Assembly (NCBI GenBank): GCA_035533095.1 | Contig: DATLUM010000060.1 | Location: forward strand, 1-33,022 | DNA: 33,022 nucleotides | Reading direction: 5' to 3' | Origin: Acidimicrobiales bacterium | GTDB lineage: Bacteria > Actinomycetota > Acidimicrobiia > Acidimicrobiales > Palsa-688 | Shown here: piece by piece, positions 1-33,022 of the stretch | How the letters are laid out: the number at the start of each line of letters is the position of its first letter | How positions within the stretch are numbered: position 1 is the first letter of the stretch | Made by a program: the position numbers and the translations under genes | The notes under the pieces: generated by a model | What the model saw: the letters and a program-made list of their open reading frames with translations, nothing else | Told to the model about the DNA's origin: nothing | The model's database searches: none

Positions 1-435
1 CTGGCGGCCGCGATCGGTGCCCTGCCGGCGGACCGGCCGAGGTACCTCATGGGTGTCGGCGACCCGGTCTCCATGCTCGAGTCGATCGCCCTCGGCGTGG
101 ACATGTTCGACTGCGTGCTGCCGACCCGTCTCGCCCGCCACGGCACCGCTCTCACGTCTCAGGGCCGCTACCAGGTGAAAGCCTTTCGGTACGCGGCCGA
201 CGACGCCCCGATCGACCCTGGCTGCGGCTGCAGCGTGTGCGGGCGGTACAGCCGGGGATACATCCGACACCTCCTGCTCACAGGCGAGCCGACAGCCGGT
301 CGCTTGCTCAGCATCCACAACCTCTACTGGACGCTCGCCCTGGTGGACAGCGCCCGCCAGGCGATCCGCGCCGGGACCCTCGGCGGGCTGATAGCCGACG
401 TGCGTGAAACCTGGGAGCCGGGGTCGCTGCGCTAA
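1..435 (+). CDS. tgt: Queuine/preQ1 tRNA-guanine transglycosylase, C-terminal part (5' end outside window)
   Basis: Frame 1 is open from the first base, so the gene starts upstream and only its last 144 codons are here. The enzyme exchanges guanine 34 of GUN-anticodon tRNAs for a 7-deazaguanine in queuosine biosynthesis. Visible family signatures are YLMGVGDP, then GVDMFDCVLPTRLARHG, which contains the nucleophilic Asp region, and the zinc site CGCSVC (codons at 223-240) followed about 25 residues later by SIHNLYW, whose His is the fourth ligand. The stop is TAA at 433-435. yajC follows after 41 bases, the usual tgt-yajC-secD-secF order of many bacteria. Identification is secure; the N-terminal half of the barrel cannot be checked. 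Confidence 0.95.
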   Translation: MAAAIGALPADRPRYLMGVGDPVSMLESIALGVDMFDCVLPTRLARHGTALTSQGRYQVKAFRYAADDAPIDPGCGCSVCGRYSRGYIRHLLLTGEPTAGRLLSIHNLYWTLALVDSARQAIRAGTLGGLIADVRETWEPGSLR

Positions 436-476
436 GGTCACCCGGTCCTTCCCACGGGCGGGACCCCCCAATTCTC

Positions 477-971
477 ATGCACGCAACCCTGTATTTCATC
501 GCAGCCACCACGACGACCGTGGCCGGCAAGAAGTCGACCTCGTCGTCGAGCCTTCCGCTGCTGATTATCGTCGTTTTGTTCGCTGGTGCGTACTTCCTCT
601 TCATCCGCCCCCGGTCGCAGAGGATGCGCCAGCAGCAGGCGGCCACGCGCCAGCTCGAGATCGGCGACGACGTGGTCACCGCCGGCGGGATCCACGGTCG
701 GCTGGTCGGCATCGGTGACGATACCGTCGAGGTCGAGGTGTCCCCGGGGGTGGTGCTGACCTTCCTGCGGCGGGCGGTCAACGCAAAGCCGAACCCCGGC
801 GGCACCGCTTCCACGCAGGCCAGCGATCCCCACGATGACCGCGACGACTCATACGGCGACCACGACGACCACGACCATTCGCACGACGCCCACGACTCCG
901 ACGGCGACCACCTCGGCCCCCCTCCCCAGGCGAGCGATCACGAGCCGGACGACAACGGCAGGCCCGGCTAG
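477..971 (+). CDS. yajC: Preprotein translocase subunit YajC with His/Asp-rich tail
   Basis: 164 residues. YajC is a small single-pass membrane protein that associates with SecD-SecF and the Sec translocon. The N-terminus has a short Ser/Thr segment, then one membrane helix at about residues 24-41 (LPLLIIVVLFAGAYFLFIRP), the basic RPRSQRMRQQQ stretch, and the family's small soluble domain with GDDVVTAGGIHGRLVGI. After about residue 105 there is a non-family extension of some 60 residues made mostly of Asp and His (for example HDDHDHSHDAHDSDGDH), making this protein longer than the usual 90-120 residues. ATG 477 has only a weak purine-rich stretch upstream. It ends 6 bases before secD, so the two are probably co-transcribed. 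Confidence 0.92.
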   Translation: MHATLYFIAATTTTVAGKKSTSSSSLPLLIIVVLFAGAYFLFIRPRSQRMRQQQAATRQLEIGDDVVTAGGIHGRLVGIGDDTVEVEVSPGVVLTFLRRAVNAKPNPGGTASTQASDPHDDRDDSYGDHDDHDHSHDAHDSDGDHLGPPPQASDHEPDDNGRPG

Positions 972-977
972 CTGACC

Positions 978-2675
978 ATGCGTAGGGGCCTGGTCTGGTC
1001 ACTGGTGTTCATAATCGGCGCGGCGGTCGTTTCGCTGGCCGCCACGGTCGCGCTCGGCCACGCGCCGCTGCTCGGCCTGGACCTGAAGGGCGGCGTGTCC
1101 GTCGTGCTTCGGCCCGAGGGAAAGGTCACGAGCGCCACCTTGCAGCAGTCGGTCTCGATCATCGACCGGCGCGTCAACGGGTTGGGTGTGGCCAACTCGA
1201 ACGTGACCAGCCAGGGCCAGGACATCGTCATAAGCCTTCCGGGCATCAAGAACGCTCAGGCTGCGCTGGCGGTGCTCGGCCAGACGGCCACCGCGTACTT
1301 CCGACCGGTCCTGTGCCAGATACCGCCCTACGCCGGCGCCTCCACGAGCACTCCCTCCACGACCACTCCGGCACCGACCAAGGCCAACCCGTCGTCGCCG
1401 ACGACCGCGCCCGCAACCCCAGCCACCACGGCGAAGGCCCTGGGCGGCTCCGGCGGCTCCGGCGGTGACGTCCGGCTGGCGTCGGTCGTGCTGCCCGCGG
1501 ACCCCGGTCAGACCTCGCCGACCACGGCTCCTCCTCCGGCGACCACGATCGTCCCGAGCCAGAGCTCGGGCGGCACGCCGGTAGCGGTCAACAGCCCCCC
1601 GGCGGACGCGTGCAACGCCCCCAACGCGGCCCAGTTCCCGACGACCCCGGTGGAGAAGGACACGCAGAACGCCACCGTCATCCTGCCCTACTACCAGAAC
1701 GCGTCGTCCAGCAGTCGTTACGTGCTGGGCAAGGCGGACATGACCGGCAACGGGGTACACACCGCGTCGGTGGTGGTCAGCCAGACAGGCCAGTACCAGG
1801 TGCAGCTGTCGTTCACCGGGAAGGGCGCCACCGAGTTCGACAAGATCGCCGCAGCGCGCTACCCCTTCTACAAGCAGAACCCGAGCAACCCGCCCTACCA
1901 GAGCCTCGAGGCGTTCGAGCTCGACGGCACCGTCTACTCGGCGCCGACCATCCAGGCCCAGAGCTTCAATGGCACGGCGGTGATCAGCGGCTCAACGGCG
2001 TCGCCCTTCACCTACAAGCAGGCCAACGACCTCTCCGTCGCCCTCAAGTACGGCTCCCTCCCCGCCCGCTTCGTGCCGCAATCGGTCCAGACCGTCTCCG
2101 CGACGATCGGCAAGGACTCGCTCAAGGCGGGCCTGCTCGCCGGCGCCGGCGGGATCATCGTCGTGCTGCTGTACATGATCGCCTACTACCGCCTGCTCGG
2201 ACTCGTGGTGCTGCTGGGGCTCGGAGTGGGTGGGTCGTTGCTGTACTCGATCATCACCGAATTGAGCCAGAGCAGCGGGCTCACGCTCACCCTCGCCGGG
2301 GTCACGGGCATCATCGTGTCGGTCGGCATCACCGTCGACTCTTACGTGGTCTACTTCGAGCGGCTCAAAGACGAGGTCCGGGCCGGCCGGAGCGTCCGCC
2401 AGTCCGTCGAGCGCAGCTTCAACCGCGCATTCCGGACTGTCCTCACCGCCGACTTCGTGGCGTTCCTCGCCGCGCTGATCCTCTATCTGCTCACCGTCGG
2501 AGACGTCAGAGGCTTCGCGTTCATGCTCGGGCTGTCGACTCTCCTGGACGTGGTGACGGCCTACCTGTTCATCCGGCCGATGACGATCCTGGTCGGCCGG
2601 CGGCGGGCGTTCACCGAGGCGAAGTACCTCGGCGTCGCACGAGGCCTCGGGGCCCGGCCCTTAGGGGACGTCTAG
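978..2675 (+). CDS. secD: Protein translocase subunit SecD
   Basis: 565 residues. SecD works with SecF to use the proton gradient to pull exported proteins across the membrane. Seen in order: a first membrane helix at about residues 5-28; LLGLDLKGGVSVVL at the start of the first periplasm-type domain; a Thr/Pro/Ser-rich insert from about residue 115 to 225; FTGKGATEFDKIA and VYSAPTIQ; the ISGS segment before DLSVALKYGSLPARF; then five membrane helices from about residue 385, including GITVDSYVVYFERLKDE, the conserved helix-4 motif with its Asp. The stop TAG is immediately followed by the secF GTG, so translation is probably coupled. No clear ribosome binding site precedes ATG 978. Function is secure; the insert is unusual and is treated in the findings. 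Confidence 0.97.
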   Translation: MRRGLVWSLVFIIGAAVVSLAATVALGHAPLLGLDLKGGVSVVLRPEGKVTSATLQQSVSIIDRRVNGLGVANSNVTSQGQDIVISLPGIKNAQAALAVLGQTATAYFRPVLCQIPPYAGASTSTPSTTTPAPTKANPSSPTTAPATPATTAKALGGSGGSGGDVRLASVVLPADPGQTSPTTAPPPATTIVPSQSSGGTPVAVNSPPADACNAPNAAQFPTTPVEKDTQNATVILPYYQNASSSSRYVLGKADMTGNGVHTASVVVSQTGQYQVQLSFTGKGATEFDKIAAARYPFYKQNPSNPPYQSLEAFELDGTVYSAPTIQAQSFNGTAVISGSTASPFTYKQANDLSVALKYGSLPARFVPQSVQTVSATIGKDSLKAGLLAGAGGIIVVLLYMIAYYRLLGLVVLLGLGVGGSLLYSIITELSQSSGLTLTLAGVTGIIVSVGITVDSYVVYFERLKDEVRAGRSVRQSVERSFNRAFRTVLTADFVAFLAALILYLLTVGDVRGFAFMLGLSTLLDVVTAYLFIRPMTILVGRRRAFTEAKYLGVARGLGARPLGDV

Positions 2676-3920
2676 GTGGCCGCCAGGGACGAGCGGGCGC
2701 GGCGGGTGCACCACGGCGCCTACGCGAGGCTGTTCCGCGGAGAGACTTCGTTTGACTTCGCGGGCCGGTGGCGTCGGTGGTTCATGATCTCCGGTGCGAT
2801 CATCCTCATTGGGATCGTCTCCCTCGGCACCAGAGGCCTAAACTTCTCGATCGACTTCCGCGGCGGAACCGTGTGGCAGGTGCCGACGAGCGCCTCGGTC
2901 AGCGAGGCCCGCTCCGTCGTCGGCGCCGCGGTCCCCGGCTTCTCCCAGGCGACGGTCGAGGTGCTGACCAACACCCTCACTCACCAGCGGACCATCAAGG
3001 TCGCGGCGCCGGCGAAGATCACCAGCGACTCGGCGAAGGTCGCGGCAGTCACCCAGGCGCTCGCCAAGATGGCCCACGTCTCGCCCAACGAGGTCCAGAT
3101 CAACGACGTCGGTCCCTCCTGGGGCTCCGACATCACCAACAAGGCGATCCGGGCGGTGATCATCTTCCTCGTCGTCGTCTCCGGCTACATCTGGCTGCGC
3201 TTCGAAGCGAAGATGGCGCTGGCCGCTCTCGTCGCGCTCGTACACGACATCCTCGTGACCGCCGGGATCTACTCGTTGTCGGGGTTCCAGGTGAGCCCCG
3301 ACACGGTGATCGCATTCCTCACGATCCTCGGTTATTCGCTCTACGACACGATCGTTGTGTTCGACAAGGTCCAGGAGAACACGCGAGGTCTCGCCTCGAC
3401 CAACCGGCTGACGTACACGGACACGGTCAACCTGTCGATGAACCAGGTTCTGGCGCGCTCGATGAACACGTCGTTGGTCGCGATCCTGCCCATCCTTTCG
3501 ATCCTCGTGATCGGCGCGTGGGTTCTCGGGGCGACAGCTCTGGAGGACTTCGGTCTCGCGCTGTTCGTCGGATTGACGACCGGTGCCTACTCGTCGATTT
3601 TCATCGCGTCTCCGTTGCTCGCCGTCCTCAAGGAGCGCGAGCCGCGCTACGCGGAGATCCGCCGCCGGCTGGCCGGCGGGTCGCCGGCGCGGAGGCTCAC
3701 ACCTGCCGCTGTCGCAACGGGCGGAGGCATCCCAGACGTGGTCCCGGAGCCCGCCGGTGACGGACGCGGCGCAAGGCCGGCGCCCGCCGGCCGGATCGAC
3801 GTGACGGACGACCCCGAGGAAAACGCGGAGCCGGCTCAGCAGAGGTTCGGCACGCCCGTGCCACCGCGGGGCGGCAACCGCCCACCGCCCCGGCCGAGAA
3901 AGAAGGGTCGCCGCCGCTAG
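2676..3920 (+). CDS. secF: Protein translocase subunit SecF
   Basis: 414 residues, starting with GTG directly at the end of secD. It forms the SecDF export motor with SecD. A membrane helix at about residues 32-50 is followed by the family motif GLNFSIDFRGGTVWQV, an external domain with the GPSWGSDITNKAI segment, then a bundle of membrane helices containing TILGYSLYDTIVVFDKVQEN, the counterpart of the SecD helix-4 motif. The core ends at about residue 315 (LLAVLKEREPRY). The remaining 100 residues are Pro/Arg/Gly-rich and end in a basic stretch (RPRKKGRRR), probably a disordered cytoplasmic tail as in other actinobacterial SecF proteins. Confidence 0.97.
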   Translation: MAARDERARRVHHGAYARLFRGETSFDFAGRWRRWFMISGAIILIGIVSLGTRGLNFSIDFRGGTVWQVPTSASVSEARSVVGAAVPGFSQATVEVLTNTLTHQRTIKVAAPAKITSDSAKVAAVTQALAKMAHVSPNEVQINDVGPSWGSDITNKAIRAVIIFLVVVSGYIWLRFEAKMALAALVALVHDILVTAGIYSLSGFQVSPDTVIAFLTILGYSLYDTIVVFDKVQENTRGLASTNRLTYTDTVNLSMNQVLARSMNTSLVAILPILSILVIGAWVLGATALEDFGLALFVGLTTGAYSSIFIASPLLAVLKEREPRYAEIRRRLAGGSPARRLTPAAVATGGGIPDVVPEPAGDGRGARPAPAGRIDVTDDPEENAEPAQQRFGTPVPPRGGNRPPPRPRKKGRRR

Positions 3921-3926
3921 CCCGAG

Positions 3927-3957
3927 CGCGGCGAAGGGCCCAGTGCGCTTCGCTGCG
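3927..3957 (+). terminator. Hairpin after secF, probable end of the sec transcription unit
   Basis: CGCGGCGAAG (3927-3936) pairs with CTTCGCTGCG (3948-3957) as a 10-bp stem with one G-U pair and an 11-base loop. It lies 6 bases after the secF stop and has no T tract, as is common in high-GC actinobacteria. A terminator role is inferred from its place between secF and a candidate apt promoter. Confidence 0.45.
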
Positions 3958-3969
3958 GCGCCCAGCCAG

Positions 3970-3975
3970 TACCTT
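3970..3975 (+). promoter_or_regulatory. Candidate -10 element (TACCTT) for a leaderless apt mRNA
   Basis: TACCTT fits the actinobacterial TANNNT -10 pattern and ends 6 bases before ATG 3982, the spacing expected if transcription starts at the A of the start codon. The GGAGG at 3976-3980 is only one base from the ATG, too close for a normal ribosome binding site, which favours the leaderless reading. No clear -35 element was found. Confidence 0.4.
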
Positions 3976-3981
3976 GGAGGC

Positions 3982-4512
3982 ATGGAAGAAGGCCAGGGCT
4001 GGCTGAAGGATTACATCCGGGATATCCCGGACTTCCCCCAGCCCGGGGTCGTGTTCAAGGACATCACCCCGCTTCTCTGCGACGGCGACGCCTTGGCCAG
4101 TTGTGTAGAAGCGCTCGCCGACGCTTTCTCGGACAAGCCTGTCGACAAGGTCATCGGTATCGAAGCACGGGGCTTCATCGTCGCCGCCCCGGTCGCGGTC
4201 AGTCTCGGCGCCGGTTTCGTCCCCGTGCGCAAAGCAGGCAAACTCCCCTGGCGGGTGCGGTCGGAGGAGTACCAGCTCGAGTACGGAACCGACTCACTGG
4301 AGATCCACGCCGACGCGCTCAACCCGGGCGAGCGAGTGCTGATCATCGACGATGTTCTCGCCACCGGCGGCACGGCAGCAGCGACGGCACGGCTGGTGGC
4401 GGGCGGCTCCGCCGAGGTCGTCGGCTTCGGCTGCATCATCGAGTTGGCGTTCCTCGGCGGTGCCGGGAAGCTCGACAGCCTCGAAGCGGTTTCACTGTTG
4501 AGATACGAGTAA
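3982..4512 (+). CDS. apt: Adenine phosphoribosyltransferase
   Basis: 176 residues from ATG 3982. It salvages adenine with PRPP to give AMP in the cytoplasm. The start is chosen because the family N-terminus begins here (WLKDYIRDIPDFPQPGVVFK, then DITPLL); an in-frame GTG at 3943 would add 13 residues overlapping the hairpin. Further motifs are VIGIEARGFIVAAPVA and the PRPP-binding loop VLIIDDVLATGGTAAA with its two acidic residues. Length is normal for the family. It sits just upstream of the (p)ppGpp synthetase/hydrolase gene, a common bacterial pairing, with 34 bases between them. Confidence 0.96.
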   Translation: MEEGQGWLKDYIRDIPDFPQPGVVFKDITPLLCDGDALASCVEALADAFSDKPVDKVIGIEARGFIVAAPVAVSLGAGFVPVRKAGKLPWRVRSEEYQLEYGTDSLEIHADALNPGERVLIIDDVLATGGTAAATARLVAGGSAEVVGFGCIIELAFLGGAGKLDSLEAVSLLRYE

Positions 4513-4546
4513 TGGTGCGGGCGCGAATGGGCATATCGGCACGACG

Positions 4547-6790
4547 ATGACCAAGACAGAGGGGGCCAACAGGGCGCGAGCCGTAGCGACAGTGGAGCGG
4601 GTGCTGCCGTGGAGGCGCCAGGTGCAGACCGACGATGCGCTGCGCCCGCTGTTGAGTTCGTTCCGCGACCGCCATCCCCGCGACGAGACGTGGTTGATCG
4701 TGCGTGCCTACGAAGCCGCCGCGTCGGCGCACACCGGGCAGCTGCGCAACAGCGGAGAGGCGTACATCTCCCACCCGCTCGCCGTGGCCACGATCCTCGC
4801 CCGCCTCGGCCTCGACGATGTGACGATCGCCGCCGCGCTGCTGCACGACGCCGTTGAAGACACCGGCTTCGGACTGGAGGAAATCTCCTCCGTGTTCGGA
4901 GAGGACGTCTCGGCGATCGTCGACGGGGTCACCAAGCTCGACAGGGTCCGCTTCGACTCCAAGCAGGCGCAGCAGGCGGCGACCATGCGCAAGATGCTCG
5001 TCGCGATGGCAAAAGACCCCCGGGTGCTGCTGATCAAGCTCGCCGACCGGCTGCACAACATGCAGACCATCGCGGCGATGCCCGAATGGAAGCAGAAGCG
5101 CAGCGCCCAGGAGACCCTGGACATCTACGCCCCACTGGCCCACCGTTTCGGGATCCAGGACATGAAGTGGCAGCTCGAGGACCTGGCCTTCGCGGCTCTC
5201 CATCCTCGCCGCTACGCGGAGATCGAGCAGATGGTCGCCACCCGGGCGCCCGAGCGCGACATCTACTTGGCGCAGGTCATCGGCCAGGTCAACGACCGCC
5301 TGGCGGCGGCCCGAATCGAAGCCCAGGTCACCGGGCGCCCGAAGCACCTGTACTCGATCTACGAGAAGATGATCGTGAAGGGCAAGGAGTTCGACGAGAT
5401 CTACGACCTTGTCGGCGTGCGGGTGCTCGTCGAATCGGTAAAAGACTGCTGGGCCGCGCTCGGAGCGATCCACGGAGCGTGGACCCCGGTGCAGGGCCGG
5501 TTCAAGGACTACGTGAACACCCCGAAGTTCAACCTGTACCAGTCCCTGCACACCACGGTCGTAGGCCCACAAGGCAAGACGATCGAGGCGCAGATCCGGA
5601 CCCTCGAGATGCACAACCGGGCGGAGTGGGGAATTGCCGCGCACTGGGGCTACAAGGAGCATGCCTCCGCCGCCGACGTCGCCTGGTTGCAGCGCATCGT
5701 CGACTGGACCGCCGACAGCACCGATCCCGTCGAGTTCCTCGAGAGCCTCAAGCTAGACCTCGAGACCGACGAGGTCTTCGTCTTCACTCCAAAGGGCGAC
5801 GTCATCTCGCTTCCCGTCGGCTCGACGCCGATCGACTTCGCCTACGCCATCCACACCGAGGTCGGGCACCGTTGCATCGGCGCCCGGGTCAACGGCCGCC
5901 TCGTGCCGCTCGACTCGCACCTCGTCTCCGGCGACAGTGTGGAGATCTTCACGTCGAAGGTCCCGTCCGCCGGCCCGAGCCGCGACTGGCTGAAGATCGT
6001 CGTCAGCCCACGGGCGCGTAACAAGATCCGCCAGTGGTTCAGCCGGGAGCGACGCGAGGACGCCATCGAAACCGGGCGCGAGGAGTTGATGAAGGCGCTC
6101 CGCAAGGAAGGCCTCCCCGTCCAGAAGCTCAGCTCGGCGCCGGAGATCGGCCGCCTCGCCGAATCGATGAACTACGCCGACGCGGACGCTCTCCACGCCG
6201 CGATCGGTGAGAACCACGTTTCGGCGCAGTCGGTCGCCCAGCGCATCGCGCGGGACCTACGCGGCGGGGAGCAGGAGGTCCAGCTCCCGAGCACCGCCCG
6301 CCAGCCGCGGCGGGTCGGGAAGCGGCCGGGTGTCGGCGTGCACGTGGAGGGGCTGGATGACGTGATGGTCCGGCTGTCCAGGTGCTGCACCCCCGTTCCC
6401 GGTGACGAGATCATCGGGTTCGTCACCCGCGGGCGCGGCGTGACCGTCCATCGCAGCGACTGCGCCAACGCGGCCTCCCTGGCCGCCGGCGAGGTGGGAC
6501 GGATGATCGAGGTCGAATGGGACCGGGGGAGCGGCGGCAGCTTCATCGCCGCGGTCGAGCTCAAGGCTCTCGACCGCACCCGCCTCGGCGTCGACGTGTG
6601 GAAGGTCATCTCCGACAACCACCTGAACATCGTCCGAAGCGAGTCCCTCGCCGGCCCGGACCGGGTGAGCCGGATGCGCTTCGAGTTCGAGCTGGCCGAC
6701 CCCGCACACCTCGACTCGCTCCTCGCGGCGCTCAAGCGCATCGACAGCGTCTACGACGCGTACCGGGTCCTCCCCAACCGCGGCGGCTGA
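4547..6790 (+). CDS. relA: Bifunctional (p)ppGpp synthetase/hydrolase (RelA/SpoT family, Rel)
   Basis: 747 residues, the full length of long RSH enzymes. It makes (p)ppGpp from ATP and GTP/GDP and also degrades it, controlling the stringent response. The order is: HD hydrolase domain with AALLHDAVEDTGF (His100-Asp101, both metal ligands intact) and DRLHNM; synthetase domain with GRPKHLYSIYEKM, YDLVGVRVLV and YQSLHTTVVGPQG; TGS domain beginning VFVFTPKGDVISLPVGST; a zinc-finger-like segment with RLSRCCTPVPGDEI (Cys613-Cys614) and HRSDCANA; and a C-terminal ACT domain. The intact HD motif argues for a bifunctional enzyme rather than a synthetase-only RelA. ATG 4547 has no good ribosome binding site, but the N-terminal length is normal. 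Confidence 0.96.
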   Translation: MTKTEGANRARAVATVERVLPWRRQVQTDDALRPLLSSFRDRHPRDETWLIVRAYEAAASAHTGQLRNSGEAYISHPLAVATILARLGLDDVTIAAALLHDAVEDTGFGLEEISSVFGEDVSAIVDGVTKLDRVRFDSKQAQQAATMRKMLVAMAKDPRVLLIKLADRLHNMQTIAAMPEWKQKRSAQETLDIYAPLAHRFGIQDMKWQLEDLAFAALHPRRYAEIEQMVATRAPERDIYLAQVIGQVNDRLAAARIEAQVTGRPKHLYSIYEKMIVKGKEFDEIYDLVGVRVLVESVKDCWAALGAIHGAWTPVQGRFKDYVNTPKFNLYQSLHTTVVGPQGKTIEAQIRTLEMHNRAEWGIAAHWGYKEHASAADVAWLQRIVDWTADSTDPVEFLESLKLDLETDEVFVFTPKGDVISLPVGSTPIDFAYAIHTEVGHRCIGARVNGRLVPLDSHLVSGDSVEIFTSKVPSAGPSRDWLKIVVSPRARNKIRQWFSRERREDAIETGREELMKALRKEGLPVQKLSSAPEIGRLAESMNYADADALHAAIGENHVSAQSVAQRIARDLRGGEQEVQLPSTARQPRRVGKRPGVGVHVEGLDDVMVRLSRCCTPVPGDEIIGFVTRGRGVTVHRSDCANAASLAAGEVGRMIEVEWDRGSGGSFIAAVELKALDRTRLGVDVWKVISDNHLNIVRSESLAGPDRVSRMRFEFELADPAHLDSLLAALKRIDSVYDAYRVLPNRGG

Positions 6791-6931
6791 CCGCACCGCT
6801 CGCCGCCCTACCGGCCTGTCGCCCTACCGGCCGCTGCGCCGCTCGCCGCCGGCCGCCGCTCGCCGCCCCGCCGGCCGCTGGCGCACAACCGGACAGAGTT
6901 CTGCTGCCCCGCGTCCCGGAGGCCATTCTCG

Positions 6932-6968
6932 GTCCCTTTAGCGCGCGGCGTGTGTGACCCAAAGGGAC
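6932..6968. repeat. 8-bp perfect inverted repeat with 21-base spacer
   Basis: GTCCCTTT (6932-6939) is mirrored by AAAGGGAC (6961-6968). It lies about 140 bases after the relA stop. It could be a terminator stem for relA or a protein-binding palindrome; nothing in the sequence decides between these. Confidence 0.5.
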
Positions 6969-7013
6969 AGGGTTCGTCTCACTGCCAAGCGCCGGCACGT
7001 TCTCTGTCCACTT

Positions 7014-7073
7014 CCGGCCTCGAGACAACCGGCCTCGAGACAACCGGCCTCGAGACATCCGGCCTCGAGACAA
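7014..7073. repeat. 15-bp tandem repeat, four units
   Basis: Four head-to-tail copies of CCGGCCTCGAGACAA; the third copy ends in T instead of A. A partial fifth unit (CCGGCAA) follows. The repeat is in the leader region about 110 bases upstream of the secreted protein start. The unit length is a multiple of three, but no start or ribosome binding site makes it likely to be translated. Confidence 0.9.
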
Positions 7074-7184
7074 CCGGCAATCCCGGAAGAACACCCCAGA
7101 TCGCCCATCGTGTACTATTCCGGGCACTCAAGCCGGTCCGGCCCGCTGGGGGGCGGACCGCATTCAACCAAAAGGGGGATCGGG

Positions 7185-7820
7185 TTGTCCCGACGACTGC
7201 TACTCGTCCTGACCGCCGGCGCATTCGCGGCAGCAGGGCTGTTCACATCTGGTGCCGCCAAGGCGACCACCGCCGCTTCGTCAACACCGAACGGAGGAGC
7301 CTGTCAGCTTCAAGGCACTGCGAACTTTGCCTCTCCTGGCCTCACCACCAGTTCCTCGAGCTTCACCTACGGCTTCACCGGCAGTCTCTCTGGTTGCCAG
7401 TCCAACAACACCGGCGCTCCGACGTCCGGGACGGTGAGCGCCGGTTCGCCCATCACCATCTCGGGGACCACCTATCAGGAGCCCCCCGCCACCGGGACCG
7501 GGAGCTGCGCGAACAGCTCGACCAGCGGCGTCTCGGTCACGCAGTGGGCCGGCGGGACCTACACGGTGGTCAAGTACACGACGACCGGTGCAGGCGCCCT
7601 GGTTGCGCTGCAGGGCACGGTCGTATCAAACGTGACGGTTAGTGGGCCGAACGGCACCACCTACACCATCACCACGAACGAGGCGTCCACCCCAGTTGGT
7701 GCCAACGCGCTCGGGGAACTCACGTTCAGCACGAGCAACCCGACCGGCATCACCGCCTGCAATTCGGGCGGTCTCACCCAGGCCGTGATCAACGGATTCA
7801 TAGAGATCGGCCAGTCGTAG
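7185..7820 (+). CDS. Secreted protein of unknown function
   Basis: 211 residues from TTG 7185, chosen because AAAGGGGG lies about 7 bases upstream and a clean signal peptide begins here: SRRLLLVLTAGAFAAAGLF with probable cleavage after an Ala-rich segment near residues 25-30. The mature part is rich in Thr, Ser, Gly and Asn with alternating beta-type sequence and four Cys (in GACQLQG, LSGCQSN, GSCANSS, ITACNSG), which could form two disulfides outside the cell. No membrane helix, lipobox or sortase signal is seen. I do not recognise a family; a single beta-sandwich domain is possible. A large hairpin follows the stop, so it is probably a monocistronic unit unrelated to the flanking relA and hisS. 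Confidence 0.75.
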   Translation: MSRRLLLVLTAGAFAAAGLFTSGAAKATTAASSTPNGGACQLQGTANFASPGLTTSSSSFTYGFTGSLSGCQSNNTGAPTSGTVSAGSPITISGTTYQEPPATGTGSCANSSTSGVSVTQWAGGTYTVVKYTTTGAGALVALQGTVVSNVTVSGPNGTTYTITTNEASTPVGANALGELTFSTSNPTGITACNSGGLTQAVINGFIEIGQS

Positions 7821-7830
7821 CAGCCTTCCA

Positions 7831-7874
7831 GCCGGCGCCACGGAGGGAGGCTAAACCTCCTTCCTGGCGCCGGC
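7831..7874 (+). terminator. Large hairpin after the secreted protein gene
   Basis: GCCGGCGCC (7831-7839) pairs with GGCGCCGGC (7866-7874), and inside it GGAGGGAGG (7842-7850) pairs with CCTCCTTCC (7856-7864) with one G-U. A small bulge separates the two halves and the loop is CTAAA. The 18-bp stem starts 11 bases after the stop. It has no T tract, so it would be a U-tract-less terminator or a 3' end stabiliser. Confidence 0.7.
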
Positions 7875-7936
7875 GGCCCGCTGCGCAGCGTGTCACCCTG
7901 ACCCCCTATTCCCGCACGGCGCCAAGCCCGCACCGG

Positions 7937-7942
7937 TAGCCT
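7937..7942 (+). promoter_or_regulatory. Candidate -10 element (TAGCCT) for a leaderless hisS mRNA
   Basis: TAGCCT ends 7 bases before GTG 7950, so transcription would begin at the start codon. No ribosome binding site is present between them, which supports a leaderless transcript. A -35 element is not evident. Confidence 0.5.
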
Positions 7943-7949
7943 CCATCCC

Positions 7950-9206
7950 GTGTCCGAGCTTCGCCACCCCCCCGGCACATTTGACGTCCTGCCTCCCGAC
8001 TCGGCGCGCTGGGAGGCTTTCGCCGCGACGTTCGCGCGGGTGGTCGAAGCCGCCGGCTACGGCCTCATCCTCACCCCGACCTTCGAGGACGTCGCCGTCT
8101 TCAAGCGGGTCGGGGAGTCCACGGACGTCGTCCGCAAGGAGATGTACGACTTCGAGGACAAGGGCGGCCGGCACATAGCGTTGCGCCCCGAGGTGACGGC
8201 GTCGGTCGCCCGGGCTTTCATCCAGCACCGGCCGGCGCTGCCGTGGAAGACGTGGTACGCCGGCTCGAATTTCCGCTACGAGCGGCCGCAAGCCGGCCGT
8301 TACAGGGAGTTCCGCCAGGTCGGGATCGAGGCCTTCGGGACCGACGACGCGGACCTGGACGTCGAGGTCATCGCGCTCGGCTGGGAGTTCTACCGGGCGC
8401 TGGGCGTCAACCGGGTCGAGTTGCAGCTCAACTCGCTCGGAGACGCCAACTGCAGGCCCGCCTACCGCGAGCTGCTGCTCAACTACCTGCGCGAGCGGCG
8501 CGACGACCTCTGCGACGACCACAAGGAGCGCCTCGAGGAGAACCCGCTTCGCGTCCTTGACTGCAAGAAAGAACCCTGTCGTGACCTCGTCAAGGCCGTC
8601 CCGCTGCAGATCGACCACCTCTGCGACGAATGCAGCACGCACTTCGCCCGCGTGCGGCAGGGCCTCGACGCCCTCGGCATCGACTACACGCTGGCACCGC
8701 TGCTGGTGCGCGGCCTGGACTACTACACGCGCACCACGTTCGAGTACACCGGTCTGGCGCTCGAGTCCGCGCAGAACGGCATCGGCGGTGGGGGGCGTTA
8801 CGACGGTCTCGTTGCGGCGATGGGAGGACCGCAGACGCCGGCGGTGGGCTTCGCTCTCGGCGTCGACCGCACGCTGCTGGCCGCCGAAGCCGAGGGCGCC
8901 GTCCTCGGCCGCCAACCGGGTGTCGACGTGTTCGTGGTCGACTTCGCCGGCGGGGAGGCGGCCCGTGACCTGACCGCGGCTCTCCGGTCCGCCGGCATCA
9001 AGGCGGATCGGGCGTACGACAACCGCTCCGCCAAGGCGCAGTTCAAGGCGGCCGACCGCTCGGGGGCGCGCTTCGCGATCGTCGTCGGTCCGGACGAGGC
9101 CGTCGCGGGCAACGTCGGGATCAAGGACCTCCAGCAAGGTGGCGACCAGTCCACGATCCCGGCGGCGGGCGTCGTGGACGAGGTGCGCCGCCGGCTGGGC
9201 GGGTAA
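7950..9206 (+). CDS. hisS: Histidine--tRNA ligase
   Basis: 418 residues from GTG 7950. A class II aminoacyl-tRNA synthetase charging tRNA-His. The N-terminus HPPGTFDVLPPDSARW is the family start. Motif 2 is seen as WYAGSNFRYERPQAGRYREF, the histidine-binding motifs as GLDYYTRTTFEY and GGGGRYDGL, and motif 3 as AVGFALGVDR. A C-terminal anticodon-binding domain occupies about residues 325-418. Length is normal. rarA begins 6 bases after the stop, so the two are probably co-transcribed. Confidence 0.97.
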   Translation: MSELRHPPGTFDVLPPDSARWEAFAATFARVVEAAGYGLILTPTFEDVAVFKRVGESTDVVRKEMYDFEDKGGRHIALRPEVTASVARAFIQHRPALPWKTWYAGSNFRYERPQAGRYREFRQVGIEAFGTDDADLDVEVIALGWEFYRALGVNRVELQLNSLGDANCRPAYRELLLNYLRERRDDLCDDHKERLEENPLRVLDCKKEPCRDLVKAVPLQIDHLCDECSTHFARVRQGLDALGIDYTLAPLLVRGLDYYTRTTFEYTGLALESAQNGIGGGGRYDGLVAAMGGPQTPAVGFALGVDRTLLAAEAEGAVLGRQPGVDVFVVDFAGGEAARDLTAALRSAGIKADRAYDNRSAKAQFKAADRSGARFAIVVGPDEAVAGNVGIKDLQQGGDQSTIPAAGVVDEVRRRLGG

Positions 9207-9211
9207 CGGGC

Positions 9212-10513
9212 GTGCCGGCGGGAGAGGACGACCTTTTCTCGGCCGCGCTCGACGAGCGGCTCTCCTCCCAAGCACCCCTCGCGGCCCGCATGCGGCCGCT
9301 GACGCTCGAGGAGATGGTGGGCCAGCGGCACCTGCTGTCACCGGGCCGCCCGCTGCGAGCGCTGATCGAAGCCGATCGCCTGTCGTCTGTGATCCTGTGG
9401 GGACCGCCGGGGACGGGCAAGACGACCCTCGCCCAGGTGATCGCAGGGACGACGCACAAGGCGTTCATCCCGATGTCGGCAGTCACTGCAGGGGTAAAAG
9501 ACGTGCGCGACGCGGTGGCGGCCGCGCGGCAGCATCTGGCCGAGCAGGGCAGAGGCACGATCCTGTTCCTCGACGAGGTACACCGGTTCAACCGGGCGCA
9601 GCAGGACGCGCTGCTCCCGTCGGTCGAGGACGGCACGCTCGTGCTCATCGGTGCGACGACGGAGAACCCCTTCTTCTCCGTGAACGCGCCGCTGCTCAGC
9701 CGCTCGACGCTTTTCAGGTTGGAGCCGCTCGACGACGAGGCGGTGACCGAGCTGCTCAGCAGAGCGCTCGAGCGCGAGGGGACCGAAGCCGAACCGGACG
9801 CGATCGCCGCGTTGGTCGCACTCGTCGACGGCGACGCCCGGGCTGCGCTTACCGGTCTGGAGGTCGCGATGGCGATTGCCGGTGGAGCGAAGGTCACGGT
9901 GGCGGACGTCGAGGCCGCGAGGAGCGCGCGAGCGATCCGTTACGAGGAGGACGACCACTACGACGTGGTCAGCGCGTTCATCAAGTCGATCCGCGGTTCG
10001 GACGTGGACGCCGGCCTGTACTGGCTGGCACGCATGCTTGCCGCGGGCGAGGACGCGAGGTTCATCGCGAGGCGCCTCGTGATCCTTGCGAGCGAGGACG
10101 TGGGGATGGCGGACCCGCAGTCGTTGCTGATTGCCGACGCGGCAGCCCGAGCGGTGGAGTACGTGGGGCTCCCGGAGGCGCAGCTGAATCTCGCTCAGGC
10201 GGTGGTGCATCTCGCGAGCGCCCCGAAGTCGAACACGGTGACGACGGCTCTGGGCGCCGCGCAGGAGGATGTGGCGTCACAGCCGGCGGGTCAGGTGCCG
10301 GCGCATCTTCGGGACTCCCACTACCGGGGAGCCGCCCGGCTGGGGCACGGGAAGGGTTACCGGTACCCCCACGACGACGCGCGCGGCTGGGCGGAGCAGC
10401 AGTACCGCCCCGAGCATCTGGAGGGCAGGGTGTACTACCAACCGTCCACCCACGGCGCCGAACCAGGACGGTTCGAGCGGTGGCTCCGCGACCGCCGGCG
10501 GCCGCCTGGGTAG
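9212..10513 (+). CDS. rarA: Replication-associated recombination protein A (RarA/MgsA AAA+ ATPase)
   Basis: 433 residues from GTG 9212. An AAA+ ATPase related to clamp loaders and RuvB that acts at stalled replication forks. Seen: MRPLTLEEMVGQRHLL near the start; Walker A GPPGTGKTT at about residues 64-72; Walker B ILFLDEVHRFNRAQQD; sensor 1 LIGATTENPFFSVN; then the C-terminal tetramerisation region with DHYDVVSAFIKSIRGSD and DPQSLLIADAAARAVEYVG. The protein ends with the family's YYQPSTHGAEPGRFERWL. Length is normal. Its place before the DUF948 gene and alaS is the common actinobacterial arrangement. Confidence 0.95.
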   Translation: MPAGEDDLFSAALDERLSSQAPLAARMRPLTLEEMVGQRHLLSPGRPLRALIEADRLSSVILWGPPGTGKTTLAQVIAGTTHKAFIPMSAVTAGVKDVRDAVAAARQHLAEQGRGTILFLDEVHRFNRAQQDALLPSVEDGTLVLIGATTENPFFSVNAPLLSRSTLFRLEPLDDEAVTELLSRALEREGTEAEPDAIAALVALVDGDARAALTGLEVAMAIAGGAKVTVADVEAARSARAIRYEEDDHYDVVSAFIKSIRGSDVDAGLYWLARMLAAGEDARFIARRLVILASEDVGMADPQSLLIADAAARAVEYVGLPEAQLNLAQAVVHLASAPKSNTVTTALGAAQEDVASQPAGQVPAHLRDSHYRGAARLGHGKGYRYPHDDARGWAEQQYRPEHLEGRVYYQPSTHGAEPGRFERWLRDRRRPPG

Positions 10514-10516
10514 TCT
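10511..10516 (+). promoter_or_regulatory. Candidate -10 element (TAGTCT) just after rarA
   Basis: TAGTCT overlaps the rarA stop codon and ends 8 bases before TTG 10525, again the geometry of a leaderless or near-leaderless transcript. No ribosome binding site lies in the gap. No -35 element is clear. Confidence 0.35.
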
Positions 10517-10524
10517 TTACAGCC

Positions 10525-10929
10525 TTGATCGCCAGCACCACGTCGACGGTTTGGCCGGTGGTGATAGCCGTGGCTGCCACGGTCGTCGTCGCGCTGCTGG
10601 CCATGGCCGCCCTCTCTCTGGCTCGCACCGCCGCGCAGCTGCGTGACCTGGCGTCGGAGCTGAGCGACCACGCAGAGGTCGTCCTCGGCGCCGTGGAGGA
10701 CACAGTGGTCAGGGCCCGTGCCGAGCTGGACCGGGTGGACGACCTGGTCGGCTCCGCCGAGGCGATATCGCAGACGGTTGGATCGGCCAGCCGGCTGGCT
10801 CAGGCGGCCGTGTCGACACCGCTGATCAAGATCATGGCGTTCGGCGCCGGTACGGCGCGGGCGGGCCGGCGCCTGCGGGGCCGGGACGAGCCGCCGCGAA
10901 GGGGTCGGCGTCTGCGGAGGGTGAGCTAG
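10525..10929 (+). CDS. DUF948-type single-pass membrane protein
   Basis: 134 residues if begun at TTG 10525; GTG 10558 would remove 11 residues. One membrane helix at about residues 10-33 (VVIAVAATVVVALLAMAALS) is followed by an amphipathic helical region (RTAAQLRDLASELSDHAEV and VRARAELDRVDDLVGSAEAI) typical of DUF948 proteins, and a basic tail. DUF948 proteins resemble methyl-accepting-protein coiled coils and have no proven role. The reading frame stays open far upstream across rarA, but that part is antisense to no function and is in the wrong frame for rarA, so it is not coding. It abuts the next gene without a gap. Confidence 0.75.
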   Translation: MIASTTSTVWPVVIAVAATVVVALLAMAALSLARTAAQLRDLASELSDHAEVVLGAVEDTVVRARAELDRVDDLVGSAEAISQTVGSASRLAQAAVSTPLIKIMAFGAGTARAGRRLRGRDEPPRRGRRLRRVS

Positions 10930-11169
10930 GTGTTCAAGCGGGTTCGCTGGATGGGCGCCGGTGCTGCGGTCGGCGCGGGCGCGGTCGTGTGGCTTCAGGC
11001 GCGGCTTCGCAAGTACACCCCGGCCGGCATCGCGGGCGAGGCGGTCGAGCGGGCCAGGAGCGCTATCGAGGAAGGACGGGCCGCGATGCGCGACAGGGAG
11101 GCCGAGCTTCGTCACTCCCATCTGCGCCCGCAGCGTCGCCAGCAACGGCGCTCTCCACACCGTAAGTAA
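10930..11169 (+). CDS. Small membrane protein, DUF6167-like
   Basis: 79 residues from GTG 10930, directly after the DUF948 stop. FKRVRWMGAGAAVGAGAVV forms a short hydrophobic N-terminal helix, followed by KYTPAGIAGEAVERARSAIE and a charged helical tail. The pattern and its position between a DUF948 gene and alaS match the small DUF6167 proteins of Streptomyces and relatives; this is recognition by context and short similarity. Function unknown. The stop codon overlaps the candidate alaS -10 element. Confidence 0.7.
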   Translation: MFKRVRWMGAGAAVGAGAVVWLQARLRKYTPAGIAGEAVERARSAIEEGRAAMRDREAELRHSHLRPQRRQQRRSPHRK

Positions 11170-11182
11170 TCTGACTGGCGTC

Positions 11183-13777
11183 ATGGATGCGAACGGGTTG
11201 CGGCGCGCTTTCACGCGGTTCTTCGTCGACGAGGGCCACACAGCGGTCCCGTCGGCCGGGCTGATCCCGCACCACGCCCGGGCCCCTCTTTTCACCAATG
11301 CGGGGATGAACCAGTTCATCCCCTATTTCCTCGGTGAGGAGAAGGCGCCGTTCCCGCGGGCCACGAGCATCCAGAAGTGCGTGAGAGTACGTGGAAAGCA
11401 TGACGACATCAACCTTGTCGGGCGTACCACGCGCCACCTCACGTTCTTCGAGATGCTCGGCAACTTCAGCTTCGGCGACTACTTCAAGGAGAGGGCGATA
11501 CCCCTCGCCTGGGAGCTGTTGACCTCGGTGTTCCGGCTCGACGGGGACCGCCTTTGGGTGAGCGTGTACAAGGACGACGACGAGGCGGCGGAGATCTGGC
11601 GCGACTCGATCGGGGTCCCCGCCGGGCGGATCCAGCGCATGGACGAGGACAACTTCTGGGAAATGGGCGAGACCGGCCCGTGCGGACCGTGCTCGGAGAT
11701 CTATTTCGACCGGGGCCCGTCCTGGGGCGCGGAAGGCGGGCCCGCCGGCGGGGGCGGCGAGGAGCGGTTCGTCGAGATCTGGAACCTCGTGTTCATGCAG
11801 TTCGACCGCCAATCGGACGCGACGTTGACGCCTCTTCCTCGGCCGAACATCGACACCGGTGCCGGGCTCGAGCGGGTTCTGATGGTCTTGCAGGACACCC
11901 CGTCGATCTGGGAGACCGATGTGCTTCGGCCGATCATCGCTCGTGCCGAAGCCCTGACAGGCCGGGCATACGGGGACGACCCGGAAGTCGACGTGTCGTT
12001 GCGGATACTGGCAGATCACGCGAGGTCGATGTCGTTTTTGATCTCGGACGGCGTGTTCCCGAGCAACGAGGACCGCGGTTACGTGCTCCGCCGCCTGATC
12101 CGCCGCGCGGTCCGCCAGGCGTACGCCCTCGGCGTCGAGCGGCCGGTCGCCGCGGAGCTGGTCGGCTCGACGATCGACGTGATGGGCGAGGCCTACCCCG
12201 ACCTGGCCCGCAACTCGGACTACGTCGCGGGCGTGGCGGACAAGGAGGAGGCGCGGTTCCGCACGACCCTGCGATCCGGGCTTTCGATGCTGGAAGCCGA
12301 GCTCGCCGGCGGCGGTTCAGAGGTCTCGGGAGAGGTCGCGTTCAAGCTGCACGACACCCACGGCTTCCCGGTCGAGCTGACCCGCGAGATCGCCGCCGAG
12401 CGCGGGGCGAGCATCGACGAGGCCGCGTTCGAGGCTGCGATGCGTCGCCAGCGGGAGCAGTCGAAGCAGTCGGGCCGGGCGAGGGCGGCCGGCGCCGAGG
12501 GGAGGCTGGCGGAGTACCACCACATCCTCGAGGAGCACGGGCCGACCAGGTTCGTCGGCTACAGCGACACGTCCGCTACGGCTCACGTGCTGGCGGTGCT
12601 GGAGTCGGAGACCGCCGGTCAGGTCGAGGTGTTCCTCGACGTCACGCCTTTCTACGCGGAGGGCGGCGGCCAGGTGGGCGACACCGGGACTATCGAAACC
12701 GACAGCGGACGTCTCAGGGTGCTCGACACGACCGTCGCCGTCCCCGGACTCACCCGGCACACGGCCGTCGTCGAAGAGGGTTCGCTCCATGAGGGTCAGG
12801 CCGCCACCGCTGCGATAGACGCGGAGCGGCGGGCCGATATCAGGCGCAACCACACCGGCACTCACCTCCTGCACTGGGCGCTTCGCGAGGTCCTCGGCGA
12901 CCACGTCAAGCAGCAAGGTTCGCTCGTCGCGCCGGAACGGCTGCGCTTCGACTTCACCCACTACAACTCGATGACCGCCGAGGAGATCGCGCGGGTGGAG
13001 GACCTCGTGAACCTCCGGGTGCTCGCCGACGAGGAAGTGAAAGTCTCGGTGATGTCGAAGGTGGAAGCGGACGCGGCCGGTGCGATCGCTTTCTTCGAGG
13101 AGAAGTACGGCGAGGAGGTGCGCGTAGTGCGCGCCGGCACCGAGTCGATGGAGCTGTGCGGCGGGACCCACGTTTCGCGCCTGGGCGAGATCGGTCCGCT
13201 GGAGATCGTCTCGGAAGGGTCGATCGGCTCGAACCTTCGCAGGGTGGAGGCCACGACGGGGGTTGGCACCCTTCATCGGCTCCGTGACGCGGAGAAGCGG
13301 GTCGCCGACGCCGCGGGCCTGCTCAAGGTGCGCCCGGACGAGCTGACCGAGGCGATCGAACGGAAGCTCAACGATCTCCGGGAGGCGGAGGCGAAGCTGC
13401 GGTCGGCCGAGCAAGCGGCCCTCGCCGGCCAGGCACGCTCGCTCGTCGAGTCGGCCTCGGACGGCTGGCTCGTGGCGAGAGCGGACGGCCTCACCTCCGA
13501 CCGCCTGCGGGAGCTGGCGATCCAGGTGAAGAATCTCGGTGGCCTGCGCGCCGTCGTCCTCGGCGGGAGCCCCGACGGGGAGAAGGCTGCCCTCGTTGCG
13601 TTGGTTTCGAAGGGAGCCACGCCTGGCGCCCCGGACCTGATAGGCGGCGCGGCCAGGACCGTCGGCGGGGGCGGTGGGGGTAAGAACCCCGAGCAGGCGA
13701 TGGCCGGCGGGCGCGATCCGTCGCGCCTCGACGAAGCCCTTGACCAGGTGCGCGAGCTCCTGCAGACCGCCGGATGA
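11183..13777 (+). CDS. alaS: Alanine--tRNA ligase
   Basis: 864 residues from ATG 11183, where the family N-terminus begins (MDANGLRRAFTRFFVDEGH); the frame is open further upstream but overlaps the two small genes. TAATCT at 11167-11172 is a possible -10 for a very short leader. Catalytic domain: LFTNAGMNQFIPYFLG, TTRHLTFFEMLGNFSFGDYF, MGETGPCGPCSEIYFDRG and IDTGAGLERVLMVLQD. Editing domain: RNHTGTHLLHW gives His557 and His561, ELCGGTHV gives Cys659 and His663, the four zinc ligands, all intact, so mischarged Ser/Gly-tRNA editing should work. C-Ala domain with the glycine-rich stretch GGGGGGKNPEQAMAGG near the end. Length and order are normal. Confidence 0.98.
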   Translation: MDANGLRRAFTRFFVDEGHTAVPSAGLIPHHARAPLFTNAGMNQFIPYFLGEEKAPFPRATSIQKCVRVRGKHDDINLVGRTTRHLTFFEMLGNFSFGDYFKERAIPLAWELLTSVFRLDGDRLWVSVYKDDDEAAEIWRDSIGVPAGRIQRMDEDNFWEMGETGPCGPCSEIYFDRGPSWGAEGGPAGGGGEERFVEIWNLVFMQFDRQSDATLTPLPRPNIDTGAGLERVLMVLQDTPSIWETDVLRPIIARAEALTGRAYGDDPEVDVSLRILADHARSMSFLISDGVFPSNEDRGYVLRRLIRRAVRQAYALGVERPVAAELVGSTIDVMGEAYPDLARNSDYVAGVADKEEARFRTTLRSGLSMLEAELAGGGSEVSGEVAFKLHDTHGFPVELTREIAAERGASIDEAAFEAAMRRQREQSKQSGRARAAGAEGRLAEYHHILEEHGPTRFVGYSDTSATAHVLAVLESETAGQVEVFLDVTPFYAEGGGQVGDTGTIETDSGRLRVLDTTVAVPGLTRHTAVVEEGSLHEGQAATAAIDAERRADIRRNHTGTHLLHWALREVLGDHVKQQGSLVAPERLRFDFTHYNSMTAEEIARVEDLVNLRVLADEEVKVSVMSKVEADAAGAIAFFEEKYGEEVRVVRAGTESMELCGGTHVSRLGEIGPLEIVSEGSIGSNLRRVEATTGVGTLHRLRDAEKRVADAAGLLKVRPDELTEAIERKLNDLREAEAKLRSAEQAALAGQARSLVESASDGWLVARADGLTSDRLRELAIQVKNLGGLRAVVLGGSPDGEKAALVALVSKGATPGAPDLIGGAARTVGGGGGGKNPEQAMAGGRDPSRLDEALDQVRELLQTAG

Positions 13778-13820
13778 CCCGAGCTGGGAGGCCAAGATTG
13801 ATCGCTGCGGGACTACGGAC

Positions 13821-14264
13821 ATGATCCCTGCTGGAAGGGTCGTGGGCATCGATCTGGGCTCGCGACGGATCGGTATGGCCGTGAGCGACTCGGCTCAGAG
13901 CGTCGCCACACCCGTGACCACGGTCAACCGGTCGGGCGACCTGTCGGCCGACCACAGCGCGGTCGCAGCAGTCGCCGAGGAATATGGCGCCGTGGGGGCG
14001 GTGGTCGGGTTGCCGCTGTCGCTCTCGGGTTCCGCCGGTCCCGCCGCTGCGGCCGTCCGGGAGGAGATCGAGTCGCTGCGAAAGGTGTTGCGCATCGAGG
14101 TCGAGACCGTCGACGAGCGCTTCACGACTCGGGTCGCCTCGTCCGGCATGCGAGCGGCGGGCCGCAAGGCGCGCCGTCAAAGAGAGGTCATAGACGCTGC
14201 CGCGGCCGCCGAACTGCTCCAGACATGGCTCTCCCGCCGGCGCTCCGCGGTGGGCGAATCGTGA
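13821..14264 (+). CDS. ruvX: Putative pre-16S rRNA nuclease / Holliday junction resolvase-like protein (YqgF/RuvX)
   Basis: 147 residues from ATG 13821. RNase H-fold protein implicated in maturation of 16S rRNA ends. Motifs: VVGIDLGSRRIGMAVSD with the first catalytic Asp, AVVGLPLSLSGSAG, IEVETVDERFTTRVA with the second acidic site, and the C-terminal EVIDAAAAAELLQTWL. Length is normal. No good ribosome binding site precedes ATG 13821, but it is the only start that leaves a normal N-terminus. The stop overlaps the mltG start (GTGA). The alaS-ruvX-mltG-aroE order is widely conserved in actinobacteria. Confidence 0.94.
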   Translation: MIPAGRVVGIDLGSRRIGMAVSDSAQSVATPVTTVNRSGDLSADHSAVAAVAEEYGAVGAVVGLPLSLSGSAGPAAAAVREEIESLRKVLRIEVETVDERFTTRVASSGMRAAGRKARRQREVIDAAAAAELLQTWLSRRRSAVGES

Positions 14265-15391
14265 GCGACCACCAGGACGTCCTGCCGCCGGGGTACGAGG
14301 AGTCGCAGCCGTGGCGCGGGCCGGCCCACAGCGCCCGCCACCGGCGGCGAGAACCGTCCACCGGGCGCAAGTGGCCGCGCCGTGTCCTCGCTGCGGCAGC
14401 CGCCTTCGTGGTAGTCGTCGCCGCGGTGGCCATATGGCTCGATTCGCAGATCAACCCGGGGGGCCACCACGGCCCGCAGGTGAGCGTGATCATCCCGAAG
14501 GGCGCGTCGACGAGCCGGATAGGCGACCTGCTCGCCAAGGCAGGGGTCATCCACGACGGGACTCTGTTCACCATCTGGGTCCGCCTGCACGGCGACGGAC
14601 CTCTCTACCCGGGCACCTATCTCCTGGACCGGAACTCGAGCTACGGCCCGGTCATATCGGCCCTGGAAGCCGGCCCCAAGATCTTGACGGACCGCCTCGT
14701 CATACCCGAGGGGTACACGGTCCAGCAGATCGCCAACGCGGTCGGCAAGCTCCCCGGCTTGAACCTCTCTTCCGCCAAGTTCATGGCTGCCGCGACCGAC
14801 GGCAGTGTCCGCAGCCGCTACGAGCCCGAGGGCGTCAACAACCTGGAGGGGCTGCTGTTTCCCGCTACCTACGACGTCCGCCAGGGTGAGACCGAGAGCG
14901 AGCTGCTGGGCCAGATGGTCGCGTCCTTCGAGGACCACGCCTCGACGCTCGGTCTCGATTCAGCGGCGTCGTCGCTGGGCATGACCCCCTACCAGGTGAT
15001 CGCTGTCGCATCGATCGTCGAGCGCGAGGCCAAGCGCGACTCCGACCGGCCCAATGTGGCCAGTGTCATCTACAACCGCCTGCGCGTCGGGATGCCGCTC
15101 GGAGCCGACTCGACCCAGACGTACTACCTGCGCCTCACCGATCCGGGGGTTCAGCCCACTGCTGCTCAGCTCGACACGGCCAGCCCGTACAACACGCGCA
15201 CCAACAAGGGTTTGCCGCCGACGCCGATCGCCAGCCCGGGTGTGCCTTCGTTGCGGGCCGCCACGTCCCCGCCGTCCACCAGCTACCTGTACTTCGTGGA
15301 GATCAACCCCGACGGCCGCCTGGGCTTCGCGTCCACCACCGCCGGCTTCATCCAGCTTCGGGATCAGTGCCGGGCCGCCAACCTCTGCTGA
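14261..15391 (+). CDS. mltG: Endolytic murein transglycosylase MltG
   Basis: 376 residues from GTG 14261, which overlaps the ruvX stop. MltG cuts nascent peptidoglycan strands at the membrane and sets glycan length. A cytoplasmic basic N-terminus of about 50 residues is followed by one membrane helix (VLAAAAAFVVVVAAVAIWL), a LysM-like part with VSVIIPKGASTSRIGDLLA and IPEGYTVQQIANAVGKL, then the catalytic region VASIVEREAKRDSDRPNVAS, where Glu254 corresponds to the family's catalytic Glu, and YNRLRVGMPLGADSTQTY. SPYNTRTNKGLPPTPIASPG completes the YceG signature. Length is typical of actinobacteria. Confidence 0.95.
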   Translation: MSDHQDVLPPGYEESQPWRGPAHSARHRRREPSTGRKWPRRVLAAAAAFVVVVAAVAIWLDSQINPGGHHGPQVSVIIPKGASTSRIGDLLAKAGVIHDGTLFTIWVRLHGDGPLYPGTYLLDRNSSYGPVISALEAGPKILTDRLVIPEGYTVQQIANAVGKLPGLNLSSAKFMAAATDGSVRSRYEPEGVNNLEGLLFPATYDVRQGETESELLGQMVASFEDHASTLGLDSAASSLGMTPYQVIAVASIVEREAKRDSDRPNVASVIYNRLRVGMPLGADSTQTYYLRLTDPGVQPTAAQLDTASPYNTRTNKGLPPTPIASPGVPSLRAATSPPSTSYLYFVEINPDGRLGFASTTAGFIQLRDQCRAANLC

Positions 15392-16278
15392 GCACGCAGG
15401 GAATCCCGTCGGCGACCACGAGCGTCGCCGGGATCATCGGCGACCCGGTCCGTCACTCGATATCTCCCGCCATCCACAACGCGGCCTACACCGCGCTGGG
15501 GATCGACTGGGTATACGTAGCATTCGAAGTGCCGGCAGGCAGGGGACCGGCTGCTGTGGACGGCGCACGGGCGCTCGGTCTGGCCGGGCTGTCCGTCACC
15601 ATGCCTCACAAGGCGGCGGTCGTCGAACGGCTTGACTCGCTGACGCCGACTGCAGAGCGGCTGGGGGTCGCCAACACGATCACCCGCCGGCCGGCCGCGG
15701 ATGGGGGATCGCTCCTGGAGGGCGACAGCACCGACGGGGGTGGATTCCTCGACGCGCTGCTCGGCGACGACGGGTTCGACCCCGCCGGCCGGCGCTGCCT
15801 GCTGCTCGGCGCCGGGGGAGCGGCGCGGTCGGTCGCCCTGGCGCTCGGCGAGGCCGGGGCTTCCAACGTCGCGGTCATCGGCCGGCGCCCCGAAGCCGTC
15901 AAGGCTTGTGCGGCGTTGGCCGGACCCGCGGGGGAGGCGGTAGCGCCATCCGAGATGGAGCCTTTCGAGGTTGCGGTCAGGGACGCCGACCTGATCGTCA
16001 ACGCCAGCCCGGTCGGCATGAGACAGGGCGATCGGCTCCCGTTCGATCTGGATCCCTCCTGGCTTTCACCGCGGCACGCGGTTGTGGATCTCATCTACCT
16101 GCCGGCGGTCACGCCGTTGCTTGCGGCCGCCCGCGGCCGGGGGGCCTTCACCGCGAACGGACTGGGGATGCTGATCAACCAGGCGGCCCGCCAGATCGAG
16201 ATCTGGACCGGCAGAGCCGCACCCTTGGAGGTCATGTCGGCGGCAGCGCTAGCTGCACTTTCGCACCGACCGGACTGA
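15367..16278 (+). CDS. aroE: Shikimate dehydrogenase (NADP+)
   Basis: 303 residues from GTG 15367, overlapping mltG by 25 bases; no later start leaves the N-terminal motif complete. It reduces 3-dehydroshikimate in the aromatic amino acid pathway. Substrate domain: VAGIIGDPVRHSISPAIHNA and LSVTMPHKAAVVERLD with catalytic Lys82; GDSTDGGGFLDAL carries Asp123. Nucleotide domain: LLLGAGGAARSVALALGEAG, IVNASPVGM. C-terminus: FTANGLGMLINQAARQIEIW. The 20-30 residue N-terminal extension before the first motif is slightly long. It is the last gene of the alaS-ruvX-mltG-aroE run. Confidence 0.95.
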   Translation: MPGRQPLLSTQGIPSATTSVAGIIGDPVRHSISPAIHNAAYTALGIDWVYVAFEVPAGRGPAAVDGARALGLAGLSVTMPHKAAVVERLDSLTPTAERLGVANTITRRPAADGGSLLEGDSTDGGGFLDALLGDDGFDPAGRRCLLLGAGGAARSVALALGEAGASNVAVIGRRPEAVKACAALAGPAGEAVAPSEMEPFEVAVRDADLIVNASPVGMRQGDRLPFDLDPSWLSPRHAVVDLIYLPAVTPLLAAARGRGAFTANGLGMLINQAARQIEIWTGRAAPLEVMSAAALAALSHRPD

Positions 16279-16325
16279 CCCGCAGCCTCTCGTGGGTCGA
16301 GTTGGGCTGCCGTTGGCGGGCGAGG

Positions 16326-16333
16326 CCCGATAA
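16326..16333 (+). promoter_or_regulatory. Weak candidate sigma-28/WhiG-type -10 (CCCGATAA) before the T4P genes
   Basis: CCCGATAA matches GCCGATAA at 7 of 8 positions in the aroE-DUF4388 gap, but no TAAA/TCAA-like -35 lies 15-16 bases upstream. If used, transcription would start near 16340 and leave a leader of about 57 bases that includes the GGAGG at 16384-16388. Listed because five other T4P gaps have the fuller motif. Confidence 0.3.
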
Positions 16334-16396
16334 GGCTTAGGTCGACCAGGGAGAATGCCGAATGAGAGAGCACCACTTCCATCGGAGGTTTTTCCC

Positions 16397-17725
16397 GTGT
16401 CACTCGAAGGCTCTCTCGAGACGATCGCACTGCCCGAAGTGCTCCACTTGCTCTCTGACACATCCAAGAGCGGCGAGCTCCTGGTGAGCGGCGACCGAGG
16501 GGACGGTCGGTTGTGGTTCGACGCCGGCCGCCTGAGCGGTTTCGACGTGCACCGCTGCTCGGACCCCGCCGACGCGCTGTTCGAGCTCTTGCGGGCATCG
16601 AGCGGAAGGTTCTCCTTCGACGCCGGCATGTCCCCTCCGGAGTCCGCCAACGGCGTCGGGGAGGACGAGAACGGCGCGGACGTCCGTCCTGTCCTCGAGG
16701 TGGCCCAGGCGCGCCTGGAGGAGTGGTCAGGAATCGTCGCGGTGGTCCCGTCTCTGCAGCACAAGGCGTCCCTTTCGCCGGAAGCTCCTCGCGAGAGCGT
16801 CGAGATCTCGGCGGAGCAGTGGTCGCTGGTGGTCACGATCGGTGAAGGCCGCACCGTCGGGGATGTCCTCGACCGCGCTGGTCTACCGGAGTTCGAGGGC
16901 TGCCGCTCGCTGAAGACGCTCGTCGAGGACGGGCTCGTGGCCGTGTCCGAGCCGGACGAGCTGCCCGTCGTCGCGGAGGACCTGCCGGTCGAGGCTGAGG
17001 ACCTGTCCGTGGTGAACGAGCCCGAGCCCGTCGACGAGCCGGAGGCAGTATCCGCGGTGGAGCCACAGTCTCTGTCTGATCTCGAATTCGGGGAAGTTCC
17101 TGAAGCCCCGGCTGCGGTCGTCGAAGAGGAATCTTCTAGCCTCGTCGTCAACGGCGGCGCCTTCGACGGGCACGACTTCGTCTTCAAGACCCCCGCCCAG
17201 CTGTTGGAGGACAGCTACGAGCCGCAGCCCGTGCCGTACCCCGAGCCCCCCTCCAACGAGAACGGCGACCACGGGGTATTCGATGTGGAGTCCGACGACG
17301 GGTCGATGACCTCGCGCGCCGCTCTCGAGGCGCTGCTGGCCGAGATCCCCGGCGACGAGGACGGCGAAGGCGCTGCGGAATTCGGCGGCGACGTCCAAGA
17401 GCACGATGGTTTGGCCGACCGGGGCCCCTGGACGTCCCAGGAGCTCGCCAGCTTCGACCATGAGGGCGGCTGGCACGACGACCAGCCTGCCGGCGCCGCT
17501 GAGCATGAGGAGCCCGAGTACGACTTCTCGAGCGTCGAAGACGTGGAGCCGTCGGCGGCTGCAGCTGCGTCTGACTTCCACTTCGAGGCGGCATCCGAGG
17601 GTGACTCCCAGCAGCCCGCCGAGCTCGAGGCGACAGACGAGTCGGAGGAGGAGCTGGAAGAGCCCCAGCCCGAGCCGGTGAACCGGGGTCTCCTGCTCAA
17701 GTTCCTGTCGTCGGTCCGTTCGTAG
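16397..17725 (+). CDS. DUF4388 (PATAN-type) domain protein, first gene of the pilus cluster
   Basis: 442 residues from GTG 16397, chosen because GGAGG lies 8 bases upstream and the family N-terminus starts here (SLEGSLETIALPEVLHLLSD); an ATG at 16355 would add 14 residues without a binding site. Residues 1-80 are the DUF4388 domain (SGELLVSGDRGDGRLWFDAG). About residues 135-195 look like a winged-helix segment (WSLVVTIGEGRTVGDVLDRAG). The remaining 240 residues are very acidic, Glu/Asp/Pro-rich and probably disordered, but the last 13 (NRGLLLKFLSSVR) form a short hydrophobic-basic peptide. DUF4388 proteins occur with gliding, pili and two-component systems; the role here is unknown. It ends 13 bases before pilB and is probably co-transcribed with it. 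Confidence 0.8.
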   Translation: MSLEGSLETIALPEVLHLLSDTSKSGELLVSGDRGDGRLWFDAGRLSGFDVHRCSDPADALFELLRASSGRFSFDAGMSPPESANGVGEDENGADVRPVLEVAQARLEEWSGIVAVVPSLQHKASLSPEAPRESVEISAEQWSLVVTIGEGRTVGDVLDRAGLPEFEGCRSLKTLVEDGLVAVSEPDELPVVAEDLPVEAEDLSVVNEPEPVDEPEAVSAVEPQSLSDLEFGEVPEAPAAVVEEESSSLVVNGGAFDGHDFVFKTPAQLLEDSYEPQPVPYPEPPSNENGDHGVFDVESDDGSMTSRAALEALLAEIPGDEDGEGAAEFGGDVQEHDGLADRGPWTSQELASFDHEGGWHDDQPAGAAEHEEPEYDFSSVEDVEPSAAAAASDFHFEAASEGDSQQPAELEATDESEEELEEPQPEPVNRGLLLKFLSSVRS

Positions 17726-17738
17726 GAGCGGCCCACCC

Positions 17739-19466
17739 GTGACGATGTCGGCCCCTGCACTCGGGGCGGAGCCAGCCGCCCCGACCGACGACGAGCTACT
17801 CGGGTCGCTCCTCGTCGCCGCAGGCCTGCTCACGCAGGAGGTCTGCGAAAAGGCCCTCGCGTGCCGGCAGGAGCGAGGCCAGGATCTCGCCCGGGTCCTC
17901 ATAGACGACAACCTCGTCTCCGAGACCGATCTCGTCGCCACTCTCGCCAGGCACCTCCGGCTGGAGTTCGTCGACCTGTCGGAGTACCCGATCGACGCTG
18001 CCGCCGCTCGCCTCATCAGCGACTCGATGGCGAGGCGTTACCTGGCTCTGCCGATCGGGTGGTACGAGGGTCGCCTTATCGTCGCGATGGCGGATCCGTC
18101 GAACGTGTTCGCGGTCGACGACATTCGGACCGTCACCGGGGCGGAGATCAGAATCGCCGTCGCCACCGGCGGGTCGGTGGTAGCCGCAATCGGCCGCTTC
18201 CACCGCGTCGACAGCGAGGCCGAGGACATCAGCGCCGAAGCCGCGAGCTCCTTCGAGGGCGAGGTGGACCTCTCGCGTGTCCGCGAGATCACGGAGGACT
18301 CGCCGATCGTCAAGCTGGTCAACCTTCTGGTCTCCCAGGCGATCTCCGACCGCGCGTCGGATATCCACATCGAACCGGGTGAGGACGACGTCCGGGTGCG
18401 CTACCGCATCGACGGCGTCCTGCACGAGGTGATGCGGCCGCCCAAGCGCATCCAGTCGGGGATCATCAGTCGCCTGAAGGTCATGGCCGACATCAACATC
18501 GCCGAGCGGCGGATTCCGCAGGACGGCCGGATCACGACGATGATCAATGGTCGCCACGTCGACCTGCGCGTGGCCACGCTTCCCACCGTGCACGGCGAGA
18601 AGGTCGTCATGCGGATCCTTGACAAGTCCACGGCCCTGCTGAAGCTGTCGGATCTCGGGTTCCTGCCCGACAACATGGCCCGCTACGAGGAGTCCTACCG
18701 CAAGCCTTACGGGACCATCCTCGTCACCGGACCGACGGGCTCGGGCAAGTCGACCACCCTGTACGCGACCCTGAACATCCTCAACGACGAGAGCAAGAAC
18801 GTGATCACGGTCGAGGACCCGGTCGAGTACCAGCTGCCGGGAATCAACCAGGTGCAGGTCAACTCCAAGGCCGGCATGACCTTCGCTGCCGCGTTGCGGA
18901 GCATCCTGCGGTCCGACCCGGACATTGTGCTCGTCGGCGAGATCCGGGACCGGGAGACCGCTGTCATCGCGATCGAGGCGGCCCTTACCGGCCACCTGGT
19001 GCTCTCGACCCTCCACACCAACGACGCCGCGACCACCCCCTCACGGCTCGTCGAGATGGGAGTCGAACCCTTTCTCGTCGGCAGCGCGATCGACTGCGTT
19101 GTCGCCCAGCGTCTCGCCCGGCGCCTCTGCGAGAAGTGCAAGAAAGCATTCCGGGCCGAGCCGACCGACATGGTCGCCCTAGGTTGGGACGTCGAGCGCC
19201 TCGGTGAGGTCAACCGATCGCACGAGATCTTCAAGGCCCACGGTTGCGGTGCCTGCGGCGGGACCGGTTACTACGGCCGGCTTGCCATCCATGAGGTCCT
19301 CCAGGTCACGGAGGAGGTCGAGCGACTCATCGTCGAGCGCGGCCACTCCGACGAGATCCGCAAGCTGGCGATAGGTCAGGGGATGCTTACCCTGCGTCAG
19401 GCCGGGCTCCAGCAGGTCAACGCAGGAGTCACCTCGGTCGAAGAGATCCTCCGCGTCGTGGCCTAG
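17739..19466 (+). CDS. pilB: Type IV pilus assembly ATPase PilB (GspE family)
   Basis: 575 residues from GTG 17739 with TAGGAG about 10 bases upstream; ATG 17745 is less well placed. It powers pilus extension at the inner face of the membrane, acting on PilC. N-terminal MshEN domain at about residues 17-150: ELLGSLLVAAGLLTQEVCEK and a second copy, DLARVLIDDNLVSETDLVAT. ATPase core: Walker A GPTGSGKSTT at 331-340, the Asp box DPVEYQLPGINQVQVN, Walker B DIVLVGEIRDRETA and the His box LSTLHTNDAA. Zinc-binding tetracysteine Cys464, Cys467, Cys503, Cys506 (CEKCKKAF and CGACGGTGYYGR). All features are typical of PilB rather than PilT. Confidence 0.96.
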   Translation: MTMSAPALGAEPAAPTDDELLGSLLVAAGLLTQEVCEKALACRQERGQDLARVLIDDNLVSETDLVATLARHLRLEFVDLSEYPIDAAAARLISDSMARRYLALPIGWYEGRLIVAMADPSNVFAVDDIRTVTGAEIRIAVATGGSVVAAIGRFHRVDSEAEDISAEAASSFEGEVDLSRVREITEDSPIVKLVNLLVSQAISDRASDIHIEPGEDDVRVRYRIDGVLHEVMRPPKRIQSGIISRLKVMADINIAERRIPQDGRITTMINGRHVDLRVATLPTVHGEKVVMRILDKSTALLKLSDLGFLPDNMARYEESYRKPYGTILVTGPTGSGKSTTLYATLNILNDESKNVITVEDPVEYQLPGINQVQVNSKAGMTFAAALRSILRSDPDIVLVGEIRDRETAVIAIEAALTGHLVLSTLHTNDAATTPSRLVEMGVEPFLVGSAIDCVVAQRLARRLCEKCKKAFRAEPTDMVALGWDVERLGEVNRSHEIFKAHGCGACGGTGYYGRLAIHEVLQVTEEVERLIVERGHSDEIRKLAIGQGMLTLRQAGLQQVNAGVTSVEEILRVVA

Positions 19467-19517
19467 CCGCCACTGTTACTGCTACAGGCGCTTCGCATTT
19501 AGTCCGAAGGGATTGTC

Positions 19518-21077
19518 ATGATCGCCGCATCACGCGTGGTGGGGGAGTTCCTCGTATCCCGCAAAGTTCTGTCCCGTGATGCCCTCGAGGAGTCCCTCGT
19601 AAAGGAAGCCGAGACGGGCATACCCCTGACCAAGATCCTTTCGTCGGAAGGTTTGGTCGGTGAACGTGACCTGATCGCCGCCATCGGCGATCACCTCGGG
19701 GTGCCCGTGTGGGACCCCGACCGGGACCCCATCCCTTCCGTCGTCGCCGGCATGCTTCCGCTCGCTCTGTGCCAGAGGCTCAGGGCGGTCGCCGTGGGTA
19801 TGAGCAACACCGTCCTCCGCGTGGCGATGGAGGATCCCAGCAACCAGGGTGCGATCGACCAGATCAACAAGGAGACGGGCTGGACCGTACAGCCGCTACT
19901 CGCTGCCTCTTCCGACATCAGCCTGGCGATCGAGGTCCTGTACAACGTCGACGATGCCACCACCCCGGTATCCAATGTCGACGAAGAGCCGGGTGTCGCG
20001 ACCGAGCTGCATCTCAACCAGCTGCTCGCCGAGATGGTGGAAGTAGGCGCCTCCGACCTACACCTGAGCGCGGGCCTTCCTCCGTGCATCCGGATCGACG
20101 GTGCGCTCCGGCCGATGGAGGACCACGAGGTTCTCACACCGTCGGAGACCCGCCGCCTGGTCTACGGCGTACTCGCCCAACGTCAACGGGAGAAGTTCGA
20201 AGCCGAGCTCGAACTGGACACCTCGCACTCTGTCCCCAATGTCGGCCGCTTCCGTCTCAACGTGTTCGTCCAGCGTGACTCGGTGGGTGCGGTCCTGCGT
20301 GCCATCCCGTTCAAGATCGTCCCGCTCGACAAGCTGGGCATCCCGCAGGTCGTGGCCGACCTGGCGAAACTCCCCCGGGGCCTCGTCCTTGTGTGCGGCC
20401 CAACCGGCTCAGGCAAGTCGACCACCCTCGCTTCCGTGGTCGACATCGTGAACTCGACCCGCCCGGAGCACATCATGACGGTCGAGGACCCGATCGAGTT
20501 CGTGCACTCCCACAAGCGCTGCGTCGTCAACCAGCGTGAGGTGGGTGAGGACACCAAGTCCTTCGCCGCCGCGTTGAAGCACGTCCTGCGCCAGGACCCA
20601 GACGTGATCCTCGTCGGTGAAATGCGCGACCTCGAGACGATCTCCACTGCTCTGACCGCAGCCGAGACCGGCCACCTCGTGTTCGGCACGCTCCACACCC
20701 AGGACGCCCCGCAGTCGATAGACCGTGTCATCGACGTGTTCCCCGCCCACCAGCAGCAGCAGATACGCGTGCAGCTGGCGTCCGCCCTGCAGGCGGTCGT
20801 CTGCCAGCAGCTGCTGCCGAAACTGGGCGGTCGAGGACGAGCGGTATCCGCAGAAGTCCTCATCGCCACCCCGGCCGTGCGCAACATGATCCGCGAAGGC
20901 AAGGTCCACCAGATCTACAGCGCCATGCAGGGCGGTGGGAAGTTCGGCATGCAGACGATGGACCAGTCACTGGCCGATCTAGTGCGCAACTCCAAAGTCT
21001 CGCTCGAGGTGGCGCTCGAGCGTTGCCACCACGAGGACGAGCTCCGCCGGCTCGTTACTGGAGCGGGGGCGAACTGA
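19518..21077 (+). CDS. pilT: PilT-family retraction ATPase with an extra N-terminal MshEN-type domain
   Basis: 519 residues from ATG 19518, with GAAGGGA about 6 bases upstream. The C-terminal 360 residues are a full PilT: ELHLNQLLAEMVEVGASDLH, Walker A GPTGSGKSTT from residue 294, Walker B DVILVGEMRDLETIS, the His box FGTLHTQDAPQSIDRVID, and the PilT-specific tail AVRNMIREGKVHQIYSAMQ with GMQTMDQSL. It lacks the tetracysteine of PilB. Unlike ordinary PilT (about 340-370 residues), residues 1-140 resemble the PilB N-terminal domain (VVGEFLVSRKVLSRDALEES and GIPLTKILSSEGLVGERDLI), followed by a linker. Retraction of pili is the expected role. It overlaps pilC by one base (TGATG). Confidence 0.93.
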   Translation: MIAASRVVGEFLVSRKVLSRDALEESLVKEAETGIPLTKILSSEGLVGERDLIAAIGDHLGVPVWDPDRDPIPSVVAGMLPLALCQRLRAVAVGMSNTVLRVAMEDPSNQGAIDQINKETGWTVQPLLAASSDISLAIEVLYNVDDATTPVSNVDEEPGVATELHLNQLLAEMVEVGASDLHLSAGLPPCIRIDGALRPMEDHEVLTPSETRRLVYGVLAQRQREKFEAELELDTSHSVPNVGRFRLNVFVQRDSVGAVLRAIPFKIVPLDKLGIPQVVADLAKLPRGLVLVCGPTGSGKSTTLASVVDIVNSTRPEHIMTVEDPIEFVHSHKRCVVNQREVGEDTKSFAAALKHVLRQDPDVILVGEMRDLETISTALTAAETGHLVFGTLHTQDAPQSIDRVIDVFPAHQQQQIRVQLASALQAVVCQQLLPKLGGRGRAVSAEVLIATPAVRNMIREGKVHQIYSAMQGGGKFGMQTMDQSLADLVRNSKVSLEVALERCHHEDELRRLVTGAGAN

Positions 21078-22303
21078 TGCCGACCACGTACGCCTACAAG
21101 GTCCGAGACAAGGCGGGGAAGGTGCACTCGGGCACCCTCGACGCCGACAACACCGCTCTCGTAGCCAACCGGCTCCGCCAGATGGGTTATGTGCCGATCG
21201 CAATCGACAAGAAGGGCGCCAGCGTCAAGCGGGAAATTGCCATTCCCGGCATTACCAATCGGGTGAAGCTGAAGGACATCGCCGTCTTCAGCCGCCAGTT
21301 CGCGACGATGATAAATTCTGGTTTGACACTCTTGCGAGCCTTGTCGATTCTCGTGGTGCAAACGGAGAGCAAGTACTTCTCCTCTGTCATCGACGCACTG
21401 CGGTCCGACATTCAGTCAGGATCGTCCCTTTCGCAGGCAATGGGTCGCCATCCCAAGCAGTTCAACCGCCTCTACGTTGCAATGGTTCGAGCCGGAGAGA
21501 CTGGAGGCAACCTGGACATCACGCTCAACGAGCTCGCGACCACCATCGAGAAGCAGGTCGAACTCCGAGGCAAGATTCGATCCGCTCTTGCTTACCCCGG
21601 CATGGTCATGGCGATGGTGCTTTGCATCCTCACGGCGATGCTTGTGTTCATCGTGCCGATCTTCAAGAAGATGTATGACTCTCTCCAAGGCACGCTGCCG
21701 CTGCCCACCCGGATACTCGTGGGCGTTTCCAACATCTTCGTTCACGCGTTTCCGTTCGTGATTCTGGCGGTCATCGGAGCGGTCTTCGGCTATCGGCGGT
21801 GGGTTCGCACAGCGGCCGGGCGGCAAACGCGAGATCGGCTCTTCCTGCGTGTCCCGGTGTTCGGCGGACTAGTGCGCAAGACCGCCATGACACGCTTTGC
21901 CAGCACCCTCGCGACGCTCCTTTCATCAGGCGTGCCCGTGCTCGAGTCACTCGAGATCACGTCGGAAACCGTGGGCAACGTGGTGGTGGCAAACGGAGTG
22001 CAGGCGATCGCTGAGGGAGCCCGTAAGGGTGACACCATGACTCGACCGCTGGAAGATCATCCGGTGTTCCCGCCTATGGTCACTCAGATGATGGCCGTTG
22101 GTGAGGAGACCGGCGCGCTCGACACCCTCCTTCGTAAGGTCGCCACCTTTTATGAGCAAGAGGTGGAAAGGACGGTCGACGCCTTGACTTCTCTACTCGA
22201 GCCCCTCCTCATAGTTGTGCTCGGCGGTGCCGTCGGATCGATGGTCATTTCCCTCTACCTACCGATGTTCGACATCATCAAGCTCGTCGGCAACAACAAC
22301 TAG
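21077..22303 (+). CDS. pilC: Type IV pilus inner membrane platform protein PilC (GspF family)
   Basis: 408 residues from ATG 21077, overlapping the pilT stop; the frame is open for 54 bases upstream within pilT. PilC is the membrane platform rotated by PilB and PilT. N-terminal YAYKVRDKAGKVHSGTLDAD, then two GspF domains: VAVFSRQFATMINSG-type motif seen as AVFSRQFATMINSGLTLLRA with AMVRAGETGGNLD, and FASTLATLLSSGVPVLESLE with QMMAVGEETGALDTLL. Membrane helices lie at about residues 170-195, 220-240 and 375-400. Length is normal. Confidence 0.96.
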   Translation: MPTTYAYKVRDKAGKVHSGTLDADNTALVANRLRQMGYVPIAIDKKGASVKREIAIPGITNRVKLKDIAVFSRQFATMINSGLTLLRALSILVVQTESKYFSSVIDALRSDIQSGSSLSQAMGRHPKQFNRLYVAMVRAGETGGNLDITLNELATTIEKQVELRGKIRSALAYPGMVMAMVLCILTAMLVFIVPIFKKMYDSLQGTLPLPTRILVGVSNIFVHAFPFVILAVIGAVFGYRRWVRTAAGRQTRDRLFLRVPVFGGLVRKTAMTRFASTLATLLSSGVPVLESLEITSETVGNVVVANGVQAIAEGARKGDTMTRPLEDHPVFPPMVTQMMAVGEETGALDTLLRKVATFYEQEVERTVDALTSLLEPLLIVVLGGAVGSMVISLYLPMFDIIKLVGNNN

Positions 22304-22353
22304 CCGCAAGGGGTACACCTCCGCGGGTGCACCGCATGGCAGGATGCACGGCG

Positions 22354-23490
22354 GTGAGCAACTTGGTCGTGCTTCGAGAAGACGCTCCTGGCGAGCGGCG
22401 GGTCGCCTTGGTCCCGTCGGATGTGGCCCGCTTGGCTTCGCTGGGGGTCCACGTCGAGGTGGACGCCGGCGCAGGCGAAGGTGCTGCGCATACCGACCAC
22501 GAGTACCGGGAAGCCGGAGCTGAGGTGGCCGACCCCGGGCGGGTCCTGTCGGGGCGTCGCTTGGTGGTCGGGATCGGACCTCCTACTGCCAAGGTGGTCG
22601 ACCGGCTCGTCCCTGAGTCCATACTCCTGTCGTTCCTGCCTCCTGCGACCCACCTGGACGTCATAGCGCGCCTGCGCGAGCGGCGGGCGACGGCGCTGTC
22701 GTTCGACCTGGTGCCGCGCATCAGCCGTGCGCAGAGCGTCGACGCACTGAGCTCCCAGGCGAGCGCCGCCGGTTACCAGGCGGCCGTACTGGCCGCAGAC
22801 CGGCTCGGCCGGATGATGCCGATGCTCATGACCGCAGCGGGGACCATCTCCCCGGCACGCGTGCTCGTGCTCGGTGCCGGTGTCGCGGGATTGCAGGCGA
22901 TCGCCACGTCAAGGCGTCTCGGGGCTGCTGTAAGCGCATATGACATCCGTCCAGAGGCGGCGGAAGAGATCCGGAGCCTGGGCGCGAGATTCGTCGAACT
23001 CCCGATCGAGGCATCCGAAGGCAGCGGTGGTTACGCGGCGGAGCAGACGCAGGAGTTCGTCGAGAGGCAACGGGAGCTGGTTGCCTCAACCGTCGCCGAA
23101 TCGGACGTAGTGATCACCACGGCGGCGGTGCCCGGTCGACCGGCACCGAAGCTCGTGACGGCCGAGATGATCGAGAGGATGCGGCCCGGCTCGATAGTCA
23201 TCGACCTGGCGGCGGCCTCCGGAGGGAACTGCGAGCTGACACGCGACCGGGAGGAAGTCATCAGGTCAGGAGTCACCATCATCGGCGCGAGCGACCTACC
23301 ATCCCACGTGGCGACGTCCTCGAGCGCGCTCTACTCCCGCAACGTCGTCAACGCCGCGCAACTGCTGCTTGCCGATGGCGAATGGGTCGTGGACACAGCC
23401 GACGAGGTCGTCGGCGCCATGTGCTGTGTTGCCGATGGGGCCGTCCTGCACGAGCCCACGAGAATCGCCCTGGAAGGAGGCCGATTTTGA
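22354..23490 (+). CDS. pntAA: NAD(P) transhydrogenase subunit alpha, soluble NAD(H)-binding part (PntAA)
   Basis: 378 residues from GTG 22354, where the family N-terminus (VVLREDAPGERRVALVPSDV) begins; GTG 22327 and ATG 22336 upstream add 6-9 non-family residues. This is domain I of proton-translocating transhydrogenase, which binds NAD(H). Seen: VLVLGAGVAGLQAIATSRRL, the dinucleotide fold, VVITTAAVPGRPAPKLVT and SIVIDLAAASGGNCELT. No membrane helices, so the alpha subunit is split as in Rhodospirillum rubrum. It follows pilC by 50 bases without a recognised terminator. Its stop overlaps the pntAB start, next to a strong ribosome binding site. Confidence 0.93.
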   Translation: MSNLVVLREDAPGERRVALVPSDVARLASLGVHVEVDAGAGEGAAHTDHEYREAGAEVADPGRVLSGRRLVVGIGPPTAKVVDRLVPESILLSFLPPATHLDVIARLRERRATALSFDLVPRISRAQSVDALSSQASAAGYQAAVLAADRLGRMMPMLMTAAGTISPARVLVLGAGVAGLQAIATSRRLGAAVSAYDIRPEAAEEIRSLGARFVELPIEASEGSGGYAAEQTQEFVERQRELVASTVAESDVVITTAAVPGRPAPKLVTAEMIERMRPGSIVIDLAAASGGNCELTRDREEVIRSGVTIIGASDLPSHVATSSSALYSRNVVNAAQLLLADGEWVVDTADEVVGAMCCVADGAVLHEPTRIALEGGRF

Positions 23491-23807
23491 TCACCACGGG
23501 GCTGGACATTCTCGTCGTGTTCGTGCTCGCCGCGTTTCTCGGTTATGAGGTGATCTCCAAAGTTCCGAGCATCCTTCATACACCCCTGATGTCCGGCAGT
23601 AACGCAATTCACGGGGTGATCCTCGTGGGTACGATGGTCATCGCCGACGAGGCGCACGGGATACTCCAGATACTCCTGTCGTTGTTCGCCGTGATACTGG
23701 CGACCCTGAACATCGTCGGCGGTGTCGTCGTCACCGACCGGATGTTGGAGATGTTCAAGGGCCGCGAGCGGCCTTCGACGACGAGCGGATCGCAAACCGG
23801 AAAGTGA
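23487..23807 (+). CDS. pntAB: NAD(P) transhydrogenase subunit alpha, membrane part (PntAB)
   Basis: 106 residues from TTG 23487, which overlaps the pntAA stop and sits 6 bases after GGAAGGAGG (23472-23480); this binding site decides the start. Three or four membrane helices: LDILVVFVLAAFLGYEVI, the HGVILVGTMVIAD region and ILLSLFAVILATLNIVGGVV. SILHTPLMSGSNAIHG and GGVVVTDRMLEMFKGRE are family signatures of the domain II alpha segment that helps form the proton path. The GTGA overlap with pntB completes a tightly coupled three-gene operon. Confidence 0.93.
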   Translation: MITTGLDILVVFVLAAFLGYEVISKVPSILHTPLMSGSNAIHGVILVGTMVIADEAHGILQILLSLFAVILATLNIVGGVVVTDRMLEMFKGRERPSTTSGSQTGK

Positions 23808-25201
23808 TCGCCTCGACGATCCCCAACAACAGCCTCGTCGGGGGCTACCTGGTATCGGCCGCTTGCTTCGTTGTCGCTCTGAAGGCGCTCAGCTCACCCA
23901 AGCGAGCCCGGTGGGGGAATCTCATCGGCGTCGGAGGAATGGTGGTCGCCGTCGGTCTGACCCTCGCCGACAGCCACGCTGGTCCCGGAGGGATCATCCC
24001 CATCGGTATGGTCATCGGCGCTGTTATCGGCGCACCTGTTTCGCGCAGGGTCCGCATGACCGCCATGCCCCAGCTGGTCGCCGTGTTCAACGGCGTAGGT
24101 GGTGGAGCCGCCGCGATCGTGTCGACGGTCGACTTCCTGCATTCCCAGCCGGGTCGCCCTGGATCGGTTCACATCCTCGAGATGGTGTTCGGGCTCGTGA
24201 TCGGCTCGGCGTCGATCTCTGGCAGCTTCATCGCCTTCGCCAAGCTGCAGGAGCTCCTGACCGGCCGCCCGATCACGTTCCCGGGCCAGCATGCGGTTCA
24301 CGCCGCTGTGGTGACCGCCGTGGCTGCTGTCGGGGCTTGGACGATCATAGATCCGCACCTTCCGGGCTTCGCGCTCCTCGCGGTTCTGGCGGTTGGGCTC
24401 GGGGTCGGGCTCTGCCTGCCTGTCGGTGGCGCCGACACACCGGTGCTGATCTCGATGCTGAACTCACTCACGGGCCTCGCGGTAGCGGCGGACGGGTTCG
24501 CACTCGACAACATGATCCTCGTCGTCGCGGGAACTCTCGTCGGCACGTCGGGAGCACTTCTGACCAAGATGATGAGTGACGCCATGGGCCGCTCGCTGTC
24601 CAACATCATCCTCGGGGGTCTGACGACGGCCGGCTCCACCGAGCTGCTCGGCACAACGGCAGGTGCCCGAACGGTTCGCTCGGCGGGTCATGAGGACATC
24701 GGACCGCTGCTGGCGTTCTCGCGGAGGGTAATAATCGTCCCCGGCTATGGGTTGGCGGTCGCCCAGGCGCAGCACACCGTCGTCGAGCTGGCTCGAGAGC
24801 TGGAGAAAAGGGGAGTGGAGGTGTCCTATGCCATCCACCCCGTCGCAGGCCGCATGCCCGGACACATGAACGTCCTGCTCGCCGAGGCGAACGTGCCGTA
24901 CGAGAGCCTCGACGATCTGGACGAAGCGAACGCAAAGTTCGCCGGGGCGGACGTGGCTCTCGTGGTGGGTGCCAATGACGTGGTGAACCCCGCTGCCCGC
25001 GACGACCCGGGCAGCCCCTTGTTCGGCATGCCCATTTTGAACGCCGACCAGGCCACCCATATCGTCTTCATGAAGCGCTCCATGCGCCCCGGGTTCTCCG
25101 GTGTCGACAACGCCCTTCTCTACGACCCGAAGACCGTGCTTCTCTTCGGTGATGCCAAGGAGTCCCTCTCGAAGCTGTTGATCGCGATCAGAAACACCTG
25201 A
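23804..25201 (+). CDS. pntB: NAD(P) transhydrogenase subunit beta (PntB)
   Basis: 465 residues from GTG 23804, overlapping the pntAB stop. It holds the remaining membrane helices (about residues 8-255) and the NADP(H)-binding domain III. Membrane part: RMTAMPQLVAVFNGVGGGAA and ITFPGQHAVHAAVV. Domain III: VIIVPGYGLAVAQAQHTVVE, HPVAGRMPGHMNVLLAEA, VALVVGANDVVNPAARDD, GMPILNADQA and FMKRSMRPGFSGVDN. With PntAA and PntAB it couples hydride transfer from NADH to NADP+ with proton entry, supplying NADPH. Its presence between pilC and the rest of the pilus genes has no known functional reason. Confidence 0.96.
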   Translation: MIASTIPNNSLVGGYLVSAACFVVALKALSSPKRARWGNLIGVGGMVVAVGLTLADSHAGPGGIIPIGMVIGAVIGAPVSRRVRMTAMPQLVAVFNGVGGGAAAIVSTVDFLHSQPGRPGSVHILEMVFGLVIGSASISGSFIAFAKLQELLTGRPITFPGQHAVHAAVVTAVAAVGAWTIIDPHLPGFALLAVLAVGLGVGLCLPVGGADTPVLISMLNSLTGLAVAADGFALDNMILVVAGTLVGTSGALLTKMMSDAMGRSLSNIILGGLTTAGSTELLGTTAGARTVRSAGHEDIGPLLAFSRRVIIVPGYGLAVAQAQHTVVELARELEKRGVEVSYAIHPVAGRMPGHMNVLLAEANVPYESLDDLDEANAKFAGADVALVVGANDVVNPAARDDPGSPLFGMPILNADQATHIVFMKRSMRPGFSGVDNALLYDPKTVLLFGDAKESLSKLLIAIRNT

Positions 25202-25210
25202 GACGAGCAT

Positions 25211-25237
25211 TCAGGCCCACCTCGTCGGAGCCGATGA
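25211..25237 (+). promoter_or_regulatory. Candidate sigma-28/WhiG-type promoter of the NlpC/P60 gene
   Basis: TCAG (25211-25214), 15-base spacer, GCCGATGA (25230-25237). The -10 matches GCCGATAA at 7 of 8 positions. Predicted start near 25244, giving a leader of about 58 bases. The -35 and spacer length are identical to those before pilA. Confidence 0.6.
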
Positions 25238-25301
25238 ATTGGGAGTCCATTGGGCGGGTTCTGGGCTTTCTGGGTTCTGACGTATGAGAGGGTTTGCACC
25301 G

Positions 25302-26798
25302 ATGGGTTTGAAGGCGAGCGGCAGGCGGCTGCGCGCTGGCGTAGCAACCGTATTGATCCTTTCGGCGGCGGGACTGGTCAGCCCCGCCGTAGCCGGCGCG
25401 TCTTCAGGTTCCCAGCCCGGCGCTCAACCCACTTCCGGTTCCGGTACCCCGGCGTCGCCGGTCCTCCCCTCTGTCCCCGCGCTTCCGGCGGTCCCGCTGG
25501 ATGTCACAGATGGTTTCCCGGTGCAGAGCCTCTACCAATTGGCCATCTCGTTGAGCTCCTCGGCAGGGATGAGCACACAACTTCGCTCGCAGATCGCGGC
25601 CACGCAGAGGGCTCTGGACACCTCTACGGTGGCAGCGCGCCAGGCGAGCCAAGCAGCCGCTGATGCAGACGCCCGCCAAGCAGCCGCAGCGGCGCAAGCC
25701 AAAGCTGCCGGCGCCGCCTACGCCGGCTTGAAAGGTGCTCTCAAACAGGCCGTGGTCTTCATGTACACGGCGGGCCCGACCTACGTCACTGTCAACCCGC
25801 AAGCGGGAGATCGGCTCGCGTACGCCGCCGACTACGCGGACACGGCGCTGACACCAGGCGGCCTGCTCGCAACTCGCCGTTACGACGCGTCGGTACGTGC
25901 CAAGGCCCTCGCCGAGGCGAGCGCGGCGCAGCGCGAGGCGGACCAGCAGGCCAAAGCCGCATCGGACGCTCTCGCGGCCGAGCGCGCGGCCCAGGCGTCC
26001 CTCGAAGCCGAGTTGGCCGCCGTGGACCTGCAGTCGGGCCCGGAGTTGCTGGCGGAGCACACGACCCTCGCCGGGCAGGCCGGTCAGGAACTGGTCAACG
26101 GCACATCGCTCGAGTTCACCCCGCCTGCGCCGCTGCCGCCGCCCCTTCCCACCACGGTCGTCGCGATCGGATGGGTCTTCTCTGAGCTGGGCAAGCCCTA
26201 CCTGTGGGGCGGCACCGGGCCGGATGAGTTCGATTGCTCAGGCCTCACGCAATACGCCTGGCACCAGGCGGGAGTCGACATTCCACGTGTAGCAGCCGAC
26301 CAGGACTCCTGGACGGTACCCGTACCGCTCTCGCAGCTGATGCCTGGCGACCTCGTGTTCTTCGGCCACAGCGACATCCACCACGTCGGGATGTACATCG
26401 GCGGCGGCCTGATGATCAACGCACCGCACACCGGCGACGTGATCCGGGTGAGCTCCATCTGGTGGTCTGATCTCGCAGGGTTCGGGCGAGTCCACGACCC
26501 GAACACGCCGATCCCGGTCCATTTGCCGCCCACGGCGTCGAAGCCCGCCGCCCCCTCCGTGGTCCCGGTGGCCGGGCTCGTGCCGTCGCAGACTCAGCCT
26601 CCGCCAGGCTGGCAGCCGCAGCCGGGTTCGACCACTCCGATCCCTGTCACCGATCCCGCCGGTTCGCCGAGCGCGGAGAGCACCACCACTACCACGATCG
26701 CCGGCGCTGCCCCCCCGAGCACAACGTCGCTTCCACCTGTGAGCACCACGGTCACCGGAGGCACGGCGACCACAGTCCCGGGGGCTTCCGGCAGCTGA
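25302..26798 (+). CDS. Secreted NlpC/P60 peptidoglycan hydrolase with coiled-coil N-terminus
   Basis: 498 residues from ATG 25302, preferred over ATG 25284 because GAGAGGG lies about 9 bases upstream of it. Signal peptide: GVATVLILSAAGLVSPAVAG. Residues about 80-250 are Ala/Gln-rich helical coiled coil, as in RipA/CwlO-type endopeptidases. Residues about 285-400 are the NlpC/P60 domain: YLWGGTGPDEFDCSGLTQYA with nucleophile Cys312, DIHHVGMYIGGG with His361, and APHTGD with His376 as third residue, all intact. The last 100 residues are Pro/Thr/Ser-rich. It should cut peptide stems in the cell wall outside the cell. The position between pnt and pilA, with a pilus-type promoter, suggests wall remodelling for pilus passage; that is inference. 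Confidence 0.92.
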   Translation: MGLKASGRRLRAGVATVLILSAAGLVSPAVAGASSGSQPGAQPTSGSGTPASPVLPSVPALPAVPLDVTDGFPVQSLYQLAISLSSSAGMSTQLRSQIAATQRALDTSTVAARQASQAAADADARQAAAAAQAKAAGAAYAGLKGALKQAVVFMYTAGPTYVTVNPQAGDRLAYAADYADTALTPGGLLATRRYDASVRAKALAEASAAQREADQQAKAASDALAAERAAQASLEAELAAVDLQSGPELLAEHTTLAGQAGQELVNGTSLEFTPPAPLPPPLPTTVVAIGWVFSELGKPYLWGGTGPDEFDCSGLTQYAWHQAGVDIPRVAADQDSWTVPVPLSQLMPGDLVFFGHSDIHHVGMYIGGGLMINAPHTGDVIRVSSIWWSDLAGFGRVHDPNTPIPVHLPPTASKPAAPSVVPVAGLVPSQTQPPPGWQPQPGSTTPIPVTDPAGSPSAESTTTTTIAGAAPPSTTSLPPVSTTVTGGTATTVPGASGS

Positions 26799-26827
26799 AC
26801 AGGTTCGGGCGCAAAACGCGAAACCCC

Positions 26828-26854
26828 TCAGGTCGGCTTTCTGGACGCCGATGT
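26828..26854 (+). promoter_or_regulatory. Candidate sigma-28/WhiG-type promoter of pilA
   Basis: TCAG (26828-26831), 15-base spacer, GCCGATGT (26847-26854). The predicted start near 26861 lies just before the riboswitch aptamer, so the whole aptamer would be in the transcript. This agreement of two independently found elements supports both. Confidence 0.6.
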
Positions 26855-26867
26855 TGTGGAGGCGAGC

Positions 26868-26960
26868 AGCGCTCGAGAAAAAGGCAAAGCCGTCGAGAGG
26901 CGGTGGCGCAAAGCCACGGGACCGGACGTCAGATGCGACGAGGGTCAGCCGGGCTGCCTG
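26868..26960 (+). promoter_or_regulatory. GEMM-I (cyclic-di-GMP-I class) riboswitch in the pilA leader
   Basis: The conserved GEMM-I blocks appear in order: AAGGCAAAG (26881-26889), a hairpin CCGTC-GAGA-GGCGG (26890-26903) capped by a GNRA tetraloop, the hallmark GGCGCAAAGCCACGGG (26905-26920), a second hairpin made of GACC/GGTC (26920-26923 with 26943-26946) and CGTC/GACG (26927-26930 with 26937-26940), and the 3' block AGCCGGGCTGCC (26947-26958). A GNRA loop with a second long hairpin fits the loop-receptor architecture of the class. It ends 84 bases before the pilA ATG. The G before CAAA, which I align with the ligand-contacting guanine of the Vibrio Vc2 aptamer, is present, favouring c-di-GMP over cGAMP; that alignment is from memory. 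Outer limits are approximate. Confidence 0.9.
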
Positions 26961-26973
26961 GAGCACTCAGCCC
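26951..26973 (+). promoter_or_regulatory. Possible expression-platform hairpin competing with the aptamer 3' strand
   Basis: GGGCTG (26951-26956) can pair with CAGCCC (26968-26973). The left arm is also part of the conserved aptamer 3' block, so the two folds exclude each other. AGTTTCGG follows, a very short T run. If this hairpin stops transcription, ligand binding would favour pilA expression; this is inference. Confidence 0.45.
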
Positions 26974-27044
26974 AGTTTCGGGGTGGGGCAAAGGGGATCG
27001 ATAGCAGGGCTCGCTGTCATGAACCGAACCGAAAGGCAAACCTA

Positions 27045-27605
27045 ATGCTGGAATCCATCAAGCAGCGCCTCGGCCGTGACGACGAGCAGGGCTTCACCCT
27101 CATCGAACTCATGGTCGTCGTGCTGATCATCGCCATCCTCTTGGCGATTGCCATTCCCACCTTCCTGGGCGCCCGTAACTCGGCCAACGCCCGCGCCGCT
27201 CAGTCAGACCTGCGCAACGCCCTCACGGCCGAGCAGACGGCATGGACCAATACCCAGACCTTCAGCAACGACACCACCACAACCGGCATGGCCGGAATTG
27301 AAGGATCGCTGACCTGGACGACCGGCGCACCGGCCTCGGGCAACGAGGTCTCGGTGACCGTCGGCGACGTCGACAGCTCTGGCAACTACCAGGCTGTGGC
27401 GCTGGAGGCCACCGGCAAGGACCACAACTGCTACACCGTGCTTCAGAGCAACGACCCTGCCAACTCCTTCACCGCCTACAACGTTGCCACGGGAACCTGC
27501 AGCGCCGCTGGGACGGTGCCGACGATCAGCGCTACTGCGCCGACCATCAACGCCACCGGGACCGCCTCTGCTAACCCGGGCACGGGCTACTACAAGAGCT
27601 GGTAA
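27045..27605 (+). CDS. pilA: Type IV major pilin-like protein PilA
   Basis: 186 residues from ATG 27045, with GAAAGG 8 bases upstream. The class III leader of 16 residues ends in Gly before the cut (DDEQG then FTLIELMVVVLIIAILL), with Glu at mature position 5 as in classical pilins. The mature protein (about 170 residues) has the long N-terminal helix followed by a beta-rich head with NNYQ-like GNYQAVALEATGKDHNCYTV, and two Cys (HNCYT and GTCSAA) that could form the C-terminal disulfide loop. The C-terminus is Thr/Ala/Ser-rich and ends YYKSW. It is preceded by its own promoter and riboswitch and followed by a strong terminator, so it is a separately controlled, probably abundant transcript: the likely major pilin. 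Confidence 0.93.
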   Translation: MLESIKQRLGRDDEQGFTLIELMVVVLIIAILLAIAIPTFLGARNSANARAAQSDLRNALTAEQTAWTNTQTFSNDTTTTGMAGIEGSLTWTTGAPASGNEVSVTVGDVDSSGNYQAVALEATGKDHNCYTVLQSNDPANSFTAYNVATGTCSAAGTVPTISATAPTINATGTASANPGTGYYKSW

Positions 27606-27654
27606 CCAGCCCTAACAACAACCTTGCCCTGTAGCACTAGGGCATAACTAGAGA

Positions 27655-27685
27655 AAGGAGCCCCGCCCTTGAGGCGGGGCTCCTT
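27655..27685 (+). terminator. Terminator hairpin after pilA
   Basis: AAGGAGCCCCGCC (27655-27667) is a perfect 13-bp inverted repeat with GGCGGGGCTCCTT (27673-27685); loop CTTGA. A weaker stem TGCCCT/AGGGCA (27625-27644) lies upstream. There is no T run beyond the final TT, but the stem is the strongest in the pilus region and isolates the pilA transcript. Confidence 0.85.
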
Positions 27686-27729
27686 CGCGTTCAGCGACCG
27701 AGAAACGGGGTCGAGACCCACGACCGCCC

Positions 27730-27757
27730 TCAATTTCCTCGCTGATTTCGCCGATAG
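27730..27757 (+). promoter_or_regulatory. Candidate sigma-28/WhiG-type promoter giving a leaderless transcript of the membrane protein gene
   Basis: TCAA (27730-27733), 16-base spacer, GCCGATAG (27750-27757). Seven bases past the -10 is the A of ATG 27764, so the mRNA would begin at the start codon. No ribosome binding site precedes this ATG, consistent with a leaderless mRNA. Confidence 0.6.
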
Positions 27758-27763
27758 TCCGTC

Positions 27764-29146
27764 ATGCCCCTCGCACCGGCGCGTTCGTACCTTTCCCGCA
27801 CCGCCGAGATCTCGGCCCCGACCGATAGGCAATCGCTGCGCTGGCATGGATGGCGCTTCGCAGCAGTTGTTTACGTCTTGGTCGTTGGGCTCTGTTCCTT
27901 CGCAACATTCGCGCTTCCCGATCTCCTCGGCTACCACCAGTGGCTGGCCCTCGGAGATGGCAAGTGGACGATCGAGTCGGCGCAGTGGGTCTCGTGGGGC
28001 GGGATCGGGTCGGTCTATTCCGCGAATCCGCAGTTCCTTCCCCTTCCTGGCTTTCTGATCATCCTTGCTCCCGCGGTCGCCCTGGGAAATCATCTTGGCT
28101 TGGTCACGGGTTACCCATACGCACTCCGATACCCCTCAATGCTCCTTGTCGCGGGTCCTGTATTCTTCCTGACCGGATCGACAGCGATTCTCGGAGTCGA
28201 CTACCTGGCGGACACGCTGCAGACATCGCGGTTCCGTCGCAGGGTTATCGTTGCTTCGACTGGCCTGCTTGTCGTGATCCCGACGACCGTGTGGGCGGGG
28301 CATCCGGAGGATCTCGCGGGCATCGCTCTAGCGTGCGCTTCATTGGCTGCGCTGCTTCGCAGGCGGTATCTGGGAGCTGCGCTCCTGCTGGCGTTCGCTG
28401 TCATGATGCAGACCTGGGCAGGCCTGCTAATCCCGATCCTGATAGCGGCGACGCCCGCCGGGAAGCGTGTTAGAGCACTCATCTGGTCTTCACTGCTACC
28501 GGGTCTGACCGCTGCGTTGCTGCTGGTACTTGACTTCCATGATGCCTTTCGGTCCCTCATAGTCCAGCCAATGCAAGGGAACGGTCAGCACCTTCCGTGG
28601 TGGGGCCTTGCCCACAAACTGACGATCATGCAGAGCGGCGTTCCCGTGGTAGTCCGTGTCGGATCGGCCTCGAGGAGCCTTGCTGTAGTAGCAGCCTTCG
28701 TCGCAGCCATAATCGTCTGGAGGAAGCCCACCGCGCAGACGATCCTGGCTGCGGCCGCAACCGTTCTTCTTGCCCGAGGTGCATCCGAGACCCAGTTCTG
28801 GTCGTATTACCTGGCACCGGCTGCAGTGCTGATGGCGGTAGCTTCAGCGACGTCGGGGGTGGAGCGGCGACGGTGGACATTGGGCGGGGGGTCGGCGCTC
28901 GTGGCCTACTGCTGCGCTGCGGGCGGGTACGACGCCTACTCGTTGCCCGGGGCGACGACCGTGCTGATGCCGCCGTTCCTCGCACTCGGAGTCCTGATTG
29001 CATGCGGTGCCGGGGTTGTGATTGCCACCCGATCCCGTACGCCCGCGTCCGATCCGCGGTTGTTGAGCCAGTCGCAACTCGCCCCCGACGATTTCAACGG
29101 GCCGACTAGCTGTCCAGAAGCCGCTCTGGAACCGTCACTTCTCTAG
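27764..29146 (+). CDS. Polytopic membrane protein, possibly a lipid-linked-sugar glycosyltransferase
   Basis: 460 residues from ATG 27764. About ten hydrophobic segments, with a short cytoplasmic N-terminus and a polar C-terminal tail of about 40 residues. VVIPTTVWAGHPEDLAGIAL, followed by LACASLAALLRRRYLGAALL, resembles the GT87/DUF2029-type polyprenyl-phosphate mannosyltransferases, in which an acidic residue in an external loop is catalytic; the resemblance is weak and no other signature is seen. Its own promoter and place between pilA and the prepilin peptidase gene would suit a pilin-glycosylation or cell-surface role, but this is inference. Codon use is slightly less GC-biased than in the housekeeping genes. 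Confidence 0.75.
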   Translation: MPLAPARSYLSRTAEISAPTDRQSLRWHGWRFAAVVYVLVVGLCSFATFALPDLLGYHQWLALGDGKWTIESAQWVSWGGIGSVYSANPQFLPLPGFLIILAPAVALGNHLGLVTGYPYALRYPSMLLVAGPVFFLTGSTAILGVDYLADTLQTSRFRRRVIVASTGLLVVIPTTVWAGHPEDLAGIALACASLAALLRRRYLGAALLLAFAVMMQTWAGLLIPILIAATPAGKRVRALIWSSLLPGLTAALLLVLDFHDAFRSLIVQPMQGNGQHLPWWGLAHKLTIMQSGVPVVVRVGSASRSLAVVAAFVAAIIVWRKPTAQTILAAAATVLLARGASETQFWSYYLAPAAVLMAVASATSGVERRRWTLGGGSALVAYCCAAGGYDAYSLPGATTVLMPPFLALGVLIACGAGVVIATRSRTPASDPRLLSQSQLAPDDFNGPTSCPEAALEPSLL

Positions 29147-29165
29147 CGAAGCCGCGGTCCGCTAG
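29143..29165 (+). terminator. Small hairpin overlapping the stop of the membrane protein gene
   Basis: CTAGCG (29143-29148) and CGCTAG (29160-29165) form a perfect 6-bp stem with an 11-base loop; the stop codon is inside the left arm. No T run follows. Weak candidate terminator. TAGCCT at 29185-29190 downstream could be a -10 for the prepilin peptidase gene. Confidence 0.3.
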
Positions 29166-29227
29166 TCACAGCAGGACGGTCGCGTAGCCTGCGCTCTGTC
29201 GGCCAACCGAGAGAGGTTTACTGGAGC

Positions 29228-30010
29228 TTGTTCCCCCTCGTTGTAGTTGTATCCACGGTCCTCGGCCTTGCTGTCGGATCGTTCTTGAACGTGGTTATCT
29301 ACCGGGTACCGATCGGGAAGTCGATCGTCACGCCGCCTTCGGCGTGCCCCACCTGCGCGACCCCAGTGGCTCCTCGAGACAACATCCCGTTGCTTTCGTG
29401 GATGATCCTTCGGGGGCGGTGCCGGAAATGCGGTACTCCGATCTCGATCCGTTACCCCGTCGTTGAGGGCTTGACCGGCCTTCTCTTCGGCCTCGTCGCT
29501 GCGAGATTCGGTGCCAGTTGGTCACTGCCGGCGGAACTCGCATTCACCGGAGCGCTCCTGGCGCTCGCGGCTGTCGACTTGGAGCGCTACCTCATTCCCA
29601 GGAAGATCCTCTATCCGGCGTCGGGCATCGTGCTCGGCGCCTTGATAGTCGCGGCAGGCGCTCGAGATCAGTGGGGACGTTTCGGTATTGCATTGGCGTG
29701 TGCCGCGGCCAGCTTCGCCTTCTTCTTCGCCATCAACTTCATACGGCCAGCGTGGCTAGGTTTTGGTGACGTGCGCCTCGCCGCGCTCATCGGCCTCGCT
29801 CTCGGTTGGTTGGGGCCCTGGACCGTAGTGGTCGGTTTCATGGCGGCCAACCTCACCGGGGCGTTTGTGGGCATCGCCCTCATGGCCGGAGGCCGGGCCA
29901 ACCGGAGAACGGCGCTTCCGTACGGGGTGTTTCTTGCCGTCGGCTCCCTGGTTGCCCTTTTGGTTGCAGCGCCGGTCATCCACTGGTACTCGGGGCGTCT
30001 GGTGCACTGA
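29228..30010 (+). CDS. pilD: Prepilin leader peptidase/N-methyltransferase (PilD, GspO family)
   Basis: 260 residues from TTG 29228; no ATG or GTG nearby keeps the N-terminal helix. It removes the leader of type IV prepilins at the membrane and methylates the new N-terminus. VLGLAVGSFLNVVIYRVPIG and SIVTPPSACPTC are the family start. Four zinc Cys: Cys40, Cys43, Cys65, Cys68 (CPTC and CRKC). Catalytic aspartates Asp117 (AAVDLERYLIP) and Asp181 (WLGFGDVRLAALIGLALG) are intact. About seven membrane helices. Substrates in this window would be PilA and the second prepilin. GAGAGAGG at about 29209 is far for a binding site and GGAG at 29223 is too near, so the exact start is less sure than the gene. 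Confidence 0.94.
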   Translation: MFPLVVVVSTVLGLAVGSFLNVVIYRVPIGKSIVTPPSACPTCATPVAPRDNIPLLSWMILRGRCRKCGTPISIRYPVVEGLTGLLFGLVAARFGASWSLPAELAFTGALLALAAVDLERYLIPRKILYPASGIVLGALIVAAGARDQWGRFGIALACAAASFAFFFAINFIRPAWLGFGDVRLAALIGLALGWLGPWTVVVGFMAANLTGAFVGIALMAGGRANRRTALPYGVFLAVGSLVALLVAAPVIHWYSGRLVH

Positions 30011-30030
30011 CGAAGGTCAGAACCAAAGAG

Positions 30031-30057
30031 TAAAGCCGTAGCCGAGCGCGCCGATAT
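30031..30057 (+). promoter_or_regulatory. Candidate sigma-28/WhiG-type promoter of the pilMN-pilO operon
   Basis: TAAA (30031-30034), 15-base spacer, GCCGATAT (30050-30057). This is the closest match in the window to TAAA-N15-GCCGATAA: full -35 and 7 of 8 in the -10. Predicted start near 30064, leaving about 36 bases of leader that contain AGGAGG at 30090-30095 before GTG 30100. Confidence 0.7.
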
Positions 30058-30099
30058 CTCACTCGTGAACAGCGAGCACCTGAGCGCGTAGGAGGATCG

Positions 30100-31764
30100 G
30101 TGGAGACAAGCATCGGTCTTGACATCGGCTCCTCCGCGGTAAGAGCGGCGGAGATAGGAATAGACAAGAATCAGCGTCGCCTTTGCCGCTACGCGCAGAT
30201 TGGCCTTCCTTCAGGAGCCGTTGTAGACGGGGAGGTGGTGAACCCAGGGGTAGTGACGGAAGCTCTCCGTCGACTCTGGACGGAAGGGGGATTCTCCTCG
30301 CGTAAGGTCGTGCTCGGCGTATCCGGACACAGGCTGATCGTGCGCCAAGCTGACGTTCCTGCGCTCAACGACGAGGACCTCCGCTCCGCACTCCGCTTCG
30401 ACGCCCAAGAGCTCATTCCGATCCCCATGGACGACGCTTCCTTTGATTTCCAGGTGATCAGCCGTAACGAAGCAGTGGATGGCTCGGACCGGCCGATGAT
30501 GCGTATTCTCATGGCAGCTGCCCACAAGGAGCTGCTCCGGGGACATCTGACAGCGCTGAGGGCCGCAGATCTCGAGGCGGTTGCCATTGACGCCTCCCCG
30601 CTGGCCCTCATGCGTGTTGTTGGCGAGAGCGAGCCCGATTCGGGCGTGGAAGCTCTCGTCGCAATAGGAGCGGAGCTCACCACAGTGGCGGTTCGCCAGG
30701 GCGGCGTCCCGCGCTTCATCCGTAGCCTCGGCGTCGGCGGCTCTAAGTTGACCGTCGGGATCGCGAATGCCATGCACGTCGACTATGGCGTGGCTGAAAC
30801 GCTCAAGCGGGGCGGTGCACCAGCCGACTCCCCGCAGCTCGTGCAAGCCCGTAGGGCCATCACCCACGAGATGCGTGACCTCGGCGAGGACGTCCGAGCG
30901 ACCATGGACTTCTTCGTATCCCAAGCTGAGGGTGCACACATCGAACGCCTGCTGGTTACCGGTGGTGCGTCCCAGACGGAAGGTCTGGTCGAACAGCTCG
31001 CCGGCGGGCTAGATATAGAGCTGCGTCGAATCGATCCATTCGCCTCGCTGGTCATAGGCGATATCGGTCTTGATCCCAACGCGATGCAGTGTGCACGAGC
31101 CAGTGCCGCGACTGCCGTCGGTCTAGCGCTCTGGACTGCCGAGCGTCCCGGTTCTCGCATGTCCCTCCTGCCGGGGGAAGTCGCCGCCGCCCAGAAGGCC
31201 CGCCGTATGGCACTGCTGGCGGGTGCCGGAGTCGTCGGAGTTGCAGCGCTACTGGCGTTTATCGGCGCCGGCGAGGCCTTTGCCGCGCACCAGGCGAGAT
31301 CACAACTTCACTCGGCACAGCAACAGGCGTCGACACTGCAGTCAAAGGTCGCCCAGCTCCAAGCTCAGACCGCGATCCATAACCAGGTTGCCAGTCGGGC
31401 TCGTTTGGCCTCAGCCGCACTGCAGGGCGACGTCGACTGGGTGCGCGTGATCAACGAGGTAGAGGCTGCCACCCCGCCGGGCCTTTCGATTCAGTCGTTG
31501 AGCGGCACTCGGAGCACCGCATCTGGCGGCGCCACTTCTGCGGGATCGTCTGGGGTCGGCACCCTGACCTTCAGTGTCTCGGGGAGCGGCGGCCTCCCAG
31601 CAGTCGCCGCGTGGGTCGATGGACTGCACGGCGACCATTCGCTGCAAGGAACCTGGGTGTCGGGTATTACGACCACCTCCAACGGTGGGAGTGTCACCTT
31701 CACCTCGAATAGCAATCTGACGACCAACGCGCACAGCGATCGAGCAAAGGCGGTTCAGCCATGA
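30100..31764 (+). CDS. PilM-PilN fusion protein of the type IV pilus alignment complex
   Basis: 554 residues from GTG 30100, with AGGAGG 4 bases upstream. Residues 1 to about 350 are PilM, an actin-like cytoplasmic ATP-binding protein: SIGLDIGSSAVRAAEIGI, VVLGVSGHRLIVRQADVP, LRFDAQELIPIPMDDASFDF and LLVTGGASQTEGLVEQLAG. At residue 354 a PilN-type start appears (MSLLPGEVAAAQKARR), followed by one membrane helix (LLAGAGVVGVAALLAFIGAG), a coiled coil (QLHSAQQQASTLQSKVAQLQ) and a PilN-like outer domain containing VDWVRVINEVEAATPPGLSI. In most T4P systems these are two proteins, with the PilN N-terminus bound in a PilM groove. No stop or frameshift separates the parts. It overlaps pilO by 4 bases (ATGA). 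Confidence 0.9.
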   Translation: METSIGLDIGSSAVRAAEIGIDKNQRRLCRYAQIGLPSGAVVDGEVVNPGVVTEALRRLWTEGGFSSRKVVLGVSGHRLIVRQADVPALNDEDLRSALRFDAQELIPIPMDDASFDFQVISRNEAVDGSDRPMMRILMAAAHKELLRGHLTALRAADLEAVAIDASPLALMRVVGESEPDSGVEALVAIGAELTTVAVRQGGVPRFIRSLGVGGSKLTVGIANAMHVDYGVAETLKRGGAPADSPQLVQARRAITHEMRDLGEDVRATMDFFVSQAEGAHIERLLVTGGASQTEGLVEQLAGGLDIELRRIDPFASLVIGDIGLDPNAMQCARASAATAVGLALWTAERPGSRMSLLPGEVAAAQKARRMALLAGAGVVGVAALLAFIGAGEAFAAHQARSQLHSAQQQASTLQSKVAQLQAQTAIHNQVASRARLASAALQGDVDWVRVINEVEAATPPGLSIQSLSGTRSTASGGATSAGSSGVGTLTFSVSGSGGLPAVAAWVDGLHGDHSLQGTWVSGITTTSNGGSVTFTSNSNLTTNAHSDRAKAVQP

Positions 31765-32321
31765 TTACGGCGAACAGGCGGGTGCCCTTCATGGCCGGCG
31801 CTGCAGCGCTCGTCCTGATCGTAATCTGGTATTTGGCACTTTGGAGCCCTCAGGCAAAGAACGTGCATGTCGCAAACAAAGCCCGCGCCGCAGTCGAGCA
31901 ACACATAAGCCAGCTGAATTCTCAGGTCGGTCAGCTCCAAGCCCTCGTGAAGCAAATCCCGGCCGATAAGGCGCGTTTCGCACAACTCGCGACCGCCGTA
32001 CCCGACAACCCGCAAATCGACCAGGCCCTCAATCTTCTTCACCAAGCGGCGGTCTCCAGCGGTGTTGTTCTTGCGACGGTAGGGCCGTCACTGCCCGTCG
32101 GCGCAGCCGGTTCGGGTTCGAAGACCCAATCTTCGGGAGCCCCCTACGTGACCCTGAGCCTGGGAGTACAGGGAACTGCGGGGCAAGTGAAGGCCTTCCT
32201 GGCCGCCCTTGCGGGGCTGCCCCGGACGGTCGTGGTCGACAGAGTGTCGGTGACCACTGGCAAGGGGTCCTCGGCCACCATCTCGGCCCGCATCTTCTAC
32301 GCCGGCCAGCCTACGCCCTGA
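31761..32321 (+). CDS. pilO: Type IV pilus alignment protein PilO
   Basis: 186 residues from ATG 31761, overlapping the pilMN stop. A short cytoplasmic N-terminus, one membrane helix (MAGAAALVLIVIWYLALW), a coiled coil (VEQHISQLNSQVGQLQALVK with the following LVKQIPADKARFAQL) and an alpha/beta outer domain ending with RVSVTTGKGSSATISARIF. This is the PilO plan, partner of PilN. Sequence motifs are weak in this family, so the call rests on architecture and on position after PilM-PilN. Confidence 0.87.
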   Translation: MITANRRVPFMAGAAALVLIVIWYLALWSPQAKNVHVANKARAAVEQHISQLNSQVGQLQALVKQIPADKARFAQLATAVPDNPQIDQALNLLHQAAVSSGVVLATVGPSLPVGAAGSGSKTQSSGAPYVTLSLGVQGTAGQVKAFLAALAGLPRTVVVDRVSVTTGKGSSATISARIFYAGQPTP

Positions 32322-32336
32322 CTTCAGGAGGCGAGC

Positions 32337-32531
32337 ATGATCGACGCGTCACGCAGCCCTCGGCCTCTGTGGAAGCGAGTGACGGCGCTCTTGGTACTCG
32401 CGTCGGTGATCGTCGCGGCCGCCTGGGTGATATGGGTGAAGGAACTACATCACAGCGACGTCCACCTCCGGGTCTACCAGCCGGTGGGCACCAGTATCTG
32501 GACCGATGGCGCTCGGGCGCGACTGATCTAG
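32337..32531 (+). CDS. Small single-pass membrane protein of unknown function
   Basis: 64 residues from ATG 32337, preceded by a perfect AGGAGG at 32326-32331 with 5-base spacing. One membrane helix (VTALLVLASVIVAAAWVIWV) after a basic N-terminus (SPRPLWKRV) gives a predicted outside C-terminus of about 30 residues (ELHHSDVHLRVYQPVG). It lies 15 bases after pilO and is probably in the same transcript. No family is recognised. It has neither a prepilin leader nor a lipobox, so it is not an obvious minor pilin or PilP. Confidence 0.7.
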   Translation: MIDASRSPRPLWKRVTALLVLASVIVAAAWVIWVKELHHSDVHLRVYQPVGTSIWTDGARARLI

Positions 32532-32609
32532 GCGGAAGGCAGCCAGTGTCCTCCGAGGCAGTGGAGGAATCCGGTCTTGCCGGTAGAAGTCCACTAAACG
32601 CGACGTTCC

Positions 32610-32637
32610 TCAAGCGGCGCCGCCTTTCCTCCGATAA
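32610..32637 (+). promoter_or_regulatory. Candidate sigma-28/WhiG-type promoter giving a leaderless second-prepilin transcript
   Basis: TCAAG begins at 32610 (TCAA 32610-32613), 16-base spacer, TCCGATAA (32630-32637), 7 of 8 matches to GCCGATAA. GTG 32645 begins 8 bases after it, so the transcript would start at or next to that codon. Same geometry as at 27730-27764. Confidence 0.5.
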
Positions 32638-32644
32638 CTCCGGA

Positions 32645-33022
32645 GTGGGCAAGGCTCTTCAGCACGAACGCGACGAAGGCTTCACCCTCGTCGAGATGTT
32701 GATCGCCTTGATGATCTTCGCCATCGTGATGTTGGCGCTCGCTCCGGCCTTCTACGGGCAGCTGAAAGCCGCTGCCGCGACGAGCTACCGAAGCACCGCC
32801 AATGGTCTTGCCGTGGCGGCGATCGAGCAGATGCGCTCGTTTCCCTATTACGAGATCGGATACAACCAGTCGGACTATTCGACGTCGGGGAGCACCGCTC
32901 TCAGTTGCGTATCCCCGTTGAACACGTATCAGACCGGTGGGACTGCGCCGAGCTGGAACAGCGTGGCCGGCCTGAAGCCTGTGGAACTGTCGAGTGGGTC
33001 GGCCCTCGACGACATCAACAAC
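32645..33022 (+). CDS. Type IV prepilin-like protein (minor pilin), 3' end outside window
   Basis: 126 codons to the window end, no stop reached. The class III motif is clear: GKALQHERDEG then FTLVEMLIALMIFAIVMLAL, with Glu at mature position 5. GTG 32645 is preferred because it gives a normal 12-residue leader and lies just after a pilus-type promoter. An alternative GTG at 32546, with GGAAGG 6 bases upstream and 14 bases after the previous stop, would give an unusually long 45-residue leader; the extra 33 codons have only about 64% G+C at third positions, low for this genome. The mature part has an AAIEQMRSFPYYEI segment as in PilV/PilW-type minor pilins. Probably a priming minor pilin. Confidence 0.85.
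   Translation, partial: MGKALQHERDEGFTLVEMLIALMIFAIVMLALAPAFYGQLKAAAATSYRSTANGLAVAAIEQMRSFPYYEIGYNQSDYSTSGSTALSCVSPLNTYQTGGTAPSWNSVAGLKPVELSSGSALDDINN

Follow-up and report, generated by a model that had tools for sequence, protein, structure and literature searches.

What does c-di-GMP control at a pilin gene of an actinobacterium, and in which direction? The question is raised by a 33,022-nt contig of an Acidimicrobiales bacterium (hereafter the window; it is contig C60 in an assembly of 3.44 Mb and 142 contigs, 96.8% complete), in which the initial annotation had placed a GEMM-I riboswitch at 26868–26960, ahead of a pilin gene. Both parts of this assignment hold. The gene downstream encodes a type IV pilin, and the single above-threshold Rfam 15 match in the whole window (cmscan) is a full-length hit to RF03167 (64.5 bits against a cut-off of 59, E 3.1e-13). 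The model of the canonical c-di-GMP-I riboswitch, RF01051, matches at 26873–26961 with 67.4 bits, well above its cut-off of 35, and the limits given earlier proved correct to within a few bases (Table 1). Searches of the assembly with both models found only this copy, which ends about 80 nt upstream of the pilA start codon.

Table 1. Features of the pilA leader and the surrounding pilus cluster (coordinates in the window).
Feature	Position	Strand	Basis or remark
pilB-like ATPase	17739..19466	+	MshEN domain, binding motif not conserved
pilT-like ATPase	19518..21077	+	MshEN domain, binding motif not conserved
WhiG/flagellar-type promoter (predicted)	26827..26854	+	-35 CTCAGG (26827-26832), -10 GCCGATGT (26847-26854); matrix score 14.8
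Element E, GGCGAGC, with which the mRNA is predicted to begin; 5' side of P0 and of its rival, hairpin H0	26861..26867	+	Conserved
P1 5' strand, GCUCGAG, also pairs with E (H0)	26871..26877	+	RNAalifold; P1 overlap from sequence
c-di-GMP-I (GEMM-I) riboswitch aptamer	26874..26962	+	Rfam matches (limits of RF03167)
Element D, GCUCGCU, 3' strand of P0	27009..27015	+	29 nt before start codon
Probable Shine-Dalgarno sequence, AAAGG	27032..27036	+	8 nt before ATG
pilA, type IV pilin, 186 aa	27045..27605	+	Pfam N_methyl, E 1.1e-9
WhiG-type promoter-like site before ORF 27764	27728..27763	+	Score 18.2, rank 2
WhiG-type promoter-like site before pilM (30100)	30029..30064	+	Score 13.1, rank 5
WhiG-type promoter-like site before minor-pilin-like ORF at contig end	32608..32643	+	Score 18.8, rank 1

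The best Rfam match by E-value, RF03167, describes the c-di-GMP-I-GGC variant, a name that we take to stand for G20–G47–C92. Its P2 and P3 sequences are similar to those of the window aptamer, but at position 47 the model consensus has G (CGCGAAGC, CGCGAA) where the window has A (CGCAAAGCC, CGCAAA), a mismatch in the alignment. Because of this A, and because the canonical model scores higher, the GGC variant was ruled out. In the numbering of PMC3764141 and PMC4744006, the ligand-contacting letters fall on G20 (26883), A47 (26910), and C92 (26957) of the Rfam alignment, and A47 is the base stacked between both guanines of the c-di-GMP ligand (PMC3764141). The same three letters, a three-helix aptamer, and a GNRA loop, which in the window is the GAGA tetraloop that caps P2, as noted initially, are found in Vc2 of Vibrio cholerae, a member of RF01051; the window copy differs from Vc2 in lying inside an outer 5'-end helix, behind a WhiG-type promoter, and on an actinobacterial pilin gene. 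GEMM-Ib riboswitches, which sense c-AMP-GMP (3',3'-cGAMP), have A20, whereas the G at this position of the window aptamer points to c-di-GMP; sensing of the alternative ligand was rejected on this letter. Two copies elsewhere, L043 (G040:C79:31011-31083) and L035 (G377:C2:4909-4983), have A at the expected G20, as in GEMM-Ib. The fold is common to the window aptamer and the Geobacter GEMM-Ib riboswitches (cited in PMC7266159). The aptamer upstream of pilA is therefore almost certainly a c-di-GMP-I riboswitch of the canonical class, for which ligand binding is predicted; as an aptamer it is an ordinary member of the known class I.

RF03167 matches occur in 12 of 32 genomes of the same family and in 46 of 397 genomes forming an even sample of the order, and RF01051 matches in 144 of 396 sampled genomes of the phylum. 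Since c-di-GMP-I riboswitches are this common in the phylum, the occurrence of one in an actinobacterium is unsurprising by itself. Among 101 copies read in their context, 21 were flagged as preceding a pilin-like gene, including one (G359) that has no pilin leader of the window kind and one (G038:C6) in front of a different prepilin-like ORF; a few additional copies precede pilins cut by contig ends. The comparison with related genomes suggested at the outset thus places the same element before pilin genes in at least 20 assemblies. The P2 and P3 pairs are kept in these relatives, several of them with compensatory changes on both sides, and G20 and A47 are present in all 21 pilin-linked copies scored (by regular expression). 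The remaining copies are mostly situated before CAP-type secreted proteins, glycosidases, and other exported proteins. In one genome, G038, three tandem pilin genes each have their own c-di-GMP-I riboswitch (L044, G038:C51:60735-62484).

A promoter-like sequence upstream of the aptamer had also been described. It is present but of the flagellar/WhiG type; a sigma-70 scan upstream of the aptamer found none. The reported consensus of the type consists of a -35 box TAAA and a -10 box GCCGATAA spaced by about 15 nt (PMC8325347), from which the window boxes, TCAG and GCCGATGT, depart by two mismatches each. Pilin copies are preceded by a recurring motif, CTCAAG followed by GGCGATA or GCCGATA, with the CGAT 22–24 nt past the first C and about 21–26 nt 5' of the aptamer. 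With a matrix trained on 16 pilA leaders, all from other families and with sites chosen by this motif, the site in the window leader (26826) ranks third in a scan of both strands, and the same site is found in a relative's locus (L155). Four of the five best matches in the window precede genes of the pilus cluster. These include pilM (PilM_2, E 3.7e-48) and the minor-pilin-like ORF at the contig end, which contains DEGFTLVEMLIALMIF; with the further promoter-like sites at 32608, 27728, and 30029, WhiG may control the pilus cluster as a regulon.

The association extends to riboswitches outside the training set of the matrix. In the order, 26 of 76 non-pilin riboswitches (34%) have a site scoring at least 12 between -80 and -15, a score reached by none of the reverse complements, none of 1520 dinucleotide shuffles, and none of the regions from -150 to -85. 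In other orders of the phylum, a WhiG-type promoter lies upstream of 21 of the 30 best-scoring riboswitch copies, about 12 of which come from one family; in the corresponding controls, such a site was absent from all 30 reverse complements and all 29 regions farther upstream and occurred in 0.2% of the shuffles. One copy in another order, far from the order studied here, also precedes a pilin-like gene (L173), and its WhiG-type promoter scores 14.1. We consider it very probable that a WhiG-type promoter precedes the window aptamer, with a predicted start site.

The WhiG of this genome (TIGR02479, 271.6 bits; best match of known structure WhiG 6pfv, E 6e-95) is encoded next to rpsB and tsf, and an RsiG-like anti-sigma factor is also present (6pfj, E 1.8e-13). 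The RsiG motif E(X)3S(X)2R(X)3[Q/H](X)3D is complete in its first copy (ETGLSYLRRIIQGRLD), and the second copy has F at the Q/H place. RsiG homologues were found in 28 of the 31 genomes searched in the order, the family included, with or without riboswitches (all except G213, G041, and G033). In other orders only 2 of the 15 tested matched the RsiG query, while a FliA/WhiG sigma factor was found in nearly all. This distribution makes control of the WhiG-type promoter by c-di-GMP plausible in the order studied here. Known RsiG–WhiG systems are OFF at high c-di-GMP (PMC8325347, PMC11139211), and in Rubrobacter the pair reportedly governs the type IV pili (PMC8325347). As in Rubrobacter, WhiG and RsiG homologues are present in the window genome, together with predicted flagellar-type promoters in the pilus cluster; riboswitches are not mentioned in the work on Rubrobacter, whereas in the window both layers would act on the same transcript. 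Since WhiG is held by a c-di-GMP-dependent protein in the relatives studied, a single signal may act on pilus production at two steps.

The signal itself is likely to be made, as the genome has 19 GGDEF matches. A third c-di-GMP layer, through the PilB and PilT ATPases, was considered and rejected: both have a Pfam MshEN domain, but the RLGxx...LxxxLxxQ motif of MshEN c-di-GMP receptors (PMC5013675) finds no match in them. A DUF4388 protein (16355–17725) is encoded directly 5' of pilB.

The predicted RNA start coincides with a short element, E (GCGAGC, 26862–26867), which is kept in 23 riboswitch-bearing pilin leaders and is nearly invariant. It is complementary to element D (GCUCGC, 27009–27014), so that the helix predicted from the two, P0, would enclose the aptamer. 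Across 21 leaders, in registers picked for best pairing and among related sequences, 91.8% of the cells of P0 are paired, and three of its seven pairs have changes on both sides, with compensatory changes in G152 and G222. E has a second potential partner. In the RNAalifold consensus it forms a local hairpin, H0, with the 5' strand of P1, and H0 excludes P1; the minimum-energy prediction for the window leader also has H0 and not P0, and the stability of this leader is not unusual (z -1.05).

Several pilA leaders of the family keep the promoter and E/D with no recognisable aptamer between them. The two elements form a short hairpin in G025, G026, and G008 (UGCGGGC-AGG-GCUCGCA) and surround a degenerate leader in G024 and G001. 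Retention of E and D in such leaders suggests an independent role for the helix, into which the aptamer would have been inserted or from which it would have been lost; in the window, an older hairpin appears to surround the aptamer. We regard formation of P0 as likely.

On this basis we propose a three-layer leader for pilA, made of the WhiG-type promoter, an exchange of E between two partners, and an ON switch acting through P0, and give the proposal as a whole an even chance. Transcription would start from the WhiG-type promoter and, if the genome behaves like Rubrobacter and Streptomyces, WhiG would be held back at high signal by RsiG carrying c-di-GMP. In the nascent RNA, E would pair either with the 5' strand of P1, giving H0 and no ligand pocket, or with D, giving P0; binding of c-di-GMP would stabilise P1, exclude H0, and make E available for P0. 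Finally, P0 would enclose the folded leader with the ribosome-binding site outside and the 5' end tied up, so that translation, mRNA stability, or both would be expected to rise. If both the ON switch and the hold of RsiG on WhiG at high c-di-GMP are true, pilA would be expressed at intermediate levels of the signal only, i.e., the combined layers would act as a band-pass. The sequences show the aptamer, its conservation ahead of pilin genes, and the promoter motif with its statistical link to riboswitches, and P0 is supported by comparison. WhiG use, ligand binding, switch direction, and band-pass behaviour we infer, and likewise the direct control of pilin synthesis by the second messenger that the initial annotation had foreseen.

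The direction of the switch is less secure than the aptamer, the promoter, and P0. We chose ON through the outer hairpin, at slightly less than an even chance, mainly because E and D persist in the aptamer-less pilA leaders; expression thus seems compatible with P0 on its own, and we took P0 as permissive. Simple occlusion of the Shine-Dalgarno sequence in pilin leaders was unsupported by constrained folding, which predicted no change in opening of this sequence or of the start codon upon P1 formation (mean change 0.01, a rough figure, as the wrong P1 closing pair, CC, UC, or AC, was used in many CAP-type and a few pilin copies). The output of the switch may therefore be mRNA stability or another form of ribosome access.

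The same aptamer and promoter could also make an OFF switch, in which c-di-GMP lowers pilin translation and the two layers form a double lock that allows pili at low c-di-GMP only. The known RsiG–WhiG systems work in this sense, and in CAP-type leaders with P1 formed the Shine-Dalgarno sequence became less open in 12 of 33 cases and more open in 2 of 33, again in the same rough folding. Many non-pilin copies of the order thus resemble OFF switches. In some of them the Shine-Dalgarno sequence even lies within the 3' strand of P1; CAP-type loci such as L021, L024, and L030 have it in or just past that strand, and copies of this kind probably turn off secreted CAP-domain proteins by a simple switch. 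In pilin leaders, however, P1 does not overlap the Shine-Dalgarno sequence and no closing is predicted by modelling, and several relatives have aptamer-less leaders in which the P0 hairpin alone is kept, so that we hold an OFF switch on pilA to be unlikely.

Another reading of the E/D complementarity sees in it no RNA helix, but a DNA feature conserved close to the promoter, or two conserved elements that are complementary by coincidence. Near-invariance of E leaves most E/D pairs uninformative, and the covariation depends on four cells. The support from shuffling is modest, as the pairing of E and D was matched by 7 of 500 shuffles, and by 14–40 of 500 once the aptamer-less leaders are added; shuffles made for each leader combine to a Fisher statistic of 142 with 42 degrees of freedom, for leaders that are related to one another and in registers picked for best pairing. 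The position of E at the predicted RNA start and the steady distance of D, 25–40 nt before the start codon across leaders, speak for a function in RNA, as does the direct hairpin of the two elements in some aptamer-less leaders. When the partner of E is slid along the leader, pairing collapses to 10–45%. A DNA feature or a coincidence thus seems improbable to us. Least probable of all is a transcriptional switch, in which a Rho-dependent or T-less terminator between aptamer and pilA would end or pass transcription: the leader past the aptamer is long (82–96 nt in most copies) and has a recurring GC-rich hairpin, but a search of the plus strand of 26780–27780 gave no intrinsic terminator and the aligned leaders have no U run past this hairpin.

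In the open-licence literature searched, we found no riboswitch linked to WhiG promoters, nor one combined with both such a promoter and an outer helix, and for the c-di-GMP-II pilin system of Clostridioides difficile we know of no WhiG layer. Pilin genes under a c-di-GMP riboswitch are themselves already known from that species, where the riboswitch of the pilin operon belongs to class II (PMC11477304); the signal and the kind of target gene are common to both systems, whereas the aptamer class is unrelated and the phylum different. The layered arrangement of aptamer, WhiG-type promoter, and outer helix seems to be new. That riboswitches are coupled to WhiG promoters across much of the phylum, that pilA is under band-pass control, and that its aptamer sits in the loop of a 5'-end hairpin that predates it is, taken together, a tentative picture, and one that may well not hold in full.

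If it is true, the same messenger would, in lineages with RsiG, gate one transcript twice, first at initiation and then in its leader RNA, and that transcript would be subject to two unrelated kinds of c-di-GMP receptor, an RNA aptamer and a sigma/anti-sigma pair. It would allow a clear test of whether cells respond to one second messenger within a range of levels or beyond a threshold. The promoter association also lists genes of uncultured actinobacteria that are probable targets of WhiG, and the aptamer-less leaders that retain the outer hairpin could serve as natural controls in studying the insertion of a riboswitch into, or its loss from, an existing leader.
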